From an uncultured Clostridia bacterium (GTDB lineage Bacteria > Bacillota > Clostridia > Christensenellales > CAG-138): DNA of 64,000 nucleotides. Below, piece after piece: positions 1 to 64,000 of this stretch. Below the pieces are notes generated by a model. It was not told the origin of the DNA. It saw nothing but the letters and a program-made list of their open reading frames with translations, and did not search any database. The DNA is taken from assembly GCA_944366945.1 (NCBI GenBank), contig CALVWJ010000003.1, positions 98,370 to 162,369 of the forward strand, read 5' to 3'. A program made the position numbers and the translations under genes. Each line of letters opens with the position of its first letter. The stretch's first letter is position 1.

Positions 1-1951
1 AATCGGGAGAGTTGCCGGTATTGGGCGGCGCGTAGACGACGGCTTCGCGGGGCAGCCCCGTGGTTTCGCATACGATCTGCACGAGCACAGTCCCAAGCCC
101 CTGGCCTATGCAGGATGCCCCCGTATGGATGTGCACTTTTGCATCTTTTACAACTAGGCGTACCCGTCCAGTATCCGGGAGCCCTACGCCCACGCCGGCG
201 TTTTTCATCGCGCAGGCGATGCCTGCATAGCTTGCGGCTTCATATTGTTCGCGCACAGCCTCGAGCGTTTCCGCAAGGCCGGTGGAGGCATCCACGATCT
301 GCCCGTTGGGCAGCGTTTGCCCCGGGCGGATGGCATTGCGGTAGCGGATTTCCCAGTGGCTGATGCCAACCATGTCCGCAGCCCGGTTGAGGAGCGTTTC
401 AATCGCAAAACAGGTCTGCGTTACGCCGAACCCGCGAAATGCGCCGGCAGGCGGGTTGTTGGTATACCAGGCATAGCCGTCGATCTCGAAATTTTGGTAG
501 TTATACGGCCCTGCGGCATGCGTGCAGGCGCGCTCCAGCACGGGGCCGCCCAACGAGGCGTAAGCGCCCGTATCGGCAACGACCGTGGCCTTTACGCCTT
601 GGATGATGCCGTTTTCATCCACGCCAAGCGTAAAATCCATCTCCATCGGGTGCCGCTTGGGGTGAATCAAGATGCTCTCCTCGCGCGTGAGCTTTACCTT
701 TACGGGGCGCTGGGCCAAGTAGGCAAGAAGCGCCGCGTGATGCTGCACGGTCACATCTTCCTTGCCCCCGAAGCCGCCACCCACCAGCTTGTTTTCTACC
801 CATACCTTTTCGTTGGGCAAGCCGAGCATGGGCGCGGTTTCGTGCTGTGTATCATAAACGCTTTGGTCGGAGGAGTAGATCATCACGCCGTCTTCCTTGG
901 GAAAGGCCACTGCACATTCCGGCTCAAGGAATGCGTGTTCGGTAAACGGCGTGGAAAAATGATCCTGCAGCACATAGTGTGCATTGCGGATGGCCTCCGC
1001 CGCATCGCCGCGCGAAACGTGCTTATGGGCGAGAAGGTTGCCATCCCGGTGCACGAGCGGCGCGCCTTCGGCCATGGCCTCTGCCGGCGAACGCACGGGC
1101 GTGAGCGGCTCATACTCTACGCGCACGAGCGCTTTTGCCGCCGCAAGGATCTCCGGCGTTTCGGCGGCGATCAAGGCAATGGCATCCCCAAGGTAATGCG
1201 TGATTCCGCCTACGGGGATCATGGTATCCCAATCCTTTTTTAAATGGCCTACTTTGTTCTCTCCGGGCACATCTGCGGCGGTGAGCACGAGCGCTACGCC
1301 GGGGAGAGCGCGGGCCTCTTCCGTATGGATTTTAAGCACGCGCGCGCGGGGATAAGCCGCGCGCACGGCACTGCCATAGAGCATGCCTTCCATGTAAAGA
1401 TCATCGCAATATTCGCCCGTGCCGAGAACCTTTTCGCGCACATCCAGCCGGTGCACGCGTGCGCCGAGCCGCCACGCCCCGGAATCCTCCGGCAAGCGCC
1501 CTGCGCGCAGATATTCCGCTGCGCGCCGCACGGCGTCTTTGATCTTTACATACCCCGTACAGCGGCAGATGTTGTTGCGCAGCGCGTAAGCGATTTCTTC
1601 CTCCGTAGGGGTGGGGTTCACATCGAGCAGCGCCTTTGCGCAGAGCACCATGCCCGGAATGCAAAAACCGCATTGCACGGCGCCTGCTTCGCCAAAGGCA
1701 AAGGCATAAACATCCTTTTCAAAATCCGAAAGCCCTTCCACGGTCAACACCGCTTTCCCTGCAAGCCGATCCGTTTGCTGGATGCAGGCGCGCGCGGGCT
1801 TTCCGTCGATGAGCACGGTGCAGGTTCCGCATGCGCCCTCGCTGCATCCATCCTTTACGGAGGTGAGGCGCAGGGTATCACGCAGATAACGCAGCAGTTT
1901 TTGGTTCTGTTCTACGGTTACGGTTTGCCCGTTTACAGTAAAGGTTGCCAT
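1..1951 (-). CDS. Selenium-dependent xanthine dehydrogenase-type molybdenum hydroxylase (partial, C-terminus cut by window edge)
   Basis: About 650 codons are visible, reading leftward off the window with no in-frame stop. The ATG at 1951 follows a GGAGGG ribosome site. The N-terminus is a plant-type [2Fe-2S] ferredoxin domain (Cys36, Cys41, Cys44, Cys56), followed by a second [2Fe-2S] domain (Cys94, Cys97, Cys129, Cys131 in QCGFC and CRCTG). From about residue 160 it becomes the molybdopterin-binding part, with VGGGFGGKED and GAFRGFGVTQ motifs. Iron-sulfur and molybdenum domains in one chain match the aldehyde oxidoreductase/selenium-dependent molybdenum hydroxylase 1 type. The FAD subunit is not in this chain. 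The likely role is oxidation of hypoxanthine/xanthine or a related purine, inferred from its ssnA/ygfK neighbours. Selenium in this family is a labile cofactor, not selenocysteine, and no in-frame TGA is seen. Confidence 0.9.
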   Translation of the reverse strand, partial: MATFTVNGQTVTVEQNQKLLRYLRDTLRLTSVKDGCSEGACGTCTVLIDGKPARACIQQTDRLAGKAVLTVEGLSDFEKDVYAFAFGEAGAVQCGFCIPGMVLCAKALLDVNPTPTEEEIAYALRNNICRCTGYVKIKDAVRRAAEYLRAGRLPEDSGAWRLGARVHRLDVREKVLGTGEYCDDLYMEGMLYGSAVRAAYPRARVLKIHTEEARALPGVALVLTAADVPGENKVGHLKKDWDTMIPVGGITHYLGDAIALIAAETPEILAAAKALVRVEYEPLTPVRSPAEAMAEGAPLVHRDGNLLAHKHVSRGDAAEAIRNAHYVLQDHFSTPFTEHAFLEPECAVAFPKEDGVMIYSSDQSVYDTQHETAPMLGLPNEKVWVENKLVGGGFGGKEDVTVQHHAALLAYLAQRPVKVKLTREESILIHPKRHPMEMDFTLGVDENGIIQGVKATVVADTGAYASLGGPVLERACTHAAGPYNYQNFEIDGYAWYTNNPPAGAFRGFGVTQTCFAIETLLNRAADMVGISHWEIRYRNAIRPGQTLPNGQIVDASTGLAETLEAVREQYEAASYAGIACAMKNAGVGVGLPDTGRVRLVVKDAKVHIHTGASCIGQGLGTVLVQIVCETTGLPREAVVYAPPNTGNSPD

Positions 1952-1978
1952 TGCGATCCCTCCGCTCGGTAAGCATAA

Positions 1979-4945
1979 TCAAAGCATGTAAGCATATTTG
2001 TGCACGATGGCGAGGATGAGCGCCCGGATTTCGGGGTCGAGCCCATTGCTGCTGGAAAGGTCATAATCGGAGACGGTGCCGCGCAAACGTACGCGCACCT
2101 TCGGGCATTTCGGGCAGAGCACGAAGAAACCATCGTTTTCGCTATCGAGAAAATCGCGCTCGTTTGCAAAGAGCGTAAACTTTTCCTTATAAGGTTTGCT
2201 GTCATAAGGGCAGAAGGTAGCGCAATTCCCACATTCGTTGCAAAGGAAATCCACATGAACGATCTGCCGCATCGCATGGCCCGGCACTTCAACCGCTACA
2301 TTCGCACGGTTGGGGCATACCGTAACGCAGGTTTCGCACACGGTATCGCAGGCAAGGCAACGCGCTGCATCACAGCCATCGGCGCATGGGTAAGCGAGTT
2401 TGCCTTTTTTCATCAGTGCTGCGCCATAGCCCGGGCGTGCACCTGCCGGGCGCTCTTCTTTGCGGCAAGCGCCGGTGATGGCGTCTGCTGCAGCGCGGGC
2501 ATCCGCGATGGCCTCTACCACTGTGGAAGGGCCGCGCAGGGCATCGCCCGCAACGTAGATCCCGTTCGGATAAGAAGCTTGTGCACGGCCGCGCGCATCG
2601 AGCGTTACGCCATAGGCGGCAAAGGCCTCCGGGTTCGGCGCCTCGCCCACCGCTGCAATGACCGTATCCGCCGGGATGCAAACCGTTTCGCCGGTTGGAA
2701 CGGGGGACTGGCGGCCGCTTGCATCCGGCGCGCCAAGCGCCATGCGCGCGCATGTGAGCATGCCGTCTGCATGTGCTTTCGGGGCAAGCAGCTCTGCAAA
2801 TTCCACGCCGTCCGCAAGGGCGAGCGCGAGCTCTTCCGCGTCCGCAGGCATATATTGCTTCGTGCGGCGGTAGACGATCGTTACCCTGCTTGCGCCCATG
2901 CGTTTTGCGGCGCGCGCGGCATCCATCGCCGTATTGCCGCCGCCGATTACCGCTACGCTTCCTCCGAGCGCGAGCGTTTCCGGCGCAGATTTCGCGCGCT
3001 TTAGGAAATCAATCACATTGAGCACGTTGCCTTCGAGCGCAAGCGTGCCGGGCTTTTCGGCGCCAAATGCGAGCAGAATGTTCTGATATCCTTGAGCGCG
3101 CAGCTGTTCGCACGCAGGCGCGGGCTTGCCGCAGACAAATTGCGCGCCCATGGCCTTTGCGAGCGCAACATCCTTTTCAATGGCCTCCTGCGGGATGCGA
3201 AACGCGGGAATAACGTGCTGCACGATGCCGCCGGGCGTTTCCTCCCGCTCGAATACGGTAGCAGGATATCCTGCGCGGGCAAGGAAATAGGCAGCCGCAA
3301 TGCCCGCCGGGCCGCCGCCGATGATGGCGGTTTTCGGAGCGCCTGGCTTTGGCGCAGGCGGCTTTAGCCCCGCCATGAGCGCGTCATAGCCGCGCTGTGC
3401 CGCTTCGAGCTTCACGCGGCGGATCTCAACGGGCGCTTCATAGAAGTTGCGCGTGCATTTTTCCATGCAGCGGTGCGCGCAGATCGTGCCTGTAATGAAC
3501 GGAAGCGGGTTCTTTTCGGTAATGCAACGAAGCGCCGCTTCATATTCCCCCTTTTCGCAGAGCGCCATATATTCGGGAACGTCTTGCCCAATGGGGCAGC
3601 CGCCCTTGCAGGGGGCGGTGAAACAGTCGATCAAAGGTACCTTTTTGGGCAGCTTGCGCGGCGGCAGGGGCTTTTCCGGCTTGCGGTAATGCGCATCCGT
3701 GCGCGCAGCGCGCGCAAGTGCGGCGGCAGCTGCGACGTCCACGCCCACAAAGGGTTTATAGACAAGGCCGGATAGCGTTTCGGCAATTTGCGCCATGCGG
3801 GCATAGCCACCCGGCTTTAGGATGGTCGTCGCCATCGTAATGGGCCAGATGCCTGCCTCAAAAAGCGCTTGCACATTGTAAAAATCCGCGCCGCCGGAAT
3901 AGGAGAGGCGCAGCCTGCCATCGAATTCCTCCGCCATACGGCGCGCCATTTCGATGGTGAGCGGAAATAGAGCACGGCCGGACATGTACATTTCTGCGCT
4001 CGGCAATTCGCCCGCTTTCACGTCCACCGGGAACGTGTTGGAAAGCTTCAAGCCAAATTCGAGCCCAAGGCCAGCAGCAAGCGCGCTGAGGCGGCGGAAC
4101 ATGGGCACCGCATCCTCATATTGCAGGTCCTCTTTAAAATGGTGATCGTCAAAAGCAATGTACCCATATCCCAGGGCGTCAAGCGTTGCGCGCGCAAAAT
4201 CATAGCCAAGGAGCGTAGGGTTGCACTTGACGAAGGTGTTGAGCCGCTTTTCTTGAATAAGATAGGAAGCGATGGCTTCGATTTCATCCGGCGGGCAGCC
4301 ATGGAGCGTGGATACGGTTACGCCCGTGCAAATGTGCGGGGTGATGGTTGCAAGAAAATCCGCATCCTCGGGGAACGCAGAAAGCGCATATTCCATGCAT
4401 TCCTTCCAGATGGGTGTAGCCGATGCATCCTTCATGCCTTCGATGAAACGATCCATCTTTTCCGTTTGGATCCCGGCAAGGTCATAGCCTACGCTCATGT
4501 TGAAGGCGAAGCCGCACGGATCGCCCAGGTTCCATTTGCGGCTGATGATTTTGAGGGCAAACCAGGCCTTAACGTATTCCTCAAACGCTTGCTCCACGGT
4601 GAGCTCCGTAGACCATTCGCAATTATAACCCTCATCCTCCGCGCGGATGCACGGGCGGCCGATGCACGCTGCAAGCTCGGCACCATCCATTTTTTGTACG
4701 GTTTTAAGCTCAAAAAAGCGTGCGCCCGCATAATAGGCTGCGATGATATTTTCTGCAAGCTGCGTATTTGGGCCAGCGGCAGGGCCAAACGGCGTTTCGA
4801 TTGTTTCGCGGAACAATGGGAGCATTTTTTCATCCCGCTTCATGAAGGGCTTCTGCACACCAAAGACCGCGCCGTGCGCGTCCCGCTCGCAGAAAAGCCA
4901 ATCCATCAGTTTCGAAAAAGGCATAGGGGTCATGCGTTCGCTCAT
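1979..4945 (-). CDS. ygfK: YgfK-type putative selenate reductase subunit / FAD-FeS oxidoreductase
   Basis: 988 aa, close to the usual size of the YgfK family (about 1,010-1,030 aa). The N-terminal about 430 residues form a dihydroorotate-dehydrogenase-like domain. A glutamate-synthase-small-subunit-like region follows, with a Cys-rich segment (APCKGGCPIGQDVPEY), an FAD-binding GGGPAGIAAAY and an NAD(P)-binding IGGGNTAMDAAR. The C-terminus carries two ferredoxin-type clusters (CLACDTVCETCVTVCPN and CNECGNCATFCPYD). The ATG at 4945 is preceded by AAGGAGGT; a longer reading from 5143 would overlap ssnA and is not used. It is 27 nt from the downstream hydroxylase gene, so both probably share one transcript. 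The family name reflects linkage to selenium genes. Electron transfer to or from the molybdenum hydroxylase is an inference. Confidence 0.93.
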   Translation of the reverse strand: MSERMTPMPFSKLMDWLFCERDAHGAVFGVQKPFMKRDEKMLPLFRETIETPFGPAAGPNTQLAENIIAAYYAGARFFELKTVQKMDGAELAACIGRPCIRAEDEGYNCEWSTELTVEQAFEEYVKAWFALKIISRKWNLGDPCGFAFNMSVGYDLAGIQTEKMDRFIEGMKDASATPIWKECMEYALSAFPEDADFLATITPHICTGVTVSTLHGCPPDEIEAIASYLIQEKRLNTFVKCNPTLLGYDFARATLDALGYGYIAFDDHHFKEDLQYEDAVPMFRRLSALAAGLGLEFGLKLSNTFPVDVKAGELPSAEMYMSGRALFPLTIEMARRMAEEFDGRLRLSYSGGADFYNVQALFEAGIWPITMATTILKPGGYARMAQIAETLSGLVYKPFVGVDVAAAAALARAARTDAHYRKPEKPLPPRKLPKKVPLIDCFTAPCKGGCPIGQDVPEYMALCEKGEYEAALRCITEKNPLPFITGTICAHRCMEKCTRNFYEAPVEIRRVKLEAAQRGYDALMAGLKPPAPKPGAPKTAIIGGGPAGIAAAYFLARAGYPATVFEREETPGGIVQHVIPAFRIPQEAIEKDVALAKAMGAQFVCGKPAPACEQLRAQGYQNILLAFGAEKPGTLALEGNVLNVIDFLKRAKSAPETLALGGSVAVIGGGNTAMDAARAAKRMGASRVTIVYRRTKQYMPADAEELALALADGVEFAELLAPKAHADGMLTCARMALGAPDASGRQSPVPTGETVCIPADTVIAAVGEAPNPEAFAAYGVTLDARGRAQASYPNGIYVAGDALRGPSTVVEAIADARAAADAITGACRKEERPAGARPGYGAALMKKGKLAYPCADGCDAARCLACDTVCETCVTVCPNRANVAVEVPGHAMRQIVHVDFLCNECGNCATFCPYDSKPYKEKFTLFANERDFLDSENDGFFVLCPKCPKVRVRLRGTVSDYDLSSSNGLDPEIRALILAIVHKYAYML

Positions 4946-4976
4946 AGGTACCTCCTTGCTGCAAGAATAGGGGGGA

Positions 4977-6308
4977 TTAACAGCCCAGCCGCTTCCAGAG
5001 CCTGCTGCTGACTTCGCGCGTGTGCGCATGGACTGCTTCTTCATCCGCGCAGATGAGCACGCGGTCGCGCATGAGGATCTGCCCTGCGCACATGGTGGTT
5101 TCGCATTGGCGGCCCGCCATGCCGAAAAGAATGTGTCCATCAATGTTGTCGGCGGAAAATGGGGTGAAGGGTTTGTAATCCATCACGATCACATCGGCCG
5201 CAGCGCCGGGCTTGAGCACGCCAAGCGCATCGTGGAAATAGCGCGCGGCAATCTTTGCGTTGTTGTAAAACAGCATGGCGACCGCTTCGCCCCAGCCAAC
5301 ATTGGGTAAACATGCGTTGTGGCGCTGAATGGTGAGCGCAGCCTTGAGGCTTTCGGTCATGTCGAAGGTATAGGCGTCCGTGCCGAGGCCCACGAGCACC
5401 CCCTTCTTAAAGAATTGCAGTACGGGTGAACAGCCCACTGCATTCCCCATATTGGATTGCGGGTTGTTTACAACCATCGTATCCGTTTCCTTTATAAGAT
5501 CCATTTCCGCGGGGTTTACATGGATGCAGTGGCCCAGGATCGTCTTTTCTCCCAGAATGCCCTGGTTGAGCAGGCGGTTCACCGGGCGCGTGCCATAATT
5601 GCGCAGGGTATCGTAAACATCGTTCATGCCTTCGGAAACATGAATGTGGAACCCGGTGCGGCCATTGTTTGCGGCAACGCATTGCTCCATGGTGCGATCG
5701 GAGATGGTAAAGAGCGCGTGCATGCCGAACATGGCCTTGATAAGCGGATCCTGCTCCCGCTCGCAGTGGGTGATGAAAGACTCGTTTTCACGTATGGCGG
5801 CATCGCATTTTTCCTGCCCGTCGCGCTCGCTCACCTCATAGCAAAGCACAGTGCGCACGCCCAGCTCCTTTGCGACTTCCGCAATGGTAAACAGGCTTCC
5901 TTCGATCTCGCAATAGCTTGCATGGTGGTCAAACACCGTTGTGCAGCCTGTTTTGATGGAATCGATGTAGGTAATGTATGCGCTCTGCCGCGTATCCTCC
6001 AACGTGAGGTTGCGGTCCAGCCGCCACCACATACCGTCGAGCACCTCGTAGAAATTGGTTGGGTTATAGTTCGGCATTGTCAAGCCGCGGGCAAGGGCGC
6101 TGTAGATGTGGGAATGCGCGTTGATGAACGCCGGCATGATCACGCCGCCCTTTGCATCCACGAATTCCGCATCTGGATACTTTGCGCAAAGCGCCGCTGT
6201 TTCTCCAACTTCAACGATCTTTGTGCCGGAAACCGCTACGCCGCCGTTTTCGATGTAAGGGGCGGCGTCATCCCGGGTGATGAGCCTTCCGTTTGCAATC
6301 AGAATCAT
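4977..6308 (-). CDS. ssnA: SsnA-type putative aminohydrolase of the purine/selenium cluster
   Basis: 443 aa, matching SsnA family length (about 442 aa). It is an amidohydrolase-superfamily TIM barrel. The first metal-binding HxH is in INAHSHIYSAL near residue 65, with further conserved stretches FDHHASY, FHIHVSEG, LGHCIHV and LGTDAYTFD. The family is believed to deaminate or hydrolyse purine-like rings; its substrate is not settled. The gene is first in the leftward operon ssnA-ygfK-hydroxylase and ends 31 nt before the ygfK start. The ATG at 6308 has AAGGAGGAA upstream. Transcription starts at the promoter at 6461-6489 and must pass a terminator hairpin in the 145-nt leader, so expression is probably attenuated. 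Confidence 0.93.
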   Translation of the reverse strand: MILIANGRLITRDDAAPYIENGGVAVSGTKIVEVGETAALCAKYPDAEFVDAKGGVIMPAFINAHSHIYSALARGLTMPNYNPTNFYEVLDGMWWRLDRNLTLEDTRQSAYITYIDSIKTGCTTVFDHHASYCEIEGSLFTIAEVAKELGVRTVLCYEVSERDGQEKCDAAIRENESFITHCEREQDPLIKAMFGMHALFTISDRTMEQCVAANNGRTGFHIHVSEGMNDVYDTLRNYGTRPVNRLLNQGILGEKTILGHCIHVNPAEMDLIKETDTMVVNNPQSNMGNAVGCSPVLQFFKKGVLVGLGTDAYTFDMTESLKAALTIQRHNACLPNVGWGEAVAMLFYNNAKIAARYFHDALGVLKPGAAADVIVMDYKPFTPFSADNIDGHILFGMAGRQCETTMCAGQILMRDRVLICADEEAVHAHTREVSSRLWKRLGC

Positions 6309-6356
6309 TGGGGTTCCTCCTTATTCGCTTTTGATCTTGCGCGGCTGTGCAGAAAC

Positions 6357-6399
6357 AAAAAAGCGCGCCCAAACAAATCCATGTTCGTAGCCCGCGCGC
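6357..6399 (-). terminator. Rho-independent terminator inside the ssnA leader (candidate attenuator)
   Basis: On the minus strand, GCGCGC (6399-6394) pairs with GCGCGC (6368-6363). An inner stem CGAACA/TGTTTG encloses the loop, and six T residues (6362-6357) follow. It lies between the promoter and the ssnA start codon, so it would stop transcription before the operon unless relieved. About 55 nt of leader precede the hairpin and could hold a sensor. I do not recognise a known riboswitch there. Confidence 0.7.
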
Positions 6400-6460
6400 G
6401 AAGCACTCCCTTGCAGCTATACAATCCATATTAACACTACTGATAAGAATAATTTTTTTT

Positions 6461-6489
6461 ATCATAACACAGCAAAGGGAAAAACACAA
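6461..6489 (-). promoter_or_regulatory. Promoter of the ssnA-ygfK-hydroxylase operon
   Basis: Minus strand TTGTGT (6489-6484), 17-nt spacer, TATGAT (6466-6461). The expected start of transcription is near 6454, giving a leader of about 145 nt. Confidence 0.65.
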
Positions 6490-6544
6490 GGCACGCTGGA
6501 AATACAAAATTTTTTTGAAAGCAAAAAAATATTTTGATTCAACC

Positions 6545-6572
6545 TTGCAATTTTGCGGGGATATGATATATT
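6545..6572 (+). promoter_or_regulatory. Promoter of the regulator-ygeY-ygeW operon
   Basis: TTGCAA (6545-6550), 16-nt spacer, TATATT (6567-6572), about 30 nt before the regulator start codon. It lies back to back with the ssnA promoter in an AT-rich divergent region, so one regulator could act on both. Confidence 0.5.
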
Positions 6573-6603
6573 GTTTTTAACGATGATCATGAGGAGGAAG
6601 CCT

Positions 6604-7254
6604 ATGCAGGAGACGACGCTCGACCTGCTCAAGCGGCTGGCAAAAGCGCTTTCCGCCCAGTTTGGGGAGAATTGCGAAATCGTTGTGCACGACATTTCTT
6701 CGGGCAACCCGGAAAACACCATCGCTGTAATCGAAAACGGGCATGTATCCCGCCGCAATGCGGATGCAGGCCCTTCCCATATTGCGCTCGAGGCCATGAA
6801 AGAGGGGCGGCGGAATATTCGGGATCAATATAACTACTTAACCCAGACGGCTGACGGCCGCATCCTGCGTTCGAGCACGGTCTATGTGAACGATGACGAG
6901 GGCCGGCCCATCGGCATTTTCTGCATCAATTACGACCTTACAGCCCTCATGATGGCGAAAGCTACCGTGGATGCGCTGGTGCAGGCGCCGCGCGCCGAGG
7001 GTGAGCCGGAACGCATCCCAACCAATGTGAACGATCTGCTTGACGAGCTGCTTGAGCAATCCGTGCGCATCGTCGGCAAGCCCGTTGCGATGATGAACAA
7101 GGACGACAAGGTCAAGGCCATCGGCTATCTCAACGACGCCGGGGCAATGCTCATCACCAAGAGCGGGGATAAAATCGCCAAATATTTTGGAATCAGCAAA
7201 TATACGCTGTATTCCTATCTGGATACCAGCAATACTTCCACCCAGCAATCCTAG
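6604..7254 (+). CDS. YheO/DauR-type transcriptional regulator (PAS-like domain plus HTH)
   Basis: 216 aa from the ATG at 6604 (AGGAGGAAG at 6592-6600); an in-frame ATG at 6553 lacks a ribosome site and overlaps the promoter. The first about 120 residues form a YheO-like PAS domain, with the typical opening LAKALSAQFGENCEIVVHD and a central NYDLT. The C-terminal about 65 residues form the helix-turn-helix seen in this family (DAGAMLITKSGDKIAKYFGI and following, then YTLYSYL). It opens the rightward operon with ygeY and ygeW. Regulators of this type often sit beside ygeY-like genes, so it probably senses a purine or amino-acid intermediate and controls both arms of the divergent cluster. The ligand is unknown. 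Confidence 0.88.
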   Translation: MQETTLDLLKRLAKALSAQFGENCEIVVHDISSGNPENTIAVIENGHVSRRNADAGPSHIALEAMKEGRRNIRDQYNYLTQTADGRILRSSTVYVNDDEGRPIGIFCINYDLTALMMAKATVDALVQAPRAEGEPERIPTNVNDLLDELLEQSVRIVGKPVAMMNKDDKVKAIGYLNDAGAMLITKSGDKIAKYFGISKYTLYSYLDTSNTSTQQS

Positions 7255-7299
7255 CATTTGTAAGCTTCCGAATAATTCATAGAAAGGATGGAAAACACC

Positions 7300-8670
7300 G
7301 TGAATTTCGACGAGATCAAAAAAGCTTCCGAAGGGTATCTCCCGCAAATGACGAAATTCCTGCGCGACCTCATCCGCATCCCGAGTGAAAGCTGCGGGGA
7401 GGAGGGCGTAATCCGGCGCACCATTCAAGAGATGGAGGCGCTTGGCTTTGACAAAGCGGAGATTGATCCAGAAGGCAATGCGCTTGGCTGGATGGGCACG
7501 GGCGATAAGATCATCGCCTTTGATGGGCATATTGACACCGTTGGCATCGGCAACCGCAGCAACTGGGAGCATGACCCTTACGAAGGCTATGAGACGGACG
7601 AAATCATCTATGGCCGCGGGGGCTCCGACCAGGAAGGCGGCGTGGTCAGCGCGGTCTACGGCGCAAAAATCATGAAGGAGCTTGGGTTGATTCCGAAAGG
7701 ATACAAAATCCTTGTTACGGCAACCGTGCAGGAAGAGGATTGCGACGGCCTGTGCTGGCAGTATATCCACAATGAGGATAAGATCACCCCGGAATTCGTG
7801 GTTTCCACGGAACCCACAGATGGTGGCATCTACCGCGGGCATCGCGGCAGGATGGAGATCCGCGTGGATGTTAAGGGCATTTCCTGCCATGGCAGCGCGC
7901 CGGAGCGCGGGGACAACGCGATTTACAAAATGGCGGATATCCTCCAGGAGGTGCGCGCGCTGAACGAAAATGGCTGCGGGCCGGAAACGGAAATCAAGGG
8001 CCTTGTTAAGATGCTTGAGCCGGAGTTTAACCCGGAGCACTATGAGGATGCGCGCTTCCTTGGCCGCGGCACGATCACGGTATCCGAAATCTTTTATACC
8101 TCGCCAAGCCGCTGCGCAGTTGCGGATTCCTGCGCCGTATCGCTCGACCGCCGCATGACCGCAGGCGAAACCTGGGATTCCTGCCTGGAAGAGATTCGCA
8201 ACCTTCCGGCATGTAAAAAGTATGGCAGCGACGTGAAGGTATCCATGTATATGTACGACCGCCCTGCGTGGACCGGCCTTACCTATGAAACGGAATGCTA
8301 CTTCCCGACCTGGATCAACAAGGAAAACGCAGCGCATGTGCAGGCCGTTGCGGATGCCCACAAGGCGCTCTATGGCGATAAACGCGTGGGCGCGCCCTCT
8401 GCGATGGATAAGCGCAACCGCCCCTTGATCGATAAGTGGACTTTCTCCACCAACGGCGTTTCCATCCAGGGACGCTACGGCATCCCCTGCGTGGGCTTTG
8501 GGCCGGGCGCAGAATCGCAGGCGCATGCGCCCAACGAGATCACCTGGAAGCAGGACCTTGTTGTATGCGCAGCCGTTTACGCTGCAACGCCGCTTTTCTA
8601 TAAGGAAGAAAACAAAACAGAGGATGTAGTGCAGTTCCGCGCTGGGAAAACAAACAACAACATTCAATAA
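7300..8670 (+). CDS. ygeY: YgeY-type selenium metabolism hydrolase (M20 peptidase family)
   Basis: 456 aa if the GTG at 7300 is used. The ATG at 7288 is in frame, but its purine-rich AGAAAGG abuts it with no spacing, while the GTG has suitable spacing. It is an M20-type metallohydrolase. The metal site motif FDGHIDTVG is near residue 70, [10 protein letters not shown] near 105, the catalytic/metal acid pair QEEDCDG near 145 and STEPTDG near 170. A C-terminal metal-ligand region follows. Members are related to acetylornithine deacetylase and argE-type enzymes. In E. coli the gene belongs to the ygeWXY-xdh-ssnA-ygfK group linked to anaerobic purine/urate use. It lies 12 nt before ygeW in the same operon. 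The substrate is unproven. Confidence 0.92.
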
Positions 8671-8682
8671 ACGGAGGCCAAA

Positions 8683-9876
8683 ATGAGCAATATCAAGCAG
8701 TTTACCGACAAACTCGACAAGCTGGATTTTAAAAACATGTACGAAGGCGATTTTTTCCTTACCTGGGAAAAAACGCGCGATGAGCTCGAAGCGGTGTTTA
8801 CCGTTGCGGACGCGCTGCGGCATCTGCGCGAGAACAACATTTCCGCAAAGATCTTTGATAGCGGCCTTGGCATCAGCCTTTTCCGCGACAATTCCACCCG
8901 CACGCGCTTTTCGTTCGCTTCGGCCTGCAACCTGCTTGGCCTCGAGGTGCAGGACCTTGATGAAGGCAAGAGCCAGATCGCCCATGGCGAAACCGTGCGT
9001 GAAACGGCAAACATGATCTCCTTCATGGCGGACGTCATCGGCATTCGGGATGATATGTACATCGGCAAGGGCAATACCTACATGCACAACGTTGTAGATG
9101 CGGTAACCGAAGGACATAAGGCAGGCGTGCTCGAGCAGAAGCCTACGCTTGTGAACCTTCAATGCGATATCGACCACCCGACCCAGTGCATGGCCGACAT
9201 GCTGCACCTCATCCATGAATTCGGCGGCGTAGAAAACTTGAAGGGCAAAAAGATCGCCATGACATGGGCGTATTCCCCGAGCTATGGCAAGCCGCTTTCC
9301 GTGCCGCAGGGCGTGATCGGCCTCATGACCCGCATGGGCATGGATGTAACGCTCGCCTACCCCGAAGGGTATGAAGTGATGGATGAAGTCGTGGAAGTGG
9401 CGAAGAAAAACGCTGCGGAGTTCGGCGGCAAATTTGAAATCACCAACGATATGAAGCAAGCGTTCCAAGATGCGGATGTGGTGTATCCGAAATCCTGGGC
9501 GCCGTTTAAAGCCATGGAAGAGCGCACGGAGCTTTATGGAAACGGCGATTTTGATGGCATCAAGGCGCTTGAGAAGCGGCTGCTGGCGCAGAACGCGGAG
9601 CACATGGACTGGGAGTGCACCGAGGAGATGATGCAGCTCACCAAGGATGGCAAAGCGCTCTATCTGCACTGCCTGCCCGCGGACATTACGGATGTTTCCT
9701 GCGAGCACGGCGAGGTCGCTGCAAGCGTGTTTGATCGTTACCGCGATCCGCTGTATAAGCAGGCATCCTTCAAGCCATACATCATTGCGGCGATGATCTT
9801 CCTCGCCAAGGTGCAGGATCCTTCCGCCAAGCTCAAGGAGCTGGAGGAACAGGGGACGAAGCGGCATAACGGGTAA
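8683..9876 (+). CDS. ygeW: YgeW-type knotted carbamoyltransferase
   Basis: 397 aa, the same size as E. coli YgeW. It carries the carbamoyl-phosphate-binding DNSTRTRFSF (about residues 69-78), HPTQCMADM and the C-terminal HCLPAD motif of the aspartate/ornithine transcarbamoylase superfamily. The ATG at 8683 follows ACGGAGG. The family is a carbamoyltransferase whose natural amino acceptor is not firmly established. In this cluster it is thought to handle carbamoyl groups released from purine-ring breakdown. No ygeX (diaminopropionate ammonia-lyase) or hydantoinase gene follows, unlike E. coli; a perfect hairpin ends the operon 18 nt downstream. Confidence 0.93.
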   Translation: MSNIKQFTDKLDKLDFKNMYEGDFFLTWEKTRDELEAVFTVADALRHLRENNISAKIFDSGLGISLFRDNSTRTRFSFASACNLLGLEVQDLDEGKSQIAHGETVRETANMISFMADVIGIRDDMYIGKGNTYMHNVVDAVTEGHKAGVLEQKPTLVNLQCDIDHPTQCMADMLHLIHEFGGVENLKGKKIAMTWAYSPSYGKPLSVPQGVIGLMTRMGMDVTLAYPEGYEVMDEVVEVAKKNAAEFGGKFEITNDMKQAFQDADVVYPKSWAPFKAMEERTELYGNGDFDGIKALEKRLLAQNAEHMDWECTEEMMQLTKDGKALYLHCLPADITDVSCEHGEVAASVFDRYRDPLYKQASFKPYIIAAMIFLAKVQDPSAKLKELEEQGTKRHNG

Positions 9877-9894
9877 ATACGGAGAGAAAGAATT

Positions 9895-9926
9895 GCGGAG
9901 GGCTTTGCACATGCAAAGCCCTCCGC
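9895..9926 (+). terminator. Perfect 14-bp hairpin after ygeW
   Basis: GCGGAGGGCTTTGC (9895-9908), loop ACAT, and its exact complement (9913-9926). No clear T-run follows, so it may be a weak terminator or an mRNA 3' end stabiliser. Its central stem recurs 150 nt further on. Confidence 0.6.
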
Positions 9927-10058
9927 TTGCTGAAGCGGGAGCACAGGCCATTGGTAAGCGGCAGGGCCTCTTTGCTGCCCGGCATCTTTGGGGATTTATT
10001 TAGGTTTGATGCAAACCAAGCAAGGCTGCAATTTGCGATTCGCGAGCGGGAGTATTTG

Positions 10059-10081
10059 GGGCTTTGCGGTATGCAAAGCCC
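10059..10081 (+). repeat. Second copy of the GGGCTTTGC/GCAAAGCCC hairpin
   Basis: GGGCTTTGC (10059-10067), loop GGTAT, GCAAAGCCC (10073-10081), then TTT. The stem core is identical to the hairpin at 9895-9926. The sequence between them (9927-10058) shows no gene. Confidence 0.5.
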
Positions 10082-10125
10082 TTTCCATTGCAAAACCAAC
10101 TGCAACGCATAAAAAAGGGTATATC

Positions 10126-10153
10126 TTGACAGAATGGCCTCACATTATATAAT
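10126..10153 (+). promoter_or_regulatory. Strong sigma-A-type promoter
   Basis: TTGACA (10126-10131), 16-nt spacer, TATAAT (10148-10153): both hexamers are consensus. It would drive the small membrane protein gene starting 107 nt downstream. Confidence 0.75.
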
Positions 10154-10260
10154 GAAATGAATAGAAGTTACTTTGTTGCAGATCCGTTCAAGTTTCGCTC
10201 TCTGTAAACACGTTTTTTATAAACCGCAATAGGAATATTATAGCAAGGAGTGCAGGCGAT

Positions 10261-10542
10261 ATGGCACGAAAACTCAAAGCTGGATGGGATAAATTCCTTC
10301 GTTTTTCGCAGGTGCGCGGCATGGGCATGATCGGCCTCGCCTTTGTTTTGACCTTCCTTTCCAGAAATCATCTGTTTGCACTCTTTGTGCGTGGCTTTAT
10401 GTTGCTGGAACTTTTCATCCTGTGGCAGGTGAATGAGCAATGGTCTGCCCGGATCATTTATATCATTCTTGGACTCTATTGCGCTTTTTCGATTTTTTGC
10501 ATTCTATTTTATCGGTTAACGGGAACCTATTTTATGGGTTGA
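10261..10542 (+). CDS. Small membrane protein of unknown function
   Basis: 93 aa, not recognised. A basic N-terminus (MARKLKAGWDKF) is followed by two or three hydrophobic stretches, at roughly residues 21-34, 40-56 and 61-86, consistent with a small integral membrane protein. The ATG at 10261 follows AAGGAG at about 11 nt. A near-consensus promoter lies upstream, and the gene stands alone between two long non-coding stretches. It is considered real because of the promoter, ribosome site and membrane-like composition. No function can be assigned. Confidence 0.6.
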   Translation: MARKLKAGWDKFLRFSQVRGMGMIGLAFVLTFLSRNHLFALFVRGFMLLELFILWQVNEQWSARIIYIILGLYCAFSIFCILFYRLTGTYFMG

Positions 10543-11026
10543 AACACGAGCGATGATTTCAGAAAAACAAAAGCAAAGCATGGCGTTTCCGTTGCCCTGC
10601 TCTTAACAATGTGCCTTTTGGCTGGAGCTTGCGATCCATGCTGGCTGGCTCTGCTTGCACCAATTTCGCGCCCTTCCCGGCCTGCTGCGCTGGGTGAGCA
10701 GTTCTATGAAAGCTCTGGGATATATTCATAGAAAACATACGGTAGCCCATTCCCAAAAGAGATTAAAGACATTTTGCAACAATGCGCCCAAAACTTGGCG
10801 TGAATGGAATCTGCACGTTGCTGTAGCCGCCTAACCCTGCATCATCGCAAGTTCTGCCTGTGGCGAAGGGACGCTTTTCTCGGAGAAGTAAACCTTATCT
10901 ATAAGCAAAAACGACGGATCGAGCAGTACAAATTGCAAAACGGAGAATCTGCCGCAGAACGAATGTTTAAGAATGCCTAAATGGAACAAAGAAAAACAAA
11001 GCTTATGGCTTGAAAATAATTGCAAG
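10543..11026. other. Non-coding stretch, nothing recognised
   Basis: About 480 bases with no ORF that has both a ribosome site and sensible composition, no tRNA and no clear terminator. It may be decayed sequence. Confidence 0.4.
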
Positions 11027-11055
11027 TTGACAGACGTGGTTTTTCATAGTATGCT
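11027..11055 (+). promoter_or_regulatory. Promoter upstream of the lipoprotein-like gene
   Basis: TTGACA (11027-11032), 17-nt spacer, TATGCT (11050-11055). If it serves the gene at 11270 the leader is about 210 nt, with a small CCGCT/AGCGG hairpin near 11175. Confidence 0.55.
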
Positions 11056-11269
11056 TTTAAAAAAAGAAGCCATGCTTCTCTCTGATTGGATTTCTGTTGT
11101 ATACTTCTTCTCATGCGGACCGACAATCGTTTCCCATTGCATGCAGTTGCTTTTTGTTCGGAGTAAGTCTGTTGCCGCTCGCAAGCGGTTGCCCTTTGCG
11201 AACCCGCATAATGGGCAGCGCGGACGATAAAATAAAATTGAATGAAATAATGGGGGGAAGGTGCCAACA

Positions 11270-11830
11270 ATGAAACGTTTTTTCATTTTCATTATGGCAA
11301 CATGCTTTTGCCTGGCTTGCATTGCCTGCACGGACGGCGTGGCCGCTACGGAATCGGAGCAGTCCGAATGGCTGGCGGAGGACGCCCTTGCAAGTACGGT
11401 GCAAGGATTTGAGGTAGCATATCAAACGGATGGGGCGATGGGTATGGTTACCTATTACGCTGTGCCGGAAGGCGGGGCAATGACGCTGTATTCCTACGCG
11501 CCGGAGCAGGAGCTGCAGCAGAGCGCCGCTGCGGAACGCCCGCAGAAAGAAACCGCATTGACCGTAGAAAAACTGCCCGAACTTGCCGAAGCGCTCAAGG
11601 CTTGGGCCATTGAAAACCATCCGGATAAGGAGGAATACCGCTTTGCGTATCTCCTTCCCGAATATAGCTTCCTCGCAGATGCGGAATATCCTGCGAATGC
11701 GCTTTCTGTTTCGCTTGCAAGCGGTGCCGTGCAGGAGCTCGCAGGGGAATATGAAGGTTCCAAGGAATATGGTTCCATCAGCATTGCCTTTGACAACTCC
11801 ATTCAGTATACGGTTTATATCGACGATTAA
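11270..11830 (+). CDS. Putative exported or lipoprotein-like protein of unknown function
   Basis: 186 aa from the ATG at 11270 (purine-rich GGGGGGAAGG upstream); a GTG at 11261 is in frame but overlaps the ribosome site. The N-terminus is a classic export signal: MKR, then a hydrophobic run (FFIFIMATCFCLACIAC). A Cys at the end could be lipidated, although the -3 position is Cys, so the lipobox is not standard. The mature part is acidic, has no recognised domain and contains no further membrane segment. A GC-rich hairpin with T4 terminates it at 11977-11992. It is convergent with the two-component kinase gene. Confidence 0.7.
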   Translation: MKRFFIFIMATCFCLACIACTDGVAATESEQSEWLAEDALASTVQGFEVAYQTDGAMGMVTYYAVPEGGAMTLYSYAPEQELQQSAAAERPQKETALTVEKLPELAEALKAWAIENHPDKEEYRFAYLLPEYSFLADAEYPANALSVSLASGAVQELAGEYEGSKEYGSISIAFDNSIQYTVYIDD

Positions 11831-11976
11831 ACGCACCTCGTTGCAAGCGCAAATGAAATGCTAGAAAAGCGGCGGCATGCATAAGCAAAGCGAAATTGCA
11901 TGCTGCCGGGCTCTGTTAAAATCGGGTGCGCAAGGCGCCTCAGCGCACAGTTAAGGGGACGCAGGCCTTTGCTGCG

Positions 11977-11992
11977 CGGCGCGCTTGCGCCG
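11977..11992 (+). terminator. Terminator after the lipoprotein-like gene
   Basis: CGGCGC, loop GCTT, GCGCCG, then TTTT at 11993-11996. A larger imperfect hairpin (GGCGGCATGCA/TGCATGCTGCC) lies at about 11868-11911. Confidence 0.6.
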
Positions 11993-12041
11993 TTTTGATT
12001 TAAACGCATGGCGCTCCCTTAAAAGAAGCCTTGCAGGGAGG

Positions 12042-14174
12042 CTAAATCGTAAAGCTGAATTCCACGCCGCTTTTTGTGTTGCGCGCAGCACACCTGCCGC
12101 CGTGCAGCACAATGATGTTTTTTGCGATGGCAAGCCCGAGGCCTGTGCCGCTGCTGGAGCGGGATGCATCGGCCCGGTAGAACGTATCCCACACTTTGCG
12201 CAGCGCTTCCGCGGATAAAGGCGTGCTCTCATTTTCGATGGAAAACAGGGCCCCATCGCGCCTGCGCTCGATTTTCACTACGATGTGGCCGCCTGCGGGC
12301 GTGTATTTGATGGCGTTTGTGGCAAAGTTTTCGATCACCTGTGCGATGCGGCTTTCATCCGCCGTAATCGTAAAATCCTCCGGGAAACGGAATTCGATCT
12401 GCAGATCCTTCGCCCGCGCAGCCATTTCCAGCTTTTCAAAGATGGTGCGCGTGAGCGCAATCAGCGAAAATACGTCGCGGGATAGCTTTACTTTTCCCGC
12501 CTCCAGGCGGGATAGATCCAGCATTTCCAGCACCATGCTATCCAGCCGCTCGGTTTCGGAAAGGATGACGTTGATATATTTATCTCGCTTATCCTCAGCG
12601 ATATGTTCCTTCAAGCCTTCCGCATAGCTGTGGATGATGGCGAGGGGCGTTTTCAGCTCATGGGCGATGCTGGAGGTCATTTGCCGCCGGTTCTGCTCTG
12701 CCGTTTCAGCATATTCGAGCGCCGTGCTTAAGCGGGCAATCTCGTTTTTGCCTGTGCGCAGGGCGTCCTGCGTGTCGGCATAATGGGAAGCAAGCGCGTA
12801 GGGTTCCTCCCATTTGGGTGGCTTCTCCCGAAACTGCAGAAGATGGACCCAGCCTTCTGCTATGCCTTGATTGACGGCCTGCACAGGCGCAATCAAATGC
12901 TTTTTGGCGCTGCGGCGCACGAGCAGGAAGCCAAAAGCTGCAAGGGCAAACGTGGCGGGATAAACGTTTTTTAAAAAGTGCATGGCGATCTTGAGGGGAC
13001 TTGCCCGGAGGGCAGTAAGGATGGTATATTCCCGCTCCGGGACGGGGTCGCCCGATGCAGCGTCATATTCCGAAAAATCCCTAATTCCCCAGCTGCTGAA
13101 CACCACAAGATCCCAAAGATCGAATTTGGAGGCGCCGGAATAGACCGAATTCCTCCCGCTGTTGCTGTAGGCCCCCATGGTGCCAAGAAGCGCGAGGAGA
13201 TTTTCGTGCTGTTCAACGCCTTTATAAGAAACCATGCCTTTTGGCTCATAAAGCGCCATACCGGGATGGGTGGCATAGATGGTCGCAAGCTCCCGCCCGG
13301 CGGAAGCCGTGTGATCAAACCCTGCTTCCCATGCAAGAAGCCCCATGGCATCGAGCTCGCTTATGGTATAGGCCGGGCTTTCACCGCCACCGGAGCCGGA
13401 GGTGGTGGCGGAATCACTGAGATCGGGTGTTTGGGGTGCAACGGCATTTTCTTCGGTGGAATCGGAATCGCTGCCCTGCGGGCTTGCTGATTCCAGAGCA
13501 TCATAGTAAGCGCCCTGCGTTAAAATATCCATAGCCAGAGGCTCAAAGCGGGAACCCTCAAAATAGCCTGTTAGGCGCAGAGCAGAGAGATCCCAAAGGC
13601 TTTTATCCTCCGCATACATGGCGCGCAGGCCGCCGTACCTGGAATCATCCTCCGCGCCGAGATCGATCCAGCCATAGGCCGTGCCAACATCGCTGCCGGC
13701 GTCCCATTCCGCCTCCGTTACATAGCCGAAGTATAGAAAATCTCCGCTCTCGCGGATGATGTTGCCATCGCGGTCCATAAAGAGAACAGCTGTTTCGCAG
13801 GCATCGCTTCCTTGAAGGATATTCAGCCAATCCGGAAAGTATGGCTCCGGATAGAAATCATAGCTTGGCGCTGAGATCCCCGCGCTGGATTGTGCGATGG
13901 CTTCGTTCATGAAATATTCCACCACACCCGGCATCTGCCGCCGCTGCTCTATCCAGGCATCGCTGGGATATTCCCCATAAAGGTATCCGAATCGCCCCAC
14001 CATATAGACATATTCGGCAAAATCGAGCCCTGTTGTGGTGAGTTCACCGAAAACATATTGGGTTACCCCCAGCGTGATGAGCGCCATACACATAAGCCAC
14101 AGGGCTAAGAGCAGAGCGCCAAAGCGCACCATGAGCGCAGGGAGGGCTTGCGGCCGCCGCTTTTCCTTTTTCAT
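12042..14174 (-). CDS. Membrane sensor histidine kinase
   Basis: 710 aa. TM1 is at about 16-42, a large extracytoplasmic region at 43-396 and TM2 at about 398-419. The dimerisation/phosphoacceptor segment has His505 in SSIAHELKTPLAIIH. The HATPase_c domain has its N-box near 614-623 (VIENFATNAIKY) and G-box GTGLGLA near 676-682. The long sensor region includes a low-complexity Ser/Gly/Thr stretch (about 232-268) and has no domain I recognise. The start at 14174 immediately follows the response regulator stop, so the two are translationally linked. The architecture resembles VanS/PhoR-type kinases of Firmicutes. The signal is unknown. Confidence 0.93.
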   Translation of the reverse strand: MKKEKRRPQALPALMVRFGALLLALWLMCMALITLGVTQYVFGELTTTGLDFAEYVYMVGRFGYLYGEYPSDAWIEQRRQMPGVVEYFMNEAIAQSSAGISAPSYDFYPEPYFPDWLNILQGSDACETAVLFMDRDGNIIRESGDFLYFGYVTEAEWDAGSDVGTAYGWIDLGAEDDSRYGGLRAMYAEDKSLWDLSALRLTGYFEGSRFEPLAMDILTQGAYYDALESASPQGSDSDSTEENAVAPQTPDLSDSATTSGSGGGESPAYTISELDAMGLLAWEAGFDHTASAGRELATIYATHPGMALYEPKGMVSYKGVEQHENLLALLGTMGAYSNSGRNSVYSGASKFDLWDLVVFSSWGIRDFSEYDAASGDPVPEREYTILTALRASPLKIAMHFLKNVYPATFALAAFGFLLVRRSAKKHLIAPVQAVNQGIAEGWVHLLQFREKPPKWEEPYALASHYADTQDALRTGKNEIARLSTALEYAETAEQNRRQMTSSIAHELKTPLAIIHSYAEGLKEHIAEDKRDKYINVILSETERLDSMVLEMLDLSRLEAGKVKLSRDVFSLIALTRTIFEKLEMAARAKDLQIEFRFPEDFTITADESRIAQVIENFATNAIKYTPAGGHIVVKIERRRDGALFSIENESTPLSAEALRKVWDTFYRADASRSSSGTGLGLAIAKNIIVLHGGRCAARNTKSGVEFSFTI

Positions 14175-14175
14175 G

Positions 14176-14847
14176 TTATCCCTCCAACCTGTATCCGGCC
14201 TTGATTACGGTTTGAATGCAGCTGGCGCAATCGCCCAGCTTTTCGCGCAGCCGCTTGATATGGGTATCCACGGCCCGGCTTTCGCCTTCGTAATCATAGC
14301 CCCAGCATTTGACCAAAAGCTGTTCCCGGCTCAGCACCCTGTTTTTGTTTTGCATGAGGCAGAGCAAAAGCGCGTATTCTTTCGGCGTCAAGGCAATATC
14401 CTGCTTGCCTGCAAAAACCTTCCTGGTGGAGCGCACAAGGGTGATGCCGCCCGCTTCGATGCGGTCGCCGGCAAGGACGCTGCGCTCATTGCGCTTGATG
14501 AGCGCCATGGTTTTAGCGTAGAGCACGGAGAGGGAAAACGGCTTGGTGATATAATCGTCCGCGCCGAGCTCATACCCCAGGAGTTTATCCTCCTCATCGG
14601 AAAGGGCGGTGAGAAAAAGGATGGGTACATCGTTGGTTTTGCGCACTGCGCGGCACACCGAAAGCCCATCGAGCCCCGGCATCATAATATCGAGCAGGAC
14701 TGCATCGAATTCGCACTCTTCCATGCGCGCAAGCGCCTCGAATCCATCGCAAGCTTGAATGGGGCGCTCACCCCTGCTGGCGAAATAATCGCACAAAACT
14801 TCCCGCAGCTTGGCTTCATCCTCTACGATTAGAATTTTATGGTTCAT
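14176..14847 (-). CDS. OmpR/PhoB-family response regulator
   Basis: 223 aa. The receiver domain (1-115) has VEDEAKLRE with the acidic pocket, phosphoacceptor Asp in DAVLLDIMMPGLDG (about residue 51), and conserved Thr/Lys (TAL and KPF). A C-terminal winged helix follows (about 125-222; LTPKEYALLLCLMQN and RAVDTHIKRLREKLG). The ATG at 14847 has AAGGGGGAA upstream. It is first of the pair, with the kinase starting 2 nt after its stop. The 250 nt upstream (14848-15097) carry no gene. Targets are not visible; the kinase/regulator pair may control the neighbouring exported protein, but no direct evidence exists. Confidence 0.95.
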   Translation of the reverse strand: MNHKILIVEDEAKLREVLCDYFASRGERPIQACDGFEALARMEECEFDAVLLDIMMPGLDGLSVCRAVRKTNDVPILFLTALSDEEDKLLGYELGADDYITKPFSLSVLYAKTMALIKRNERSVLAGDRIEAGGITLVRSTRKVFAGKQDIALTPKEYALLLCLMQNKNRVLSREQLLVKCWGYDYEGESRAVDTHIKRLREKLGDCASCIQTVIKAGYRLEG

Positions 14848-15097
14848 CCGGCGTTCCCCCTTTCGCCCTTATCATACAAAAGCGATTTGTATTCTCTGTG
14901 TCGATCGGGCATATACTGAGGATTTCATAGACCGGGCCGGATCATACCTGCCTAGCCTTGGACAAAAAACAACGGGTATCCGGCTTTTGCACCGAATATC
15001 CGCTGCGTTGCTCGAATGCGGTACGCTTTGATCGCTTGCCGCTGGAATCTGCGCCATTCCCGGCTTGAATTCGGATGGCATCGGGTCCTGCTGTGCA

Positions 15098-16312
15098 TCA
15101 AAAATAATCTGAAAAGTAGGGTTTATCGTTTGGAATGAGGCGCTCAAGAACATCCACAAGGTAGTATTCCATCGTGAGCCGCTCGTTTTCATAAAGATAC
15201 CCGGGCCGCTTATAGCCCATCAGCATGGTGGTGAGCGTTTGGATGTCCAGCTCGATCAAATTCTGGAATGGGCCTTCTTCTGCAACCTCGCAAATGGTTT
15301 CATCTTCTTTCCAATGCACCAGGAAGGTATTGTCGTTCCAAGGGGCCAGCGGATCATGCACGCGCAGATGCAGCCGGAGCTTTTCGGGCGCTTCCTGGAA
15401 CCTGTATTTTGAGAGGAACGCCGGAACATCCACAATGCGCGCCATATAATAGGGCGCAATGGTTTCTGTGATTTCGCTATCTTCCAGCAGGAACGCCATC
15501 GGCTCGCCGGTATAATTATCCCCGCGCACTTCGGTAATCATGGAAAAATGCGCGCTGATGTAATTCCAAAGCCCGTGGTAGGCCTCTTTGTTAAGGTAGA
15601 TCATCTCCTTGATGTAGAAGATCTCGTTTTCCACGTGGTAAACGAGCGAGCCAAGCGGCTTGTGCGCGCTGTCATAATACACGGCCGCGATCACATCGTC
15701 CACTTCCCAGCGCCAGTATTCATCCCATGCCAGATGATCGCGGATAAGCGCGCCATGATGCTGGTAGGCAAAATATTCATATACGTTTTTAAGGTCTTCA
15801 TGCTCCGTGTCCACCCGTTCCACCATGCCGGGCACCGGATGGTGCCTGGGAAGCTGCGTATCCTTGATGCTGAAGGCGAGCTTGTCGGAAATCAGCTCCC
15901 AGCCTTTTTTGCGGTAAAAGGGGATGGAATACGGGTAAAGGTATGAGATGCTCTGCCCATGCGCGCGCATGGCTGCGAGGATCTTGACCACGAGCGCATG
16001 GATGAGGCCGCGGCCGGAATATTCCGGGTAGGTCGTTACGCCGGTTACGCCGCCCATGTCATAGATCTCGCCTTGAATGTTGACGCGCATGGGGTAAACG
16101 ACAATTTGCGAAGCGAGCCGGTCCTTGTGAAACCAGCCCAGCACGTAAGCGCCATCCAGGATCGGTGCCTTGGCGTGGTTGAATTCATCCGATTTCCAGC
16201 CGCTGCGCACCAGGTCGTTGGATGTGACCTGGAAAGCATAGCGCAGCAGGGCATTGAATTGCTCCAAATCGCTCTGTGTGAGTTCGCGCATATGAAACAT
16301 GCTGTTATCCAT
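15098..16312 (-). CDS. Eis-type GNAT N-acetyltransferase
   Basis: 404 aa, the size of the Eis family. The N-terminal GNAT domain has an acetyl-CoA site in YPEYSGRGLIHALV and an Eis-like IPFYRKKGWE. A second GNAT-like domain follows, then a C-terminal SCP2-type sterol-carrier fold that provides the carboxylate end. Eis enzymes acetylate amines of diverse substrates such as aminoglycosides or peptides; the substrate here is unknown. ATGs at 16312, 16297 and 16288 are in frame. The AGGAGG lies 22 nt before the first, separated by a GCCGC/GCGGC hairpin that could bring the two together, so the start is not settled. It is divergent from the NhaC-type gene. Confidence 0.88.
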   Translation of the reverse strand: MDNSMFHMRELTQSDLEQFNALLRYAFQVTSNDLVRSGWKSDEFNHAKAPILDGAYVLGWFHKDRLASQIVVYPMRVNIQGEIYDMGGVTGVTTYPEYSGRGLIHALVVKILAAMRAHGQSISYLYPYSIPFYRKKGWELISDKLAFSIKDTQLPRHHPVPGMVERVDTEHEDLKNVYEYFAYQHHGALIRDHLAWDEYWRWEVDDVIAAVYYDSAHKPLGSLVYHVENEIFYIKEMIYLNKEAYHGLWNYISAHFSMITEVRGDNYTGEPMAFLLEDSEITETIAPYYMARIVDVPAFLSKYRFQEAPEKLRLHLRVHDPLAPWNDNTFLVHWKEDETICEVAEEGPFQNLIELDIQTLTTMLMGYKRPGYLYENERLTMEYYLVDVLERLIPNDKPYFSDYF

Positions 16313-16479
16313 TGCTATCGCCGCTTTTGCGGCTCCTCCTTTTCTATTGCGGAGCGGGTTTGCATTGCTTGAACGTGCACCCCGAAAGGAATACTATCTT
16401 TCCTTTATTATACCGCGCAATGGCAAGCACTGCCAGCGGTGTTTTCGGCGAAATGGCCGCAAACCGGTGATTTTCAATA

Positions 16480-16507
16480 TTGACATAAAACGCTGTTATG
16501 TTACACT
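16480..16507 (+). promoter_or_regulatory. Promoter of the NhaC-type antiporter gene
   Basis: TTGACA (16480-16485), 16-nt spacer, TACACT (16502-16507), 66 nt before the ATG. Confidence 0.55.
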
Positions 16508-16573
16508 ATCGTTGGTAAGAGGCGCGGCGCATTTGCGAGATGCCGCCCAAACGGCGCTTTTTAGAGGTGGAGC

Positions 16574-17920
16574 ATGGATTTCTGGTTCGCCATGTTGGTG
16601 TTTATCGGCGCAATGGTTGCCTGTCTCTGCGCGGATGTGTCAATGAGCTTGGCGCTGGTTGCGGGCTTCCTCTGTTTTTGGGTGGTGGGCCTTCGGCGCG
16701 GATATGGCGCGCGTGCCTTGATGAAAATGGCGTTGCGGGGCGGAAAAGATGCGCTTGGCGTCGTGCGTGTCCTTGCGCTCATCGGGCTCATTACGGCTGC
16801 CTGGCGTGCAAGCGGCACCATCGCGTTTTTCATCGTGAAAGGCGTTTCGCTGATTACGCCTTCTTTATTTATTTTGATTGCATTTGCGCTTTCCGCAGTG
16901 CTTTCCTACGCGCTTGGCACATGTTTCGGCGTTGTTGGGACGGTGGGGGTAATCTTCATGGCGCTTGCGCGCAGCGGCGGCGTGAATGAACTCATTGCCG
17001 CGGGCGCAATCCTTTCCGGCGCGTTTTTCGGCGATCGCTGCGCGCCGATTTCTTCGAGCGCAAATCTGATTGCAGGCGTAACCTGCACCCCTATTTATGA
17101 CAACGTGAAATATATGCATCTCACGGCGCTGCTTCCGCTTGCGATCTGCACCGTGGCCTATGGCGTGCTTTCCGTGTTCAACCCTATCGGATCCGTGGAC
17201 ACAAGCGAGTTGACGCTCCTTACGGAGCATTTTACCCTTTCGTGGTGGACGCTTCTCCCTGCTGGAATTATCCTCATTCTGCCGCTTTGTAAAGTCCCGG
17301 TACGCTATGCAATCCCCGCAAGCGTACTCGCAGCCGCCGTGCTGGCGCTCGGCGTGCAGCATATGCCGGTTTGGGACTTCCTGCGCTGCCTTGTTTTAGG
17401 CTATACTGCGCCCGACCCTTCGCTCAACCATGTGCTTGGCGGCGGCGGGCTCATCTCCATGCTGAACGTCTGCTGCATCGTCCTGCTTTCCGGTATGCTT
17501 TCCGGCGTGTTTAACGGGACGGGCATGCTGGGCGGCCTGCAGGGGATCATCCGGCCCATGGAAGCGCGCATCGGCGGTTTTCCGGCGATGATCCTAACGA
17601 GCTTTGTGATCTGCGCCGCATTTTGCAACCAGACCATTGCCATCACCATGAACGACCAAATCTGGGAGGATATTTATGAAAAGGAACATGCCTCCCCTCG
17701 GGAGCTGGCACTTGATATGGAAAATTCCGCCGTGTTGATTTCCGGGCTTGTGCCGTGGGCGATTTCCTGCTCCGTCCCGCTTGAAATGCTGGGCGTGGAT
17801 GCGCGCGCGTTGCCGTATGGGTTTTTGCTGTATCTTGTGCCGCTGTGCTACATTTTCACCAAGAAAATCTGGTTTCCTCCGCGCCGGCGCAAATCGGCGG
17901 AAGCTGCACAGCAGGAATAA
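16574..17920 (+). CDS. NhaC-family Na+/H+ antiporter-like transporter
   Basis: 448 aa, hydrophobic, about 11 membrane segments. It carries family hallmarks such as the conserved helix GTCFGVVGTVGVIF (about 115-130) and GAFFGDRCAPISSSANLIAG (about 152-171), where the Asp/Ser-rich turn is typical of NhaC-type proteins. A late segment ICAAFCNQTIAITM is also typical. AGGTGG precedes the ATG at 16574. The family exchanges sodium, or malate/lactate with sodium, for protons; which substrate applies here cannot be told from sequence. It is single, with a PHP phosphatase gene about 200 nt downstream that probably has its own start signal. Confidence 0.9.
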   Translation: MDFWFAMLVFIGAMVACLCADVSMSLALVAGFLCFWVVGLRRGYGARALMKMALRGGKDALGVVRVLALIGLITAAWRASGTIAFFIVKGVSLITPSLFILIAFALSAVLSYALGTCFGVVGTVGVIFMALARSGGVNELIAAGAILSGAFFGDRCAPISSSANLIAGVTCTPIYDNVKYMHLTALLPLAICTVAYGVLSVFNPIGSVDTSELTLLTEHFTLSWWTLLPAGIILILPLCKVPVRYAIPASVLAAAVLALGVQHMPVWDFLRCLVLGYTAPDPSLNHVLGGGGLISMLNVCCIVLLSGMLSGVFNGTGMLGGLQGIIRPMEARIGGFPAMILTSFVICAAFCNQTIAITMNDQIWEDIYEKEHASPRELALDMENSAVLISGLVPWAISCSVPLEMLGVDARALPYGFLLYLVPLCYIFTKKIWFPPRRRKSAEAAQQE

Positions 17921-18116
17921 CGAAAGAGGCTGGCTCTGCGTGTAATGCATCAAAACAAAGGCCTACAATCCAAGCGGAGTGGACTTGGCGCCTTCTGGTT
18001 GAAATACCGCCAAATTGGTTTATAGCGCTTGAAAGGGCGGCCTTATGCGGTCGGCGGTACTGGCATGCTGCTTGAAAAAACGGCATGCAGCCTTTATCAT
18101 GGCGTGGGAGAAAACG

Positions 18117-18917
18117 ATGAAGCAATATTGCGATTACCATGTGCACAGCCACCATTCACTTGATGCGGCCTGCTCCATCCGCGAAATGGCGGAAGCCGCT
18201 GTGCAAGCAGGCCTTTCGGAGATCTGTTTTACAGACCACGTTGAATTTGAGGACCCGGAGTGCCGGGATAATCCTGCGGATCTTGCTGCCCAGCGCGCAG
18301 AGGTGGAGCAGGAGCAACCGGCTTTGCCTGTGCGCCTGCTGCGCGGGGCGGAGATCGGCATTACGCCGGATGCCTCGTTTGCAGAGCAGGCAATGGCATA
18401 TATAGCCCCGGCACAGGTGGACTTCATTATAGGTTCTGTGCACCGCGTTGGAGAGGAAAACGCCTACCGGCCGGGTTATTTTATGGAGCGGGACCGGCAG
18501 GCGGCCTACTGCGGCTATTTGGAACAGCTCGCGGCCTCCGTGCGCACCCTGCCGCAGCTTTCCGTGCTGGGCCATTATGATTATGTGGCAAAGCGGGCAC
18601 CTTATGCGCAGCGCGCTGTGCGCTATGCGGATCTGCCGGAAGCGTTTGACGATATCCTGCGCTATCTGGCGCAGCAGGGCAAGGGCTTGGAGGTGAACAC
18701 GGCATCCTGGCGGGATGATGTGCCATGGGGAATAGATGTGCTCGCCCGTTTTGTGGAGCTGGGCGGCGAATTTGTGACGTTTGGCTCGGATGCGCATGTT
18801 CCAGGGCAAGTGGGCAAGCGGCTTAAGGAGGCGCGCGCGCTCGCACTTGCAGCGGGCGTGCGGTATACGGCAACATTTCGCGGGCTTGTGCCGCACTTTT
18901 TTCCCATTGAAGTATGA
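18117..18917 (+). CDS. PHP-domain histidinol-phosphatase-like protein (HisJ family)
   Basis: 266 aa from the ATG at 18117 (GGGAG 6-7 nt upstream); longer readings from 18045 or 18099 add residues with no ribosome site. The PHP metal-binding motif DYHVHSHHSLDA is at the very start, followed by FTDHVEF, SVHRVG, LGHYDYVAK and the final FGSDAHVP, which together form the trinuclear metal site. The family includes HisK/HisJ histidinol phosphatases and other phosphoesterases. No his genes are nearby, so the substrate is uncertain. The YbaK-type gene follows 37 nt later on the same strand. Confidence 0.88.
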   Translation: MKQYCDYHVHSHHSLDAACSIREMAEAAVQAGLSEICFTDHVEFEDPECRDNPADLAAQRAEVEQEQPALPVRLLRGAEIGITPDASFAEQAMAYIAPAQVDFIIGSVHRVGEENAYRPGYFMERDRQAAYCGYLEQLAASVRTLPQLSVLGHYDYVAKRAPYAQRAVRYADLPEAFDDILRYLAQQGKGLEVNTASWRDDVPWGIDVLARFVELGGEFVTFGSDAHVPGQVGKRLKEARALALAAGVRYTATFRGLVPHFFPIEV

Positions 18918-18954
18918 AGTATAAAAATTGAACGTAAAGATAGAGAGGTATACT

Positions 18955-19434
18955 ATGTCCATTGAAAAAGTTCGCGCAGAATTTGAACGGTGGGGGATCG
19001 CAGAGCGCATGCTGGAGTTTCCGGTTTCAAGCGCTACGGTGGAGCTTGCTGCCAAGGCGCTTGGCACGGAAGGGGCGCGCATTGCAAAAACGCTTTCCTT
19101 CTATGCCGGCGAAGGCTGCATGCTCGTTGTTACGGCAGGCGACACCAAGATCGATAACGCGAAATTCAAGGCCCGCTTTGGCATGAAAGCAAAAATGCTT
19201 TCCGCCGATGATGCGCTCGCGATGACCGGACACGCTGTGGGCGGCGTTTGCCCATTTGCGCTGCCAGAAGGCGTGAAGGTGTATTTGGATGTTTCCATGC
19301 AGCGCTTTCCAACCGTTTTCCCGGCAGTCGGCAGCGCAAACAGCGCCATCGAATTAACCTGCGAGGAGCTTGCACGCTATTCCGGCGGCGAGTGGGTGGA
19401 TGTATGTAAGCCCATCGCTCCGGTAGAAGCCTAG
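18955..19434 (+). CDS. YbaK/EbsC-family aminoacyl-tRNA deacylase
   Basis: 159 aa. GAGAGG lies 6-7 nt before the ATG at 18955; the in-frame ATG at 18928 is an extension. The single YbaK/ProX-type editing domain has its conserved lysine in RIAKTLSF, the strand GDTKIDNAKFK and the substrate-loop GHAVGGVCPFAL, all typical of Cys-tRNA(Pro)/Ala-tRNA(Pro) deacylases. It removes mischarged amino acids from tRNA in the cytoplasm. It lies between the PHP and GNAT genes in the same direction with short gaps and may be co-transcribed. Confidence 0.9.
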   Translation: MSIEKVRAEFERWGIAERMLEFPVSSATVELAAKALGTEGARIAKTLSFYAGEGCMLVVTAGDTKIDNAKFKARFGMKAKMLSADDALAMTGHAVGGVCPFALPEGVKVYLDVSMQRFPTVFPAVGSANSAIELTCEELARYSGGEWVDVCKPIAPVEA

Positions 19435-19523
19435 CGGCGGCAGAATGGAAATGCTTGCTGGAAACGGCTTTTGTGCCATGCGCATTTTCCGTGTACGGCG
19501 GCAGCTTAAAATTGAGGGAGCCC

Positions 19524-20111
19524 ATGAATACGCCCAGGATCGAAACGGAACGGCTCATCCTAAGGAAGTTTACGCAAGGGGATATCGAAGCGCTGTATTC
19601 CATTTTAAAGGATAAGGAAGTGAATACGTTTCTGCCGTGGTTTCCGCTCAAGAGCCTGGCGGAAGCACGCGCGTTTTTCGAAGCGCGCTATGCGCCGAAA
19701 TACCGGCAAGCACGCGGGTATCAATATGCCATTTGCTTCAAAGATTTGGATGTTCCCATCGGCTATCTTGGAATTTCCATGGAAGAAGGCCATGACCTAG
19801 GCTATGGCCTAATGCAGGAATTCTGGCACCGCGGCATTGTGACAGAAGCGGGCAGCGCGGTGCTTGCCCAGGCAAAGCGGGATGGCCTTCCCTATGTTAC
19901 GGCAACGCATGATGTGAACAACCCCAATAGCGGCGGCGTAATGCGAAAGCTGGGCATGAAGTATCGGTATTCGTATCAAGAGCAATGGCAGCCTAAGGAT
20001 ATTCTCGTTACATTTCGCATGTATCAGAAAAACCTTCATACGGATGATGCCATGGTGTATCAAAAATACTGGAATGAATCCCAGGTACACTTCGTGGAAC
20101 CGGGATTGTAA
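19524..20111 (+). CDS. GNAT acetyltransferase (RimJ/RimL type)
   Basis: 195 aa from the ATG at 19524 (GAGGGAG upstream). The typical opening TPRIETERLILRKF is followed by a GNAT fold with DLGYGLMQEFWHRGIVTEA (acetyl-CoA site) and HDVNNPNSGGVMRKLGM. It belongs to the RimJ/RimL-like group that acetylates protein N-termini or small amines. The substrate is unknown. The last gene of the rightward run from 16574; the 237 bases to the convergent HD gene contain AGGGCCA/TGGCCCT arms (near 20243 and 20295) but no clean terminator. Confidence 0.88.
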   Translation: MNTPRIETERLILRKFTQGDIEALYSILKDKEVNTFLPWFPLKSLAEARAFFEARYAPKYRQARGYQYAICFKDLDVPIGYLGISMEEGHDLGYGLMQEFWHRGIVTEAGSAVLAQAKRDGLPYVTATHDVNNPNSGGVMRKLGMKYRYSYQEQWQPKDILVTFRMYQKNLHTDDAMVYQKYWNESQVHFVEPGL

Positions 20112-20348
20112 CAGCGAACCAAAGTGAGCTGAAAACGGAACGACATTCGGAAGCTCGCGTTTCATTGCATTTCTGAGAGAAAGCCGGGCGGGTACAACTG
20201 CTTTTGCAGCAAAGGAAGCTGTTTCTGGGGGATATTTACCCCAAGGGCCATCCGGAAAATAAAACAGGACCATCGCGGCAGGAAACACCCCGGTGGCCCT
20301 AAGAAGCATGCGCACTTGGCGCGATAAAACATAGGCGCGCTGCCCGCT

Positions 20349-21008
20349 TTAAAGCAGCCGTTGGCCGTTGATGACGAGGCGGAAGGTGATCCCAAGCCGT
20401 TCTGCTGCTTTGCGGCAAAGGAGCATGCGGCCCAGGAAAATCTCAAAGTAATCCATTACGGAGCAGTACTGCGTATCAACGGTCATTTCCAGCGTAACGG
20501 ATTCACAGGCATCGTCAATATAGGTGCGCGCATTGCGCACGGCAAAGTTTACACGATCGTGAATGTCGAATTTAGCAGGGTCGGTTTCACGCACGCGGGT
20601 ATAGCGCACGTCCGTTTTATCCGCGAGGATCAGCGCCGCGGCGACCGGGTTCACCGGCTCGGCGGTATGCTCATCGTGATTGCCGATGGCGGTGATGATG
20701 GTTGCAATATCCTCAGCATCCGCGCCAAGGCGATCGAGGATGCGGAAAGCCATTACCGCACCGCTTTGCGCATGGTCGATGCGGTTGACAACATTGCCGA
20801 TATCATGCAGATATCCGGCGATCTGCGCAAGCTCAGCTTCCCGCTCACTGTAGCCGAGTGAGAGCAGGATATAGCGAGCCGTTTCCGCTACGCGCCCAAC
20901 ATGCGCGAAGCTGTGTTCCGTAAACCCCATATAGATGAGGGACTCATCTGCCCGCTGGATATAGGTGCGGATGGAAGGGTCGGCTTTAATCTGTTCAAAT
21001 GTAATCAT
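20349..21008 (-). CDS. HD-domain phosphohydrolase
   Basis: 219 aa. The HD metal-binding pattern is complete: the first His in HSFAHVGRVAE (about 33-43), the HD pair in GYLHDIGNVV (about 67-76) and a later Asp in LADKTDVRY. Proteins of this kind hydrolyse nucleotides or other phosphoesters. The C-terminal about 60 residues (TVDTQYCSVMDYFEIFLGRML) resemble small clostridial HD proteins of unknown substrate. There is no strong ribosome site before the ATG at 21008. It begins 36 nt after the amidohydrolase stop on the same strand, so coupled expression is likely. Confidence 0.85.
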   Translation of the reverse strand: MITFEQIKADPSIRTYIQRADESLIYMGFTEHSFAHVGRVAETARYILLSLGYSEREAELAQIAGYLHDIGNVVNRIDHAQSGAVMAFRILDRLGADAEDIATIITAIGNHDEHTAEPVNPVAAALILADKTDVRYTRVRETDPAKFDIHDRVNFAVRNARTYIDDACESVTLEMTVDTQYCSVMDYFEIFLGRMLLCRKAAERLGITFRLVINGQRLL

Positions 21009-21044
21009 AATGCAGTGTAATCCTTTATCTGAAATTTCTTAGCA

Positions 21045-22364
21045 TCAGTCTTTTGTTGCACACCCGCGCACGAGTGGCACAGCGTATTGTTCCACCTCGT
21101 AGATGGCTTTTTCCACATCGATGGTGGTAAATTGCCCATTTTCATAGAGGATCTTCCCCTGGACCATCGTTAGGCAGACATCCTCACCGCTGGCGCTGTA
21201 TACCGTGGTGGAGATTGGATCATATACGGGGCGGAGGGTAGGGGTATTGGTGTCGATGAGGATGAGATCCGCATCAAACCCTTCTTGGATCTTCCCAATT
21301 TCGTTTTCGCGTCCTTGCGCTTTTGCGCCGCCTACGGTTGCCATCTTGAGGGCGTCGTATGCACTCAAGCACGTTGGGTCGCCCGAAACGCCCTTTTGCA
21401 GCAGCGCCGCGAGCTTGATCTCCTCAAACAGGTTATGCGTGTTGTTGGAGCAGCAGCCATCCGTGCCCAGCGCTACGTTGACGCCGAGGCGCTTCATTTC
21501 CGCAACGCGCGCAATGCCGCTGCCAAGTTTGAGGTTGGAAACCGGGCAGTGCGCAACGCTGGCATGAGATTGCGCGAAAAGCTCCATATCTTCCTCTGTG
21601 AGCCATACGCCGTGGGCGGCAAGCACACGCGCCTCAAACACGCCCGCATCATAGAGCGCGCGCGTGGGCGTAACCCCCCGACGGGCAAGGCACTCTTCGT
21701 GTTCGCGCTTGGTTTCGGAAACATGCACATGCATCACGAGGCCGTGCGCAAGCGCAAGATCCGTTACATAGCGCCAAACGGGAGAATTGCTGGTATATTC
21801 GGCATGAATGGCAGCATCTGCCCGGATGCGCCCGTTTCCTGCGCCATGAAAATCGCGGATAAGCGCGCGTGTCTCTGCAATGGCACGGTCCTTTTCCGGG
21901 TCATAGGAAGCCGGATCCAGGGCGAGGACCGCGTTGGAAAGGGAAACGCGCATGCCGCATTCGAGCGCGAGAGCAGCAACGGCAGGCTCGCGGAAATACA
22001 TATCGCTTGCTGAAGTGGTGCCTGTACGCAACATTTCCGCAAAACCAAGCTGTGCTCCGGCAACGATCGCTTGCTCGTCCAGCCTGGCTTCCACGGGGAA
22101 CACTTTTTCATAAAGCCAGGTTTGCAGGGTATAATCGTCTGCATAGCCGCGCATAACGCACATGGCTGTATGCGCATGCGCATTCACGAGGCCGGGCAGC
22201 AGGAATTTTCCCTCGCAGTTGAGCGTGCGTGTTGCAGGCTCCTGCGGGGCAGCCTCCCCCACAAAAACGATCTTTCCGCCCGTTACGCCAACAAATCCGT
22301 TTTGCAACACAGGGCGTTCATCGCACATGGTAAGCACGGTTGCGTTTTGAAACAGATAATCCAT
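21045..22364 (-). CDS. Amidohydrolase, 5-methylthioadenosine/S-adenosylhomocysteine deaminase-like
   Basis: 439 aa from the ATG at 22364 (AAGGAGAG upstream); a longer reading to 22556 runs into the divergent gene's promoter and is rejected. Metal ligands and active-site stretches of the MtaD/TrzN group: VNAHAHTAMCVMRGYADD (about 65-82), MHVHVSETKREHEEC, LAAHGVWL and LGTDGCCSNN. This group deaminates MTA, SAH or adenosine; substrate choice cannot be read from sequence. It heads a two-gene unit with the HD protein. With metK elsewhere in the window it could take part in S-adenosylmethionine salvage. Confidence 0.87.
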   Translation of the reverse strand: MDYLFQNATVLTMCDERPVLQNGFVGVTGGKIVFVGEAAPQEPATRTLNCEGKFLLPGLVNAHAHTAMCVMRGYADDYTLQTWLYEKVFPVEARLDEQAIVAGAQLGFAEMLRTGTTSASDMYFREPAVAALALECGMRVSLSNAVLALDPASYDPEKDRAIAETRALIRDFHGAGNGRIRADAAIHAEYTSNSPVWRYVTDLALAHGLVMHVHVSETKREHEECLARRGVTPTRALYDAGVFEARVLAAHGVWLTEEDMELFAQSHASVAHCPVSNLKLGSGIARVAEMKRLGVNVALGTDGCCSNNTHNLFEEIKLAALLQKGVSGDPTCLSAYDALKMATVGGAKAQGRENEIGKIQEGFDADLILIDTNTPTLRPVYDPISTTVYSASGEDVCLTMVQGKILYENGQFTTIDVEKAIYEVEQYAVPLVRGCATKD

Positions 22365-22445
22365 GCATGCTCTCCTTTCCAAGTGCAGAGATGGCATCAT
22401 CCTGCTTATTGCTTGTGTCATTAATAATACCGCATTTACTGCCAT

Positions 22446-22475
22446 TTGACTAGAGGCGCGCGCAACGTCTATAAT
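22446..22475 (+). promoter_or_regulatory. Promoter of the glycerate-kinase-like gene
   Basis: TTGACT (22446-22451), 18-nt spacer, TATAAT (22470-22475), 52 nt before the start codon. Confidence 0.65.
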
Positions 22476-22527
22476 GATAAAAGAACAGCAGAAATTACGG
22501 GGCCGCCCAAAGAAAGGAAGGTGCGCC

Positions 22528-24075
22528 ATGCAGCTTAAGCGCCTTGGCCTTGGCATTCGGTTTGATTTTCTGTCTCCCGCTTCTGAGGAAGAACATGCGC
22601 GGCAGGCATTTGAGGAGATATTTTCCGTTTTAACGGTTTCGGAGCTCGATGGGCTTTTGATTTATGGGGGGCAGGATCCGCTTACAGACCCTGCCGAAAA
22701 CATATTCCTAGCCGTGATTATGGGCGGATCGCTCTCTACGATGCGCCGCATCTATGAAAAGATCAGCGCGGATGCTGCGATCGGCATGTATCTTGCGCAC
22801 ACGCATCCATTCATTGAAAACAACCGCCTCATGCAGTGGCAGGAGCCTTCTTTTTATGGCGAAGTGCAGAAAGATGGAACGCTGCGCGGCGGGAATGGCA
22901 CGCTGGATGGCTTGACCGTGCCGAAAAAGCACGGTCGGCACCGGCCGGTTGGGAAAGGGATTAAAGTGCTCCTGGCGCCGGACTGCTATGGGCCGATTTC
23001 CTCTACGGAAGCGATCAAACGGCTGAGCGTAGCGGCGCGCAGGCATTTCCAAGGCGTAAAGCTCGTGCCGGTGCCCATTACATATGGTGGGCAGGGCATG
23101 GTGCATGCGTTGGTAACGGCAGCGGAAGGCGCATACCGGACGGCGAAGATCACGCCGCTTGCGCCCTTGCAGCGCAACAGCGCCCCATATGGCGTGCTTT
23201 ATGGAAAAACGGCGGTGCTTTCGCTTGCCGATGTGTTGCCCTGCGATGCGGAGATTGCATCCTCGTTTAACGCGGGCGAGCTGATCCGCCGCGCTCTCGA
23301 TGAAGGCTTGCGCGAAATCCTGCTCGGCACGGCGGAGAGCATGGTGCGCGATTGCGGGATGGGGTGCCTGCGGGCGCTGGGCGTGAAGTTTTATGATGCG
23401 GCCGGCGTGGAGCTCAGAGGCGCTCCGGAGGATCTGCCTCGCGTTGCGGCCGTGGATACGGAGTACCTGCACCCGGGCCTGCGCGAAGCCAAGATTACGG
23501 TGATCAGCGGAGGCCATACGGAAACGCCCGAAACATATGCAGAAGCAGCGATGCATTTCCGCGGATGCATTGCCAAGGCGGCAAACGCTGCCATGGGCGA
23601 TTGCATCGGGATCGGCGGGCTTTTATGCGTGCTGGGCGGTGCAAAACGCGTAAGCGGCGTGGACGCTTTGCTGGATGCTGTGGAATTCGGAAAACTTTTG
23701 CAGGGCGTTGCGCTCGTGGTGACGGGGGAGATGCTGCTCGAAGAACCATCTTTTTCCAATGGAAGGGCGGTTGGAAGCGTGCTTGCGCGCTGCGCAGCAC
23801 GCGGTGTGCCGGCGGCAGTGCTTGCCGGCGGCGTGAGCGAATCGCTGGATGAAGCGCGCCTGGGCAATGCGGGAGTCGCAGCGCTGATTAATGCGCCAAT
23901 GAGCAGGGAAGAAGCAGACAGGCGCGTGGAAGAACTGTTTGATGCGGCAGCGGATCGCATGTTCCGCCTCATCCGTATCGGGCGGGATGTTGAGAAAATT
24001 GGAGCGCCCAAGCCACCCCGCCAACGGGATTTTACGAAGATGTACCGTGAAAGCTTGAAAAGGATAAAGGAATGA
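22528..24075 (+). CDS. Divergent glycerate-kinase-like protein with an extra N-terminal domain
   Basis: 515 aa from the ATG at 22528 (AAGGAAGG upstream). Residues about 150-510 align by eye with type-2 glycerate kinases: KVLLAPDCYGPISSTEAI for the usual APDSFKGSLSA start, ALVTAAEGAYRTAKITPLAP, and VVTGEMLLEEPSFSNG for the usual VITGEGRLDGQSLRGK. Several hallmark residues are changed: the Lys of the first motif, the DGG turn (now YGG) and the GIGGSATNDGG loop (now GTAESMVRDCGMG). The first about 145 residues belong to no domain I recognise. It is therefore a kinase-fold paralogue whose activity is doubtful. The unknown gene at 24102-25133 is convergent. Confidence 0.75.
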   Translation: MQLKRLGLGIRFDFLSPASEEEHARQAFEEIFSVLTVSELDGLLIYGGQDPLTDPAENIFLAVIMGGSLSTMRRIYEKISADAAIGMYLAHTHPFIENNRLMQWQEPSFYGEVQKDGTLRGGNGTLDGLTVPKKHGRHRPVGKGIKVLLAPDCYGPISSTEAIKRLSVAARRHFQGVKLVPVPITYGGQGMVHALVTAAEGAYRTAKITPLAPLQRNSAPYGVLYGKTAVLSLADVLPCDAEIASSFNAGELIRRALDEGLREILLGTAESMVRDCGMGCLRALGVKFYDAAGVELRGAPEDLPRVAAVDTEYLHPGLREAKITVISGGHTETPETYAEAAMHFRGCIAKAANAAMGDCIGIGGLLCVLGGAKRVSGVDALLDAVEFGKLLQGVALVVTGEMLLEEPSFSNGRAVGSVLARCAARGVPAAVLAGGVSESLDEARLGNAGVAALINAPMSREEADRRVEELFDAAADRMFRLIRIGRDVEKIGAPKPPRQRDFTKMYRESLKRIKE

Positions 24076-24101
24076 GTTGAGCGCCTTTGCCGCGTGGGAT
24101 G

Positions 24102-25133
24102 CTATGCTTCGGTGATATTTTCGATGCGCCCGTCTTCTGCGAATTCGAATTCATAGAGCCTGGCGCAGCTGAGGTTCCCATCCTCAACTGCAATGAGCCC
24201 AAGAAAACAGCCGCTCCCATCCGAAATGGGAGGGCGCGCTGCGGTAAAGGTTCCAAGGAAATCTCTAAGCGCATCAAAACTGATAGAGGCTGCAAGGTCA
24301 TCCGAAAGATAGGATACTGCTTCAGCTTCAAACCCTTCCCGTACCGCTTCTGCAAACGCAATGGCGCGTTCCAGCGTGCCGCGCGGTGCGCGCGGAGAGC
24401 AGGTGAAAAACCCTGTTTCAGCGGGCAATGCCAGGAAACCTTCGCCACTTTCATAACGGTAGCAGATACGGCGTTCGTGGCCCAACAGCGTGCCAAGCGG
24501 GTCTATGGCTTCCACTACGCCATTTTCAATGCGCACCGATTTCGCCGATAGATCGAGCGCTTCCTCCATCGCGTCATTGAGCAGCAGCAGGCGCTCACCG
24601 CGTTTGCTGCGAATCCGTGCGGCGATATAGTTCGCTCCACCAAGTTCTACCACGGCAAGCGATCCGCCTTCGCCTTCCCCAAGCGCGTAGCCGCCCAGGG
24701 CACGGCCTTCCTCCTCAATGGAAAGCTTGATGCCGTTTTCGTAATATAGCGTGAGTTGGAAACTGCGTCCATTAAGCCGCGGTTCGATCCGGTCGATCCT
24801 ATAAGGCACGCGGCAGGCAGAATCGCAGCGGAGCCGGCCAGCATGCATCATGAGCTCAAATACGCCGCCCGGCCATGCGCATACGCCTACGTCCGGTGCG
24901 GGTCGGGCGCTGATGGAGCCATGCTCGAAGCTGATTTTGCGCGTAACCGGATAAAGGCGCGCGTCTGCGCTGTCGGCAAGGGGAAGAAGGGCAACATAAT
25001 AATCCCCGCTGTCGGAAAGCGGCAGTGCAATGTGTGTATCCGAGCCGCATTCTCCAGCAGGATGGCCGTTGACTTCAACCAGTGCGGGCGTATCCGCACG
25101 GATGACGAGCAGGGGAACAGGGGAATAATACAT
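24102..25133 (-). CDS. Hypothetical protein, no recognised domain
   Basis: 343 aa, not recognised. The ATG at 25133 has GAGGTG 5 nt upstream. There is no signal peptide or membrane segment. The sequence looks like beta-strand-rich repeats in the first about 220 residues: short hydrophobic strands alternating with turns such as VEVNGHPAGECG and LYYENGIKLSIEEEGRAL, and two 'charge-plus-value' phrases (RSKRGERLLLLNDAMEE, YRYESGEGFLALPAE). A helical segment follows (about 255-305) and a C-terminal strand pair. It shares a divergent promoter region with asnS and is convergent with the glycerate-kinase-like gene. Codon use resembles the neighbours. Confidence 0.75.
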   Translation of the reverse strand: MYYSPVPLLVIRADTPALVEVNGHPAGECGSDTHIALPLSDSGDYYVALLPLADSADARLYPVTRKISFEHGSISARPAPDVGVCAWPGGVFELMMHAGRLRCDSACRVPYRIDRIEPRLNGRSFQLTLYYENGIKLSIEEEGRALGGYALGEGEGGSLAVVELGGANYIAARIRSKRGERLLLLNDAMEEALDLSAKSVRIENGVVEAIDPLGTLLGHERRICYRYESGEGFLALPAETGFFTCSPRAPRGTLERAIAFAEAVREGFEAEAVSYLSDDLAASISFDALRDFLGTFTAARPPISDGSGCFLGLIAVEDGNLSCARLYEFEFAEDGRIENITEA

Positions 25134-25197
25134 AGCGGCACCTCGCAGATTTCTTGTTAAAAATGGAATGGGTCAAGATAAAATCTATGCGCGGCGC

Positions 25198-25226
25198 TTG
25201 CATAACATGACGTTGTAGGCTAAAAT
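25198..25226 (+). promoter_or_regulatory. Promoter of asnS
   Basis: TTGCAT (25198-25203), 17-nt spacer, TAAAAT (25221-25226). The leader of about 30 nt is too short for a T-box, so asnS is probably not tRNA-controlled. Confidence 0.6.
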
Positions 25227-25261
25227 GTAAAAATTAACTGATATGAATTTGGAGGGCTATT

Positions 25262-26644
25262 ATGGTTAGGCTATGCGAATTGGTTCGCTGCCCGGAAAAG
25301 TACGCAGGCACCGTATCGGTTGCCGGCTGGATTAAGACCGCGCGTGCGAGCAAGACCATCGGTTTCATTGAACTGATGGACGGCACCTGCTTTAAAACCG
25401 TTCAAGTAGTGTATGAGCAGGATCAAATTGAAGATGCACTTAAGCGCGCGTTCAATACCGGCTGTGCAATTTCCGTTAAAGGCGAACTCGTGCTTACCCC
25501 GGATGCACCGCAGCCCTTTGAGATTAAAGCGGAAACCATTGCGATTGAAGGCGAATGCCCAAGTGATTATCCGCTCCAAAAAAAGCGTCATTCTCTTGAA
25601 TATCTGCGCACCATTCAACATTTGCGTCCCCGCACAAACACGTTCCAGGCAGTATTCCGGGTACGTTCGGTTGTAGCGCAGGCGATTCACCAGTTTTTTG
25701 ATGCGCGCGGCTTCCTCTATGTGCATACGCCCATTCTTACCGCAAGTGACTGCGAAGGCGCGGGCGAAATGTTCCGCGTAACGACCCTGGATCCCCTCGA
25801 TCCGCCTCGCACGGAAGATGGCGCCGTGGATTTCACCAAGGATTTCTTTGGCACTGCCGCGAACCTTACCGTAAGCGGCCAGCTCTATGGCGAAGCGTTT
25901 GCATTGGCATTCCGGGATATTTATACTTTTGGCCCCACCTTCCGCGCGGAGTATTCGTTTACTGCGCGCCACGCGGCAGAGTTCTGGATGATCGAACCGG
26001 AGATGGCGTTCTGCGATCTGGCAGGCGATATGGATGTTGCGGAGGCGATGGTGAAACACATCATCCGCACGGTGATGGAGCGCTGCCCAGATGAACTGAA
26101 GTTTTTCAACCAGTATGTGGATAAAGGGCTGATTGAGCGGCTTGAGAATGTAGTGAACAGCGAATTTGCCCGCATAACCTATACTGAGGCCGTAGAATTG
26201 CTCAAGAAGGCGGACGTTGCGTTCAAGTATCCCGTTGAATGGGGCTGCGATCTGCAAACCGAGCATGAACGCTACATCGCGGAGCAGGTATACAAAAAGC
26301 CCGTATTTGTGACGGATTATCCCAAGGACATCAAAGCGTTTTATATGCGCATGAACGATGATGGGAAAACCGTTGCGGCCGCGGATTTGCTCGTGCCCGG
26401 CGTGGGGGAAATCATCGGCGGCAGCCAGCGTGAAGAGCGGCTGGATGTGCTCCAGAAGCGCATTGAAGAACTTAACATGGATCTTTCGGATTATGGATGG
26501 TATCTGGAGCTGCGTAAGTTTGGCGGTGTACAGCATGCGGGATATGGCTTGGGCTTTGAACGTATGGTAATGTATGTAACCGGCATGGCGAACATTCGGG
26601 ACGTTTTACCCTTCCCGCGCACCACTGGAAGCCTTGAAATGTAA
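25262..26644 (+). CDS. asnS: Asparaginyl-tRNA synthetase
   Basis: 460 aa, the normal size. It has an N-terminal OB-fold anticodon-binding domain (about 15-105; [19 protein letters not shown]) and a class II catalytic core. Motif 2 is [21 protein letters not shown], motif 3 [16 protein letters not shown], and the C-terminus [11 protein letters not shown] is typical of AsnRS. It charges tRNA(Asn) in the cytoplasm. Motif 2 has Tyr and Phe where many bacterial AsnRS have Asn, but this position varies in the family. GGAGGG precedes the ATG at 25262. It is terminated by a perfect hairpin at 26694-26719. Confidence 0.95.
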
Positions 26645-26693
26645 GAAACGGGGAGCAGTGAAACGGCGTGAAAACAAGATGCCTTCGAGCATG

Positions 26694-26719
26694 AAAGAAG
26701 TGGCGAAAGCCACTTCTTT
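26694..26719 (+). terminator. Terminator after asnS
   Basis: AAAGAAGTGGC, GAAA tetraloop, GCCACTTCTTT: a perfect 11-bp stem, followed by GCGTTTT. Confidence 0.75.
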
Positions 26720-27020
26720 GCGTTTTGGAAAAAAACATTGCGCCTGCGGCATATCCGACTACACACAAGGGTCATTTAATGAATGCTTTCAAGAACCGCG
26801 CTGCTGGCTCCTTGAGGCAATCCGCCTTGCAAGGCTAAACTCGATGCAAGAAGGCAGGAATGTTACACGCAATTGCCAAGGGAGCTTTTGATGCACTGAA
26901 CAGCGTGGAAGTAGGCCGCCTTTTTTGCGTTGTTGTTTTTTCTGCCCCTTGCGATGAATAGGTATATTATTGAAATACTGGGAAATAATAGAATCAAAAT
27001 TCATCTCAAGGGGGATCGAT
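26720..27020. other. Intergenic region upstream of the SANT-like gene
   Basis: No gene seen. It contains a T6 run at 26920-26925 without a convincing preceding stem, and a weak TATATT -10-like box near 26952. Confidence 0.4.
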
Positions 27021-27935
27021 ATGAATCTGGATACAGGTTTGACCGCCGCGCTGCCTGCAGGCATGCCATCTTCCAGTGCGGCGGGCCGTACAGGCTGGCA
27101 GAGTGGCGAGGAAACGCTGCTTTTTAACGAAGTAGCAAACGGGCGTGCAGAAGGACTTCCGCTCAAAGCCGTATTTGAACGCGTTGCAGAAAAAACGGGG
27201 AGAAAGCCGAACAGCATACGCAATTATTATTATGCACGCGTAAAAGAAGGTGGAGCTGCCGCCTCTGGCGCATTCCATAGCGCAGCTTTTGTACCATTCA
27301 GCGAAGAAGAGATGCGCGCCCTGCTGCGCACAGTGCTCACCGAACAGGCAAAAGGCACTTCCGTGCGCGCCTGTACGCTCTGCATGGGGCAGGGAGATAC
27401 CAAAACAATGCTGCGCTATCAAAACAAATACCGTTCTTTGATCCGTACCAATCCGAATCTCGTGCGCCAGGTGCTCGAAGAGCTTTCAGAGGAAGGCGTC
27501 CCTGCCTTTGATCCATATTCTGCAAAGCCCTCACGCAGGGGACAAAGGGGAAAGCGTGGAGCAAGCGGCATAGCAAACCTTGCAAGCGAGGCTGCCGAGG
27601 CGCTTGCCCATGTAAAAGGGGTAGACGCAGCAGCATTTTTTGAGATGCTCCTTGCGGTTGCATCCGCGGCTGAAAGCAAAGAATCGGATGAGGCGGAGCA
27701 ACTTTCTGCGCAATGCGATGAATTGCGGGAGCGGCTTGCTTTGCAGGATCACGCACTGGCGGCGCAGCGGGAACGGTTCGGAAAGCTCATCGCTTTGTTC
27801 CGGCAAATGATGGAGGTTAACCGCGCATTTCTCGTTGAATCAAACGTAGCCAAATCGCCTGCACTTGGCGCTTATGTGCGAGATCTTACACGCAGCGTAG
27901 AGGATTGCGAACGCATCCTTAGCATGATTTCCTAA
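27021..27935 (+). CDS. Myb/SANT-like (RsfA-type) putative DNA-binding protein with C-terminal coiled coil
   Basis: 304 aa from the ATG at 27021 (AAGGGGGA upstream). Residues about 25-75 look like a Myb/SANT module (GWQSGEETLLFNEV, LPLKAVFERVAEKTGRKPNSIRNYYYAR), the arrangement found in RsfA-type spore regulators. About 90-165 form a second helical domain with CTLCMGQGDTKTMLRYQNKY, and about 240-280 form a charged helix likely to be a coiled coil (EQLSAQCDELRERLALQD). It is a probable transcription factor. Sporulation control would fit a Clostridium-type cell, but nothing here shows it. It stands alone and is terminated at 27979-28010. Confidence 0.75.
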   Translation: MNLDTGLTAALPAGMPSSSAAGRTGWQSGEETLLFNEVANGRAEGLPLKAVFERVAEKTGRKPNSIRNYYYARVKEGGAAASGAFHSAAFVPFSEEEMRALLRTVLTEQAKGTSVRACTLCMGQGDTKTMLRYQNKYRSLIRTNPNLVRQVLEELSEEGVPAFDPYSAKPSRRGQRGKRGASGIANLASEAAEALAHVKGVDAAAFFEMLLAVASAAESKESDEAEQLSAQCDELRERLALQDHALAAQRERFGKLIALFRQMMEVNRAFLVESNVAKSPALGAYVRDLTRSVEDCERILSMIS

Positions 27936-27978
27936 CGAGAAGCAGAGCGGAAAAGCATATATGCAGGAATTCTAAAAC

Positions 27979-28010
27979 AAGCGCGCAAAAGGGCATTTCC
28001 TTGCGCGCTT
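27979..28010 (+). terminator. Terminator after the SANT-like gene
   Basis: AAGCGCGCAA (27979-27988), 12-nt loop, TTGCGCGCTT (28001-28010), then GCGCTTTT. Confidence 0.65.
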
Positions 28011-28421
28011 GCGCTTTTCAAGAACTGTGTAGCACGTTGGGCTTTTGGAAGGCGACTGCGATCCGACAAAAAATTCTCTTAAAACGTGTCCCATCACAGA
28101 TTGCAGCGCATAAAGAAAGATTTTTACTGCTACGCAAAAGCACTTTTTCGTGCGGTGCTTTGTACAGTTAAGTTACTGGCGCATATGGCTAATTCAATTC
28201 AATTCAATTGTGTGCCCCCTGTAGACGAGAAGACGCTAAATATCAAGTGGCCTACGCTGCATTTGCTGCGCAAAAGCATACTTGTGTGGGTAAGACAGTA
28301 CTGCCCGTCTTTACAGGCTTGCACAAAGAGGTCGAGAGCAGATGCTTTTCCTGCGGTACAGCTGAAATGCGGAAACCACAAAACATTTCCTGTATGATTC
28401 AGATGAAATTGCCCGGGAAAT

Positions 28422-28561
28422 GGTAAAATATCCCTTTATGAGCATTTGCTAAAGGGGGCCATCCCTTTTATTAGAGATGCTGCAAGGTGTAGGGGAAGTT
28501 GGTGATGCCGCAAGAGAAAACCTGCAAAAACGGAGGGTTCCATGGAAACCCTCCTCTTTTT
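28422..28561 (+). ncRNA. Candidate small non-coding RNA
   Basis: An extended -10 element (TG at 28421-28422, then TAAAAT at 28424-28429) is followed by about 125 nt with an AAAGGG/CCCTTT hairpin (28451-28468), a G-rich single-stranded-looking part, and a clear terminator at 28532-28561. There is no ORF with a ribosome site, and no downstream gene on this strand. The preceding 28011-28420 shows nothing. Confidence 0.3.
28532..28561. terminator. Bidirectional terminator
   Basis: GGAGGGTT/AACCCTCC hairpin (28532-28539 with 28547-28554). TCTTTTT follows on the plus strand and TTTTT on the minus strand. It would end both the NlpC/P60 gene and any plus-strand transcript. Confidence 0.75.
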
Positions 28562-28576
28562 GAAAGAATGCTTTGC

Positions 28577-29956
28577 TTAGAATACGCGCTTTGCAAATAG
28601 GAAATTCTCATCTGACCAGCTGGACCAGGTGGTGGTTACAACGGAGCTTCGGCTGGATGAGGCATGCACGAGCTTGTTGCTGCCAAGCCAAATTGCAACG
28701 TGGGTGATCGTAGTATCGCTGGTGCCGCTGCTCTTATAGAATAGCAGGTCGCCCGGGATGAGGTTTTCCTTGCCGTAAATGGTTTCCCATTCTTCTACCT
28801 TAGCATAATTGCGCGCACTGTAACGGCCGATTTCCACCCCTGCAGAGCGCAGTGCATAATACACGAGGCCGGAACAGTCGAATTCATCCGGGCCGCGGCC
28901 ACCCAGGACATAAGGTTTGCCCTGCTGCGCCAAAGCTGCTTGAATAAAGGCGGAAACACCGCTCCCTATCTGCTCGATGCCTTGAGAGGGGGAGGCAGTG
29001 CGCTGCGGGGTAGGCGTCGGGTCATCCTGCTCCGCATCCGGGTTCCACCAGGCGTTTTGCGTGGCGGTTGGCGCAGGTGTATCAGCAGGCTTGGGCGTGC
29101 TGGAAGGTTTCTGCGTATCAGCAGGCTTGGGCGTATTAGATGGTTTTGGCGTTGTTTTTTCCGGTTCTGGTGTGGGCGTAGGCGTAGGGTCGACTGCCGG
29201 GCGCGCATCCGGAGAATAGAGCAGATCACGCGTGTCGTAATCCGCCTCCCCGTTTGCGGAGATGCCGTTTTTCGTCTGAAATGCGGTGAGCGCGCGCGTA
29301 GTTGCCACGCCAAAATAGCCGTTGGTTTTATCGAAATAATAGCCAAGCTCCGCGAGGCGATACTGCATGTCCGTTACATCTTGCCCCGAATACCCCTGCG
29401 TGATCACATAGGCCTTTGCGCTTTCAGAAAAGAGGATCTGCTGCGTGAGTGGATCAGCAATGCCCGTTTCCTTCATGAAATGAGAACGCTGGAATCGCTT
29501 GAGCGCATCTACGATTGCAGTGCCAAAGGTGTTGGAGGGTTCGTCCGAGTCAAGGTAATAAAGCTCTGTAAGGCGAACCTGGATCTTTGCAACCATGGGG
29601 TCTTCATCCCCAGCCTGCAGCGTGGTATATGCGGAAAGATCCGGGGTTTGCTCCGGTACCGAAGAAACGGTGGATTCCGCATCCTCTGGGGATTGGGCGG
29701 GTTCTTCCTCCGGCAGGATCTGCTCTATTGCAAGCGGCTGCCCCTCCGTGGGAAGCGGGAGCGGCGTTGCCGAAGGAACACCGATTGGGAACTCTGCCGA
29801 AAGGGCTTCGCTGGTAACGCTGTTAAGAAGAAGCGGGAACCCCACAAGCGCCACAAAAAAAGCCCCCAGAACCGTTAAAAGCGGGATGCGGATGCGGCGC
29901 AGCGTAACCTTCCATTTTGTTTCGCGATCGCGTTTTTTCTGCCATTTACTTTCCAT
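28577..29956 (-). CDS. NlpC/P60 peptidoglycan hydrolase with two peptidoglycan-binding domains
   Basis: 459 aa. One N-terminal membrane anchor or signal (about 24-45) is followed by two PG_binding_1-type domains (about 110-175 and 190-248; GTAIVDALKRFQ and GVATTRALTAFQ). A Thr/Pro/Lys-rich wall-spanning linker (250-325) leads to an NlpC/P60 domain (336-459) with catalytic Cys361 (DEFDCSGLVYYAL) and His419 (THVAIWLG). It cleaves cell-wall peptides outside the cell and probably acts in cell separation or remodelling. The ATG at 29956 has no ribosome site and sits 7 nt after a TATAAT box, so the mRNA is probably leaderless. No other Met in the first 50 codons could serve. It ends at the bidirectional terminator. 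Confidence 0.92.
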   Translation of the reverse strand: MESKWQKKRDRETKWKVTLRRIRIPLLTVLGAFFVALVGFPLLLNSVTSEALSAEFPIGVPSATPLPLPTEGQPLAIEQILPEEEPAQSPEDAESTVSSVPEQTPDLSAYTTLQAGDEDPMVAKIQVRLTELYYLDSDEPSNTFGTAIVDALKRFQRSHFMKETGIADPLTQQILFSESAKAYVITQGYSGQDVTDMQYRLAELGYYFDKTNGYFGVATTRALTAFQTKNGISANGEADYDTRDLLYSPDARPAVDPTPTPTPEPEKTTPKPSNTPKPADTQKPSSTPKPADTPAPTATQNAWWNPDAEQDDPTPTPQRTASPSQGIEQIGSGVSAFIQAALAQQGKPYVLGGRGPDEFDCSGLVYYALRSAGVEIGRYSARNYAKVEEWETIYGKENLIPGDLLFYKSSGTSDTTITHVAIWLGSNKLVHASSSRSSVVTTTWSSWSDENFLFAKRVF

Positions 29957-29963
29957 GCCATAA

Positions 29964-29992
29964 ATTATACAGAACATGGCAGAATTTGTCGA
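29964..29992 (-). promoter_or_regulatory. Promoter of the NlpC/P60 gene, placing +1 at or next to the start codon
   Basis: Minus strand TCGACA (29992-29987), 17-nt spacer, TATAAT (29969-29964). Seven bases separate the -10 box from the ATG. Confidence 0.7.
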
Positions 29993-30040
29993 GCAGTTGC
30001 GGATTTTGTTTACAAATCTGCCCGAAATTAAGGCAGCACA

Positions 30041-30069
30041 TTGCCCTTTTTCATGCAAAACGGTATACT
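30041..30069 (+). promoter_or_regulatory. Promoter of the ABC-F gene
   Basis: TTGCCC (30041-30046), 17-nt spacer, TATACT (30064-30069), giving a leader of about 105 nt. Confidence 0.55.
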
Positions 30070-30181
30070 GATAACAGAAAGATGCGTTTTTCGGCAGTGC
30101 CGTGAAAGCACATAGCATAGATGAAATCCATGCGCAGGCTAGGCCGTTGCATGTGCCTGCACATGGGAAGAGGAGAGGAAC

Positions 30182-32131
30182 ATGCCTGTACTGGCAGCAC
30201 ATCATATTAAAAAATCCTTTGTGGAGCGGCTGCTCTTTGAGGATGTTAGCTTTGAGATCAACGAAAGGGACAGGGTTGGCCTCATCGGCGTAAACGGATG
30301 CGGCAAAACCACCCTTTTCCGGATTCTGCTTGGGCAGGAACAGGCGGACGAAGGAAACATTTATAAAAGCAAAGGAATGCGTGTCGTAGCGATGGCGCAA
30401 TCCATTGAAGATACGGAACAGTCCGTTTATGATGCGACGCTTGCAGCTTTCGCGCCGCTCATGGAATTGGAAACGGCGATGGAAGAAGTAAACGCGGCGC
30501 TGGAGCATGCGGCGGAGAGCGAGCTGGCTGCGCTGATTAAGCGGCAGCAGGCTTTGCGCGAACGCTACGAGGAAGGCGGGGGACTCACCTACCGAAGCCG
30601 TACGCGCGCAGCGCTCCTGGGGCTGGGCTTTGCGGAAGCAGAGCTGCAGAAGCCGCTTTCAATGATGAGCGGAGGAGAACGCAACAAGGCGCAGCTCGCG
30701 CGGGTTCTGCTTTCCGGCGCGAATCTGCTCCTGCTCGATGAGCCTACCAACCATCTGGATATCGATGCGATTGCCTGGCTGGAGGAATACCTGCGTGGAT
30801 ATGCGGGTGCATGCATCGTGATCTCGCATGATCGCTATTTCCTCGATGCGGTCACAAACCGCACCATGGAGATCAAAAATACCCGTTTTTTCCTTTCCGA
30901 AGGCAATTATACACGGCATATGGAGCTGATGGCGGATGAGCAGGAGGCGATCCGCCGCAAATACGTAAACACGCAAAAGGAAATCCGCCGCATTGAACGC
31001 ATCATAGAGCAGCAAAGACGGTGGGGGCAGGAGCGGAATTTCATTACCGCCGCCTCCAAACAGAAGCAGGTGGATCGCTTGCGCGAAACGCTTGTTGCGC
31101 CGGAGCGGGAAACGGAAGGGATTCACTTCCGTTTCCATGCGGATGATGTGGGCGGGAATGACGTCTTAATTGCACAAGGCCTTTCAAAATCCTATGGAAC
31201 GCCTGTTTTCCAAGGCGTGGACCTGCATGTGCGAAAAGGGGAGCGGGTTTTCCTGCTCGGCCCGAATGGGTGTGGGAAGACCACGCTGCTGCGCATCTTG
31301 ATGCGGCAGGAACAGCCCGATGCGGGGAGCTTCCACTTTGGTGCGAAGGTACGCCCTGGCTATTATGAGCAGCATATGACCAGCCTCAACGATGCATGGA
31401 CGGCACTTGAAGAGGTGCGCGAAGCATACCCGCGCATGAGCGACACCGCAATTCGCACGGCGCTTGCTGCGTTCCTGTTCCGTGGGGATGATGTGCAGAA
31501 AAAGCTCGGCTTGCTTTCTGGCGGTGAGCGGGCGCGCGTCCAGCTTTTGAAGCTGATGCTTTCCGGGGCGAATTTTCTGTTGCTGGATGAACCGACGAAC
31601 CACCTCGACATCGCTTCGCGCGAAGCGCTTGAGCGCGCGCTGGAGGAATACGATGGAACGCTGTGCATCGTTACGCATGACCGTTATTTGGTGGACCGCC
31701 TTGCAGATCGCGTGCTGTATCTGCAGAAAGATGGATTAGAGGAATACATTGGCGGATACACCGAGTTTGTAGCGGAGCGCGCGCGGCGCGCAATGCTGCG
31801 CCATGCAGGTGTTGCCATGCCGGAAAACGAGGAGCTTGCCGCTGAGGCTACGCCAAAGCAAAACGATTACCGTGCCAAAAAAGAGCGCCAAAGCGCCCTC
31901 AACCGTATGGCCGGGGAGGTGCGCCGCGCGGAGGAACGCATTGCGGAAGCCGAAGCGGAAATTGCCGCGCTGGAAGCGGAGCTTGCCCTGCCCAATGTTG
32001 CATCGGATTACAAAAAAGCGGGGGAGCTTGCGCACGCCGTAGAAGAGAAGCGCGCGGCGCTTGAGTTGCGCTATGCGGAGTGGGAAACAGCGCAAACGCG
32101 GCTGGAGGAGATGGAAAAGAACGCGCAATAA
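30182..32131 (+). CDS. ABC-F family ATPase (YdiF/Uup-like ribosome-associated)
   Basis: 649 aa. Two ABC domains lie on one chain with no membrane segments. Walker A motifs are GVNGCGKTT (about 38) and GPNGCGKTT (about 361). Signatures are LSMMSGGERNKAQLARV and LLSGGERARVQLLKL, and both Walker B/D-loops read LLLLDEPTNHLDI or LLDEPTNHLDI. A linker between the domains (about 235-310) is the part that contacts the ribosomal P/E region, and a C-terminal charged coiled coil spans about 560-645. ABC-F proteins act on stalled or antibiotic-bound ribosomes. Subfamily and any resistance role cannot be assigned from sequence alone. AGGAGAGGA precedes the ATG. The region 32132-32413 after it holds no recognised gene. 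Confidence 0.93.
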   Translation: MPVLAAHHIKKSFVERLLFEDVSFEINERDRVGLIGVNGCGKTTLFRILLGQEQADEGNIYKSKGMRVVAMAQSIEDTEQSVYDATLAAFAPLMELETAMEEVNAALEHAAESELAALIKRQQALRERYEEGGGLTYRSRTRAALLGLGFAEAELQKPLSMMSGGERNKAQLARVLLSGANLLLLDEPTNHLDIDAIAWLEEYLRGYAGACIVISHDRYFLDAVTNRTMEIKNTRFFLSEGNYTRHMELMADEQEAIRRKYVNTQKEIRRIERIIEQQRRWGQERNFITAASKQKQVDRLRETLVAPERETEGIHFRFHADDVGGNDVLIAQGLSKSYGTPVFQGVDLHVRKGERVFLLGPNGCGKTTLLRILMRQEQPDAGSFHFGAKVRPGYYEQHMTSLNDAWTALEEVREAYPRMSDTAIRTALAAFLFRGDDVQKKLGLLSGGERARVQLLKLMLSGANFLLLDEPTNHLDIASREALERALEEYDGTLCIVTHDRYLVDRLADRVLYLQKDGLEEYIGGYTEFVAERARRAMLRHAGVAMPENEELAAEATPKQNDYRAKKERQSALNRMAGEVRRAEERIAEAEAEIAALEAELALPNVASDYKKAGELAHAVEEKRAALELRYAEWETAQTRLEEMEKNAQ

Positions 32132-32413
32132 ACGAATTGTGCCATGGGAAAACGCGGGTCAATTTCGCCTATTCGCCCCGGCGTTGTGTCGGTCGGCCTT
32201 GGAAGGGGTTCCACCTTGCCTGCGGCCGGCCGCCTTGCGCCAGAACAAAAGGGGATGAAATGGGTACTGCGCCTCTAAAACAGGCAAAGCTGCGGCAGAT
32301 GCGCAAAAGAGAAGGGAGGCATGCCCGCTGCGGTATTTCTTCCGGCGATGGCAATGCAGCGGCCCGAATAAGCCCCCTTCATGGCGATGTTTCCCCGGGT
32401 CACCACCCTAAAA

Positions 32414-32437
32414 GGGGCGCGCCCTTTGGCGCGCCCC
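32414..32437 (-). terminator. Terminator of the MATE gene
   Basis: A perfect 10-bp GC stem (GGGGCGCGCC/GGCGCGCCCC, 4-nt loop), followed on the minus strand by TTTTAGGG, 13 nt after the MATE stop. Confidence 0.7.
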
Positions 32438-32450
32438 AAATGCATTCTGC

Positions 32451-33830
32451 TTAAGGGTTGTGCTTGAGACGTCCGATGTTCCAGGTATCCCGCCCCGAAG
32501 CGCGGGTAAACAATAGGAAATAGACGCCGCAAAGCAGGATTTGCACAAGCGAGGAGCAGGGCGTTGCAAGGCCAATGCGGAACAGGGACACGGGTTGAAG
32601 CCTGCTCATGAAGAATGAAACCGGCACGCGCACGCAAAATGCGCCGATGATCCCCTGCGCCATCACGAAAGTGGTTTTCCCGCAACCGTTGAAAAAGCCG
32701 ATCATGCAAAACAGGAAGGAGACAAACAGGCAGTCGATCGCGTATGCCTTTAAGTATTCCGCTGCGGCTGCGATGACCTCAAGATCCTTGCCGGAAACGA
32801 AAAGCCCCGCAAGCAGGTCCCCATGGAAAAAGGTGAAATAAGCCATCACGATGCCGACAACAAAGGAGGCTACGATGCCATAGATGAGCCCACGCCGCGC
32901 GCGCATGGGCTCATTTGCGCCCATGTTTTGCGCTACAAAGGCGGACATGGCCTGGCTGAACGCGGAGGGGACGAGCATGATGAAGCCGCAAAGCTTTTCC
33001 GCAACGCCCACGCCTGCGGAGATCACCACGCCAAGCGTGTTTACGATTGCCGTGATTGCAAGGAAGGAAATGCTTACGAGCACATCCTGCAACGCGATCG
33101 GGAAGCCAAGCTTGAGCACGGCGAACATGCGGGCCGGGTTGGCCTGGATATCGCCCTTATGCAGGGAGAAGGGGAGCTTCTGCTTGCGGATGATGAGAAA
33201 AGAGAGCAACACGCTGAGCGCCTGCGCGGCGACGGTTGCGATCGCGGCGCCCGAAGCGGCCATGTTGAACACGCCCACAAGCAGATAATCGCCTGCGATG
33301 TTGAATACGCAGGCAAAGGCAACCGCCATCAGCGGCACCCTGGAGTTTCCGATGCCGCGGAATACGCTGCCAAGCACGTTATAGGCAACGATGAAGATCG
33401 TCCCGGCAGAGCAGATGCGCATATAGCTGACCGCTGCATCCACAGCTTCGGGCGGGGTTTGCATGACCCGAACCAATGGAACGGCCAGCAACTCCATGAT
33501 GACTGTGAGCGCAACGCCCAAAATAGCGAAAAGCGCAATGCTTGCGCCGACGATTTTGCCGGATTCCTCCACATTGCCTTCGCCAAGCTTGCGGCCAAGC
33601 AACACCGTTGTTCCAACTGCAATGCCCACCACAAGTGCGGTTACAAGCTGCATCAGCCAGCTCGCCGTTGAAACAGCAGAAACATCTGCGGCCGTTGCAA
33701 ACTGGCCTACCACCATCATGTCTACCGCGCCATACATGGTCTGCAAAAACAGCGCGAACAGGATGGGAAGCGCAAAGCGCACGAGCGGCCCAAAGATCGG
33801 CCCTTTTGAAAAATTCTGTTCTCGAATCAT
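32451..33830 (-). CDS. MATE-family multidrug efflux transporter (MepA-like)
   Basis: 459 aa, with the usual 12 membrane segments. Typical MATE phrases are KGPIFGPLVRFALPILFAL at the start, MYGAVDMMVVGQF, VGTTVLLGRKLGEG, SVFRGIGNSRVPL and GCGKTTFVMAQGIIG near the end. It exports cationic compounds using a sodium or proton gradient. AGGAGGA precedes the ATG at 33830. The leader contains a terminator hairpin joined to a conserved-looking structured segment, matching the arrangement of guanidine-IV (mepA-motif) riboswitches that precede clostridial MATE genes, which suggests guanidine or related cations as substrate. Confidence 0.93.
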   Translation of the reverse strand: MIREQNFSKGPIFGPLVRFALPILFALFLQTMYGAVDMMVVGQFATAADVSAVSTASWLMQLVTALVVGIAVGTTVLLGRKLGEGNVEESGKIVGASIALFAILGVALTVIMELLAVPLVRVMQTPPEAVDAAVSYMRICSAGTIFIVAYNVLGSVFRGIGNSRVPLMAVAFACVFNIAGDYLLVGVFNMAASGAAIATVAAQALSVLLSFLIIRKQKLPFSLHKGDIQANPARMFAVLKLGFPIALQDVLVSISFLAITAIVNTLGVVISAGVGVAEKLCGFIMLVPSAFSQAMSAFVAQNMGANEPMRARRGLIYGIVASFVVGIVMAYFTFFHGDLLAGLFVSGKDLEVIAAAAEYLKAYAIDCLFVSFLFCMIGFFNGCGKTTFVMAQGIIGAFCVRVPVSFFMSRLQPVSLFRIGLATPCSSLVQILLCGVYFLLFTRASGRDTWNIGRLKHNP

Positions 33831-33853
33831 CTTATTCCTCCTCCGTCGAAAGC

Positions 33854-33935
33854 AAAAAAACGGATAAGAGCAGGCATTCCAGCCAGCATCTTATCCGGTT
33901 CCCATTTCCAGGCGAATGGTTCACCCTCCGATGAA
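33854..33935 (-). ncRNA. Candidate guanidine-IV (mepA motif) riboswitch with built-in terminator
   Basis: On the minus strand, starting near the predicted +1, the order is CGGAGGGTGAACC (33930-33918), then a CCATT/AATGG hairpin, then GGGAACCGG. The last CGG begins a 9-bp terminator stem (CGGATAAGA with TCTTATCCG, 33897-33861) followed by seven T (33860-33854). Aptamer and terminator share sequence, the downstream gene is a MATE exporter, and this layout is that described for the mepA motif. I am matching from memory of the motif, not by covariance search. Confidence 0.6.
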
Positions 33936-33943
33936 CAGCATGT

Positions 33944-33973
33944 ATTATAGCGTATGGAAGCTTAGATTGTCAA
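33944..33973 (-). promoter_or_regulatory. Promoter of the riboswitch-MATE transcript
   Basis: Minus strand TTGACA (33973-33968), 18-nt spacer, TATAAT (33949-33944): both hexamers are consensus. The +1 falls just before the candidate riboswitch. Confidence 0.8.
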
Positions 33974-34054
33974 TCAGAAGGGTGTTGCATGCCGCTGGGT
34001 ATCGCATTCTTGAAAGATGCACTGCCGGGTGCCATGCGCGTTCGGCAGAGAAAG

Positions 34055-34654
34055 TTAGGGGAGATAGCGTTTTAGTTCTTCCTCTGAAAACTGTTCTCCG
34101 CAGCGGCGAAGCTCACCGAGCACGCGCCGGATGCCCGCTTCGGAGAGGAACCAGTTCTCGCGGCTGATGCCGGAGACATCGTGCGGAGTCACGCGGAAGT
34201 CCGTGTGCGGAAATGCAGCTTGATAATACATCAAACAGCGCCGCGCATGAAAGGATTTGCAAACGAGCAGCGCCCGCTTGATGCAAAGGCCGTGCGCATC
34301 CGCCGCTTCTCTAGCAAACAGGGCGTTTTGCTTGGTATACCCGGAGCGGTTTTCGCCGATGATGGCCTGCTCCGGCACGCCCGCAAGCAACAGCACGTCC
34401 CGGTAAAACGCATATTCGGTTTCATAGTGCCCACGATAGCGCTCCGGCTTACTGTGGGGGCCGGGAAAATAGCCGAGCTTTATGCTGACGCCGCCGCCGA
34501 TGAAAATGCGCGGGGCATAGCCGGCCTTCCAGAGCGCTGCGGCGTATTCCGGGAGCTCTGGATATGAACCGCCGGCCACCATGATCGCGTCCGCCTGTTC
34601 CGGGGGATCTGAAACGAAGATGAAATTCCTGATATCGGCCAAAATATCGTGCAC
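34055..34654 (-). CDS. YdcF/DUF218-family protein
   Basis: 199 aa from a GTG at 34654, chosen because AGGAGG lies 9 nt upstream; a reading from 34786 would run through the preceding gene's terminator. The DUF218 pattern is clear: ADAIMVAGG near the start, a central APRIFIGGG, ENRSGYTKQNALFARE (the family's conserved Asn/Thr segment), RALLVCKSFHARRCLMYY, and a C-terminal helix. Family members are SAM- or nucleotide-binding proteins, some linked to cell-envelope sugar lipids. There is no membrane segment here, so this one is cytoplasmic. Its exact role is unknown. The ribosome site directly follows the DUF1292 terminator, so expression may depend on readthrough. Confidence 0.85.
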   Translation of the reverse strand: MHDILADIRNFIFVSDPPEQADAIMVAGGSYPELPEYAAALWKAGYAPRIFIGGGVSIKLGYFPGPHSKPERYRGHYETEYAFYRDVLLLAGVPEQAIIGENRSGYTKQNALFAREAADAHGLCIKRALLVCKSFHARRCLMYYQAAFPHTDFRVTPHDVSGISRENWFLSEAGIRRVLGELRRCGEQFSEEELKRYLP

Positions 34655-34669
34655 GTTCAAGCGCCTCCT

Positions 34670-34706
34670 AAAAAATGCCTGGGAATGCACATGCATCCCC
34701 AGGCAT
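34670..34706 (-). terminator. Terminator of the fba-DUF1292 unit
   Basis: Minus strand ATGCCTGGG/CCCAGGCAT stem (34706-34675), then six T (34675-34670). The next gene's AGGAGG begins right after the T-run. Confidence 0.75.
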
Positions 34707-34712
34707 AGGGCC

Positions 34713-34994
34713 TTATTGCTCAAAATTGAATTCGTCCTTATTGCGTTCCATGAACAGGGAGAATACGGCATCCAGGGTTTCTGCATCCTCTACGCCCTGG
34801 AGCATATCCTCCTCGGCATCTTCGGCGGAGGGAAGCACTTCAAGGATCACGGCGTCCACTACATCGGAAGCATCGTCCACCGGAAGGAGCACCGCATATT
34901 CGCTGCCGTTATAGGGCACGATGTCAAGGATTTCAAAATCGATCTCAACACCGTCTTCATCGGTTAGGGTCACAACGTTTTCGTATTCGTTCAT
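34713..34994 (-). CDS. DUF1292-family small acidic protein
   Basis: 93 aa from the ATG at 34994 (GAGGG upstream). The typical DUF1292 opening NVVTLTDEDGVEIDFEILD and YNGSEYAVLLPVDD are present; the C-terminal half is very acidic (SAEDAEEDMLQGVEDAETL). These small Firmicute proteins have no known biochemical role; many lie next to ruvX/mltG genes, but here it follows fba by 13 nt. It is cytoplasmic, with no signal or membrane segment. Confidence 0.85.
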   Translation of the reverse strand: MNEYENVVTLTDEDGVEIDFEILDIVPYNGSEYAVLLPVDDASDVVDAVILEVLPSAEDAEEDMLQGVEDAETLDAVFSLFMERNKDEFNFEQ

Positions 34995-35007
34995 GCGCAG
35001 CCCTCGT

Positions 35008-35943
35008 TTATGCCTTGCCGTCGCAGCCCAGCACATCCACGATCTTGTGGGCCACCATCTGCTTGATGGCTTCGCGCGCAGGCTTTAAATATTGGCGCGG
35101 GTCAAAGTGGCTCGGGTTTTCCGCAAGATACTTGCGGATGGTGCCGGTCATCGCAAGGCGGAGGTCGGAATCGATGTTGATCTTGCATACCGCCATGGAG
35201 GCGGCCTTGCGGAGCATATCCTCGGGAACGCCGATCGCATCCGGCATGTTGCCGCCATAGGTGTTGATCATTTCCACAAATTCGGGGATCACGCTGCTTG
35301 CGCCGTGAAGCACGATGGGGAAGCCGGGCAGGCGGCGCTGCACTTCTTCAAGGATGTCAAAGCGAAGCTGGGGCTTCGTTCCGGGCTTGAACTTGTAAGC
35401 GCCATGGCTTGTGCCAATGGCGATCGCAAGCGAATCCACGCCCGTTCGCGTAACGAAATCATAAACCTGGTCGGGATCGGTATAGCTGCCTTCGCCGGCT
35501 GCAACCTTAACTTCATCCTCAACGCCCTCAAGCCGCCCGAGCTCGCCTTCTACAACCGCGCCGCGCGCATGCGCATATTCCACAACCTGCCGGGTCAGCG
35601 CAACGTTTTCTTCATAGGGGCGGTGGCTTCCATCGATCATGACGGAAGTAAAACCGCCGTCGATGCAGCTCTTGCAGATGTCAAACCCGTCGCCATGATC
35701 CAGATGCAGGCAGATGGGGAGGCCCGTTTCGATCACAGCCGCTTCAACGAGCTTCATGAGGTAAGTGTGGTTTGCATACTTGCGCGCGCCCGCGGAAACC
35801 TGGAGGATGAGCGGGGCGTTCAACTCCTTCGCCGCTTCGGTGATGCCCTGCACGATCTCCATGTTGTTAACGTTGAATGCGCCGATGGCGTAGCCGCCTG
35901 CATAGGCCTTTTGAAACATTTCGGTGCTGGTGACAAGTGGCAT
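35008..35943 (-). CDS. fba: Class II fructose-1,6-bisphosphate aldolase
   Basis: 311 aa. Zinc- and substrate-binding stretches of the class II (FbaA-like, Bacillus type) family are present: AIGAFNVNNMEIVQGI, HLDHGDGFDICKSCIDGGF, MIDGSHRPYEEN, GELGRLEGVED, AIGTSHGAYKF, PIVLHGASSVI and KINIDSDLR. It cleaves fructose-1,6-bisphosphate to DHAP and glyceraldehyde-3-phosphate in glycolysis, the substrate of the GAPDH genes about 2 kb away. AAAGGAG precedes the ATG at 35943. It has its own promoter (35998-36025) and is followed by the DUF1292 gene. Confidence 0.95.
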   Translation of the reverse strand: MPLVTSTEMFQKAYAGGYAIGAFNVNNMEIVQGITEAAKELNAPLILQVSAGARKYANHTYLMKLVEAAVIETGLPICLHLDHGDGFDICKSCIDGGFTSVMIDGSHRPYEENVALTRQVVEYAHARGAVVEGELGRLEGVEDEVKVAAGEGSYTDPDQVYDFVTRTGVDSLAIAIGTSHGAYKFKPGTKPQLRFDILEEVQRRLPGFPIVLHGASSVIPEFVEMINTYGGNMPDAIGVPEDMLRKAASMAVCKINIDSDLRLAMTGTIRKYLAENPSHFDPRQYLKPAREAIKQMVAHKIVDVLGCDGKA

Positions 35944-35997
35944 ATCAAATCTCCTTTTACAGTAAAAATCTGCGCAGCCGCACGCGCATCTAACCTT

Positions 35998-36025
35998 ATT
36001 ATACCGCGTTTCGTTCGGGTTTCAA
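35998..36025 (-). promoter_or_regulatory. Promoter of fba
   Basis: Minus strand TTGAAA (36025-36020), 16-nt spacer, TATAAT (36003-35998). Confidence 0.7.
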
Positions 36026-36054
36026 CACCGGGACGGCATATTTTTCCGCACCGA

Positions 36055-36083
36055 TTGTGATGCGGACAAAAAACGGGTATAAT
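36055..36083 (+). promoter_or_regulatory. Promoter of the glycosyltransferase gene
   Basis: TTGTGA (36055-36060), 17-nt spacer, TATAAT (36078-36083), back to back with the fba promoter. Confidence 0.7.
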
Positions 36084-36129
36084 TACCTGTAGAATAAGCG
36101 GGAAACCCCGCCGAAAGGATGATTACGCA

Positions 36130-37074
36130 ATGAAAAAGCTTCTTTCTCTGATCGTTCCCGTTTTCAACGAAGAAGACGTAATCGATGTTTCCTTTGCCCG
36201 CATGGACGAGGCGATGCGCGCGCTTCCCTATGAATATGAAATCCTCTATGTAAACGATGGCAGCCGGGATGGGACCATGGCGCATTTGCGTAAGATCGCC
36301 GCGGAGAATCCACAAGTCCGCGTGCTTTCGTTTTCCCGTAATTTTGGTCATCAGCTTGCCGTGACCGCAGGCATGGATGCGGCGCGCGGCGATGCACTCG
36401 TGATCATTGATGTGGATTTGCAGGATCCGCCGGAGGTGATTGCAGAGCTTGTAAAGGCGTGGGAAAATGGTGCGGATATTGCCTATGGCAAGCGGATGAA
36501 GCGCGAAGGGGAAACCTTCTTCAAGAAGTTTACAGCCTTTTGCTATTACCGTTTGCTGCGGGCTATGAGCGCATACCCCATCCCGCTGGATACGGGCGAT
36601 TTCCGCCTGCTGGACCGCAAAGTGGCAGATGTATTCCTGCGCATGCGTGAGCATAACCGCTTTTTGCGCGGGATGAGCGGCTGGATGGGATTTACCGCGG
36701 TACCCGTAGAATATGTGCGGCATGAACGGTATGCAGGCAAAACGAAATATACGCTCAAGAAGATGCTCAAGCTGGCTTTCGATGGCATCATCGGCTTTTC
36801 GGACCGGCCTCTTACGCTCATCGGCTGGCTTGGCGGCGCGATTGCCGGGCTTTCACTTCTCGGTTTGATTGCCTTGATCGTGTGCGCGGCAACAGTTGGG
36901 TGTGCGCCATGGCTTTGGGCCGTTTGCGGCCTCGCGCTGCTCAATGGCATCGTTATGATCGCCCTTGGCGTACAGGGGGCTTACATGAACCGCATATATG
37001 ATGAGGCGAAAGGACGCCCCCTTTATATTCTTGCTGAAAGCATCAACCTGGAGAAGGAACGGGAAGCGCAATAA
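36130..37074 (+). CDS. GT2 glycosyltransferase, membrane-anchored (GtrB/dolichol-phosphate-mannosyltransferase-like)
   Basis: 314 aa. The GT-A catalytic domain (1-230) has SLIVPVFNEEDVID, ILYVNDGSRDGTM and the metal-binding DVDLQDPPEV. Two membrane segments follow (about 235-258 and 266-290), then a C-terminal NRIYDEAKGRPLYIL. This is the arrangement of polyprenyl-phosphate glucosyl/mannosyl transferases such as GtrB, which charge undecaprenyl phosphate at the inner face of the membrane. No flippase or polymerase gene is near, so the downstream glycan is unknown. AAAGGATG precedes the ATG. It is divergent from fba. Confidence 0.92.
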   Translation: MKKLLSLIVPVFNEEDVIDVSFARMDEAMRALPYEYEILYVNDGSRDGTMAHLRKIAAENPQVRVLSFSRNFGHQLAVTAGMDAARGDALVIIDVDLQDPPEVIAELVKAWENGADIAYGKRMKREGETFFKKFTAFCYYRLLRAMSAYPIPLDTGDFRLLDRKVADVFLRMREHNRFLRGMSGWMGFTAVPVEYVRHERYAGKTKYTLKKMLKLAFDGIIGFSDRPLTLIGWLGGAIAGLSLLGLIALIVCAATVGCAPWLWAVCGLALLNGIVMIALGVQGAYMNRIYDEAKGRPLYILAESINLEKEREAQ

Positions 37075-37108
37075 TGCGCGTTCACCAAAATCCAAGCAAG
37101 CAAACAAT

Positions 37109-37143
37109 GTGCCCGCCTGGAACCCTCTGTTTCAGACGGGCAC
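37109..37143 (+). terminator. Terminator after the glycosyltransferase gene
   Basis: GTGCCCG.CTG/CAG.CGGGCAC stem with one mismatch (37109-37119 with 37133-37143), followed by TGTTATT. Confidence 0.6.
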
Positions 37144-37245
37144 TGTTATTGGGGCAAAAAAGAAGAAAAAGCTTGTTTTTTATATAACGATCACTTATAT
37201 GCGGATGGCTGCATATAGAAAAAATGCAGGATGGCGAAAAATGCG

Positions 37246-37274
37246 TTGCATATTTCTGCCATTCTGTTTAATAT
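37246..37274 (+). promoter_or_regulatory. Probable promoter of the first GAPDH gene
   Basis: TTGCAT (37246-37251), 17-nt spacer, TAATAT (37269-37274), in an AT-rich leader of about 90 nt. Confidence 0.45.
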
Positions 37275-37361
37275 TAGGAATGATAATGCGAAAACAGAGC
37301 CTGCCGCTTAGCGCGGGCTGTGCATAGAGTTTATCAGTTTTATCACATGGAGGAGGAATGA

Positions 37362-38378
<1,017 letters not shown>

Positions 38379-38401
38379 TCGGGAACAAAATATAGGATGC
38401 A

Positions 38402-38434
38402 AAGCGGGAGCCTGCAACATGCAGGCTCCCGCTT
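38402..38434 (+). terminator. Terminator after the first GAPDH gene
   Basis: A perfect 15-bp stem (AAGCGGGAGCCTGCA, 3-nt loop ACA, complement). The T-run is poor (CTTCATGC). Confidence 0.6.
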
Positions 38435-38697
38435 CATGCTGAGAAAAGGCGTGAGCTTTCTTCCAACGCTTCATTTCAAAGACAGAAAGTTCCCCAATGG
38501 TGCGCGGGATTTTGCACCTTTTCGACGCCGCCCCACAATTGCACTTCGGGGATCTTGCGTCTCCCAAGATTTGCAAATTTACTTTAAATGCTTGGCTTTT
38601 TGCAGGCACTTGATGGTTACAATGCAACGCATACACGGGCATTGCACGAGAAAACATGTTAAAAAAATAACATAAGTAACTATTTTGGAAAACAGGC

Positions 38698-38725
38698 TTG
38701 AAATAATAATATGTTATGATATAAT
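38698..38725 (+). promoter_or_regulatory. Promoter of the second GAPDH gene
   Basis: TTGAAA (38698-38703), 16-nt spacer, TATAAT (38720-38725). Nothing else is seen in 38435-38697. Confidence 0.7.
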
Positions 38726-38805
38726 CCCGATTTGGGAGGGACGGAGCAGTCCCCCAAAACGTGCGCAAAGCGCAATCATCATTCAGCTTGGGAGGAGAAT
38801 TAGGC

Positions 38806-39825
38806 ATGGCGGTCAAGGTTGGCATCAACGGTTTTGGGCGTATCGGGAGAACGGTTTTGCGCATTGCGGCAGAACGGCCGGATGCAGTTGAGGTTTGTGG
38901 AATCAACCTGCGCAAGGCGGATCCGAATTATATGGAATACCTTATGAAATACGATTCCGTTTTTGGCCGTTTTCCGGGCCAAGTAGAGGAGCGTGAGAAT
39001 GGCATCTGCATCAATGGGCACGAGATCCCCGTGTTCAGCGAAAATGATGTGCATAATATACCATGGGATCGCTGTGGGGCGGAATATATTGTGGAGTCCA
39101 CCGGCCAATTCAATACCACGGAGCTTGCCAGTGGGCATTTGGCGCATGGCGCAAAAAAAGTTGTGCTGACTGCTCCTGCCAAGGATACTGCAACTCCGAC
39201 TTATGTGATCGGCGTAAACCACACCAGCTATGACCCAAAATACAACGTGGTTTCCAACGCGAGCTGCACTACGAACTGCCTTGCACCGCTCGCCAAGATC
39301 ATCCATGATAACTTTGGCATTGAGCAGGGGCTTATGTCTACCATCCATTCCGCAACATCCAAGCAGAAGCCCGTTGATAACCGGGCAGGGCGCGATTACC
39401 GCACCGGGCGTTCCGTGTTCAACAACATCATCCCTTCCACAACTGGCGCTGCAAAAGCGGTGGGCCTCGTGATGCCGGAACTCAAGGGCAAGCTCACCGG
39501 CATGAGCTTCCGCGTGCCCACAAACGATGTTTCCGTGGTTGACCTCACCGCGCGCCTCGGCCGTGCTACAACATATGCTGAGATTTGCGCAACAATAGAG
39601 GAAGCATCCCGCACTACCATGAAAGGGATCGTAACATATACGAAGGACGAAGTCGTTTCTACGGACATGAAAGGCGAAAGCCATACCTGCATTTTTGATG
39701 AAAACGCAGGCATTATGCTGGATAGCAATTTTGTAAAGCTGATTGCCTGGTACGATAATGAATGGGGCTACTCCTGCAAGGTGCTGGATCTTATCGAGCA
39801 TATGGCACAGGTGGATAGAAACTGA
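38806..39825 (+). CDS. Second glyceraldehyde-3-phosphate dehydrogenase, altered coenzyme site
   Basis: 339 aa from the ATG at 38806 (GGGAGGAG upstream). The catalytic [13 protein letters not shown] and the His motif (STIHSATSKQKPVDN) are intact, so it should act on glyceraldehyde-3-phosphate. The Rossmann acidic residue is replaced: GINLRKADPNY stands where the first copy has GINDPF. Loss of that Asp is what distinguishes NADP-preferring, gluconeogenic-type GAPDHs such as B. subtilis GapB. It also has CRAGRDYRTG-like differences in the S-loop (DNRAGRDYRTGRSVFNN). Its own promoter and terminator make it separately controlled. It is more likely an anabolic or NADPH-linked paralogue than a recent duplicate. 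Confidence 0.92.
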   Translation: MAVKVGINGFGRIGRTVLRIAAERPDAVEVCGINLRKADPNYMEYLMKYDSVFGRFPGQVEERENGICINGHEIPVFSENDVHNIPWDRCGAEYIVESTGQFNTTELASGHLAHGAKKVVLTAPAKDTATPTYVIGVNHTSYDPKYNVVSNASCTTNCLAPLAKIIHDNFGIEQGLMSTIHSATSKQKPVDNRAGRDYRTGRSVFNNIIPSTTGAAKAVGLVMPELKGKLTGMSFRVPTNDVSVVDLTARLGRATTYAEICATIEEASRTTMKGIVTYTKDEVVSTDMKGESHTCIFDENAGIMLDSNFVKLIAWYDNEWGYSCKVLDLIEHMAQVDRN

Positions 39826-39839
39826 TTTAAAAGATAAGC

Positions 39840-39872
39840 GGTGCCGCTTAGAACCGAGCGGCACCCTTTTTT
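39840..39872 (+). terminator. Terminator after the second GAPDH gene
   Basis: GGTGCCGCT (39840-39848)/AGCGGCACC (39857-39865) stem, then C and a run of six T. Confidence 0.85.
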
Positions 39873-39948
39873 CTATGTTTTTAGGTAAAGCAAGCGCCAA
39901 GTATGGTAAAATTAAAAAACAAAACATAAATGGGAGCGGTTTATTCAA

Positions 39949-40905
39949 ATGAAGATAGCGATTCTCGATGGATTCCTTGTAAACCCCGGGGATATTTCCT
40001 GGGATCCGATCGCAAAACAGGGAGAATTAACAGTGCATGCTTCAACAGCGCCTGCAGAGACGGTGGCGCATATTGGAGATGCCGAGGTGGTTTATACCAA
40101 CCGCTGCGTGATCGGCGCGGCGGAAATGGCAGCTTGCCCAGGGTTGCGCTTTATTAATACGTTCGGAACAGGGTTTAATATGATTGATCTTACGGCGGCA
40201 AAAGAGCACGGGATTACGGTTTGCAATGTGCCGGCTTACAGCACGCATGCTGTGGCGCAGATGGCAGCGGCGCTGCTTTTGCAGATCGCCTGCAATACGG
40301 CGGTGTTTGATCATTATATCAAGGCGCATGGTTGGGAGACGCTGGAAGATTCCGAGATGACCGCCATCCCGCAGATGGAACTCGCGGGGAAAACCATCGG
40401 CATCATCGGCTTGGGGGATATTGGCGGCAACATGGCCAAGATCGCCCAGGCGCTTGGCATGGAGGTGCTGGCCTACCGGCGGCACCCGAATGCAGCGCTT
40501 GAAAGCGAACATCTGCATTTTGTAACGCTGGATGAACTTTATTCCGGTTCGGATGTGATCAGCATCCACTGCCCGCTGAACGAGGAGAGCCGGGGGATGA
40601 TTAACGCGGCGGCAATCGCCAAAATGCGCGATGGGGCAATCCTTATCAATACGGCGCGCGGCGCTGTGCTTGACGATGATGCCGTGGTGGAAGCGCTCGA
40701 TTCCGGCAAGCTTTATGCCGTGGGCGCGGACGTCTTTGCGCCGGAGCCCTGCGGGAAAACGCACCCCCTTGCAACGCATCCGCGCTGTGTTGCAACGCCT
40801 CATGTGGGGTGGGCGCCTCGTGAAACGCGGGAGCGCGTAATCCGTTACTGCGCGGAAAACCTTGCTGCCTGGCGCGCAGGGAAAACGCAGAACCGGGTGG
40901 TATAG
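39949..40905 (+). CDS. D-2-hydroxyacid dehydrogenase (glycerate/hydroxypyruvate reductase type)
   Basis: 318 aa. It has the catalytic Arg in NTARGAVLDDDAVVEAL (about 225-241), Glu in the DVFAPEP stretch and His in TPHVGWAPRE. The nucleotide-binding GLGDIGGNMAKIAQALG is followed by VLAYRRHPN: the usual Asp after the second strand is replaced by Arg, a sign of NADP(H) preference. It reduces a 2-keto acid to a D-2-hydroxyacid; hydroxypyruvate, glyoxylate or 2-ketoisocaproate are all possible. A weak GGGAG precedes the ATG. It follows the second GAPDH gene after a terminator, so it is probably transcribed separately. Confidence 0.9.
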   Translation: MKIAILDGFLVNPGDISWDPIAKQGELTVHASTAPAETVAHIGDAEVVYTNRCVIGAAEMAACPGLRFINTFGTGFNMIDLTAAKEHGITVCNVPAYSTHAVAQMAAALLLQIACNTAVFDHYIKAHGWETLEDSEMTAIPQMELAGKTIGIIGLGDIGGNMAKIAQALGMEVLAYRRHPNAALESEHLHFVTLDELYSGSDVISIHCPLNEESRGMINAAAIAKMRDGAILINTARGAVLDDDAVVEALDSGKLYAVGADVFAPEPCGKTHPLATHPRCVATPHVGWAPRETRERVIRYCAENLAAWRAGKTQNRVV

Positions 40906-40940
40906 GCGGTTGATGCTGAAACTATATGGGATATGCAAAT

Positions 40941-40966
40941 GAAGAAGTGGTATTTGCCACTTCTTC
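40941..40966 (+). terminator. Hairpin after the dehydrogenase gene
   Basis: GAAGAAGTGG, 6-nt loop, CCACTTCTTC. The stem core is the same as the asnS terminator. The T-run is weak. Confidence 0.5.
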
Positions 40967-41705
40967 AATCATAATTAAGGATATAGGAAATCAAGCGATT
41001 TCATTCGATAGGAATATGGCGGAAGCTTGGAAACCGCATGCCCCATGCTTCCTTGGCGATGTGTAGCGACTATCCCTAAACCGAAGCTTGCTTTTGCTTA
41101 AACAACTGCAAGTGCTTTTCTTGATGGCTTAGGATGGCTTATGGATCGCTTTTGCCACCGCTTTCCCGGCTCAACTTCTGTATGCAAGGGATTTTAAGAA
41201 GCCTTTCCGTGTGCAGAACCCTGGAAAATCGGTTTTTCAAGGCCTAGGGAGCCCGTTCTCTGCGCGGCCGCCGCATCGACGCCGAAGAACGGATGAAAAC
41301 CGTACTTAATCCTGGTGAAAACGCATGGAAACTTCATAAGTATCCTACCTTTTGCAAGGCGACACCTCGCTCGCAATGCTTGGTGGAACCTACCTTATCA
41401 TTCAGGAAGCGATTCCCAAGTAGTAAAAGAATAGGCTCCCCGCATTCATCCAAAGTACGAGGAGCCTAAAACATAATAATATAATTATTGTGGCATGGCC
41501 TGCCACATACCGCCCACAGCGTAACACAACCGTAGGCAAATCCAATAAGCCGGAGGGTGCCCATTTAAAATCCAGTTCTGTTAAATCCGAATAGGAATGG
41601 AGCCTAAAAGGATGGCGGAAGCCATCCAAAGCAGCCGTTGGCACAGCGCATATCGCATATCCTCGGGCCATCTAAATTTCCTGGCATCCGAGTGCGCACA
41701 CAGGC
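40967..41705. other. Gene-poor stretch between the dehydrogenase and dCMP deaminase genes
   Basis: About 740 bases. ORFs at 41194-41376 and 41402-41671 (minus) have no convincing ribosome site or domain. A minus-strand hairpin TAGGCTCC/GGAGCCTA (41469-41433) followed by TTCTTTT may be the real end of the dCMP deaminase transcript. No tRNA or mobile element is recognised. Confidence 0.4.
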
Positions 41706-42164
41706 TCAAGGCTCATATTTTAAAAGTTCGACGCCGGCGAGATCGAATATTTTGAGCGCAAATGCATCGGGGTACCCCTCGCCATAGATCACGCGGGAAA
41801 TACCGGAATTCACAATCATTTTTGCGCAGATCACGCAGGGCTGGTGCGTGCAGTACAGCGTGGCTCCCTCGATAGAAATGCCGAGTTTTGCCGCCTGGAT
41901 GATCGCGTTTTGCTCTGCGTGAATGGCGTAGCAGAGCTCGTGCTGCGTGCCGGAAGGAATGTTGAGCTTGCGCCGAAGGCATTCGCCCCGTTCCACGCAG
42001 CTTTTCACGCCTGCGGGCGCCCCATTGTAACCGGTTGTGATGATGCGCTTATTGCGCACGATTACTGCGCCGATCTGGCGGTTTTGCTGAAAACAGCTGG
42101 ACCAGCTTCCGACCATTTTTGCCATGTCCATAAAACGCTGATCCCACTTGGTCCATTCGCTCAT
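41706..42164 (-). CDS. dCMP deaminase family protein (ComEB-like)
   Basis: 152 aa from the ATG at 42164 (GGGAGG 6 nt upstream). The zinc site is complete: HAEQNA (His/Glu, about 83-88) and PCVICAKM (two Cys, about 111-118), with GYNGAPAGVKSC near the start providing the second zinc/nucleotide loop. It deaminates dCMP to dUMP for thymidylate synthesis; clostridial ComEB-type proteins are similar. It is single and divergent from the purine operon regulator. Confidence 0.93.
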   Translation of the reverse strand: MSEWTKWDQRFMDMAKMVGSWSSCFQQNRQIGAVIVRNKRIITTGYNGAPAGVKSCVERGECLRRKLNIPSGTQHELCYAIHAEQNAIIQAAKLGISIEGATLYCTHQPCVICAKMIVNSGISRVIYGEGYPDAFALKIFDLAGVELLKYEP

Positions 42165-42275
42165 GCGCTTGCCTCCCAATCCATGATTTGCTTAAAAGTA
42201 TAACACGGCGAAGTGTTGCCGTACACCCCCACATGCAAGGCCACAGAATGCTAAAAAGATAACGACGATGCCGCC

Positions 42276-42304
42276 TTTACAAAGCGCGAAAGAGAGCGTA
42301 TAAT
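42276..42304 (+). promoter_or_regulatory. Promoter of the gntR-pur operon
   Basis: TTTACA (42276-42281), 17-nt spacer, TATAAT (42299-42304). The +1 should fall near 42311, just before the operator pair. Confidence 0.85.
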
Positions 42305-42315
42305 AGCGTACGTAA

Positions 42316-42340
42316 AGGTAATACCTTTAAGGTAATACCT
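42316..42340 (+). promoter_or_regulatory. Two-copy palindromic operator for the GntR regulator
   Basis: The palindrome AGGTAATACCT occurs at 42316-42326 and again at 42330-42340, 14 nt apart. Each is AGGTA, a central base, TACCT. The pair covers about +6 to +30, where a bound repressor would block the promoter of its own gene and of everything downstream. Symmetric GGTA...TACC cores are common for HutC-type GntR proteins. Confidence 0.75.
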
Positions 42341-42364
42341 ATTTTCATTCGGAGGAAACGGAGC

Positions 42365-43093
42365 GTGGATCAGCAAATGCCGGCGCAGAACAACCCCATC
42401 CGCACGCGGTTGCTTGCCGCTATGCAGGATGGGATCTTTGCGCACTGTGAGCGCCTGCCGCGCGAAAGCGTGCTAGCGGAGCAGCTTGGCATCAGCCGCA
42501 CGCAGCTTCGGGATAGCCTTGCTACACTGGAACGGGAAGGCTTTATCACCCGCAGGCACGGCGTCGGCACCATGATCAACCGCCATGTGCTTTCCGTGCA
42601 GACGCGCATGGACATCGAAGTGGAATTCATGGATATGATCCGCCAGGCGGGAAAGGAGCCCGGCCTGGGATTCGCAAAAGCTGAACCCATCGCCTGCAGC
42701 GGGGAGGTCGCTGCACGCTTGAAGATTCAACAGGGAGAAATGGTTCTCAAGGTATGCCGGCTTGTAACCGCAGATGGAAAGCCGGCGATCTATTGTGAGG
42801 ATCATTTGCCTTACGGCTTGGTAAAACGCCCGCTGGAGGAGGCGGACTTTGCCCGGCCGATTTTTGATTTTTTGCAAGAATTCTGTTTGGTAGAACCCTA
42901 TATGGACTTAACGGAGATCCGCCCTACTGTTGCGGATGCGCGGCTTGCGAAGCTTCTTTGCGTTGCAAAAGGGGCGCCGCTGCTTTATATGGATGAGGTG
43001 GATTACGATATTGCGGGCACGCCCGTTCTGGCCTGCGCGGAATACTATGTGGACGGGGTCGTAAAACACACGGTGATGCGCAAGCGGCTTTGA
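42365..43093 (+). CDS. GntR-family (HutC subfamily) transcriptional regulator, probable purine operon regulator
   Basis: 242 aa from a GTG at 42365 (GGAGGAAACGG upstream). The N-terminal winged helix (about 12-75) has LPRESVLAEQLGISRTQLRDSL and FITRRHGVGTMI. The UTRA effector domain (about 90-240) has RLKIQQGEMVLKVCRLVTADGKP, YCEDHLPYGLV and the closing ACAEYYVDGVVKHTVMRK. HutC/UTRA proteins bind small ligands such as sugar phosphates, histidine-pathway intermediates or nucleotides. It is the first gene of the purine operon, 50 nt before purE, and its promoter carries two palindromes. Self-regulation is highly likely and control of the whole operon follows, since no separate purE promoter is visible. 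Confidence 0.92.
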   Translation: MDQQMPAQNNPIRTRLLAAMQDGIFAHCERLPRESVLAEQLGISRTQLRDSLATLEREGFITRRHGVGTMINRHVLSVQTRMDIEVEFMDMIRQAGKEPGLGFAKAEPIACSGEVAARLKIQQGEMVLKVCRLVTADGKPAIYCEDHLPYGLVKRPLEEADFARPIFDFLQEFCLVEPYMDLTEIRPTVADARLAKLLCVAKGAPLLYMDEVDYDIAGTPVLACAEYYVDGVVKHTVMRKRL

Positions 43094-43143
43094 TGCGCAG
43101 CGCGATGAAAATGCAACAATTTGCAGAAGATAAAGGAGACAAC

Positions 43144-43641
43144 ATGAAAAAGATTGCGGTTTTAATGGGGAGCGATAGCGATCTTCCCGTCATCAAGGCG
43201 GCGTTTGCAATATTGCGTGAATATGGCGTTCCGTTTGAAGCGCATGTGATGAGCGCGCACCGCTCGCCGGAGGCTGTGCAGGCGTTTGCCTCAGCGGCAC
43301 GGGAACGCGGTTTTGGCGCGATCCTTGCAGCGGCGGGCAAGGCGGCGCATCTTGCGGGTGCGGTTGCGGCTAACACGACGCTGCCTGTTATCGGCATCCC
43401 GGTGAAATCCTCTACGCTCGATGGGCTAGACGCGCTGCTTGCAACGGTGCAGATGCCTTCGGGTATGCCGGTTGCAACCGTGGCAATCGATGGGGCAGCA
43501 AACGCAGCATTGCTTGCGGTGCAAATGCTTGCCGTGGAGGATGATGTGCTTGCAACCAAGCTCGCTGCAAAGCGTGCGGCCATGCGGGAGCAGATCGCGG
43601 AAAAGGACGCCCGCCTGCAAAAGGAACTGGATACCCTATGA
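43144..43641 (+). CDS. purE: N5-carboxyaminoimidazole ribonucleotide mutase (PurE)
   Basis: 165 aa from the ATG at 43144 (AAAGGAG). Hallmarks are LMGSDSDLPVIKAAF, the substrate-binding His in MSAHRSPEAVQAF, AAAGKAAHLAGAVA and PVIGIPVKSSTLDGLDALLATVQMP-type phosphate binding. It makes CAIR in de novo purine synthesis. The usual AGGAAHL loop here has Lys (AGKAAHL). No purK is in the operon, so either purK lies elsewhere or this PurE uses AIR and carbonate directly. Confidence 0.95.
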   Translation: MKKIAVLMGSDSDLPVIKAAFAILREYGVPFEAHVMSAHRSPEAVQAFASAARERGFGAILAAAGKAAHLAGAVAANTTLPVIGIPVKSSTLDGLDALLATVQMPSGMPVATVAIDGAANAALLAVQMLAVEDDVLATKLAAKRAAMREQIAEKDARLQKELDTL

Positions 43642-43679
43642 GTTTATAATTTAAAAATTTTTACCGGAGGAGACTGTTT

Positions 43680-44408
43680 ATGAAGAAGCTGGAACAGGTA
43701 TATGAAGGCAAGGCGAAGAAGGTCTTCAGAACGGACGATGAAGGGCTTTTCATCGTGGATTACAAAGACGATGCAACGGCGTTCAATGGACTTAAAAAGG
43801 GCACCATTGCCGGAAAAGGCGCCATTAATAATCGCATGACCAACAGCATCATGCAGCTGCTGGAGCAGCACGGTATTTCGACGCATTTTGTAAAAGAGCT
43901 TTCTGAGCGCGAAACGCTGGTCAAGCGCGTGCAGATCGTCCCTATCGAGGTGATCGTGCGCAACGTTGCCGCAGGTTCGCTTGCAAAACGCCTGGGCCTT
44001 GCCGAAGGCACGCGCCTCAAGAGCACGGTGCTGGAGTATTGCTATAAAAACGATGAGCTGGGCGATCCCATGATCAATGATTACCATATCTTTGCAATGG
44101 GGCTTGCCTCCAAAGAGCAGCTTGAAAAAATTGCAGCATATTCGCTTAAGATCAACGAGATCCTCGTTGCCTTCTTTAAGGAGATCGGTGTCGACCTCAT
44201 CGATTTCAAGCTTGAATATGGCGTTACAAACGATGGCACGCTCGTTCTTGCGGATGAAATTTCGCCCGACACCTGCCGCTTCTGGGATAGCAAGACGGGG
44301 GAAAAGCTCGATAAGGACCGTTTCCGCCGCGATCTTGGCGGCGTGGAAGAAGCATATCAAGAAATGATGAAGCGCTTGAATGCGCATGGCGTGGGCGAAC
44401 GGAAATGA
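43680..44408 (+). CDS. purC: SAICAR synthetase
   Basis: 242 aa. ATP- and CAIR-binding motifs are [18 protein letters not shown] at the start, [49 protein letters not shown], and [12 protein letters not shown]. It joins CAIR with aspartate. GGAGGAGA precedes the ATG at 43680. Its last four bases overlap the purF start (ATGA), so translation is coupled. Confidence 0.97.
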
Positions 44409-45856
44409 GCATGCATGAGATCCATGAAGAGTGCGGCGTGTTCGGCGTATATGCGCAGGAGCGGGCAGATGTAGCTTCCCTTGCTTATTATGCGCTTTAT
44501 GCGCTGCAGCATCGCGGGCAGGAGAGCTGCGGCATCGTTGTAAACGATGACGGGCTGTTCAGCTATCATAAGGACAACGGACTTGTCAACGAGGTGTTCC
44601 ACGCGGATACACTTGCGCGGCTCGGGCATGGCAACATCGCGGTAGGCCATGTGCGCTATGGCACTACGGGCGGGCGCGAGCGCAGCAACGCGCAACCCAT
44701 TGTGGTAAACCATCGCAAGGGGCGCATGGCGATCGCGCACAACGGCAACCTGGTAAATTCCCAGGAGCTGCGGGAGGAGCTGGAGCTTGGCGGCGCCATT
44801 TTCCAAACCACCAGCGACACGGAGGCTATCGCCTATGTGATCGTGCAGGAGCGGCTCAAGACGGCGTCCATCGAAGAGGCGGTGAGCCAAGCGATGGACA
44901 AGCTTGAGGGCGCATATTCCCTGGTGCTCACTTCGCCCACCAAGCTCATCGGCGTGCGCGACCCGCACGGATTCCGCCCGCTCTGCATCGGAAAAACGCG
45001 CAGCGGCGCATATGTGCTTGCATCGGAAAGCTGCGCCCTTGACGCGGTTGGTGCGGATTTCCTGCGCGATGTTGAACCGGGCGAGATCGTCGTAATCGAT
45101 AAAAACGGCATAAGCACGCGCACGGAGCATTGCAACCAGTGTGATTCGGCGCTCTGCGTGTTTGAGTTTATCTATTTCTCGCGTCCCGATTCCGTTGTGG
45201 ATGGCAGCTCTGTGCACGTTGCCCGCCAGCGCGCGGGCGCATTCCTTGCGCTCGAACACCCTGTGCAGGCGGATATCGTGATCGGCGCGCCGGATTCCGG
45301 CCTCGATGCTGCGCTCGGATTCGCACGCCAATCCGGAATTCCCTATGATATTGGGCTGTTGAAGAATAAGTACATTGGGCGCACGTTCATTTCCCCCACA
45401 CAGGAAATGCGGGAGAATGAAGTCAAGATCAAATTGAATGCGATCCGCTCCGTGGTGGAAGGAAAGCGCGTTGTGCTGGTAGATGATTCCATCGTTCGCG
45501 GCACGACCAGCCTTCGCACGGTGCGCCTGCTGCGCCAAGCGGGGGCAACAGAGGTACATATGCGCATTTCAGCGCCGCCCTTTGTGAACCCTTGCTACTA
45601 TGGAACTGATATCAGCTCCAAGGAAAACTTGATTGCAACCAACCATACGGTTCCCGAAATCGCCAAGATCATCGAGGCGGACAGCCTTGGGTTCCTCAGC
45701 ATGGAGAACGTAACCAAGCTGGCCGTTGGATGCAAATGCGGCTTCTGCACGGCCTGCTTCGGCGGGAAATACCCGACGCGGGAGCCTTCCAACACCAAAA
45801 AGGACCGTTTTGCCTATAAAATCAGTGAAAGCGAGGAACGCGGGTATGGAAAATAA
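44405..45856 (+). CDS. purF: Amidophosphoribosyltransferase
   Basis: 483 aa. The short propeptide (residues 1-9) precedes the Ntn catalytic Cys10 in [10 protein letters not shown], with the glutaminase domain to about 235 and HRGQESCGI. The PRTase domain has [14 protein letters not shown] (PRPP loop). The C-terminal [16 protein letters not shown] holds the [4Fe-4S] cysteines found in oxygen-sensitive Bacillus-type PurF. It performs the first committed step, PRPP plus glutamine to phosphoribosylamine. It overlaps purC by 4 nt and purM by 11 nt. Confidence 0.97.
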
Positions 45857-46886
45857 GCAAAGCCACAGCGCGAGCTACCGCGCTGCGGGCGTGGATATTG
45901 AAGCCGGCTATAAGGCCGTGGAGCTGATGAAGCAGCACGTGGCGCGCACGATGATCCCGGGCGTTGTTTCGGATATCGGTGGCTTTGGCGGCCTGTTCGC
46001 GCCGGATCTTTCCGGCATCTGCGAACCGGTTCTGGTAAGCGGCACGGACGGCGTTGGAACAAAGCTTAAAATCGCTTTCAAGATGGATAAGCACGACACG
46101 GTGGGGATCGACTGCGTTGCCATGTGTGTCAACGATGTGGCCTGCGCAGGTGCAAAGCCGCTGTTCTTCCTCGATTATGTCGCCGTGGGCAAAAACGAGC
46201 CCGAGCGCGTTGCGGCGATCGTTTCGGGCGTAGCGGAAGGCTGCGTGCAGGCGGGCTGCGCACTCATCGGCGGAGAAACCGCGGAGATGCCGGGCTTTTA
46301 TGGGGAAAAGGAATACGACCTTGCGGGCTTTTCCGTGGGCCTTGGCGATAAATCCAAGCTTTTGACAGGGGAAACCGTGCAGGCGGGAGATGCCATCCTC
46401 GCTCTTGCATCCAGCGGCGTGCATTCCAATGGCTTTTCGCTGGTGCGCCGGGTGTTTGCTGTGGAGCACCGGGATCTTTCCGTATATTCGGAAGAACTTG
46501 GGGCCACGATCGGCGAAGCGCTTCTTACCCCGACGCGCATCTACGTCAAACCGCTGTCCGCACTCATGCAGGCGGTTCAAGTTAAAGCAGCAGCGCATAT
46601 TACCGGCGGCGGCTTTTATGAAAACATCCCGCGCTGCCTGCCCAAGGGGCTTTCGGCGAAAATCGAGCGCCGCGCGGTGGAGGTACTGCCGGTATTCCAT
46701 ATGATTCAGCGCCTTGGCGATATCCCGGAACGCGATATGTTTAACACCTTCAATATGGGCGTTGGTATGTGCGTGGTCGTCCCGCAGGCGGAGGCTGACG
46801 CCGCTGTGCGCTCTTTGGAAGCAAGCGGTGTGCATGCATATGCGCTGGGCGAGGTCGTGCCGGGCGAGGGCGTTGCGATATGCTGA
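45846..46886 (+). CDS. purM: Phosphoribosylformylglycinamidine cyclo-ligase (AIR synthetase)
   Basis: 346 aa from the ATG at 45846, which overlaps the end of purF; GAGGAA lies about 12 nt upstream. Hallmarks are [65 protein letters not shown] and [16 protein letters not shown]. It converts FGAM to AIR using ATP. It overlaps the next gene, purN, by 7 nt. A longer reading from 45726 is inside purF and is not used. Confidence 0.97.
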
Positions 46887-47491
46887 AGCAGCGCATTGCC
46901 GTGCTGGTTTCGGGCGGCGGGACGAACCTTGAGGCGCTGCTGCAAGCGGAGCGCGCAGGTGCGATCCCGCATGGCGAGATCGTGCTTGTGGTTGCCTCCA
47001 ACCCGGAGGCATATGCGCTCAAACGGGCGGAAAACCATGGCGTAGCACATGCGGCTGTAAACAGAAAAGAATTGGGAGCAGAAGCGTTTGAAGCCGAGAT
47101 TGCGGCACTCCTTGGCGAATATGCCATCGACGTGGTGGTGCTTGCGGGATTCTTGAGCATTTTGAGCGCGCAATTCGTGCGGCGCTGGCCGAACCGCATC
47201 TTGAATGTGCACCCATCGTTGATCCCGTCGTTTTGCGGGAAGGGATGCTATGGGCTGCATGTGCATGAGAAGGCGCTCGCCTATGGCGTAAAGGTAACGG
47301 GCGCAACGGTGCACCTGGTCAACGAGGTGCCCGATGGCGGGAAAATCCTGCTGCAAAAGGCAGTGGAGGTTCAGCCGGGGGATACGCCGGAAACGCTGCA
47401 GCGCCGCGTGATGGAGGAAGCGGAATGGCAGCTCCTGCCGCGCGCAGTGGAGCTGGTTTGCTGCGCGCTTTCTGAGGGAAGGGAGATTTAA
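46880..47491 (+). CDS. purN: Glycinamide ribonucleotide formyltransferase
   Basis: 203 aa. The phosphate loop [15 protein letters not shown] is at the start. The folate and catalytic residues are in [17 protein letters not shown] (Asn, His) and [19 protein letters not shown] (Asp). It transfers a formyl group from 10-formyl-THF to GAR. FolD, encoded at the operon end, supplies the cofactor. It overlaps purM by 7 nt and is followed by the IMP cyclohydrolase gene after one base. Confidence 0.96.
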
Positions 47492-47492
47492 C

Positions 47493-48209
47493 GTGCAAAC
47501 GCAGGAAATACAGAAAATCTTACAGGAAAACGGCTATGTTGGCCGCGGTGTGCTTATGGGCCTGTGCCCATCCGGCCGCCGCGCCGCGATGGCATATTTC
47601 ATCATGGGGCGCAGCGAGAACAGCCAGAACCGCGTCTTCGTTGCGGATGGAGAAGGGCTTACCATCCATCCTTTCGATGCGGCGAAGGTTGCGGATCCGC
47701 GCCTTATCATCTATTCCCCGGTGCGCGTGCTGGGGCAGACTACCATCGTCACAAACGGCGATCAGACGGATACGGTCTATGACTTCCTCGCTGCGGGGAA
47801 AACGTTTGAAGAGGCGCTGCGCACGCGCTGCTTTGAGCCGGATGCACCGAACTTCACCCCGCGCATCAGCGGCATGATGACCGTTGCAGATGGCGGATGC
47901 GCATATCGGCTCTCTATTTTAAAAAGCGCGGACGCCGCAGGCAGCGCCTGCCTGCGCCAAACGTTTGAATATGCGGAGCCTCTTGCAGGGATCGGGCACT
48001 TGATCCATACTTACCGCAAGGATGGGAATCCGCTTCCTTCCTTTGCAGGGGAACCGGAACAGGTGGCGATTCCGGAAGATGCGGATGCGTTTGCGGATTG
48101 CCTGTGGGAAAGCCTGGATGCGCGCTATAAGGTTGCCCTTTTCGTGCGCACGATCGACCTTGCAAGCGGCGCTGCGCAAACGCGCATCATCAACAAGCAT
48201 GTGAAGTAA
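47493..48209 (+). CDS. IMP cyclohydrolase, archaeal PurO-like type
   Basis: 238 aa from a GTG at 47493 (AGGGAAGGGAG upstream). The sequence resembles the IMP_cyclohyd (PurO) family: NGYVGRGVLMGLCPSGRR, FIMGRSENSQNRVF, IYSPVRVLGQ and VTNGDQTDTVYDFL. This family closes FAICAR to IMP. It sits between purN and a formyltransferase gene that lacks its own cyclohydrolase domain, which supports the assignment. It differs from the bacterial norm, in which one bifunctional PurH does both steps. Confidence 0.88.
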   Translation: MQTQEIQKILQENGYVGRGVLMGLCPSGRRAAMAYFIMGRSENSQNRVFVADGEGLTIHPFDAAKVADPRLIIYSPVRVLGQTTIVTNGDQTDTVYDFLAAGKTFEEALRTRCFEPDAPNFTPRISGMMTVADGGCAYRLSILKSADAAGSACLRQTFEYAEPLAGIGHLIHTYRKDGNPLPSFAGEPEQVAIPEDADAFADCLWESLDARYKVALFVRTIDLASGAAQTRIINKHVK

Positions 48210-48219
48210 GGAGGACGGC

Positions 48220-49401
48220 ATGAAGGAATTGGAACTTAAGTATGGCTGCAACCCCAACCAGAAGCCTGCGCGCATTTTTATGGAGCAAGGCGAGCTGCCC
48301 ATCAAAGTGCAGAACGGGCGGCCCGGGTATATCAACCTGCTGGATGCGTTCAACGGCTGGCAGCTTGTGCGGGAGCTTAAAGCAGCGCTTAATATGCCGG
48401 CGGCAACCTCGTTTAAGCATGTGAGCCCGGCGGGCGCGGCAGTGGGCGTGCCGCTCAATGAAACGCTCCGCCGGATCTATTTTGCAGATGAGATCCCGGG
48501 GCTTGCGGATTCGCCGCTTGCAACCGCCTATGTGCGCGCGCGCGGTGCGGACAGGATGTCCTCTTTCGGCGACTTTGTTGCCCTTTCGGATGTGTGCGAT
48601 GTCGCAACGGCGCGCGCCTTGCAGCACGAGGTCTCCGATGGCGTAATTGCGCCGGGATATGCCCCCGAGGCGCTTGCAATCCTCAAAACAAAGAAAAAGG
48701 GAAACTATGTGGTTCTTGAAATCGACCCGACTTATGAGCCTGCGCCCATCGAGCGCAAGCAGGTGTTCGGCATTACGTTTGAACAGGGGCGCAATACGGC
48801 CACCTTCGACGAAAACACATTTGCAAACATCGTTACAAAGAGCAAAACGCTTCCGGAATCTGCAAAACGGGATTTGATCGTAGCGCTCATTGCGCTTAAG
48901 TATACGCAGTCCAACTCCGTGTGCTTTGCAAAGGATGGACAGACCATCGGCGTGGGCGCGGGGCAGCAATCCCGCATCCACTGCACGCGCATCGCCGGCA
49001 GCAAGGCCGACCTTTGGCACCTGCGCCAGCATGAAAAAACGCTTTCCCTGCCGTTCCGCGCGGATGTAAAGCGGCCGGACCGGGACAACGCGATCGACGT
49101 TTATCTTTCTGATGAGCCGGAAGAGGTCCTCGCAGACGGCTGCTGGCAGCGCCTGTTTACTGAGCGGCCCGCGCCGTTTACGAAGGAAGAAAAGCGCGCC
49201 TATCTCGATGCGATTTCGGATGTTGCATTGGGAAGCGATGCGTTTTTCCCGTTTTCGGACAATATCGAGCGGGCAAAGCGCAGCGGCGTGCGCTATATTG
49301 CGCAGCCCGGCGGCTCCGTGCGGGATGATCTCGTGATCGAAGCCTGCGACGCACACGGCATTGTTATGGCCTTTACGGGCCTTAGGCTGTTCCATCATTG
49401 A
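48220..49401 (+). CDS. AICAR formyltransferase, stand-alone (lacks the cyclohydrolase domain of PurH)
   Basis: 393 aa, against about 510-530 aa for bifunctional PurH. It begins directly in the AICAR transformylase fold (LELKYGCNPNQKPARIF) and has the catalytic Lys-His pair in TSFKHVSPAGAAVGVPL, DRMSSFGDFVALSDVCD, the C-terminal GAGQQSRIHCTRIAG and FFPFSDNIERAKRSGV. The N-terminal MGS-like inosinicase domain is absent. It adds the formyl group to AICAR; ring closure is left to the PurO-like protein encoded upstream. AAGGAGG precedes the ATG. Confidence 0.95.
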   Translation: MKELELKYGCNPNQKPARIFMEQGELPIKVQNGRPGYINLLDAFNGWQLVRELKAALNMPAATSFKHVSPAGAAVGVPLNETLRRIYFADEIPGLADSPLATAYVRARGADRMSSFGDFVALSDVCDVATARALQHEVSDGVIAPGYAPEALAILKTKKKGNYVVLEIDPTYEPAPIERKQVFGITFEQGRNTATFDENTFANIVTKSKTLPESAKRDLIVALIALKYTQSNSVCFAKDGQTIGVGAGQQSRIHCTRIAGSKADLWHLRQHEKTLSLPFRADVKRPDRDNAIDVYLSDEPEEVLADGCWQRLFTERPAPFTKEEKRAYLDAISDVALGSDAFFPFSDNIERAKRSGVRYIAQPGGSVRDDLVIEACDAHGIVMAFTGLRLFHH

Positions 49402-49420
49402 TAATAAGGAGGTAACGGCA

Positions 49421-50701
49421 TTGAAGGTCATGGTAATCGGCGGCGGCGGACGCGAGCACGCCATCATCAAGGCGATAAAGAAAAACCCGGATGTTGAAAC
49501 CATTTACGCGCTTCCGGGAAACGGCGGCATTGCGGCAGATGCGGTATGCGTGCCCATCGGCGCCAAGGAGATTGACAGGATTGCGGCCTTTGCAGAGGAG
49601 CAGGCGGTGGATTTTGCAATCGTTGCGCCGGATGACCCGCTGGCCCTTGGCGCAGTGGACCGGCTCCACGCACTCGGCATCCCCTGCTTTGGGCCTGATG
49701 CAAAGGCGGCTGAAATCGAAAGCAGCAAGGTATTTGCCAAAAATCTGATGCGCAAATACAATATCCCGACCGCAGCGTATGCCGTGTTCGAGGATCCGGA
49801 GACCGCGCTTGCGTATCTTCGGGGCGCGCGGTACCCTTCCGTCATCAAGGCGGATGGGCTTGCCCTCGGCAAGGGCGTAATCATCGCGCAGAATTATGTG
49901 GAAGCGCAAGCGGCGATCGAAACGATTATGCGCGAAAAGAAGTTTGGCGCGAGCGGTAGCCGCGTGGTGATAGAGGAATTCCTAACGGGCCCGGAGGTAT
50001 CTGTTCTGGCATTTACGGATGGGGAAACGCTTGTGCCGATGGTCTCTTCCATGGACCACAAGCGCGCGCTGGATGGCGACCTTGGCCCGAACACGGGCGG
50101 CATGGGTACCGTTGCACCAAACCCATATTATACGAAAAGAATCGCGGATACGTGTATGCAGACGATCTTCTTGCCCACGATCCGCGCCATGGCGGCGGAA
50201 GGCAGGCCATTCCGCGGCTGCCTCTATTTCGGGCTGATGCTCACCGCAGATGGCCCGAAGGTGATCGAATACAACTGCCGCTTTGGCGATCCGGAAACCC
50301 AAGTGGTTCTGCCGCTTCTCAAAAGCGACCTTTTAACCGTGATGATGGCGGTGGAAGAGGGACGCCTTGCGGAAACCCCTGTGGAATTCTTGGAGGATGC
50401 GGCATGCTGCGTGGTCGTCGCTTCGGGTGGATACCCGGGGGCATATGAAAGCGGGAAGCCGATCTCCTTCGCGGATACGCCTGCACTTCGTGAAGCAGTG
50501 GTGTATCATGCGGGCACCAAACGGGATGAAAGTGGCGCGCTTGTAACCGCGGGTGGCCGCGTGCTGGGGGTTACCGCCATAGCGGGCACGCTTGCGGAAG
50601 CTCGGGAAAAGGCCTACCATGCGGTGGAGGCAATCTCATTTGAAAACGCGTTCTATCGCAAAGACATCGGCGCACGCGCGCTCGCGGCAAACGCCAAATA
50701 A
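49421..50701 (+). CDS. purD: Phosphoribosylamine-glycine ligase (GAR synthetase)
   Basis: 426 aa from a TTG at 49421, chosen because AAGGAGGT lies 6-7 nt upstream; the ATG at 49361 lies inside the preceding gene. Hallmarks are KVMVIGGGGREHAIIKAI, ATP-grasp PSVIKADGLALGKGVIIA, VVIEEFLTGPEVSVLAF, LGPNTGGMGTVAPNPYY and YNCRFGDPETQVVLPLL. It makes GAR from phosphoribosylamine and glycine. Ten nt separate it from purL. Confidence 0.96.
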   Translation: MKVMVIGGGGREHAIIKAIKKNPDVETIYALPGNGGIAADAVCVPIGAKEIDRIAAFAEEQAVDFAIVAPDDPLALGAVDRLHALGIPCFGPDAKAAEIESSKVFAKNLMRKYNIPTAAYAVFEDPETALAYLRGARYPSVIKADGLALGKGVIIAQNYVEAQAAIETIMREKKFGASGSRVVIEEFLTGPEVSVLAFTDGETLVPMVSSMDHKRALDGDLGPNTGGMGTVAPNPYYTKRIADTCMQTIFLPTIRAMAAEGRPFRGCLYFGLMLTADGPKVIEYNCRFGDPETQVVLPLLKSDLLTVMMAVEEGRLAETPVEFLEDAACCVVVASGGYPGAYESGKPISFADTPALREAVVYHAGTKRDESGALVTAGGRVLGVTAIAGTLAEAREKAYHAVEAISFENAFYRKDIGARALAANAK

Positions 50702-50711
50702 AGGAGCTTGT

Positions 50712-53700
50712 ATGGTTTATCGTGTTTTTGTAGAAAAAAAACCAGCGCAGGCAAATGAAGCCAAGGCGCTCCTCAATGAGTTGCAGGCGCTGCTTGGCCT
50801 TTCCATGATTTCGGGCCTCCGGCTGTTTTACCGCTATGATGTGGAAGGGATTAGCGAGGCGCTGTTTCGCCAATGCATAACCACCGTATTCTCCGAGCCA
50901 CCGGTGGATGATGTATATGAAGCGCTGCCGGCGGCAAACAGCGCCGCCGTATTTGCGGTGGAATCCCTGCCGGGCCAGTTTGATCAGCGCGCAGACTCCG
51001 CGAGCCAGTGCATCCAGTTGATCTCCCAGGGGGAGCGCCCGCTCGTGCGCACGGCAAAGGTCTACATGCTCTTTGGCGCGGTGGATGAAGCTGCGCTTGC
51101 CGCTGTGAAGCATTATGTGATTAACCCCGTGGAATGCCGGGAAGCTTCGCTTGCGCCGGTTGAAACGCTGCAGGCTGCGCTGGAAGCGCCCGATAGCGTG
51201 GAGACGCTTGCGGGCTTTTTGGAGCTGGATCGGGAAGGGCTTGTTGCGCTCCATAAACGCCTTGGCCTAGCGATGGACCTTGACGATCTTCTTTGCTGCC
51301 AGCGCTATTTCCAAAGCGAAGGGCGCGCGCCCACGATCACCGAAGTGCGCGTGCTCGATACGTACTGGTCGGATCATTGCAGGCATACCACGTTTGGCAC
51401 ACGCCTTACGAACCTTACATTTGCGCATCCGCGTGCAGCGCAGACCTATGCCCGTTATGAGGAGATCCGCCGGGAGATGGGCGCGGAAAAACCCGTGACG
51501 CTCATGGATCTTGCAACGCGCGCAGCAAAATATTTGAAACAGACGGGGGCACTCAAACGCCTGGATGAATCGGATGAGATCAATGCCTGCACGGTGAAGA
51601 TCGATGTAAAAACCGATGCGGGGTGCGAACCTTATCTGCTGCTTTTTAAAAACGAAACCCACAACCACCCCACGGAAATCGAGCCGTTTGGCGGCGCTGC
51701 AACCTGCATTGGCGGCGCCATCCGCGATCCGCTTTCCGGGCGGGCATATGTTTATCAAGCTATGCGCTTGACCGGCGCAGCGGACCCGCTTTGCCCCGTT
51801 TCCGAAACGCTGCCTGGCAAGCTGCCGCAGCGCAAGATCGTAACCACGGCCGCGGCCGGGTATAGCTCCTATGGCAACCAGATTGGCCTTGCAACCGGGC
51901 TTGTGGACGAGCTTTACCACCCAGGCTATGCAGCAAAACGCATGGAGATCGGCGCGGTAGTGGGCGCGGCTCCTGCCAAGAACGTGCGGAGGGAAACGCC
52001 TGCGCCGGGCGATGTGGTCATCCTGCTTGGTGGGCGCACGGGGCGTGACGGATGCGGCGGCGCAACAGGCTCTTCCAAATCGCACAATACCAGTTCAATC
52101 GAAACCTGCGGCGCAGAGGTGCAAAAAGGCAATGCACCCGAAGAACGCAAACTTCAGCGCCTGTTCCGCAATCCGGAAGCCGCACGCCTCATCAAACGCT
52201 GCAACGATTTTGGAGCCGGTGGCGTGAGCGTTGCCGTAGGTGAGCTTGCGGACAGCCTTTGCATTGAGCTTGACGCAGTTCCCAAAAAATACGAGGGGCT
52301 CGATGGGACCGAGCTTGCGATCAGCGAATCCCAAGAGCGCATGGCGGTCGTGGTTGCAAGCGCGGACGCGGCGCGCTTCTGTGCGCTTGCGGCAACGGAG
52401 AACCTGGAGGCGACGATCGTTGCCACCGTGACCGATGACGGCCGCATGACCATGGATTGGAAGGGCAAGCGCATTGTGAATCTTTCCCGCGCGTTCCTTA
52501 ACACCAACGGCGCGCCCAAAGAAGCGAAAGCGCATGTGGTTGCGCCTAAACCGCCCCAAAGGCGCGAGGAAAGCGGGTTTGCTGAAACGTACCGCGCCAT
52601 GGCGAACGAACTCAACGTTTGCTCCAAACGCGGCCTTGCGGAGCGCTTTGATGCTACCATCGGCGCGGGCAGCGTGCTCATGCCGTTTGGCGGAAAACGG
52701 CAGCGCACGCCGGCGCAGGCCATGGCAGCGAAGATCCCCATGCTGCATGGGGACACAACGACCTGCTCCGTGATGGCCTGGGGGTTTGACCCGTTTGAAA
52801 GCGAATGCGATCCCTATCGTGGCGCCTATACGGCTGTTGCGCAGTCCGTTGCCAAGATAGTTGCAGCGGGCGCGCCGATTGCCAACTGCTATTTGACGTT
52901 CCAGGAATACTTTGAGAAGCTGGGCGAGAAACCGGAACGCTGGGGCAAGCCCGTGGCAGCGCTCCTTGGTGCGTTTGCGGCGCAGCTGGATCTTAAGATC
53001 GGCGCCATTGGGGGTAAGGACTCCATGAGCGGCTCCTTCAATGAAATTGATGTGCCGCCGACGCTCGTTTCCTTTGCGATTTCTACAGGCGATGTCAAGA
53101 ACATCATCTCGCCGGAATTCAAGCGCGCGGGCGCTCCGGTTTACCGCATTGCGGCGGATGTTGACGCCGATGGCATGCTTATCCCCGAAAGCCTCTGCGC
53201 CTGCCTTGCAAGTGTGGAACGGTTGATTCAAGAAGGTAAAGTTGTAAGCGCGTACGTATGCGCGCAAGGCGGTGCTGCGGAAGCCGTGCTCAAAATGTGC
53301 GTGGGTAACGGCTTTGGATTTGTGTTCGATGCGGGCGTTTCCCAAAATGTGCTGTTTGAAAAGCACCCGGCTTGCTTCGTGGTGGAGGCGGCAGGGGATG
53401 CGCTTGCAGAAGGGGAACTTCTCGGCCATGTCAGCGCGGAATCCACGCTGTGCTTTGGCGGCGAATCCATTGGCCTTGCTCTGCTGGAAGATGCATATGA
53501 AGGCAAGCTTGAGAGCGTGTTCCCCTGCAATATTGCCATGGAGGAAGAAGCGCTGCCCGCACCTTATTGGCGCGCAGAACGCTGGCCTGCGCCGCGGATC
53601 CGCAAAGAAGCGGCGCGCGCGCTCATCCCCGTGTTCCCAGGCACAAACTGCGAATACGATACGGCCCGGGCGTTCGAACGCGCGGGAATCGCCGCGGATG

Positions 53701-54410
53701 TGCTGGTGCTGCGCAATCTGAGCGCAGCAGACGTTGCACAGGCGGCGGAGGAATTCGCGCGCCGTGCGCAGCAGGCGGAGATCATCTTCATCCCGGGCGG
53801 CTTCTCCGGCGGCGATGAGCCAGATGGTTCCGGCAAGCTTATTACGGCATTTTTCCGCAACCCGCGCATCAAGGAGAGCGTGAACCAATTGCTCAACAAC
53901 CGCGATGGGCTGATGTGCGGCGTATGCAATGGGTTCCAAGCGCTCATTAAGCTTGGGTTGCTCCCCTATGGAGAGATCCGCGATGCAGATGCGCAAAGCC
54001 CAACCCTAACCTACAATGTAATCGGGCGGCATCAATCGAAAATTGTGCGCACGCGCGTATGCTCCAACAAATCGCCCTGGTTGATGCGCACCCAGCCGGA
54101 TGAAATCTATTCCGTTCCGATTTCCCATGGCGAAGGGCGCCTGCTCTGCAACGAAGCACAGCTGGTTGCGCTTGCAGAATCCGGTCAGATCGCCACGCAA
54201 TACGTTGACCTTTCCGGGACACCTACGATGCAGGTGCAGTTCAATCCAAACGGATCGGCCTGGGCCATTGAGGGCCTCACTTCGCCGGATGGCCGCATCC
54301 TAGGCAAGATGGGGCATTCCGAGCGCATCGGAGAAGGCTTGTATAAAAATGTAGAAGGTCGCTATGATATGCAGATCTTTGCATCGGCGGCAGACTACTT
54401 TAAACTTTGA
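50712..54410 (+). CDS. purL: Phosphoribosylformylglycinamidine synthase, single-chain
   Basis: 1,232 aa from the ATG at 50712 (AAAGGAGC); a reading from 50592 begins inside purD. The order is an N-terminal PurS-like region, a linker, two AIR-synthetase-type ATP domains (LDTYWSDHCRHTTFG, FKNETHNHPTEIEPFGG, GGRTGRDGCGGATGSS) and a C-terminal class I glutaminase (VFPGTNCEYDTARAF, catalytic Cys in CGVCNGFQAL, His/Glu in PISHGEGRL). This is the shorter single-chain type found in Clostridia, not the split PurS/Q/L of Bacillus. It converts FGAR to FGAM. Confidence 0.97.
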   Translation: MVYRVFVEKKPAQANEAKALLNELQALLGLSMISGLRLFYRYDVEGISEALFRQCITTVFSEPPVDDVYEALPAANSAAVFAVESLPGQFDQRADSASQCIQLISQGERPLVRTAKVYMLFGAVDEAALAAVKHYVINPVECREASLAPVETLQAALEAPDSVETLAGFLELDREGLVALHKRLGLAMDLDDLLCCQRYFQSEGRAPTITEVRVLDTYWSDHCRHTTFGTRLTNLTFAHPRAAQTYARYEEIRREMGAEKPVTLMDLATRAAKYLKQTGALKRLDESDEINACTVKIDVKTDAGCEPYLLLFKNETHNHPTEIEPFGGAATCIGGAIRDPLSGRAYVYQAMRLTGAADPLCPVSETLPGKLPQRKIVTTAAAGYSSYGNQIGLATGLVDELYHPGYAAKRMEIGAVVGAAPAKNVRRETPAPGDVVILLGGRTGRDGCGGATGSSKSHNTSSIETCGAEVQKGNAPEERKLQRLFRNPEAARLIKRCNDFGAGGVSVAVGELADSLCIELDAVPKKYEGLDGTELAISESQERMAVVVASADAARFCALAATENLEATIVATVTDDGRMTMDWKGKRIVNLSRAFLNTNGAPKEAKAHVVAPKPPQRREESGFAETYRAMANELNVCSKRGLAERFDATIGAGSVLMPFGGKRQRTPAQAMAAKIPMLHGDTTTCSVMAWGFDPFESECDPYRGAYTAVAQSVAKIVAAGAPIANCYLTFQEYFEKLGEKPERWGKPVAALLGAFAAQLDLKIGAIGGKDSMSGSFNEIDVPPTLVSFAISTGDVKNIISPEFKRAGAPVYRIAADVDADGMLIPESLCACLASVERLIQEGKVVSAYVCAQGGAAEAVLKMCVGNGFGFVFDAGVSQNVLFEKHPACFVVEAAGDALAEGELLGHVSAESTLCFGGESIGLALLEDAYEGKLESVFPCNIAMEEEALPAPYWRAERWPAPRIRKEAARALIPVFPGTNCEYDTARAFERAGIAADVLVLRNLSAADVAQAAEEFARRAQQAEIIFIPGGFSGGDEPDGSGKLITAFFRNPRIKESVNQLLNNRDGLMCGVCNGFQALIKLGLLPYGEIRDADAQSPTLTYNVIGRHQSKIVRTRVCSNKSPWLMRTQPDEIYSVPISHGEGRLLCNEAQLVALAESGQIATQYVDLSGTPTMQVQFNPNGSAWAIEGLTSPDGRILGKMGHSERIGEGLYKNVEGRYDMQIFASAADYFKL

Positions 54411-54433
54411 TCCAGAAAGGCGGTTGAAACGAT

Positions 54434-55273
54434 ATGGCGACCATCATCAGAGGAAAAGAGGTGGCCGAGCAGGTACTTTCGCAGGTAAAGGCGGATGTGG
54501 CGGCGCTCCTTGCGCGCGGCGTTACGCCGTGCCTTGCGGTGATCCTGGTGGGGGATGATCCCGCTTCGCGCATTTATGTTGGCAAGAAAAAAGAGAAATG
54601 CGCGGAACTTGGCATGCGTTCGCTGGAATTTACGTTACCGGCAGAAACCCAGGAGGAAGAGCTGCTTGCGCTCATTGCAAAACTCAACGCGGATGAAAGC
54701 GTGCATGGGATCCTCTGCCAGCTGCCGCTTCCCAAGCACCTTGACGAACAGACCATCGTGCGCGCAGTCGCGCCAAAAAAGGATGTGGATGGCTTTACCT
54801 GCCGCATTTCAGCGGATGCGCGGCGGGATCTTATGCCCTGCACGCCGGCAGGCGTTATGGAGATGTTAGCCTATGCGAATGTTTCCATCGCCGGAAAGCA
54901 CTGTGTCGTCGTAGGCCGCAGCAACATCGTGGGCAAACCCATGGCGGCGCTGCTCCTGCAGGCGGATGGCACGGTCACGATCTGCCATTCAAAAACGCGC
55001 GATTTGGCAAACATTACCCGGCAGGCAGACATCCTTGTTGCTGCGGTGGGGAAACCGCATTTTATCACGGCGGATATGGTTAAGGAAGGCGCAGTGGTGA
55101 TCGATGTCGGCGTAAACCGCGGCGCAGACAGGAAGGTAATCGGGGATGTTGATTTTGAAGCCGTGGAAAAGAAGGCTTCCATGATCACGCCCGTTCCAGG
55201 CGGCGTGGGCTTGATGACCATCGCCATGCTGATGAAGAACACCGTGCGCGCTGCGGCGCAGCAAAACCCATAA
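54434..55273 (+). CDS. folD: Bifunctional methylene-THF dehydrogenase / methenyl-THF cyclohydrolase
   Basis: 279 aa. Catalytic Tyr/Lys are in [16 protein letters not shown], the substrate loop in [15 protein letters not shown] and the key Asp in KDVDGFTC. The NADP-binding part is [17 protein letters not shown], and the closing motif is [15 protein letters not shown]. It makes 10-formyl-THF precursors consumed by PurN and the AICAR formyltransferase. AGAAAGGCGG precedes the ATG. Its place inside the pur operon matches this demand. Confidence 0.96.
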
Positions 55274-55292
55274 CAGGAGGAAAAGAAAACCC

Positions 55293-56801
55293 ATGGCTTA
55301 TTTTTACGAAGAACCTTCCCATACGTTTAGCGAATACCTTCTGATCCCCGGCTATTCCTCGGCGGAGTGCATTCCTTCGAATGTAACGCTCAAAACGCCG
55401 GTCGTGCGGTTTAAGAAAGGGGAAAAAAGCGCGGTTACGATGAATATCCCGCTGGTTTCTGCTGTGATGCAGGCTGTATCGGATGATAAGATGGCCATTG
55501 CGCTTGCAAAAGAAGGCGGCATCGCGTTCATCTATGGCTCGCAGACCGTGGAACGGCAGGCGGAGATGGTACGGCGTGCGAAAAACTACAAAGCGGGCTT
55601 TGTTGTGAGCGATTCCAACATTCGGCCCGATCAGACCCTTGCAGATGTGCTCGAACTCAAGGAACGCCTGGGTCACTCCACCATGGCCGTTACGGATGAT
55701 GGCACGGGAACGGGGAAATTCCTTGGCATCGTTACAAGCCGGGATTACCGCGTAAGCCGCATGGATAAGGCAACCCGCGTTGCGGAATTCATGACACCCG
55801 TAGAAAAGACCATTTTTGCCCCGGAGGGGACTAGCCTTAAGGAAGCAAATGATATCATTTGGGATCATAAACTCAACGCGCTCCCGATTCTGGATCAAAA
55901 AGGTCACCTGGTCGCATTTGTATTCCGCAAGGATTACGACATCCACAAGGGCAATCCGGATGAACTGCTCGATGCGCAGAAACGCTATGTAGTGGGTGCT
56001 GGCGTAAACACCCGCGATTATGAAACCCGCATCCCAGCGCTTGTGGAAGCGGGCGTGGATGTGCTCTGTATTGATTCTTCCGAAGGATTTTCCGAATGGC
56101 AGAAGCGCACGCTTTCCTGGGTGCGCGAACGCTATGGGGATTCAGTGAAGATCGGTGCCGGAAACGTCGTAGACGGCGACGGTTTCCGCTTCCTTGCCGA
56201 GGCAGGTGCAGATTTTGTGAAGGTTGGCATCGGCGGCGGTTCCATTTGCATCACACGCGAAACCAAGGGCATTGGCCGCGGGCAAGCCACCGCGGTGATC
56301 GAGGTGGCCAAAGCGCGGGATGCCTATTTTGAAGAAACGGGCATTTATGTGCCGATCTGTTCGGATGGCGGCATCGTGCAGGACTACCATATTACGCTTG
56401 CCCTTGCAATGGGCGCGGATTTCTGCATGCTTGGCAGGTATTTCGCCCGCTTTGATGAAAGCCCCACGAGCCGTGTGCTGATCAACGGCAATTACATGAA
56501 AGAATACTGGGGTGAGGGCTCTGCGCGCGCGCGCAACTGGCAGCGTTATGATATGGGTGGCGCGGCAAAGCTTTCGTTTGAAGAAGGCGTGGATTCCTAT
56601 GTTCCATATGCTGGAAGCCTCCGGGATAACGTATCCCTCACGCTTTCCAAGGTGCGTTCTACGATGTGCAATTGCGGCGTGCTTTCCATCACGGAATTGC
56701 GCGAGAAAGCGCGGCTTACGCTCGTGTCCTCGGTGAGCATCGTAGAAGGCGGCGCACACGATGTGCTGCTGAAGGACAGGACAGGTACGCCATCGAAATA
56801 A
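55293..56801 (+). CDS. guaB: Inosine-5'-monophosphate dehydrogenase (atypical GGGSICI active-site type)
   Basis: 502 aa. It is a TIM barrel with an inserted CBS pair (about 100-215; [20 protein letters not shown]). The active-site loop is [19 protein letters not shown], where the usual bacterial form is [19 protein letters not shown] and [21 protein letters not shown] follow. It oxidises IMP to XMP using NAD, the first step to GMP. AGGAGG precedes the ATG at 55293. It is the last gene of the operon and is closed by a perfect 14-bp hairpin. The guaA and purA/purB genes are not in the window. Confidence 0.94.
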
Positions 56802-56804
56802 ACC

Positions 56805-56841
56805 TTTTGCCATGCCAATTATCCCGTTTGGCATGGCAAAA
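56805..56841 (+). terminator. Terminator ending the purine operon
   Basis: TTTTGCCATGCCAA (56805-56818) and its exact complement (56828-56841). Confidence 0.75.
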
Positions 56842-56872
56842 CGCAATTCTTGCCCAACGTTTTCGACAGAGC

Positions 56873-56902
56873 TTGCGCTTTTCTGCCATTTCGTAGTAAA
56901 AT
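56873..56902 (+). promoter_or_regulatory. Promoter of the VanW gene
   Basis: TTGCGC (56873-56878), 18-nt spacer, TAAAAT (56897-56902). Confidence 0.45.
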
Positions 56903-56917
56903 AAATTGAAGTATTGC

Positions 56918-56953
56918 GCAAAGTCCCATTGATAGCAATCATTGGGACTTTGC
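56918..56953 (+). other. Long hairpin in the VanW gene leader
   Basis: GCAAAGTCCCA (56918-56928)/TGGGACTTTGC (56943-56953) enclose a second TGAT/ATCA stem across a T-T mismatch, forming 15 base pairs. No T-run follows, so it is not a terminator; it starts about 9 nt after the predicted +1. Confidence 0.5.
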
Positions 56954-57000
56954 TCGATACACGAAATACCATGCGCCGCAAAGGCGTTGCAGGGGATAGA

Positions 57001-58866
57001 ATGGCGAATTATACATACGATCCGGGACCGCAGCTCCCAAACTATATGAAAAAAAGGGCGGAAGCCAATGCTTCTGCGCGCGTGGTGCGCGAAAAAACGC
57101 CTGTGCGCACCGCCCAAGGTAAGGCTACACGTACAAAACCTTCGGCAAGCGCAACGCGCAGCAAAAAGCCCACTGCCAGGAAGGAAGCTGGCAGCAACCG
57201 TGCGGCATCTTCCAAGGCGCAGCCAAATAAACGCAGCGCAGGCAGCGTGGCGCGAGCTGGGAACAGCGCAGCAACAGCAAAGCGGAACAACAGCACGGCG
57301 GCCAAGCACAACCGGCAGAAGGAAACGCAAAAAAAACGCAAACGAGCGCTGCATATGCTTATAGGCACGGCAGCGGGGCTCGCTTGCCTAATTGGCGTAA
57401 TCTGGTTTGCAACCCGCGCGGATGCGGATAATATTCCAACGGATATTGAAGGGATCATGAACACCAAGCAGACCTTCCGCGATGGCGTGAAGCTCATTGG
57501 TGTAGACGTGAGCGGCATGACGCCCGAGGAAGCAACCGGGCTTGTTGCCTATGCGGCGGAGAAAAAGCTCGAAACGGTTGCCATTACGGTAACGCTCGCG
57601 GATGGAAGCTGGGTTTTTGGTGCGGATGATCTTGGCATGAGCTATGACCTCACCGAAATGTTTGCTGAAGGCCTTGCCTATGGCCGTAGCGATGAGGAAG
57701 AGGTGCAGGATGTCCTTGCTGCGGGCGCTGGGGAATTTGATGCGAAATACACCTGGGACAGGGATGCGATTCTGCGTGCGCTTGCCCAGCTTGCTCCTTC
57801 CATAAACACGGAAGCAACGCAGCCCTATGCTGAACCCATTACCGACTGGGAAAGCGAAGAACGCTTCAACTATATCGCAGGCGAGGAAGGCCGTACGCTC
57901 AATGAGGAGGCCACTGCGGATCAAATTGAATATGCGCTGCGCACCGGCACATTTGAGACTACGATTGAACCGGTTGTGAATGCGGTGCTGCCGACGATGA
58001 CAATTGATGACATAAGGGCGCACACGCAGTATGTTGCAGAATACACCACCACTTTCTCTGCCGCGCGGGATGATGAAGTGAAACAAAATCGCCTTTATAA
58101 CATTAGAAAGGCTGCGGACATCATCAACGGGAACCGCATTGAGCCTGGCGCGGACTGGAGTTTTAACACGGTTGTAGGTCCACGCACGTATGAATTGGGC
58201 TGGAAGGGCGCAAATGGAATCAGCGGCGGCAAGGAATATACCGTGCAGGCGGGCGGTGGAATCTGCCAGCCGAGCACCACTCTGTTCAACGCGCTTCTGT
58301 GCGCAGGCGCCTGCTTTGATGAAGGCGCACCGATTGAAATTGTAGACCGCCGGGCGCATACGATTCCATCCGATTATGTGGATGTTGGGCTGGATGCAAC
58401 GGTGGATACACGCGGTATTGATTTCGTATTCAGAAACAACACCGAATACCCGCTGTTCATCTTTGCGGAAGTCAAAAACGTGGAAGGGCGCAGCAGCCGT
58501 TATCAGATCACCATTTACGTATATGGTGAGCCGCTCCCAGAGGGCGTCACCTATAAATCACGCAGTGAGATTCAAGAGGTTACTTCGCGCGAAAGCGAAA
58601 CGATCTATACCGAGGATGCAAGCATTCCAACCGGGTATCAAAAAGAGACGATCGTGCAGCGAGAAGGGTATGTCGCAGAAGCATATCTGGACAAATATGT
58701 AAACGGTGAGCTGGAAGACAGCAAGCTACTGTATACAGACAAATACAAGGGGAACCCTGCGGAAATTTCAATTGGAACAGGGCCCGCCCTACAGGAAGGA
58801 GAAGCCGTGCCGGAAGGGCTCGTGCCAGTGGGCACGCCGCCTACCCCTGCGGATTCAAGGGCATAA
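57001..58866 (+). CDS. VanW-domain cell-envelope protein with peptidoglycan-binding and G5-like regions
   Basis: 621 aa from the ATG at 57001 (AGGGGA upstream). Residues 17-116 are a disordered Lys/Ala/Arg-rich cytoplasmic tail, then one membrane segment (117-137). A PG_binding_4-like region (about 150-345) precedes the VanW domain (about 350-480; NGNRIEPGADWSFN, QAGGGICQPSTTLFNALL). A G5-like module (about 530-592) ends it. The protein is membrane-anchored with most mass outside. VanW proteins are tied to vancomycin-resistance clusters by name, but their biochemical role is unknown; peptidoglycan binding is the likely common theme. It is single. Confidence 0.9.
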   Translation: MANYTYDPGPQLPNYMKKRAEANASARVVREKTPVRTAQGKATRTKPSASATRSKKPTARKEAGSNRAASSKAQPNKRSAGSVARAGNSAATAKRNNSTAAKHNRQKETQKKRKRALHMLIGTAAGLACLIGVIWFATRADADNIPTDIEGIMNTKQTFRDGVKLIGVDVSGMTPEEATGLVAYAAEKKLETVAITVTLADGSWVFGADDLGMSYDLTEMFAEGLAYGRSDEEEVQDVLAAGAGEFDAKYTWDRDAILRALAQLAPSINTEATQPYAEPITDWESEERFNYIAGEEGRTLNEEATADQIEYALRTGTFETTIEPVVNAVLPTMTIDDIRAHTQYVAEYTTTFSAARDDEVKQNRLYNIRKAADIINGNRIEPGADWSFNTVVGPRTYELGWKGANGISGGKEYTVQAGGGICQPSTTLFNALLCAGACFDEGAPIEIVDRRAHTIPSDYVDVGLDATVDTRGIDFVFRNNTEYPLFIFAEVKNVEGRSSRYQITIYVYGEPLPEGVTYKSRSEIQEVTSRESETIYTEDASIPTGYQKETIVQREGYVAEAYLDKYVNGELEDSKLLYTDKYKGNPAEISIGTGPALQEGEAVPEGLVPVGTPPTPADSRA

Positions 58867-58896
58867 GGGCTTGTAAAAAGGAAGTAGCAGATGCTA

Positions 58897-58933
58897 AAAG
58901 CGGGCGCCATCTTTTGCAGATGGCGCCCGCTTT
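58897..58933. terminator. Bidirectional terminator between the VanW gene and metK
   Basis: A perfect 16-bp stem (58897-58912/58918-58933) of AAAGCGGGCGCCATCT and its complement, with a 5-nt loop. T-rich sequence follows on the plus strand and TTTAGC on the minus strand. Confidence 0.8.
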
Positions 58934-58942
58934 GCGTTTCTT

Positions 58943-60115
58943 TTATTTGCAGGCGTTTTGAATCGCCTCTACCATGTCGAGCTTTTCCCAGGGCATAGCG
59001 GGATCACCGAAATGGCCAAAGGTAGCCGTGCGCCGGTAGATAGGCTTGCGAAGGTCAAGCCGGCCGATGATCGCTTCCGGCCTAAGGTCGAAGGTCGCTT
59101 TTACGGCTTCGGTGAGTTTCCCGTCGGAAACCTTTCCTGTGCCGAACGTGTCTACCATCACGGAAACGGGCTGTGCTACGCCGATTGCGTAGGCGAGCTG
59201 GATTTCACAGCGTTCAGCAAGCCCGGCTGCTACAATGTTCTTTGCAATGTGCCGCGCCGCATAGGCAGCGCTGCGGTCCACCTTGGTGGGATCCTTGCCC
59301 GAGAAGGCCCCGCCGCCATGCCGCGCATAGCCGCCATAGGTATCCACGATGATCTTGCGCCCGGTAAGGCCTGAATCGCCGTGCGGCCCGCCGATCACAA
59401 AGCGCCCTGTGGGATTAACGAGGATGCGCGTATTCGCATCGAGCAGCGCCGCCGGGATTACCGGGCGGATCACATGCGCGATAATGGCTTCGCGGATCTC
59501 TTCCTGGGTCACATCGGGATCATGCTGCGTGCTGACGACAACGGTATCCACGCGCACCGGTTTATCGCCTTGGTATTCAACGCTCACCTGCGCTTTACCA
59601 TCCGGCCTAAGGAAGGTGAGTTCGCCGCTTTTACGCACCGCGCTGAGCCTGCGCGTAAGCCCATGGGCGAGATAAATCGGGAGGGGCATATATTCGGACG
59701 TTTCGTTGCAAGCATAGCCGAACATCATGCCCTGGTCGCCGGCACCGGTAGCAAAATCCGTGGTTTCCCCGGCTTTTGCTTCCAGGGAACGGTCTACGCC
59801 CATGGCGATGTCTGAAGATTGTTTGCCAAGCGCCACGAGCACGGAGCAGGTTTTGCCGTCAAAGCCATATGCCGCATCGTCATATCCGATATCGCAGATG
59901 ACACCGCGCACGAGCGCGGGGATATCCAGCACGGCATTTGTGGTCACTTCGCCCATGATGAGCGCTAGGCCGGTTGTTACGCAGCATTCGCATGCTACGC
60001 GGGATTGTGGGTCTGCTGCAAGGCAGGCATCAAGCACTGCATCGGAAAGCTGGTCGCAGATTTTGTCCGGATGCCCATCCGTGACGGACTCGGAGGTGAA
60101 AAGACGTTTTTCCAT
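58943..60115 (-). CDS. metK: S-adenosylmethionine synthetase
   Basis: 390 aa from the ATG at 60115 (AAGGAG 7-8 nt upstream). Hallmarks are [72 protein letters not shown] and the closing [11 protein letters not shown]. It makes SAM from methionine and ATP. The gene is controlled by a SAM-I riboswitch with a terminator directly upstream, so it is switched off when SAM is plentiful. Confidence 0.97.
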
Positions 60116-60165
60116 AATCAAACTCCTTTTTTCTGCCTTTGGGTGTGTGGGTTTTCGCATCTGGG

Positions 60166-60304
60166 AAAAATAAAAACGCCCCGCGAAAAACGAGACGATT
60201 GTATGATTCGCTCATCTTTCGGCTATTGCCGCGGGAATTGGCACCTTGCATCGCTGCAGGTTGCCGGGTTTCACAGGGCCCGTCCCTCAACCACTCTTGA
60301 TAAG
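60166..60304 (-). ncRNA. SAM-I riboswitch (S-box) with terminator
   Basis: On the minus strand, the P1 stem GATGAG (60216-60211) pairs with CTTATC (60304-60299). Within it are GAGGGACGGGCCC, TGAAACCCGGCAACC, AAGGTGCCAATTCC and a GAAAGATGAG 3' end, the standard S-box core in order. The expression platform is a CGTCTCG/CGGGGCG hairpin (60197-60177, with G-U pairs) followed by TTTTTATTTTT (60176-60166). It sits between the metK promoter and start codon. Confidence 0.95.
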
Positions 60305-60322
60305 GCATATTCAATTAAAATA

Positions 60323-60351
60323 AGCATAGCATAAATATAGCAAGCTGTCAA
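60323..60351 (-). promoter_or_regulatory. Promoter of the SAM riboswitch-metK transcript
   Basis: Minus strand TTGACA (60351-60346), 17-nt spacer, TATGCT (60328-60323). Confidence 0.75.
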
Positions 60352-60459
60352 CACAAAGCGCGAATTATAATGATTTAAGGGGACTTGCGGAAATCATAAA
60401 GCCGACCTGTCCGGGAAACGATAAACACCAAAGTTCCAAACGGATTTAGGAGGGAAAGC

Positions 60460-61965
60460 ATGGCTTCGATTTGGCGCGAAAAAAACGTCGGGATAGTGCC
60501 CCGCGCGCAACTCCAAGGGGAATTTGAAACAGAAGCGGCTGTTATTGGTGGCGGATTGACAGGCATTTTAACAGCTTATCGGCTACAGGAGCAGGGAATC
60601 AAAACATGCGTCCTGGAAGCAGATGCGGTTGGAAGCGGCACAACAGGGGGCTCCACTGGAAAAATAACAGCGCAACACGGATTGATCTACGCAAAACTGA
60701 TTCACGATTTTGGGCGTGCGCAGGCGAGGGAATATGCTCGGCAGAATAGCGCGGCTGTCGAGGCATATGCGCGTTTAATCGAGAAAGAGGGGATTGCATG
60801 TGATTTTGCGCGTTGTTCGGCGTACGTCTATTCACGAGACGGGATGGCAGCATTGCGGGAAGAGGCGGAAGCTGCAAAACGCCTTGGAATTGATGCTGTG
60901 CTTGCTGAGGTTACAAAGCTGCCATTCCAGGTAGACGGAGCGCTCTGCTTCCCGGAACAAGCGCGGTTTGACCCGCTGGCCTTTACCCGGGCGCTTGCAG
61001 CGTGCGCGGAACGAATGGGCGCAACGATATTTGAAAAAACGCGTGTAACAGGTTTAGAGGATATGCGCATTTTTGCGGCGCAGGGTACGGTAAAGGCCAA
61101 GCATATTGTGTTTGCATGCCATTACCCCATCGTAAATATCCCAGGCTATTATTTTCTGCGCATGAGCCAGCAGCGTTCTTTTGCTGTTGCTCTGCGCGGC
61201 GTCCCATCGCTTTCCGGCGTTTATATTGACCAGCAGCAGGGCGGGCTTTCTTTTCGCAGTGCGCGGTTTGGAGAGGAGGATGTGCTCATCCTTGCAGCTT
61301 ACGACGTGCGCAGCGGAAAAAACACAGTTGGTGGGAAATATCGTGAGCTGCTTTCGGCAGCGCGCAAACTATATCCGGATTGTGAATTGGTTGCGCAATG
61401 GTCCGAGCAGGATTGCCGCACCGTAGATGAAGTGCCTTACATCGGCCGCTATAGTGCAGAGACGCCAAATTGGTACGTTGCAACCGGCTTTAATAAATGG
61501 GGTATTACCAATGCCATGGTGGCAGCCGGGCGCCTTTCATCGCTCATCATGGGCGAAGCGGCTGAAGAAGAGGAAAGCATTTATAACCCTGCGCGGTTTA
61601 AATTGCTGCCAAGCATGAAGAACCTTGCGGGGGATGCCGGCAACGCGCTGGCGGGTTTTGCAAAGGCTGCATTTTCTATCCCGGCGGAAAAGCTGACTAC
61701 CCTGCCGCGCGGCGAAGGATCCATCGTAGAACATGCAGGTGAAAAATATGCCGTTTACCGCGATGAGGCGGGAGAGACGCATGTGCTGCCATCCCGCTGC
61801 CCACATCTGGGCTGCCGATTGGAATGGAACCCGGATGATCGCACCTGGGAATGCCCGTGCCACGGCTCGCGTTTTGGCATAGATGGGGAAATCCTAAGCG
61901 AACCTGCGGTGCATGGGCTTGCACAGGAAAAGGATAACGCATGTGCAGATCAGCTTATAAAATAA
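60460..61965 (+). CDS. FAD-dependent oxidoreductase with C-terminal Rieske [2Fe-2S] domain
   Basis: 501 aa. The DadA/glycine-oxidase-like FAD domain (1-380) has the dinucleotide motif AVIGGGLTGILTAYRLQEQG and GSGTTGGSTGKITAQHG. A Rieske domain follows (about 420-490), with Cys447-x-His449 (RCPHLGC) and Cys465-x-x-His468 (CPCHG). It oxidises an amine or amino acid and passes electrons through the iron-sulfur cluster; the substrate is unknown. This fusion is common in Bacillales and Clostridia. AGGAGGGA precedes the ATG at 60460. It is divergent from metK. Confidence 0.92.
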   Translation: MASIWREKNVGIVPRAQLQGEFETEAAVIGGGLTGILTAYRLQEQGIKTCVLEADAVGSGTTGGSTGKITAQHGLIYAKLIHDFGRAQAREYARQNSAAVEAYARLIEKEGIACDFARCSAYVYSRDGMAALREEAEAAKRLGIDAVLAEVTKLPFQVDGALCFPEQARFDPLAFTRALAACAERMGATIFEKTRVTGLEDMRIFAAQGTVKAKHIVFACHYPIVNIPGYYFLRMSQQRSFAVALRGVPSLSGVYIDQQQGGLSFRSARFGEEDVLILAAYDVRSGKNTVGGKYRELLSAARKLYPDCELVAQWSEQDCRTVDEVPYIGRYSAETPNWYVATGFNKWGITNAMVAAGRLSSLIMGEAAEEEESIYNPARFKLLPSMKNLAGDAGNALAGFAKAAFSIPAEKLTTLPRGEGSIVEHAGEKYAVYRDEAGETHVLPSRCPHLGCRLEWNPDDRTWECPCHGSRFGIDGEILSEPAVHGLAQEKDNACADQLIK

Positions 61966-62119
61966 ATATTACACAGGAAACAGAAGACGCTGTGCAAATT
62001 TACAACATATGGCATTGCACTTCAAAGCGAATTACCATGCACATGGTAGAACAAGATGCAAACTGCAAAATGATTTAAAACGGAAATGTGGAATCTTTCA
62101 GCCACTGCATTTCCATAAA

Positions 62120-62167
62120 AAAGCCGATGCCAATGAGCGCAATTTAGGCACAAAGGGCATCGGCTTT
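62120..62167. terminator. Terminator of trpS (also after the Rieske oxidoreductase gene)
   Basis: AAAGCCGATGCC (62120-62131)/GGCATCGGCTTT (62156-62167) with a 24-nt loop. On the minus strand the stem is followed by a T6 run. Confidence 0.7.
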
Positions 62168-62226
62168 CTATGTGCATTTGCTAACTTTGATGGGTTACTG
62201 CAACCGCATCCTTGCATTGCGGATGC

Positions 62227-63231
62227 TTATGCGTCAAACCCCATCGCATGGTACGCCTTTGCAAGCGTAACAGAAGCTGCGGCGCGCGCCTGCTCCGCGC
62301 CTTCCTCCATGACCTTGCGGATGAAGGCCTCATCTGCTGCAAGGCGCTTAAACTCGTTTTGCACAGGCGTAAGCTCTGCGATTACAGCGTCCGCTACCGC
62401 AGTCTTGAGGTGGCCATAGCCTTTGCCCTCAAATTCCGCTTCGGCTTCTGGCATGGTTTTTCCGGTAAAAGTGGTATAGATCGCAAGCAGGTTTGATACG
62501 CCGGGCTTGTTGGCAGGGTCAAACTTGATGATGCCATCGCTATCTGTGACCGCGCGCTTGAACTTTTTGAGGATCACAGCGGGATCATCCATAATTGCGA
62601 TATAACCGTTGGGGTTCGGGTCGGATTTGCTCATCTTCTGGGTGGGATCCTGCAGGCTCATCAGCCGTGCTCCCACCTTGGGGATATATCCTTCCGGGAT
62701 GCGGAAGGTTTCACCGTGCACTTTATTGAAGCGGATGGCGATATCCCGCGTGATTTCGATGTGCTGTTTTTGGTCATCGCCCACGGGCACAAGGTCACTC
62801 TGATAGAGAAGAATATCCGCCGCCATCAAGACGGGATAGGTGTAAAGCCCGGCATTGATGTTATCCGCATGCTTCTGCGCTTTATCCTTGAATTGCGTCA
62901 TGCGGTTCAGCTCGCCGATATAGGTGCTGCACGCGAGTACCCAATTAAGCTCCGCATGCTCTTTTACATGGGATTGCACGAATACCACGGAGCGTTTTGG
63001 GTCTACGCCGCAGGCGAGCAGCAGCGCAACCGTGTCAAATGCGCGCTTGCGCAATGCGTCGGGATCCTGTTTCACGGTTGCTGCATGAAGGTTCGCCACG
63101 CAATAGTAGCAGAAATGGTCTTCCGTTTGCAAAAGCGCCCAATTGCGCAAAGCGCCCACATAGTTTCCAAGCGTTGGGGAACCTGAGGGTTGAATGCCGC
63201 TTAACACGATCTTTTTGCGTTGCTGTTCCAT
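62227..63231 (-). CDS. trpS: Tryptophanyl-tRNA synthetase
   Basis: 334 aa, the usual bacterial size. The class I signature region [20 protein letters not shown] is at the start, the HIGH-equivalent within it, and the KMSKSDPNP motif is near residue 193. [19 protein letters not shown] and [21 protein letters not shown] are typical. It charges tRNA(Trp). AAGGAG precedes the ATG at 63231. It has a short leader (about 45 nt) with no T-box, so it is not tRNA-regulated. Confidence 0.97.
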
Positions 63232-63280
63232 GATGATGGTCTCCTTAAAACTTGCGTTTCAATCCGCTTAATACCGAGAC

Positions 63281-63309
63281 ATTATACTGCATTTTTAAAA
63301 CTATGGCAA
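63281..63309 (-). promoter_or_regulatory. Promoter of trpS
   Basis: Minus strand TTGCCA (63309-63304), 17-nt spacer, TATAAT (63286-63281). Confidence 0.65.
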
Positions 63310-63353
63310 TGCAATGCATGAAATGATACAATAAAAAAGAACGGAGGAGAGCT

Positions 63354-64000
63354 ATGGCATACCAGGCGTTATACCGCAAATATCGCCCGAAACGCTTTCA
63401 AGACGTAATCGGGCAGGAACATATCACAACCATATTGAAAAACCAGCTCGTGGAAGGGCACGTGGCGCACGCTTACTTGTTCACAGGCACGCGCGGCACG
63501 GGCAAAACCAGCACGGCGAAGATTTTCGCCAAAGCGCTCAACTGCGAACACTTGGAAAACGGAGAACCTTGCGGCACATGCGCAAGCTGCCGCATTGCGG
63601 AAGCGGGTGGCGTGGACATTATTGAGCTGGACGCTGCTTCCAACACCGGCGTGGAGGATATGCGCGCTCTCATCGACAAGGCGCGCTTTGCGCCGCTTGA
63701 TCTTAAGGTGAAGGTGTATATTATCGATGAAGCGCATATGCTTTCCAAGAGCGCCTTCAACGCCTTGCTTAAAACGCTGGAAGAGCCGCCCGCACATGTG
63801 GTTTTCATCCTTGCGACCACCGAGCCGCAAAGCATTCCTGCAACCATCGTCTCCCGCTGCCAGCGGTTTGATTTTCACCGCTTGCGCGTAAACGATATCG
63901 TTTCCTGCATGGAGGGCGTGCTTGCAAGCGCCGGCGCATCGATTGCGCCGGAGGGCATGCGGGCTATTGCGCGCGCAGCAGAAGGCGGCATGCGCGATGC
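63354..64000 (+). CDS. dnaX: DNA polymerase III subunit gamma/tau (partial, C-terminus cut by window edge)
   Basis: The first 215 codons are visible from the ATG at 63354 (ACGGAGGAG upstream). Walker A is GTRGTGKTSTAK (about 45-56), the zinc-binding Cys set starts at CEHLENGEPCGTCASC, Walker B is VYIIDEAHMLS, then LLKTLEEPPAHVVFILATTEP and the sensor/arginine-finger SRCQRFDF. It is the clamp-loader ATPase that loads the sliding clamp and holds the polymerase cores. It is divergent from trpS across a 122-nt region. Confidence 0.97.
   Translation, partial: MAYQALYRKYRPKRFQDVIGQEHITTILKNQLVEGHVAHAYLFTGTRGTGKTSTAKIFAKALNCEHLENGEPCGTCASCRIAEAGGVDIIELDAASNTGVEDMRALIDKARFAPLDLKVKVYIIDEAHMLSKSAFNALLKTLEEPPAHVVFILATTEPQSIPATIVSRCQRFDFHRLRVNDIVSCMEGVLASAGASIAPEGMRAIARAAEGGMRD

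Follow-up and report, generated by a model that had tools for sequence, protein, structure and literature searches.

The window (the whole 64,000-nt stretch of DNA analyzed here) carries on its forward strand twelve genes in the order gntR-purE-purC-purF-purM-purN-purO-AICAR formyltransferase-purD-purL-folD-guaB, which are preceded by a promoter, two palindromes and a ribosome-binding site. The features are as follows:

42276..42304, forward strand: sigma-70-type promoter, TTTACA (42276-42281), 17 nt, TATAAT (42299-42304), read from the sequence and top scorer of the promoter scan.
42314..42328, no strand assigned: operator 1, AAAGGTAATACCTTT, where the GntR protein is predicted to bind, read from the sequence, with the conserved core GGTANTACC.
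42330..42340, no strand assigned: operator 2, AGGTAATACCT, where a second binding event is predicted, read from the sequence.
42351..42355, forward strand: ribosome-binding site GGAGG, read from the sequence.
42365..43093, forward strand: gntR, from GTG (42365) to TGA (43093), coding for a FadR-like winged helix with a UTRA effector domain, a predicted purine repressor (Pfam GntR/UTRA; sequence and fold comparisons with PDB).
43144..43641, forward strand: purE (TIGR01162 above the cut-off).
43680..54410, forward strand: purC, purF, purM, purN, purO, AICAR formyltransferase, purD and purL (ORFs; Pfam/NCBIfam for purO and AICAR formyltransferase; Pfam for purD and purL).
54434..55273, forward strand: folD (Pfam).
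55293..56801, forward strand: guaB, IMP dehydrogenase of the PRK07107 type (NF005493 above the cut-off).

The gaps between these genes range from about -11 to 50 nt (the starts of purD and purL being off by a few bases), and the genes referred to as purC, purF, purM and purN are presumably such, as judged from their translations. The promoter matches 11 of the 12 consensus letters and is the best of six promoter-like sites detected in a scan of positions 42150-57000, where the total shows no excess over the shuffle mean of 7.5. The near-consensus promoter, the ribosome site and the position of the GntR/UTRA gene as gene 1 of a 12-gene purine operon had all been described in the original prediction, and the sequence, Pfam and ORF data agree with it on each of them; a strong independent promoter directly before purE, which it had named as contrary evidence, was looked for in the same scan, and no promoter-like site was found between gntR and purE. 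In place of a fused PurH, IMP synthesis is served at 47493-49401 by two separate genes, one for a PurO-like IMP cyclohydrolase (PF07826) and the other for an AICAR formyltransferase standing alone. Other features observed in the window are a SAM riboswitch (60209-60306, reverse strand) that immediately precedes a metK-like gene, so named by its translation, an ssnA RNA motif (6379-6426, reverse strand), and a tandem pair of glyceraldehyde-3-phosphate dehydrogenase-like genes at 37365-39825, likewise named by translation.

The two identical perfect palindromes expected just after the promoter are indeed there, the start-to-start spacing of both AGGTAATACCT copies being 14 nt, and the first copy (42316-42326) even lengthens into the 15-bp palindrome AAAGGTAATACCTTT (42314-42328). 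With transcription presumably starting about 7 nt past TATAAT, both would fall in the first 30 or so transcribed bases. Exact AGGTAWTACCT occurs only three times in the whole 2.4-Mb genome, as the leader pair and as a third copy inside a coding frame. With up to one mismatch it was found at 20 places vs 55 for the reversed control, i.e., with no excess, and consequently the weight of evidence lies in the placement and conservation of the site and not in its number. Apart from the leader pair there are 18 such places, namely 17 one-mismatch ones and the third exact copy; a mechanical ORF call puts 13 of them within open frames, and no purine gene was recognized by eye in the frames adjacent to the remaining places at up to one mismatch in this genome.

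Purine genes in Firmicutes are also controlled by the purine riboswitch (RF00167). No match to it at the gathering score was found in the 64,000-nt window, and the genome as a whole gave none under strict filters. Such riboswitches are present in 31 of the 103 genomes of the family (29 over the cut-off); in the sister genomes L079 and L083 the match adjoins amidohydrolase genes (recognized by Pfam and by translation, respectively), not the pur operon. The leader itself matches no Rfam family at the gathering score, in line with the expectation that it holds no riboswitch, and a leader riboswitch was rejected on this ground and because the fold is no better than that of shuffled sequences. The palindromes might still act in the leader RNA, as a hairpin, by attenuation or in translational control, and not as a DNA operator. 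Both copies can indeed pair into one hairpin; however, its z-score is only -0.9, and 34 of 200 shuffles fold equally well, which, together with the lack of an Rfam match at the gathering score, argues against such a role. The arrangement of the sites in related genomes bears on the same question (see below).

The GntR winged helix at the N-terminus of the gntR product (PF00392, 52 bits vs a cut-off of 27) places it in the GntR family, and the UTRA (chorismate-lyase-like) effector domain (PF07702, 89.2 bits vs 23.8) is that of the HutC subfamily. Fold comparison matches the protein with YvoA and DasR, and a PDB search with the full-length profile gave YvoA, a HutC protein, as the best match. 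When the 76-residue DNA-binding domain was used alone instead, the best 8 of the 17 PDB matches were FadR-subfamily proteins by name, with YvoA ninth; PdhR, FadR and Rv0494 are nearest to this domain, PdhR and Rv0494 being taken by us as members of the FadR subfamily. All three differ from the gntR product in the effector part, which is FadR-type in them and UTRA in the latter; a helical FadR/FCD effector domain is lacking in the gntR product. None of the NCBIfam equivalogs PhnF, PhnR, HutC, TreR and LSA1692 scored above its cut-off, the best being PhnF with 89.9 bits vs 156.8. The UTRA regulators YvoA/NagR, DasR and PhnF are about 17-24% identical to the gntR product and differ from it in their gene neighbors, which in the case of gntR are purine genes. 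Structures of YvoA and DasR hold GlcN6P or GlcNAc6P, and the pocket-region residues of the gntR product are different: among its relatives C144 never varies and D146 hardly does, while YvoA has other residues at these positions. In the operator, GT-ANT-AC, the GT and AC are separated by 3 nt, whereas the spacing is 4 nt in most HutC sites, and in the form GTA-N-TAC the operator agrees with the FadR consensus GTM-N0-1-KAC (both rules from PMC4494728). Judging from sequence, the gntR product joins two subfamilies, reading DNA in a FadR-like manner and carrying a HutC-like sensor. The HutC-type assignment made in the original prediction is valid for the UTRA sensor but not for the DNA-binding half or the operator spacing, both of which are FadR-type.

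The relatives of the gntR product were collected from 16 loci of named genomes and from 29 of the 103 family genomes that matched it at E 1e-40; three distant paralogues were set apart, and 33 non-redundant upstream regions (27 from the family and six from the named loci) were scored. The search for AGGTAWTACCT upstream of gntR in related genomes, proposed earlier as a check, revealed the exact core GGTANTACC within 250 nt upstream of gntR in 31 of these 33 relatives and its reversed form in none of the 33. In the two misses, G093 and L013, the site is present only with one mismatch. G051, G052 and G015 likewise carry a pair of exact copies, spaced by 13-14 nt, and a single exact copy precedes gntR in many other relatives. 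In 30 of the 31 site-bearing relatives the first exact site has a promoter-like pair 4-25 nt ahead of it, the remaining one being cut by the contig end. Since gntR start codons in the relatives were guessed by a script (one guess being implausible), the site was located relative to the -10 box and not to gntR; the two are separated by 4-17 nt in 23 of the relatives, and by 23-25 nt in seven of the genus g24, which carry a degenerate copy in between.

The gene neighborhood is similarly uniform: pur or guaB genes adjoin gntR in 31 of the 33 relatives, and one more (G097) is cut by the contig end. In L013, gntR precedes a pbuX-like xanthine permease gene (just under the TIGR03173 cut-off) and the xanthine phosphoribosyltransferase gene xpt. 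The three distant paralogues (L177, L178 and L179) adjoin a BMP-type ABC transporter; adenine deaminase is also encoded at L177, a xanthine-dehydrogenase-like gene (Pfam) lies nearby at L178, and one of similar translation at L179. L178 and L179 each have a pair of palindromes, spaced by 15 bp, before the transporter and just after a promoter-like sequence, in the same layout as in the window; no exact site was found before the gntR gene itself in any of the three paralogues, nor anywhere in the 10 kb read in G028. As for the distribution of the regulator, a sample of 396 genomes from the order contains 13 with a match at E 1e-60, all of them belonging to its own family. Records titled Oscillibacter or Dysosmobacter show about 60% identity, database proteins matching at E 1e-40 number 1622, and 17 records are of phage relatives, with at most 31% identity among the matches listed. 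Horizontal transfer of gntR is possible. Two near-identical 414-residue database proteins (P0033 and P0039) contain GntR/UTRA and PurE in one frame, as a result of either natural fusion or an assembly effect.

Purine operons lying apart from gntR show how far the site goes with the regulator. In the genus g23, gntR adjoins guaB and the purE operon is located elsewhere, and the site was found in 11 of 12 purE upstream regions; the only miss, in G088, is the one with 77 nt before the contig end. At these 11 unlinked purE promoters (TTTACW-17-TATNNT) the site stands 8-13 nt after the -10 box, whereas the stretch between it and the first matched base of purE is anywhere from 41 to 120 nt long. A position fixed to the promoter and not to the gene, as well as the single exact copy in many relatives, speaks against an element of the leader RNA, which we consider very improbable. 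A different objection to the GntR protein as the ligand of the palindromes is that another regulator could bind them, gntR being a mere passenger gene. Binding by the gntR product is indeed only predicted, and in the 53%-complete G078, counted among the 11, the site precedes purE though gntR was not found ("not found" here and below meaning one protein search at E 1e-40). On the other hand, the FadR-like DNA-binding half suits the GT-3-AC motif, and in the family genomes where gntR was not found, G078 aside, the site was absent from all 27 purE upstream regions (one of them readable for 25 nt only) and all 25 guaB upstream regions (0 of 52 altogether). We therefore regard binding by another regulator as improbable. 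The comparison took in 39 purE and 36 guaB upstream regions, above-cut-off matches to the two genes being present in 63 and 70 of the 103 genomes, respectively; as some guaB genes are internal to operons, the 400 nt upstream do not in every case represent a promoter region.

Unlinked guaB has no site in any of six gntR-bearing genomes (five of g24, and G015), which counts against a full regulon. The split arrangement recurs in a second lineage: of the three AAGGTANTACCT sites in the whole assembly of the Oscillibacter genome G464, one precedes gntR-purH, another precedes the unlinked purE-purC-purF, and the third separates an ftsH-like gene from a sodium-symporter-like one, while in another Oscillibacter genome, G463 (gntR-purH-guaB), the whole-assembly search gave the gntR site and no second one. 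The Oscillibacter site between the ftsH-like and sodium-symporter-like genes, both named by translation, is a perfect AAGGTAATACCT (L269, 1501-1512) and may be either a chance occurrence or a further target. The proposed control of the operon by the GntR repressor is supported in part, in that the site tracks the regulator across genera and to unlinked purE, and is weakened by the unlinked guaB genes and by G463. Overall, the comparison of sequences indicates that an operator-like site is conserved and goes with a purine-dedicated GntR protein on linked and some unlinked purine operons.

The pur operon of Firmicutes is known to be repressed by PurR of the Bacillus subtilis type (TIGR01743), a protein of a family other than that of the gntR product. 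No TIGR01743 PurR was found in the genome studied: the best match, with 64 bits vs the cut-off of 258.7, is a xanthine phosphoribosyltransferase (Xpt). PurR above the cut-off was detected in two of the 103 family genomes, one of which, G015, has the GntR gene too. Among GntR proteins, loss of MSMEG_5174 in Mycobacterium smegmatis raises the expression of purine-metabolism genes (PMC9309504); this protein belongs to the YtrA subfamily, unlike the gntR product, and neither UTRA nor EMSA is mentioned in the text. In a literature search covering few subscription journals, none of the papers listed deals with clostridial purine biosynthesis under the control of a GntR/UTRA protein.

The site was encountered also upstream of rRNA genes. 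A search for rRNA promoters, blind to the palindrome, gave 18 promoters in 10 of 13 g23 genomes, the 16S start being Rfam-confirmed in two of these loci only. Exact GGTANTACC lies within 420 nt upstream of 10 of the 18 promoters, eight of these sites being positioned 184-185 nt before the -35 box; eight promoters have no exact site. In total, 12 sites were observed in these upstream regions vs a base-shuffled mean of 0.086 and maximum of 3 in 1000 rounds, the species being related and not independent. With the same relatedness of species, the core identity among the eight fixed-distance sites is 93%, the 25-nt flanks giving 28% and 43%. An AT-rich element, ATATACTTWWAAATATA, is conserved between the site and the g23 rRNA promoter (L213, L214, L215, L221, L222, L223, L194 and L232-L249). 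Terminators were considered as a source of the rRNA-upstream sites and rejected: the surroundings look hairpin-like by eye in some loci, not in L214 and L244. Six rRNA-promoter matches in the genera g1, g4 and g24 (four, one and one, respectively) have no site; these are G052, G053 and two in G054, all of the same genus as the genome studied, G003, and G092, the last being promoter-like. In the genome studied the 16S gene was not found. The rRNA promoter pattern matched no genome of the gntR-less genera, so the rRNA link is left with no gntR-less control.

Considering these data, the GntR-family protein encoded by the first gene of the operon likely represses this same operon. Its predicted dimers would bind the two GGTANTACC palindromes that directly follow the -10 box and would let go of them when the UTRA domain is occupied by a purine-pathway signal. 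The ligand of a UTRA regulator such as YvoA/NagR usually acts as an inducer, and hence the repressor would most likely come off the DNA in response to a signal that purines are short, the candidate being PRPP or a phosphoribosyl intermediate; this would combine negative autoregulation with control of the pathway. Here we infer the binding, its sign and the ligand. That the gntR product binds the palindromes and represses the purine operon is, as far as sequence comparison goes, quite probable; the induced mode taken by itself, i.e., release of the repressor by its ligand, is drawn from analogy, and its probability falls somewhat short of even. The same protein and sites could also operate with guanine, hypoxanthine, GMP or (p)ppGpp as a co-repressor that strengthens binding, just as a purine co-repressor does with PurR of Escherichia coli. 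Such a mode would make sense for a biosynthetic operon, those relatives that adjoin base salvage genes (pbuX-xpt, adenine deaminase) could share a base as their signal, and the C144/D146 pocket, unlike that of YvoA, could hold a base; the ligand-induced behavior of most studied UTRA regulators speaks against it, and we hold a co-repressor to be conceivable while leaning toward doubt.

Given repression by the GntR protein as the preferred reading, a regulator together with its operator and set of targets can now be tested for purine synthesis in gut Clostridia that have no PurR above the curated cut-off. In a broader and quite tentative picture, which may well fail to hold, a FadR-headed, UTRA-tailed GntR protein would have taken over from PurR as the master regulator of purine genes in scattered gut-clostridial lineages, and in one genus its binding to a palindrome set at a constant distance ahead of rRNA promoters would also tie purine supply to ribosome making. 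The rRNA link, if true, would open to testing how nucleotide supply and ribosome synthesis are coupled in a lineage whose regulator is a different one.
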